From NCBI GenBank assembly GCA_012961365.1, contig DTZN01000302.1, forward strand, positions 1 through 12,684: a stretch of 12,684 nt of DNA, written 5' to 3'. Below the pieces are notes generated by a model, which saw only the letters and a program-made list of their open reading frames with translations, did not search any database and was not told the origin of the DNA. Source of the stretch: Hydrogenothermaceae bacterium (lineage in GTDB: Bacteria > Aquificota > Aquificia > Aquificales > Hydrogenothermaceae). Positions within the stretch are counted from its first letter, which is position 1. The number at the start of each line of letters is the position of its first letter. The translations under genes and the position numbers were made by a program. Positions 1 to 12,684 of the stretch are shown here, in pieces.

Positions 1-1
1 A

Positions 2-376
2 GACAACCAGATAAAAAATATAGAAGAAAAAACAAATATAGGAGCTTTACCTTCTTTAGCCAAAGTTCCTGAAAAACTAGTAGAATATACAAACATAATA
101 CAAAAATTAAAAATATCTGAAGCTGTGTATAAAAATTTAGTTAAGATGTATGAACAAGCAAAATTCCAAGAAGCAAAAGAAAATATATATGTAGAAATAA
201 TAGACCCTCCTTCCTTACCTGATAAACCTGTAAAACCTAAGAAAAAACTAATGGTTGCTGTAGCTGGAGTATCTTCACTAATTTTAGGCATATTTTTAGC
301 ATTCTTCCTAGAATGGATTGAAAATATAAGAAGAAGACATCAAGAGGAAAGTATTAAAAATGAACCTACTTCTTGA
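2..376 (+). CDS. Wzz/chain-length determinant protein, C-terminal part (5'-truncated by window edge)
   Basis: The frame is open from the window edge, so the gene begins upstream; about 124 C-terminal residues are present. A charged, coiled-coil-like stretch (fragment residues about 24-60) is followed by a proline-rich segment ([14 protein letters not shown], about 68-81). A hydrophobic membrane helix (about 82-105) comes next, and then a short basic cytoplasmic tail. This order (coiled coil, Pro-rich, C-terminal TM2) is typical of Wzz / polysaccharide co-polymerase proteins with a GNVR-type domain, which sit in the inner membrane and set O-antigen or exopolysaccharide chain length. The N-terminal helix and Wzz domain are not visible. 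No C-terminal tyrosine kinase domain is fused here, as the protein ends soon after TM2. It overlaps the next gene by 17 nt, which suggests translational coupling. The family call is firm; the polysaccharide involved cannot be told. Confidence 0.8.
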
Positions 377-875
377 AAAACAAATAAAAACTTTAAAACA
401 AATAAACAGTGAAATAAAAAAGGCAGGTTATAGAATAACACCTATAATAATAGGAAAATTTGCTTTAACTGTTTATACTCAAGGAATGTATCCTTCAAAT
501 ATGATACAGCTTTTGTTTCCTGATATCCCTTTATTTGAAAAGATATTAAAAAATCTTGGCTTTGAGAAAATGGGAGATTTTTTTGTAAAAGGAGATATAG
601 TAGTTGAGATAAGCAAAAACTTTGAGCTTATACCAGAAGGAATATTTAACCAGATTGAAGCAGATGGAGAATTAATAAATGTAATATCTTTAGAAGATTT
701 ACTTATTGATATGATGAAACAATGTATAGAAGGAGATGAAACTGTTTGCGACCTTATAAAAATGTTAATAAAAAGTTATTATTCTACCCTTGATTTTCAC
801 TCTATATTTAGAAAAACCAAAGATAAAAGAAGTGTAAAAAAATTCAAAGAATTTCAAAAAAGTTTATATAATTAA
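360..875 (+). CDS. Degenerate nucleotidyltransferase-fold protein (DUF6036/AbiEii-like), function unknown
   Basis: A 171-residue soluble protein, ATG start, with an SD-like AGAGGAAAG about 8 nt upstream inside the preceding gene. The segment [10 protein letters not shown] at about residues 30-39 resembles the G-G-x-A-L-x-x-Y opening of minimal nucleotidyltransferases of the DUF6036/AbiEii kind, and [12 protein letters not shown] (about 108-119) resembles the later S-x-E-D-L-x-x-x-K/R segment of that fold. The catalytic D-x-D that should follow the first motif is not there: the sequence reads NMIQLLF instead. If the fold assignment is right, this copy has probably lost nucleotidyl transfer. 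It overlaps the Wzz-like gene and lies 11 nt before bioW, so it is probably in one transcript with both. It may belong with polysaccharide genes further upstream. The fold call rests on weak motif resemblance only. Confidence 0.45.
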
Positions 876-886
876 ATAATTAAATA

Positions 887-1627
887 ATGTTATACAGCAT
901 AAAAATTAGAACTTCCTTAAAAGAAAAACATATCTCTGGTGCAGAAAGGATTGTATCAAAAGAAAAAATTCCAAATGTTGTAAAAGCCCTTTTAAAAAGA
1001 CAGGAACACAAAGATTTTGATTTTTCAAATGTAAAAATAGAAAAAATTTCTCAAAAACCTATAATTTTAGGAAAATCTTTAAAAATAAAAACCTATAAAT
1101 TTGAAAATTACAAAGAAGCTTTAGGTTTTGCTTTAAATATAATATCTGCAAAAACAAACCTTCCTTTAGAAACAGCAAAAAAGTTTATAAATCTTTTATA
1201 TATAGGAGCTTCTCCAGATAAAAATAATATGAGAGGAGCAATGATTGTTAATGAAAAAGGTGAAAGATTAGAAAAAGATAAATTTAGAGGTGTTAGAACT
1301 GTTTTAGTGGATTTTAAGAATAGAGAAATAATTACAAAAAAACTATTAGAAAAAGGATACACGGAAAGAACAGTAGATGCTCTAGCACTTGCTACCAAAA
1401 ATTTAAATTATAAAAACTTAATAGCAGAATTTTGTATATCTGACGATAATGATTACACAACAGGATACTTAGCAATTGATGGAAAATATATTAGATTGAA
1501 ACCTTTAAAGCCTTATGGATTAGACAAAGGTGGTAGAATTTATTTTGTAAAAAATAATACAAATGTAGATGAGCTTTATAATTATTTAGAGAAAATTCCC
1601 GTTTTAATTGAGGATATAAATGAATAA
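887..1627 (+). CDS. bioW: 6-carboxyhexanoate-CoA ligase (pimeloyl-CoA synthetase) BioW
   Basis: The enzyme activates free pimelate with ATP and CoA to pimeloyl-CoA, the acyl donor for BioF in biotin synthesis; it is cytosolic. The 246-residue length is normal for the family. Hallmarks visible in order: HISGAER near the N-terminus (15-21), SPDKNNMRG (109-117), GVR (135-137), the highly typical ISDDNDYTTGYLA (184-196) and GGRIYFV (215-221). The N-terminal YSIKIR start matches BioW proteins, supporting the ATG at 887. No Shine-Dalgarno sequence precedes it; the 16 nt before the ATG are two copies of ATTAAATA. The stop overlaps the start of the BioH-like gene by 8 nt. BioW is known from Aquifex and Bacillus. 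What is unusual here is its pairing with BioH-like and BioC genes. Confidence 0.93.
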   Translation: MLYSIKIRTSLKEKHISGAERIVSKEKIPNVVKALLKRQEHKDFDFSNVKIEKISQKPIILGKSLKIKTYKFENYKEALGFALNIISAKTNLPLETAKKFINLLYIGASPDKNNMRGAMIVNEKGERLEKDKFRGVRTVLVDFKNREIITKKLLEKGYTERTVDALALATKNLNYKNLIAEFCISDDNDYTTGYLAIDGKYIRLKPLKPYGLDKGGRIYFVKNNTNVDELYNYLEKIPVLIEDINE

Positions 1628-2264
1628 CGTTTTTATTCACGGTTGGAGTTTTAGTAGTGATATATGGAAAAATCTATATAATGGAAACTTTATAGATTTA
1701 CCTTTTCATGGGAATTCGAATTTAAGCTTTAAAAAAAACATTATTGAAAATTTTGTAAATTACATAGGAAATACCATTAATAGAAACTCTACACTAATAG
1801 GTTGGTCTTTAGGTGCCACTGTTAGTGTTTTAGTTGCAAATAAATATCCCGAAAAAGTAAAAAAGTTAATTCTTATAGGTTTTTCTCCAAAATTTAAAGA
1901 TGAAAAATTAGGAAGCTCACCTAAATTTGTAAAAGCCTTTATGTTTTCATTGAAAAAAGACTTTGAAAAAACTCTTTATAACTTTAGAAAAACTTCTTGT
2001 GACAAAGAGTTTGAAAATATAACTTTTCCTAAAAAAGATGGAGCAATAAAAATTTTAGAAGAATTTATAAACCTAGATTTAACAAACTTAATTTCTGAAG
2101 TTAGACAGGAAGTTGTTTTAATACATGGTAAAAATGATAAAATTGTAAACTATCAAGCATCTACTTTTACTAATGAAAAAATAAAAAATTCAAAACTTAT
2201 ACTAAATAATTCAAACCACTGCCCTTTTTTAGAAAATCCTGATATAATTGTTAACCATTTATAA
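1620..2264 (+). CDS. bioH: Alpha/beta-hydrolase, BioH-like pimeloyl-ACP methyl ester esterase
   Basis: A 214-residue alpha/beta-hydrolase with a full apparent catalytic triad: nucleophile Ser63 in GWSLGA (61-66), Asp173 in HGKND (169-173) and His200 in NSNHCPF (197-203). The oxyanion segment HGWS (7-10) and the DLPFHG turn (26-31) resemble BioH (HGWG, DLPGHG). It is shorter than E. coli BioH (about 256 aa), with a reduced lid region between about 90 and 150. In the BioC/BioH route the esterase removes the methyl group from pimeloyl-ACP methyl ester, ending chain elongation. The position directly before bioC and overlapping bioW supports a biotin role. Other pimeloyl esterases (BioG, BioJ, BioK, BioV) are alternatives; the symbol is given by context. 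Start ATG lies in the bioW 3' end. Confidence 0.75.
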   Translation: MNNVFIHGWSFSSDIWKNLYNGNFIDLPFHGNSNLSFKKNIIENFVNYIGNTINRNSTLIGWSLGATVSVLVANKYPEKVKKLILIGFSPKFKDEKLGSSPKFVKAFMFSLKKDFEKTLYNFRKTSCDKEFENITFPKKDGAIKILEEFINLDLTNLISEVRQEVVLIHGKNDKIVNYQASTFTNEKIKNSKLILNNSNHCPFLENPDIIVNHL

Positions 2265-2276
2265 AAATTTGGTTAA

Positions 2277-2283
2277 CAGGAAA
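2277..2283 (+). promoter_or_regulatory. Ribosome-binding site deciding the bioC TTG start
   Basis: CAGGAAA sits between the bioH-like stop (2262-2264) and the TTG at 2287, with AGG about 6 nt before the start codon. No similar site precedes the upstream in-frame TTG codons at 2248 and 2269. Confidence 0.55.
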
Positions 2284-2286
2284 CAA

Positions 2287-2991
2287 TTGCAAACTATAAT
2301 AAAGCAAACTTTTTCAAGACATTGCAAAAGCTATGAATATAAGGCAATAGTTCAAAAACAGGTAGCTTTAGAATTTGAAAAGTATAGAAATTTACTTTCT
2401 GGTAATGGCATAGATTTAGGTTGTGGAACAGGATTTTTATCTAAAGTTTTAAACGGTAAGGAGCTAATTGGAATTGACATATCAAAAAAGATGGCTAAAG
2501 AATACATAGAAAACACAGGAAATAAAGCAATAGTAGCAGATATTCAAAAGCTACCATTAAAAAATAGCTCATTTAATTTCGCAGTTTCTAGCTTTGCACT
2601 TCATTGGACTAATATAAATGACAGTTTTTTTGAAATTAATAGAATATTAAAAAAAGACAGTTATTTTATTTTTTCAATACCTGTTGAACCCTCGTTGGAA
2701 GAATTCTTTTTATTTATAGGAAAAAATTTTAGCTTTCCGATAGTTCAAAAAGTCTTAAAAGACTTGTATTTTAACAACTTTAAAATTTTAGAAATTTACG
2801 AAAAACAGTTCCCAGTTTATTTTGATAATGGAAAAGAAGCACTGATGTTTTTTAAGCAAACAGGAACAGCGATAAATAAAAATGCAAAAACTTTAAAAGA
2901 AAAAATAAATAATTACAGAAAGCTTATAAGTTATGACAAACCAATAAAAACAAAATTTAATATGCTATTTGTAAAAGCAATTAAGAATTAA
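2287..2991 (+). CDS. bioC: Malonyl-ACP O-methyltransferase BioC
   Basis: A SAM-dependent class I methyltransferase that methylates malonyl-ACP so that the fatty-acid machinery can extend it to pimeloyl-ACP methyl ester. With the TTG start at 2287 it has 234 residues. It opens with the BioC-like N-terminus (F-S-R-H-C-K-S-Y-E, compare FxRAAxxY in E. coli), then motif I DLGCGTG (43-49), GID (62-64), VADIQKLP (84-91), and the post-motif SSFALHW (101-107), a strong BioC signature. Longer TTG starts at 2248 and 2269 lack a ribosome site. The 2287 start has AACAGGAAAC just upstream and begins where the family does. It follows the esterase by 22 nt. The gene ends 11 nt inside the convergent gene on the other strand. 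BioF, BioA, BioD and BioB are not in the window. Confidence 0.85.
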   Translation: MQTIIKQTFSRHCKSYEYKAIVQKQVALEFEKYRNLLSGNGIDLGCGTGFLSKVLNGKELIGIDISKKMAKEYIENTGNKAIVADIQKLPLKNSSFNFAVSSFALHWTNINDSFFEINRILKKDSYFIFSIPVEPSLEEFFLFIGKNFSFPIVQKVLKDLYFNNFKILEIYEKQFPVYFDNGKEALMFFKQTGTAINKNAKTLKEKINNYRKLISYDKPIKTKFNMLFVKAIKN

Positions 2992-3000
2992 CCTTCTTAG
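2981..3000. terminator. Weak AT-rich stem-loop at the bioC / 96-aa gene convergence
   Basis: TTAAGAA (2981-2987) and TTCTTAG (2994-3000) can pair over a 6-nt loop, exactly where the two convergent genes overlap. The stem is AT-rich with one imperfect end pair. Only the minus-strand transcript has a modest T-rich run after it. It may be a weak terminator for the minus-strand gene, but thermodynamic support is poor. Confidence 0.22.
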
Positions 3001-3271
3001 CTCTAAAAACCCTTACCTTTTGACCATCAATTTCTTCAAACTCAGGTTCAAAAACTTCATCAGAAGAAAATAAGTCTAAAACTTGATATTTTACACAAAC
3101 AGCATTTATTGCTTTTGTTATTTCTTCTTTATCCATAATATAAGTTTCCCAGTATGTAGCAAAAACAAGATTCCCATTTTTATCATGTATTGCAAGCCTT
3201 ACTTCATCTACAAGTTTTTCCTTAGGATCTCCATATAATGTTAATGTTGCGTATAATTCTTTATTTTCCAA
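2981..3271 (-). CDS. Conserved-looking hypothetical protein, 96 aa
   Basis: I do not recognise this gene. It encodes a 96-residue soluble, acidic protein with no signal peptide or membrane helix. The N-terminal half alternates as in beta strands (ELYATLTLYGDP at 4-15; RLAIHDKNGNLVFATYWETY at 25-44). Then comes a likely helix (KEEITKAINAVCVKYQVLDLF, about 48-68), and an acidic segment (DEVFEPEFEEIDGQKVRVFRAKK) ends the protein. The start is TTG, supported by a near-ideal AAAGGAGG 5 nt upstream, the best ribosome site in the window, so good expression is likely. It is divergent from the M3 oligopeptidase and convergent with bioC, ending inside it, so it appears to be a single-gene transcript. 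No function is proposed. Confidence 0.75.
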   Translation of the reverse strand: MENKELYATLTLYGDPKEKLVDEVRLAIHDKNGNLVFATYWETYIMDKEEITKAINAVCVKYQVLDLFSSDEVFEPEFEEIDGQKVRVFRAKKVNS

Positions 3272-3276
3272 GTTTT

Positions 3277-3284
3277 CCTCCTTT
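3277..3284 (-). promoter_or_regulatory. Strong Shine-Dalgarno fixing the TTG start of the 96-aa gene
   Basis: On the minus strand this reads AAAGGAGG, followed by 5 nt and the TTG at 3271-3269. There is no ATG nearby that could use this site. Confidence 0.8.
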
Positions 3285-3303
3285 TACAAAAGGTATATAC
3301 ATT

Positions 3304-3334
3304 TTAACAAAAAAAGCTTTAGCTAATGTATAAT
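3304..3334 (+). promoter_or_regulatory. Possible sigma70 promoter for the M3 oligopeptidase
   Basis: A consensus -10 TATAAT lies at 3329-3334, 28 nt before the ATG. The best -35-like element is TTAACA at 3304-3309, with a long 19-nt spacer. The region is the 91-nt divergent gap between two gene starts, so promoters for both directions are expected here. The minus-strand promoter is not clear enough to place. Confidence 0.5.
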
Positions 3335-3362
3335 TAAAAAAATTAACATAAGAGGTAAGAAT

Positions 3363-5342
3363 ATGGAAAACTTTCCAGAGTTTACAATAACAGAAGAAAA
3401 TATCCAGTATCAAAAAGAAAAAGTTTTAAAGAAAATAGAAGAAAATAAAAAACTTCTAGAAGAACTTTTAAGAATAGAAAACAAAACTTATCAAAATTTC
3501 GTAAAACCATACCAAGATATGCAAGTAGAACTTGGGATTTTATTTTCTCCAATATCACACCTAAACTATGTTAATAATAGTGAAAAAACACAAAAAGCAT
3601 ATACAGAGCTTCTTCCAGCTTTAACCCAATATCAAACAGAATTAGGTCAAAATGAAGAGCTTTATAAAGCAATAAAAGAAATTTACAAAAAAGAAAAACG
3701 CACCTTAAACCAAGAACAAAAGAAAGTTTTAGAAGATATGATTATAGATTTTGAGCTTGCAGGAGTTGGACTTGAAAAAGAAAAAAGAGAAAAGTTAAAA
3801 AAGATAAATATAGACATATCACAGTTAAATAATGAATATGCGCAAAATCTTTTAAATGCTACAAATGCATATGAAATGATTATTGAAGATTTTGAAGATG
3901 TTAAAGAACTTCCCCACTTAGATTTAGAAAGTGCAAAAATAGAAAAAGATGGAAAAACAGTTTATAGATTTACCTTACAACAACCATCATACATAGCTTA
4001 TATGACTTACGGCTCAAACAGGCAAAAAAGGGAAGAACTTTACAAAGCATACACAACTAGAGCTCCTGAAAATGATAAAGTTTTAGAAAAAATCTTAGCT
4101 TTAAGATATGAAAAAGCTAAAATGCTTGGATTTAAAAACTATGCAGAATTATCTCTAAAGAAAAAAATGGCTCAATCTCCAGAAGAAGTTATTTCATTTT
4201 TAAAGGAACTAGCAAGAAAAAGCAAGTCTCAAGCAGAAAAAGAGTATGAAGAATTAAACCAATTTGCAAAAAAACTAGGATTAAACGATGATGTTAGAGC
4301 GTATGATTTTGCGTATTATTCAGAAAAATTAAAAAAAGAAAAATTCAATGTAAGTGATGAGTTATATAAACCATACTTTGAAAAAGAAGCAACCATTGAA
4401 GGACTATTTAATTTCTTAAATAAACTGTTCAAACTAGAATTTGAAAAAGTAAATGTCCCTGTGTGGCATTCATCTGTAAATGTATATCACATATACAGAA
4501 AAGGAAAACTAATAGGCAGACTATATATGGATTTGGAAGCTAGGAAAGGTAAAAGAGACGGTGCTTGGATGGATGAATGGGTAGTTCATCATGAAACTTC
4601 AAAAGGAGAAATATATCCGGCAGTTGCTTTTATTGTTGCAAATTTTGCACCAGCAACAGAAAATACACCTTCTTTACTTAGACCTTACGATGTAGAAACG
4701 CTCTTTCACGAAATGGGGCATGCTTTACATCACTTAGTTAGTGAAGTTAAAGAACCGTTTGTTAGTGGAATTTCAGGTGTAGAATGGGATGCTGTAGAGT
4801 TTCCATCTCAATTTTTAGAAAAATTTGCATATGAACCTTCTGTTTTAAAAACTTTTGCAAAACATTATCAAACAGGGGAGCCAATACCAGATGAAATGAT
4901 ACGAAACTTAAATAATGCTAAAAATTTCCAGTCTGCTCTTGCAATGGTTAGACAATTAGAATTTGCTCTATTTGATATATTAATACATATGGACAAATAT
5001 AACGCTCAACAAGTTCAAGAAATATTAGACCAGGTTAGAGAAGAAATAGCAGTTATAAAACCACCTAAATATAATAAATTCCAGTGGTCGTTTGGACATA
5101 TTTTTGCAGGTGGATACGCAGCAGGGTATTATAGTTATAAATGGGCAGAAGTTTTATCTGCAGATGCATATTTTATGTTTGTTGATAATGGGATATACAA
5201 CGATGACGTTGCGGAAAGTTTTTACGAGCAGATTTTAACAAAAGGCGGAAGTAGACCTGCGTCGGAGCTTTTTGAAAACTTTGCAGGTAGAAAGCCAAAT
5301 ATAGATGCTCTCCTTAGATTAAGTGGTATTATTTCAAACTAA
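3363..5342 (+). CDS. M3-family zinc oligopeptidase (PrlC/oligopeptidase A-like)
   Basis: A 659-residue, full-length M3A metallopeptidase that cleaves short peptides in the cytosol; no signal peptide is present. The zinc motif is HEMGH (His449, Glu450, His453), with the third ligand Glu479 in VEFPSQF. The C-terminal substrate-binding block at 577-606 (FGHIFAGGYAAGYYSYKWAE and following) carries the conserved His and Tyr residues typical of thimet oligopeptidase and PrlC. The N-terminal 300 residues are highly charged and helical, as in the family. The ATG has AGAGG 7 nt upstream and a consensus -10 further up, so it is probably transcribed alone. The role is probably turnover of peptides left by ATP-dependent proteases. 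Its end overlaps the convergent creatininase-family gene by 9 nt. Family is certain; the exact symbol (prlC/opdA) is not assigned. Confidence 0.93.
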   Translation: MENFPEFTITEENIQYQKEKVLKKIEENKKLLEELLRIENKTYQNFVKPYQDMQVELGILFSPISHLNYVNNSEKTQKAYTELLPALTQYQTELGQNEELYKAIKEIYKKEKRTLNQEQKKVLEDMIIDFELAGVGLEKEKREKLKKINIDISQLNNEYAQNLLNATNAYEMIIEDFEDVKELPHLDLESAKIEKDGKTVYRFTLQQPSYIAYMTYGSNRQKREELYKAYTTRAPENDKVLEKILALRYEKAKMLGFKNYAELSLKKKMAQSPEEVISFLKELARKSKSQAEKEYEELNQFAKKLGLNDDVRAYDFAYYSEKLKKEKFNVSDELYKPYFEKEATIEGLFNFLNKLFKLEFEKVNVPVWHSSVNVYHIYRKGKLIGRLYMDLEARKGKRDGAWMDEWVVHHETSKGEIYPAVAFIVANFAPATENTPSLLRPYDVETLFHEMGHALHHLVSEVKEPFVSGISGVEWDAVEFPSQFLEKFAYEPSVLKTFAKHYQTGEPIPDEMIRNLNNAKNFQSALAMVRQLEFALFDILIHMDKYNAQQVQEILDQVREEIAVIKPPKYNKFQWSFGHIFAGGYAAGYYSYKWAEVLSADAYFMFVDNGIYNDDVAESFYEQILTKGGSRPASELFENFAGRKPNIDALLRLSGIISN

Positions 5343-6071
5343 TGACATTTTTAGAATTTTTCTAATTTCTGTAATTGTAGCCCTTGTGGCTTCTTCTAAT
5401 ATTAATTTCCCATATTTTTCTGTTGCAAGCCAGGGGGCAGAAGCTATTCTTCCATCTGGAAAAAGTTCTTTAAATTCTTCTTTAGATACTGGCCAGTAAA
5501 ATTCCTTATTTTCAACGGATTTTTTTGCTGTTGGCTTATTTTTAAAAACTTCTTGTCTAAGATATTTAGTTATTGAAACTTCCGAAGGTGTAGCATGGTA
5601 TCCTTCTTTATCTTCGAATATTTCTTTTGCAAGATTTAATACATCTTTAAGTAAAAACCAAGAAATTATAGTAAATATTCCTTTTTTTCCTTCATATTTT
5701 AGCTGGTCAAAAGCAACTTTAGTAGGATTAATATTTCCACCGTGTCCATTTATATAAATAATTCTTTTAAATCCATGTTCCAGTAAAGAATTCGTTATCT
5801 CTTTTATTACTTTAGTAAAAGTTTCAGATGATAAAGTAATAGTTCCACTAAATCCCATATGATGTTGAGACATACCATAAGGAAGAGTGGGTGCTACAAG
5901 TAAATCCAATCTTTTTCCAGATTCTTTAGCTACTGCCTCTGCAGTTATAAAATCTGTTCCAATTAATCCATAAGGACTGTGTTGTTCTACAGAACCTATA
6001 GGAATAAGTATTGTATCTTTTTCTGCCAAATAACTTTTTACTTCAACATAAGACAAATTCTCAAGAAGCAT
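5334..6071 (-). CDS. Creatininase-family amidohydrolase (ArfB/MftE-like)
   Basis: A 245-residue member of the creatininase superfamily of metal-dependent hydrolases. Visible metal and active-site motifs: GSVEQHSPYG (Glu29, His31), Asp40 in GTDF, MSQHHMGFSGT (67-77), NGHGGN (108-113, His110) and HATPSEVS (159-166, Glu164). Creatininase itself has NGHYEN with a metal-binding Glu two residues after His. Here that place is Gly, as in FAPy deformylase ArfB and MftE-type members, so creatinine is not the likely substrate. The ATG overlaps the end of the upstream ComEA-like gene by 11 nt and has AGGTGG upstream. It is the last visible gene of the long minus-strand operon. The specific substrate is unknown. 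Confidence 0.82.
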   Translation of the reverse strand: MLLENLSYVEVKSYLAEKDTILIPIGSVEQHSPYGLIGTDFITAEAVAKESGKRLDLLVAPTLPYGMSQHHMGFSGTITLSSETFTKVIKEITNSLLEHGFKRIIYINGHGGNINPTKVAFDQLKYEGKKGIFTIISWFLLKDVLNLAKEIFEDKEGYHATPSEVSITKYLRQEVFKNKPTAKKSVENKEFYWPVSKEEFKELFPDGRIASAPWLATEKYGKLILEEATRATITEIRKILKMSLV

Positions 6072-6369
6072 CTTTTTCCACCTTTAAGTAATATTTAAAC
6101 TTGTTAAAATTTCCAATATTTTTTAGCTGTGATATATCTTTTATATAGCCTAATTTTTTTCTTAAATTAATAATTTTTAAAGCAGTTTTTTTACCTACAT
6201 ATGGCACAGCAACAAGTTGGCAAAAATTTGCTTTGTTTATATTTAACTTTAAATCTTCTTTTAAGTATAAACTTGAAGGTTTAAATAAAAAATTAGTAAA
6301 ACTTAAAATTGCAAAGCAAATTAATAAAAATCCAAGTTTTTGAAAAAACAGTAAATTATCATTAATCAT
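6061..6369 (-). CDS. ComEA-like helix-hairpin-helix protein with N-terminal membrane anchor
   Basis: A 102-residue protein: one hydrophobic helix (about 10-29), then a ComEA-type helix-hairpin-helix domain (about 42-97) opening with LNINKAN and continuing VPYVGKKTALKII and the second hairpin LGYIKDISQLKNIGN. ComEA proteins bind double-stranded DNA outside the inner membrane and pull it in during natural transformation. The short linker here (about 10 residues) places the DNA-binding domain right at the membrane. The gene starts within the last codons of nurA (4-nt overlap) and ends inside the creatininase-family gene. It is close to the minimal ComEA size. The domain is certain; a role in competence is inference from family, as no other com genes are in the window. 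Confidence 0.8.
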   Translation of the reverse strand: MINDNLLFFQKLGFLLICFAILSFTNFLFKPSSLYLKEDLKLNINKANFCQLVAVPYVGKKTALKIINLRKKLGYIKDISQLKNIGNFNKFKYYLKVEKDAS

Positions 6370-7529
6370 ATAAGTTCTTCTCTACCTGTTATTTCATATT
6401 TTAAACCGATAATATTCTCTATAAGCTCCATATCATCCTTTGTAATTCTAACATCTTTATCTGCCTTTATTAGATAAAAAGGATAACCTGACGGAGAGAG
6501 GTAAGCTAGATAATCCATTATTGTTTCAGGTTTTATTGTTTCCCCTTCTGGATTTTCATAAACTTCTATTAAAAATATATTTCTTGCGTCTTTGTATCTA
6601 GTGTAAAAATATTGGATAGAAACTTCCTTTAATGCACCTGCTTTTTCTTTTTCTACTTTTTCAAAAATTTCTGAAAATTCCCATTCTTGTGTTTTTGCTT
6701 TATTTTCCATAGAAACATATTTGGGAATACTATATCCATTTTTATCTGTATATTTGTAAAAAATTCTCATGTCAGGAACAGAAGCATTAAAAATTTGCGT
6801 ATCTGTTGAAGTTTTTCCTATCCCAACAATATAAGGTTTCCAATCCAATCCATAAAATAATTCATAAACTAATAAAAAATATTCAAAATAAGCAAGTTTA
6901 GATAAAATAGCTTCTAAAATATCCCTTTGTGGTTTTGTATCTAACCTCTCAGGAATTAATTTAATTGCCTTTTCTATAATTTCATCAGAAAAAGATGCAA
7001 TATCATAATCATACAAAATAGGTTTTATATCTTTAATTAACTGCCCTGATAACTCAGCTAATTTTCCTGAAAATTCTTTTTTTGTAAACCAGTTTGTTTT
7101 AGGAGCAGAAATAATAAATTTAGAAGATAAAGTTCCATCTAAAATTAATAGCTTAGGTTTTACTTTTTTTGCAAGGGTTAAAAGAGATTTTAGTTCACAC
7201 AAAAACATAAGTAATCTAAAATAACTGTCTATCCTTTCCGATGCTTTGATTACAGAAATATTAACCTCTGCAATCTGTGATTCATACTCGTTTTTGTCTA
7301 AATCCTGCCCATATGCATATCCGGCAACAGAGAAAAGATAAAATCCAAGATAAAATTTTTTGTTTATTGACCCATCTTCACTAATTGCAAATATTGGTTT
7401 TGGGACTGGCTCATAGTTAATCCAATATTTTTCGACATCTTCTTTAGAAATATTATCTTGAATAGAAGGAATAATTTTATCTAATTTTCTTTTTAAGTGC
7501 TCAGCTTTAAAATAAACCTTTTGTATCAT
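6366..7529 (-). CDS. nurA: NurA-domain nuclease
   Basis: A 387-residue NurA-family protein. NurA is a Mn-dependent RNase H-fold nuclease that works with the HerA ATPase in DNA end resection in archaea and some thermophilic bacteria. Motifs: acidic motif I EDGS (51-54, Asp52), motif II LLILDGTL (127-134, Asp131), GIGKTSTD (236-243), and the C-terminal block ending GYPFYLIKADKDVRIT with a preceding RNIFLIEVYE (316-325), all typical of the family. Its ATG shares one base with the stop of the zinc-finger gene (TAATG), a sign of translational coupling. It overlaps the ComEA-like gene by 4 nt. No herA is visible on either side, so the partner must lie elsewhere. The key carboxylates appear intact, so activity is expected. 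Confidence 0.85.
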   Translation of the reverse strand: MIQKVYFKAEHLKRKLDKIIPSIQDNISKEDVEKYWINYEPVPKPIFAISEDGSINKKFYLGFYLFSVAGYAYGQDLDKNEYESQIAEVNISVIKASERIDSYFRLLMFLCELKSLLTLAKKVKPKLLILDGTLSSKFIISAPKTNWFTKKEFSGKLAELSGQLIKDIKPILYDYDIASFSDEIIEKAIKLIPERLDTKPQRDILEAILSKLAYFEYFLLVYELFYGLDWKPYIVGIGKTSTDTQIFNASVPDMRIFYKYTDKNGYSIPKYVSMENKAKTQEWEFSEIFEKVEKEKAGALKEVSIQYFYTRYKDARNIFLIEVYENPEGETIKPETIMDYLAYLSPSGYPFYLIKADKDVRITKDDMELIENIIGLKYEITGREELI

Positions 7530-7987
7530 TATTTATCAAGCCCTTCTTCTTTTACTTCTTCTTCTAATGGTTCATATTCAGGAATTAGACTTTTTTCTAA
7601 ATAGTCTTTGTAGTAAGTATCAGGAGTTAATTGATATTTTTCTGCCTCTTTTGCATGTTTAATACATAAAGTAGTCCAAGGAATAGCTTCTAATCTTTTT
7701 TCTTCAATAGGATTTCCACAAATTTCACAGTATCCATAAGTTCCTTTTGAAATTTTTTCTAAAGCTTTATCTATTTCTCTTAAAATTTTTACTTCAACAT
7801 CTTCAAGTTCACTTAGTATAAGCTCATTGTAGTCTATTCTTGCATAATCATCTAATTCTTCTGGAATTTCATATCCCTCTTCTTTGAGTTGTTTAATAAT
7901 CTCTTCTTGCTCAAAAACTCTTTTTAAAATTTCTCCCTTTTTCTTTAAAAGTAGATTTTTAAAATACTCTAATTTTTCTTTCTTCAT
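7529..7987 (-). CDS. DksA/TraR-type zinc-finger protein with C-C-C-H finger
   Basis: A 152-residue protein of the DksA/TraR family: a long coiled coil (about 1-80) and a C-terminal zinc finger Cys87-x2-Cys90-x17-Cys108-x2-His111, embedded in the family pattern GYCEICGNPI and RLEAIPWTTLC. The usual fourth ligand is Cys; here it is His. The coiled-coil tip E44-L-D-D47-Y-A49 aligns with E. coli DksA D71-P-V-D74-R-A76. The residue corresponding to Asp74 and the Ala are kept, and D71 is Glu, so action in the RNA polymerase secondary channel is plausible. A 40-residue acidic tail follows the finger. The ATG has GGAGGG about 6 nt upstream. It follows surE after 44 nt and is coupled to nurA. Whether it answers ppGpp cannot be told. 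Confidence 0.83.
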   Translation of the reverse strand: MKKEKLEYFKNLLLKKKGEILKRVFEQEEIIKQLKEEGYEIPEELDDYARIDYNELILSELEDVEVKILREIDKALEKISKGTYGYCEICGNPIEEKRLEAIPWTTLCIKHAKEAEKYQLTPDTYYKDYLEKSLIPEYEPLEEEVKEEGLDK

Positions 7988-8013
7988 GAAAAACCCTCCA
8001 TTTGTTTTTTTAC

Positions 8014-8033
8014 AAATTAAATCTTTTTAATTT
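8014..8033. repeat. Small perfect inverted repeat at the surE stop
   Basis: AAATTAAA (8014-8021) and TTTAATTT (8026-8033) form an 8-bp all-AT stem with a 4-nt loop, overlapping the last bases of surE in the 44-nt gap before the zinc-finger gene. There is no T run after it on the minus strand, so it is not a convincing terminator. It may only reflect composition. Confidence 0.3.
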
Positions 8034-8799
8034 AAAAATCAAGGAAGTTATTACTTTTGAGAGTTTGCAGCGCTTTATAATCTGTTAAATCTATACCTAT
8101 AGGAGTAATAGATACATAACCTTCTTTTACAGCTGTATAGTCTGTATCTTTTTCACATTGGGAGTTTAAGTCTTCTTTACCTCCAATCCAGTAATAAACT
8201 TCTCCTGAAGGGGCAATATATTTTTTTATTTCTTCCTTATATGCACCTCTACCTATTCTGGTGAGTTTGTATCCTTTTATTTTTTCTTCTGGGATATTTG
8301 GAAAGCTTACATTTAAAAATACTCCATCTGGTAATCCTTCTTTTAATACTTTTTCAATAATTTTAGAAGATATTTTTGCTATTTGATAAAAATTTACATT
8401 CTTTGAAGATGAAGGAGATAAAGCTATGGAAGGAATTTTAAAAAATGAACCTTCTCTTGCTGCTCCAACAGTCCCAGAATAAAATACATCTCTTCCTAAA
8501 TTTGGCCCTGTATTTATTCCTGATATTAATAAATCCGGTTTTTCTTCATTTAGGATTATGTAATAACCTAGATGCACACAATCAGCAGGTGTTCCATCTA
8601 CAACATAATAAAAATTCTCTTTATATTTTTCTATTTTCAAAGGTTTCGTAAATGTTAAGGAATGGCTTGTTCCTGACATATTTCTATCAGGAGCTACAGT
8701 AATAACTTCAAAACCTTTTTCTATCAAAAAATTCCTTATAGCGTTTAATCCAGCAGATAAATATCCATCATCATTAACAAGTAAAATTCTTTTTTTCAT
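8032..8799 (-). CDS. surE: 5'/3'-nucleotidase SurE
   Basis: A 255-residue SurE, a divalent-metal-dependent phosphatase that removes phosphate from nucleoside 5'- and 3'-monophosphates; cytosolic. Signature residues are intact: VNDDG (8-12, metal ligands Asp10 and Asp11), MSGTSHSLT (41-49, Ser42), [10 protein letters not shown] (93-102, Asn96) and [11 protein letters not shown] (107-117). Length and order match the family, including the C-terminal dimerisation arm. It overlaps the tauE stop by 4 nt (ATGA) with GGGGAAA upstream, so it is read from the same message as the permease. In many bacteria surE sits by pcm or rpoS genes; here it is next to a DksA-type gene and nurA. Confidence 0.95.
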
Positions 8800-9548
8800 A
8801 AGATTTCCCCTAAGCTTTTTAGTATAAAAACTATTCCAGTTAATATTATCGCAACAGAAACAACTTCTTTAAATACTTTCACAGGAAGCTTTAAACTTAA
8901 TTTATGTCCTATGTACATTCCCAAAACTGTTGCAGGAATTCCCCACAAAATAATATCCAAGTTAAAAAGCCCTCTTAAATTTTCTAAATGTAGATAAAAG
9001 ATAATTCTTTCTATGTTCAAAACAGAAAAGATAAATGAAACAACAAACTTAAAATGCTCTTTATCTTTTAAAACCTGATTAAAATATAAAACATGAATAG
9101 GACCTGATGCCCCAATTAATCCAGACATTATTCCACCAAATACTCCTGTAAAAATTAGAAATAACGTTTTATTTTTTATTAGGATTTGTTTAATAACTCC
9201 TTTTTGAAATAAAAAATCATAAATTCCAGTAAATAAAACAACTATTCCAAAAATAAGCTCTACAAAAATAATATTTAAATATTCAAGTAAAACGCTACCA
9301 ATAAAAGCCCCGATAAAAGACAAAGTCAAAATTGCAATACTTTCTTTTAAATACCATTTACCTTTATATGTAGAAATAGCTAAAAGGATAGTTCCTACTA
9401 AAGCAGTTATAGAAAGACTTACAATAACTTCTTTAACATCAAAAATTAAAACTAAAAGAGAAGTTGAAACTATACCTGAACCAAATCCAATAAATCCTTG
9501 GATAAGCCAACCTAGAAATACTGATATAAACGAGAAAAGTTGTATCAA
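8796..9548 (-). CDS. TauE/SafE (DUF81) membrane permease
   Basis: A 250-residue very hydrophobic protein of the TauE/SafE family, putative anion exporters linked to sulfite, sulfoacetate or other organosulfur anions. About seven or eight membrane helices can be drawn (roughly 5-34, 40-60, 69-89, 92-112, 128-147, 166-184, 195-214, 227-245). The family's two glycine-rich half-repeats are visible: IGFGSGIVS (20-28) and [14 protein letters not shown] (143-156). The start is TTG at 9548, supported by AGGA 7 nt upstream; no ATG is available between it and the tRNA. The gene begins 26 nt after the end of tRNA-Gly with no visible terminator. It overlaps surE by 4 nt. The substrate cannot be inferred from sequence. 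Confidence 0.85.
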
Positions 9549-9555
9549 ATGATTT

Positions 9556-9559
9556 TCCT
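9556..9559 (-). promoter_or_regulatory. Shine-Dalgarno supporting the TTG start of the TauE/SafE gene
   Basis: The minus strand reads AGGA here, 7 nt before TTG (9548-9546), inside the 26-nt gap after the tRNA. It is the only plausible ribosome site in the gap. Confidence 0.55.
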
Positions 9560-9574
9560 AGAATAAAGATTTAA

Positions 9575-9650
9575 TGGAGCGAGTGACGGGACTCGAACCC
9601 GCGACCCCTTCCTTGGCAAGGAAGTGCTCTACCAACTGAGCTACACTCGC
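9575..9650 (-). tRNA. tRNA-Gly (anticodon GCC)
   Basis: A complete cloverleaf reads on the minus strand: 7-bp acceptor GCGAGTG/CACTCGC, D arm GCTC/GAGC, anticodon stem CTTCC/GGAAG with loop TTGCCAA (anticodon GCC), a short variable loop, T arm GCGGG/CCCGT with loop TTCGAGT, discriminator T and an encoded CCA. The sequence is close to standard bacterial tRNA-Gly(GCC). It lies just before tauE with no terminator between them and is preceded by a near-consensus promoter. The leader contains a copy of the 5' acceptor strand (see separate entry). Confidence 0.97.
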
Positions 9651-9654
9651 TTAG

Positions 9655-9664
9655 CACCCGCTCC
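9655..9664 (-). repeat. Acceptor-strand copy in the tRNA-Gly leader (inverted repeat with 9576-9585)
   Basis: On the minus strand the leader reads GGAGCGGGTG, 4 nt before the mature tRNA 5' end. It is complementary over 10 positions, with one G-U pair, to CACTCGCTCC, the tRNA 3' acceptor strand plus discriminator and CC. It also repeats the 5' acceptor strand (GCGGGTG versus GCGAGTG). In the nascent transcript it could compete with the 7-bp native acceptor stem. A remnant of a duplicated tRNA 5' end is the other explanation. Confidence 0.75.
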
Positions 9665-9678
9665 AAATAGGAATTAAT

Positions 9679-9707
9679 ATTATATGCATATTAATTATTT
9701 TTGTAAA
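9679..9707 (-). promoter_or_regulatory. Sigma70-type promoter of tRNA-Gly (and probably the downstream operon)
   Basis: On the minus strand, -35 TTTACA (9707-9702) and -10 TATAAT (9684-9679) are separated by exactly 17 nt. This is the best promoter match in the window. The predicted start, near 9672, gives a leader of about 20 nt that contains the acceptor-copy sequence. The -35 element overlaps the last codons of the 75-residue membrane protein gene. Confidence 0.8.
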
Positions 9708-9922
9708 GGGTTTTTAAATTGATTCTTGATAATATATATAATAAAAACACTTATGGAAAACAAAATCCAAAAAATAAGAAAATACCAAAAAGTTAACTCA
9801 TTTTCAGGGAAAAAAATTTTAGAAATAAGAAAAACTCCATATGGGACCGCTATTAAAAAAGCTAGAAACGAAATAAAGGTTAAAAATAAAATAAATAGAG
9901 CTATTAAGTATCTTTTATGCAT
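9695..9922 (-). CDS. Small two-helix membrane protein, 75 aa, function unknown
   Basis: A 75-residue hydrophobic protein with two predicted membrane helices (about 5-36 and 43-66), a short polar turn (FFPENE, 37-42) and a basic C-terminal tail, suggesting both ends are cytoplasmic. The ATG lies inside the 3' end of mqnE (8-nt overlap), so it is probably translated from the tyrA-mqnE message. Its last codons carry the -35 box of the tRNA promoter. I do not recognise a family. That an open frame of this kind lies downstream of and overlaps mqnE supports it as a real gene, but small hydrophobic frames are common in AT-rich DNA. A quinone-related role is only suggested by position. Confidence 0.55.
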   Translation of the reverse strand: MHKRYLIALFILFLTFISFLAFLIAVPYGVFLISKIFFPENELTFWYFLIFWILFSISVFIIYIIKNQFKNPLQK

Positions 9923-11033
9923 ATATATTTATAGAATTATAAAGTGTATCTCTTTCTACTGGAATTTTATCTGCTTCTTTTATTAGTCTTATTAGCTTAT
10001 CTTTTTGCTGGGCTGTTGGAGATTTTGCTCCTGCAAAGTGTGCTATTTTTTCTTCCATTACAGTTCCATCCATATCATCAGCACCAAAATTTAAAGCTAT
10101 TTGGGCTATTTTTTCTCCAAGCATTACCCAATAGGATTTAATATGGTCAAAGTTATCTAAAAGCAACCTAGAAACTGCTATTGTCTTTAAATCATCTATG
10201 CCTGATGTGTGCTCTGTTTTTCCTAAATCATTATTTTCTGGCTGAAATGCAAGAGGTATAAAACAAGTAAAACTTCCTGTTTCATCCTGAGTTTCTCTTA
10301 TTTTTAAAATATGGTCTACCCTTTCTTCTATTGTTTCCACATGCCCATAAAGCATTGTAGTTGTAGATTTTAATCCTAATCTATGAGCTGTTTTATGTAT
10401 TTCTAGGTATTTTTTCCATCCTATTTTTTCAGGGGCTATTAATCTTCTAACTCTTGGGGAAAATATTTCTGCTCCCCCACCAGGAAGACTTCCAAGTCCT
10501 ACTTCTTTTAGTGCAATTAATGTTTCTTCATAAGATAATTTTGCAAGTTTTGATAGATAATCTATTTCTACTGCCGTAAAAGCTTTTATGTGAAGTTTAG
10601 GAAAAGTTTCCTTCAATATTTTTATTATGTTTAGATAATCTTCAAATTTCCAATCTGGATGAAGACCTCCAACTATATGAACTTCTGAAGCCCCTTCTGA
10701 AATGGCATATCTAGCCTTTTCTATAATCTGATTTAAAGACATTTCATAAGCTTTAGGATCATTCTTATCAATAGTTGCAAAAGCACAAAATTTGCAGTCT
10801 AAAACGCATATATTAGTAGGGTTTATCTGACGGTTTATCACAAAGTAAACATATTTTCCACTTTTTTCTTCTTTCTTTAGGTTTGCTAAAGCTCCAAGGG
10901 TTAAAATGTCTTTTGTTTTAAATAAGGTAACTCCATCTTTAAAGGTAAGCCTTTTACCATTTATGACTTTGTCTATAATAGGAAATAAATTTTTATCTGT
11001 GCAAAAGGAAGTTATTTTATCTACAGTTTGCAT
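9915..11033 (-). CDS. mqnE: Aminofutalosine synthase MqnE (radical SAM)
   Basis: A 372-residue radical SAM enzyme of the CofH/MqnE/MqnC group. It joins a chorismate-derived enolpyruvyl benzoate (made by MqnA) with SAM to give 6-amino-6-deoxyfutalosine in the futalosine route to menaquinone. The 4Fe-4S site is Cys76-x3-Cys80-x2-Cys83 within NPTNICVLDCKFCAF. GGLHPDWKFEDY (122-133), KAFTAVEID (150-158), LGSLPGGGAEIF (180-191) and FGADDMDGTVMEE (315-327) are typical of MqnE rather than MqnC. The length fits. The ATG lies in the last codons of tyrA (17-nt overlap) with GAGAAGG close upstream. MqnA, MqnB, MqnC and MqnD are not in the window. Linkage with tyrA joins two branches that draw on chorismate. 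Confidence 0.92.
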   Translation of the reverse strand: MQTVDKITSFCTDKNLFPIIDKVINGKRLTFKDGVTLFKTKDILTLGALANLKKEEKSGKYVYFVINRQINPTNICVLDCKFCAFATIDKNDPKAYEMSLNQIIEKARYAISEGASEVHIVGGLHPDWKFEDYLNIIKILKETFPKLHIKAFTAVEIDYLSKLAKLSYEETLIALKEVGLGSLPGGGAEIFSPRVRRLIAPEKIGWKKYLEIHKTAHRLGLKSTTTMLYGHVETIEERVDHILKIRETQDETGSFTCFIPLAFQPENNDLGKTEHTSGIDDLKTIAVSRLLLDNFDHIKSYWVMLGEKIAQIALNFGADDMDGTVMEEKIAHFAGAKSPTAQQKDKLIRLIKEADKIPVERDTLYNSINIYA

Positions 11034-11907
11034 TTTCCTTCTCCAATGAAAGTCTCTTATCTCTACTTTCTTCTAGTAGTTTTATTAAACCATTTTCATC
11101 TTCCTTTTCTATGAGATTTTTTAGTTTTTGCAAAGAGTTTGTAAATTCATCTATTGTTTTTAAAATGTCTTGTTTATTTTGGATAAAAATATCTTTCCAT
11201 ATAGTTGGAGAAGATGCAGCAATTCTTGTAAAGTCTTTAAAACCTGCCCCAGGGTATAAAAATAAATCAATTCCTGTTTCTTTTGAAAGGGAAATTAATG
11301 CATCAACTAAAGCAAAAGCTACTGCATGCGGGAGATGGGAAACACTAGCAAAAACAAAATCATGCATATATGGGTCCATAACTTCAACTTTAGCACCTAA
11401 ATCTGCCCAAAGTTTTTCTACCTTTTTTGTATTTTCTGTCTCATCATTTATTGTAAGAATAAGTTTTTTTCCTTTAAATAAACCATCTACAGAGTTTTCC
11501 ACTCCTTCTTTTTCTGTTCCTGCAATTGGGTGAGCTCCTATAAATTCATATGGAAATAAAATCTTTTGTAATTTATAAACTAAATCCCCCTTTACACTTC
11601 CAACATCAGTAATAATAGTATTTTCCTTTAAAAAAGGTTTTATTGTTTTAGCAACTGTTTCAAAGGTCTTAACAGGAGTAGCAATAACAACAAGGTCTAT
11701 ATCATTCCATGGTAATTCTTCAGGATTTGTAACCCCCCTATCAATAATTTTCATACTTTCAGCAGTCTTAACTCTATTTTTACTTAAGTCAAATCCATAA
11801 ATTTTTCCTTTAAATCCTTCAGATTTTAAAGATTTTGCAAAAGAACCTCCAATTAAACCAAGACCATAAACTAAAATGCCTTTAAAACCACCAAAATCTT
11901 TTTCCAC
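11017..11907 (-). CDS. tyrA: Prephenate (or arogenate) dehydrogenase TyrA
   Basis: A 296-residue TyrA that oxidatively decarboxylates prephenate to 4-hydroxyphenylpyruvate, or arogenate to tyrosine. The N-terminal Rossmann fold has YGLGLIGGS (14-22) and Asp40, which suggests NAD rather than NADP. It is followed by DVGSVK (101-106), GAHPIAGTE (124-132, catalytic-region His126), SHLPHA (190-195) and FTRIAASSPTIW (226-237). Length and motif order match the single-domain bacterial form; there is no chorismate mutase or ACT domain, so Tyr feedback through ACT is not expected. The start is GTG with GGAG 5 nt upstream. It lies 15 nt after the RNase H-like gene and overlaps mqnE. Prephenate versus arogenate preference cannot be settled here. 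Confidence 0.94.
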   Translation of the reverse strand: MEKDFGGFKGILVYGLGLIGGSFAKSLKSEGFKGKIYGFDLSKNRVKTAESMKIIDRGVTNPEELPWNDIDLVVIATPVKTFETVAKTIKPFLKENTIITDVGSVKGDLVYKLQKILFPYEFIGAHPIAGTEKEGVENSVDGLFKGKKLILTINDETENTKKVEKLWADLGAKVEVMDPYMHDFVFASVSHLPHAVAFALVDALISLSKETGIDLFLYPGAGFKDFTRIAASSPTIWKDIFIQNKQDILKTIDEFTNSLQKLKNLIEKEDENGLIKLLEESRDKRLSLEKENANCR

Positions 11908-11922
11908 TATTGCTCCAAAGTT

Positions 11923-12513
11923 TTAATTTTTCTTCGTAATTATACGATTTGTAGAAGGAACAAATCTATACTTTGGAACAATTAAAAATCCTTTTTCTAT
12001 ATCAACCTTTTCAAAACTATTCTTATCAACACTTAAAGAAGTAAAAGAAGCAATAATTGCTCCAAGTTCTCTTCTAAGTTTATTTTTATCTTTAGCTAAT
12101 ATTGATTTATCTACTTTAATACCTGTTTTCTTAAGGTTATAAATTCTTTGTTCTAAACCTTCTCTAGTATGAAATGGAAGTAGTTGCTTTCTAATAAATT
12201 TTTGAAAAAATAAATCTGCAGATGTTTTTATAATGATGTATGGAGTTTTTTCTTTTATTTCTTCTAAAGTAGGAGATTTATAATCAAAGACAGTCTTTAA
12301 TTTATGTATTATTTCAAGGGCAGTTTTCAACCTTGCAGGAGCATCCATTTCTTGCTCATCAGGAAGGTTAATTGTTATTATTTTAGGCCAATGATGGTCT
12401 ATAAACCAGAATAATCCTTCTTTCCAAAAATTGCTAATATAAACAACTTCTTTTTCTTCGTTCATTATACAAACAGAAAAATCTTTAATACCAACATCTA
12501 TCCCGTAATACAT
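11923..12513 (-). CDS. Putative RNase H-fold protein (DUF429-like)
   Basis: A 196-residue protein starting YYGIDVGIKDFSV (2-14), the first strand and Asp (Asp6) of an RNase H-like fold. A later segment REGLEQRIYNLKKTGI (117-132) resembles the E/R-x-L-x-x-R-x-x-x-L-x-x-x-G part of DUF429 proteins. A second strand ending in TINLPDEQEMD (47-57) could give further acidic residues. DUF429 proteins are predicted nucleases of unknown role. The ATG has an ideal AAGGAG 5 nt upstream. It is the first visible gene of the minus-strand block and lies 15 nt before tyrA. The region where its promoter should be is occupied by the aminotransferase fragment, so its transcription start is unclear. The fold call is moderate, and no function is proposed. 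Confidence 0.55.
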   Translation of the reverse strand: MYYGIDVGIKDFSVCIMNEEKEVVYISNFWKEGLFWFIDHHWPKIITINLPDEQEMDAPARLKTALEIIHKLKTVFDYKSPTLEEIKEKTPYIIIKTSADLFFQKFIRKQLLPFHTREGLEQRIYNLKKTGIKVDKSILAKDKNKLRRELGAIIASFTSLSVDKNSFEKVDIEKGFLIVPKYRFVPSTNRIITKKN

Positions 12514-12684
12514 TGTTACTCCTTATCAACTACCTACCTTTAAAAGTGCCGAGGAGTTTTCTCAATACCTTATAAGGGAGAAACTTATATCCACAGTGCC
12601 CTGGGATGATGCAGGAAGTTATATAAGATTGGCAGCCTGCTTCCCAGCATTTAAGGATGGAGTGGTATCTGAAGAAGATGAGGA
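12509..12684 (+). pseudogene. C-terminal fragment of an LL-diaminopimelate aminotransferase-like PLP enzyme
   Basis: The plus frame from 12509 is open to the window edge. From about 12542 it reads KSAEEFSQYLIREKLISTVP and then WDDAGSYIRLAACFPAFKDG, ending in an acidic stretch. This resembles the C-terminal domain of LL-DAP aminotransferases (DapL type, which make LL-diaminopimelate from tetrahydrodipicolinate). The roughly 380 residues that should precede it, including the PLP lysine, are absent: a stop lies at 12506-12508 and the opposite strand holds another gene. By hand count, 62 of 144 bases from 12541 are G or C (43%), against 33 of 120 (about 28%) in 12361-12480. Some codons (GTG CCC TGG, GCC TGC TTC) are unlike the neighbours. 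It is a gene remnant or an assembly junction; the gene name is from recall of the motif. Confidence 0.55.

Follow-up and report, generated by a model that had tools for sequence, protein, structure and literature searches.

On a contig from a Hydrogenothermaceae bacterium, bioW, a gene for a BioH-like esterase, and bioC are contiguous and all located on the plus strand. This arrangement raises the question of why one locus should carry enzymes of two pimelate routes that, according to the original prediction, normally replace each other. The substrate of BioW is itself part of the question, as the available text of a 2024 report states that it is unknown how B. subtilis or any other strain makes the pimelic acid for BioW (PMC11089781). 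Based on sequence comparisons, we give about even chances to the reading that bioW, the bioH-like gene, and bioC encode consecutive steps of one pimelate pathway instead of rival routes. Their near-constant co-carriage in the Aquificota, often as one operon in the Hydrogenothermaceae, suggests a pathway in which pimelate is first produced as the free acid and subsequently re-activated.

Gene organization and identity

The window, i.e., the whole stretch of DNA analyzed (12,684 nucleotides; C302:1-12684), belongs to the draft genome G000, which comprises 315 contigs with 93.7% completeness and 6.8% contamination. The gene bioW (887..1627, plus strand) encodes a 246-aa 6-carboxyhexanoate (pimelate)--CoA ligase. 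In profile searches, the protein matched Pfam PF03744 with 232.9 bits (cut-off 25; 4.9e-69) and cleared two NCBIfam equivalog models, NF002360 (242.2 bits, cut-off 226) and TIGR01204 (195.4 bits, cut-off 193.55). It also matched PDB 5tv5, named 6-carboxyhexanoate--CoA ligase, over its full length (7e-57), and by homology it is predicted to make pimeloyl-CoA from pimelate, ATP, and CoA.

The esterase gene (1620..2264, plus strand) overlaps bioW by 8 nt (1620-1627) and encodes a 214-aa alpha/beta hydrolase with a short cap. The best NCBIfam model for this protein was TIGR01738 (BioH), although its 85.3 bits fall short of the cut-off (206.95). After a gap of 22 nt follows the gene for a 234-aa BioC-like SAM methyltransferase (2287..2991, plus strand), counted from a TTG at 2287. 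An upstream TTG at 2248 offers a longer alternative; the start at 2287 is supported because the Met of the relative at locus L038 aligns there. TIGR02072 (BioC) was the best NCBIfam model with 102.3 bits (3.6e-29; cut-off 184.95), and the next non-BioC model reached 4.9e-10. The methyltransferase shares the SAM-binding DxGxG motif, the N-terminal F...Y...Q columns, and a W column with E. coli BioC, and residues D43, G45, G47, F9, Y16, Q23, and W107 are invariant among eight aligned rows that include the E. coli protein. As the equivalog cut-offs for BioH and BioC were missed, the two proteins are named BioH-like and BioC-like here. The models, the catalytic triad described below, and the coordinates bear out the original identification of the three genes, their contiguity, and the 22-nt gap.

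Two small open reading frames without Pfam matches flank the genes. One of 171 aa (360-875) ends 11 nt upstream of bioW; three congeners (L028, L038, and L040) have a homologue immediately before bioW, and a fourth (L039) has one at another place in the stretch fetched. The other, of 96 aa (2981-3271, minus strand), is convergent with bioC and overlaps its end, with homologues in nine other fetched loci.

Fold and active site of the BioH-like hydrolase

The catalytic triad of the esterase (S63, D173, and H200) is intact and shows no substitution in any of the 27 aligned family sequences, among them that of the window, and the nucleophile lies in a GWSLG motif. The AlphaFold model has a mean pLDDT of 97.1, and its best fold match in the PDB is 4etw, a BioH-ACP complex (TM 0.88 by query length); BioH chains make up seven of the eight best matches. 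Relatives of the esterase were found in the Hydrogenothermaceae, Persephonella, Sulfurihydrogenibium, Hydrogenobaculum, and Aquificaceae, in addition to two remote matches in Thalassomonas and Omnitrophota. This distribution agrees with the original assignment to the Aquificota and suggests the Hydrogenothermaceae as the family of the window.

In E. coli BioH, R138, R142, R155, and R159 are presumed to form the ionic contacts with ACP, according to the available portion of PMC9302846. None of these four arginines is present in the window esterase, where the alignment places K117, N121, and then two gaps. The patch is not conserved in the 27 family rows either, as the R138 position is occupied by K, N, D, G, P, or C and the R142 position mostly by N. 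The absence of these arginines fits a hydrolase that may be independent of this mode of ACP docking, and thereby lends indirect support to the earlier suggestion that the esterase might not act on the ACP form. It is not proof, because BioH-type enzymes may differ in how they bind ACP.

Co-occurrence across the Aquificota

The phylum set comprised 136 Aquificota genomes from 30 genera and five families, 88 of which were classed as good, and was searched with E limits of 1e-10 for BioW, 1e-12 for BioH-like, 1e-20 for BioC-like, and 1e-60 for BioF proteins. BioW was found in 121 of the 136 genomes, the BioH-like protein in 119, and the BioC-like protein in 122. All three were present in 111 genomes and none in six; the others had BioW and BioC (four), BioW only (four), BioH and BioC (four), BioC only (three), BioW and BioH (two), or BioH only (two). 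Among the individual loci, L155 (G127) was left out, as it had no gene at the thresholds applied there. All ten BioH-like and BioC-like proteins scanned had BioH or BioC as their best NCBIfam model.

Among the 88 good genomes, 84 have all three proteins, and none has BioC/BioH without BioW. The gaps are confined to G047 and G113, which miss all three, G103, which misses BioH and BioC, and G061, which misses BioC. A BioF match occurs in 86 of the 88 at 1e-60, including G047 and G113, and the cut-off of the BioF model itself is passed in only 80 of the 136 genomes. The BioC matches of genus g14 (five genomes, four of them good) are weak, at 109-115 bits, and do not adjoin bioH, so that a stricter count of good genomes with all three is 80 of 88. 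BioC matches in family f3 are also weak (92-121 bits), but in five of seven genomes they lie in linkage with bioH.

Within the 41 Hydrogenothermaceae genomes, BioW was found in 38 and the BioH-like protein in 34. BioC-like proteins were found in 38 at an E limit of 1e-12, which admits other methyltransferases, and in 35 at 1e-20; the BioF count was 38 at 0.001, a limit loose enough to include other aminotransferases, and 33 at 1e-60. In the 23 good genomes of the family (completeness ≥90% and contamination ≤5%), BioW, BioH-like, and BioC-like proteins are each present in 23 of 23, and BioF in 22 at 1e-60, the exception being a 72-bit fragment in G032.

The premise that the two routes normally replace each other thus holds only in part. 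The available passages of the literature present them in this manner, but they coexist in Desulfuromonas (PMC545781) and in the 84 good Aquificota genomes. The original prediction also left a choice between redundancy and a hybrid route; the retention of both gene sets throughout the phylum, in genomes of about 1.1-2.1 Mb, makes simple redundancy less likely, and a hybrid appears to be the best reading of the sequences.

Linkage of bioW, bioH, and bioC

The genes bioW and bioH lie within 2.5 kb of each other in 29 of the 34 Hydrogenothermaceae genomes with a match to both, far beyond chance, whereas this linkage is absent from the genomes of three other families with both genes (0/54, 0/6, and 0/19). 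In those three families, bioW is not linked to bioC either. Linkage of bioH and bioC was found in 24 of 33 Hydrogenothermaceae genomes and in 51/56, 5/7, and 0/19 genomes of the other three families, which suggests an earlier pairing of bioH with bioC, with bioW added later in the Hydrogenothermaceae. All three genes are together in 20 of 33 Hydrogenothermaceae genomes, and the possibility raised at the outset that the arrangement is peculiar to this genome is therefore ruled out. The same gene order occurs on independent contigs, including those of the one- and two-contig genomes G033, G035, and G015. Outside the Hydrogenothermaceae, the three genes downstream of bioC in L163, the one such locus annotated, are not biotin genes.

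The BioW of G041 is identical to PDB 5tv5, which we take to be the Aquifex aeolicus enzyme, across all 240 residues. A structure of BioW from this species is reported in the available text of PMC8024396. In G041, a BioH-like gene (C1:1504932-1505513) overlaps a BioC-like gene (C1:1505497-1506132), and the best NCBIfam models of their products are again BioH and BioC, both below cut-off. The enzymes of one thermophile could thus be tested together.

A gene for a protein of 116-121 aa directly follows bioW in genera g3, g4, g6, and g7 (15 loci, e.g., L046 8659-9024 and L050 8342-8701), and it precedes bioH wherever the contig reaches bioH. Two of the 15 proteins were scanned, both without a Pfam match. 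The model of this protein has a pLDDT of 91, and its fold matches are insignificant and mostly to O6-alkylguanine-DNA alkyltransferases; assignment as a winged-helix protein would be a guess.

A putative BirA-type operator

An element that the first reading missed lies at the junction of the two downstream genes. A BirA-type operator, TTGTTAACC-N14-GGTTAACAG (2248..2279), has one mismatch to the palindrome consensus TTGTxAACC-N14-GGTTxACAA, overlaps the bioH stop, and ends 7 nt before the bioC start. A score of ≤3 mismatches was reached in one of 200 shuffles of the window, and the site is the only one at ≤2 mismatches in its draft genome. Conservation of the left arm is partly protein-driven, as it overlaps bioH codons, while the right arm is non-coding if bioC starts at 2287. 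BirA sites of this form have been published for delta-proteobacteria (PMC545781, Table 1 of the available text).

A scan of the 41 Hydrogenothermaceae genomes at ≤2 mismatches returned five sites, one per genome, leaving 36 genomes without any; a reversed control pattern gave no match in the same genomes. The sites of G000, G002, G003, and G005 are located at the bioH-bioC junction, with 0-1 mismatches in the latter three, and that of G030 is directly upstream of bioH in a stand-alone bioH-bioC pair. The congener G004 carries a three-mismatch site at the bioH-bioC junction, and the congener G001, in which bioC is located elsewhere, has none at two mismatches. No site at two mismatches was present in any of the 23 good Hydrogenothermaceae genomes, and the five operator-bearing genomes are hence drafts. 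With a looser pattern and about 200 nt of upstream sequence, no site at ≤2 mismatches was found at 62 BioW, 42 BioH, 14 BioF, 15 small-ORF, and 8 hotdog genes fetched. Among 34 stretches upstream of bioC, four contain a site with 0-1 mismatch, and L039 has a two-mismatch match elsewhere in the stretch. The site was seen in two genera alone and says nothing on the rest of the phylum.

The genome of the window encodes a biotin protein ligase of 317 aa whose N-terminus carries an HTH_11 domain (PF08279), a candidate for binding to this site. The operator would place bioC, and in G030 also bioH, under the control of biotin, which speaks against an unrelated function of these genes. Biotin protein ligase open frames are at least 313 aa in most Hydrogenothermaceae genomes and 252 aa in G020. 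The ligase of G040 (L240 1456-2223; 255 aa) has no HTH domain, and biotin regulation may accordingly differ within the family. A sigma-70-like match at 2273-2300 was discarded since shuffled sequences gave a mean of 19.3 such matches compared to 10 in the region.

BioF and the acyl donor

The BioF encoded in the genome of the window shares 39-43% identity with four BioFs of Bacillota whose genes lie near bioW, compared to 31% with E. coli BioF. For the BioF of G041 the contrast is smaller (31-41% to Bacillota and 35% to E. coli). BioF accepts only pimeloyl-CoA in B. subtilis (PMC8024396) and also in Elizabethkingia (PMC12915131), as stated in the available parts of these reports. Donor preference was not taken from a tree of 16 BioF rows, in which one of 13 inner branches was well supported and the E. 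coli and Mammaliicoccus proteins were on very long branches.

A gene for a protein of 77-85 aa adjoins bioF in eight of the loci read (e.g., L175 1033-1269) and overlaps it by 4 nt in the genome of the window. The one protein scanned had a weak KH-like Pfam match below cut-off. A role of the 78-aa gene product as a dedicated ACP was rejected, being unsupported by its sequence and by the Pfam scan of one of the eight.

A possible linear route to pimeloyl-CoA

In the proposed linear route, BioC would methylate a malonyl thioester, which fatty-acid synthesis would extend to the C7 methyl ester. The BioH-like hydrolase would then take off the methyl group, and the pimeloyl chain would leave its carrier as free pimelate, either via the BioH-like hydrolase or another thioesterase. 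BioW would turn free pimelate into pimeloyl-CoA as the presumed donor for BioF, and in the genus of the window biotin would probably repress bioC through BirA. A narrower version can be put forward tentatively, in which the methyl-disguise route ends in free pimelate and not in pimeloyl-ACP, and BioW is the obligatory re-activation to pimeloyl-CoA; the hydrolase, lacking E. coli-style ACP docking, would act on a released monomethyl ester or cleave both the ester and the thioester.

Regarding the releasing enzyme, a gene for a 4HBT hotdog thioesterase overlaps the bioW start in all eight BioW-bearing genomes of genera g5 and g9, by 4 nt in seven of them (L048 8748-9137, L066 7568-7960, and six more loci). 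As this gene turned up in 93 of the 136 genomes but not in that of the window, it was rejected as the general pimelate-releasing thioesterase and is at most a candidate in these two genera.

The linear route is preferred mainly because of co-retention, as no good genome has BioC/BioH but no BioW. The BioF match in 86 of 88 good genomes, the bioW-bioH overlap and the linkage of these genes in 29 of 34 Hydrogenothermaceae genomes, an operator that is always at bioH or bioC, the biotin protein ligase with its HTH domain, the four absent arginines, and a BioF closer to those of Bacillota also count in its favor. Counting against it are the sub-cut-off scores of the BioH-like and BioC-like proteins, the absence of a universal releasing thioesterase, the unlinked bioW in three other families, the presence of BioW only in G103 and of BioF only in G047 and G113, the weak BioC of g14, the poorly supported BioF tree with the smaller contrast for the BioF of G041, and the absence of an operator at two mismatches from the 23 good Hydrogenothermaceae genomes. 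A serious contender, although we doubt it, is that the two routes run in parallel, such that BioC and BioH make pimeloyl-ACP used directly by BioF while BioW only salvages free pimelate that is external or stems from decay of pimeloyl-ACP. Such repair would be useful under heat, and the Aquificota are thermophiles. The available texts of two papers describe BioW as a user of exogenous or salvaged pimelate (PMC9302846 and PMC4403557), and the good genome G103 keeps BioW alone. Moreover, BirA-type sites occur at bioC or bioH, with none at ≤2 mismatches in the 200 nt upstream of the bioW genes fetched. However, one would expect a pure salvage enzyme to have disappeared from some of the 88 good, small genomes, whereas BioW is missing only in G047 and G113, which are also without BioC and BioH, and parallel routes leave the absent ACP-contact arginines unexplained.

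It is improbable that the BioC/BioH-like pair serves another methyl-ester step and that only BioW belongs to biotin synthesis. The missed equivalog cut-offs, the general nature of hydrolase and methyltransferase folds, and the non-biotin genes after bioC in L163 would agree with such a function, but BioH or BioC was the best model in 10 of 10 proteins scanned, seven of the eight best folds were BioH chains, and the operator and the near-complete co-occurrence with BioW and BioF point to biotin synthesis. Accidental juxtaposition in a fragmented and slightly contaminated metagenome bin (315 contigs, 6.8% contamination) has a negligible probability and is refuted by the repetition of the gene order on independent contigs, such as those of G033, G035, and G015.

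Comparison with known systems

Compared to the E. coli BioC-BioH pathway, the Aquificota set has the same esterase and methyltransferase families and a BioH-like fold with 4etw as the best match, but it comes with BioW, and the esterase has a 13-column gap in the cap and lacks R138, R142, R155, and R159. BioV of Helicobacter (NF033854) is also a BioH-type esterase, although the match to it is weak (27.7 bits against a cut-off of 150; 2.1e-06) and the window esterase is closer to BioH at 85.3 bits.

Both gene sets have been known to occur in one genome since 2004, when bioC-bioH and bioW were reported from Desulfuromonas sp. together with BirA sites at bio genes (PMC545781). In the available text of this account, the BirA sites precede bioW and bioB and the genes are read as two different pathways, and that text does not describe phylum-wide co-retention or bioW-bioH-bioC linkage. 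Likewise, no description of the Aquificota linkage or of a linear BioC-BioH-BioW route was found in the available text of the open-access full-text matches listed.

The B. subtilis-type BioI-BioW pathway (bioWAFDBI) shares the BioW family with the Aquificota, and in both a free acid would become the CoA form. In contrast to the Hydrogenothermaceae loci, neither bioC nor bioH is annotated within 6-7 kb of bioW at four Bacillota plasmid loci (of eight records matched) in the PLSDB gene table, which is incomplete. For the source of the pimelate used by BioW, the Aquificota genomes offer a concrete answer that can be tested, namely BioC/BioH chemistry, and if true, this source would be identified in a whole phylum.
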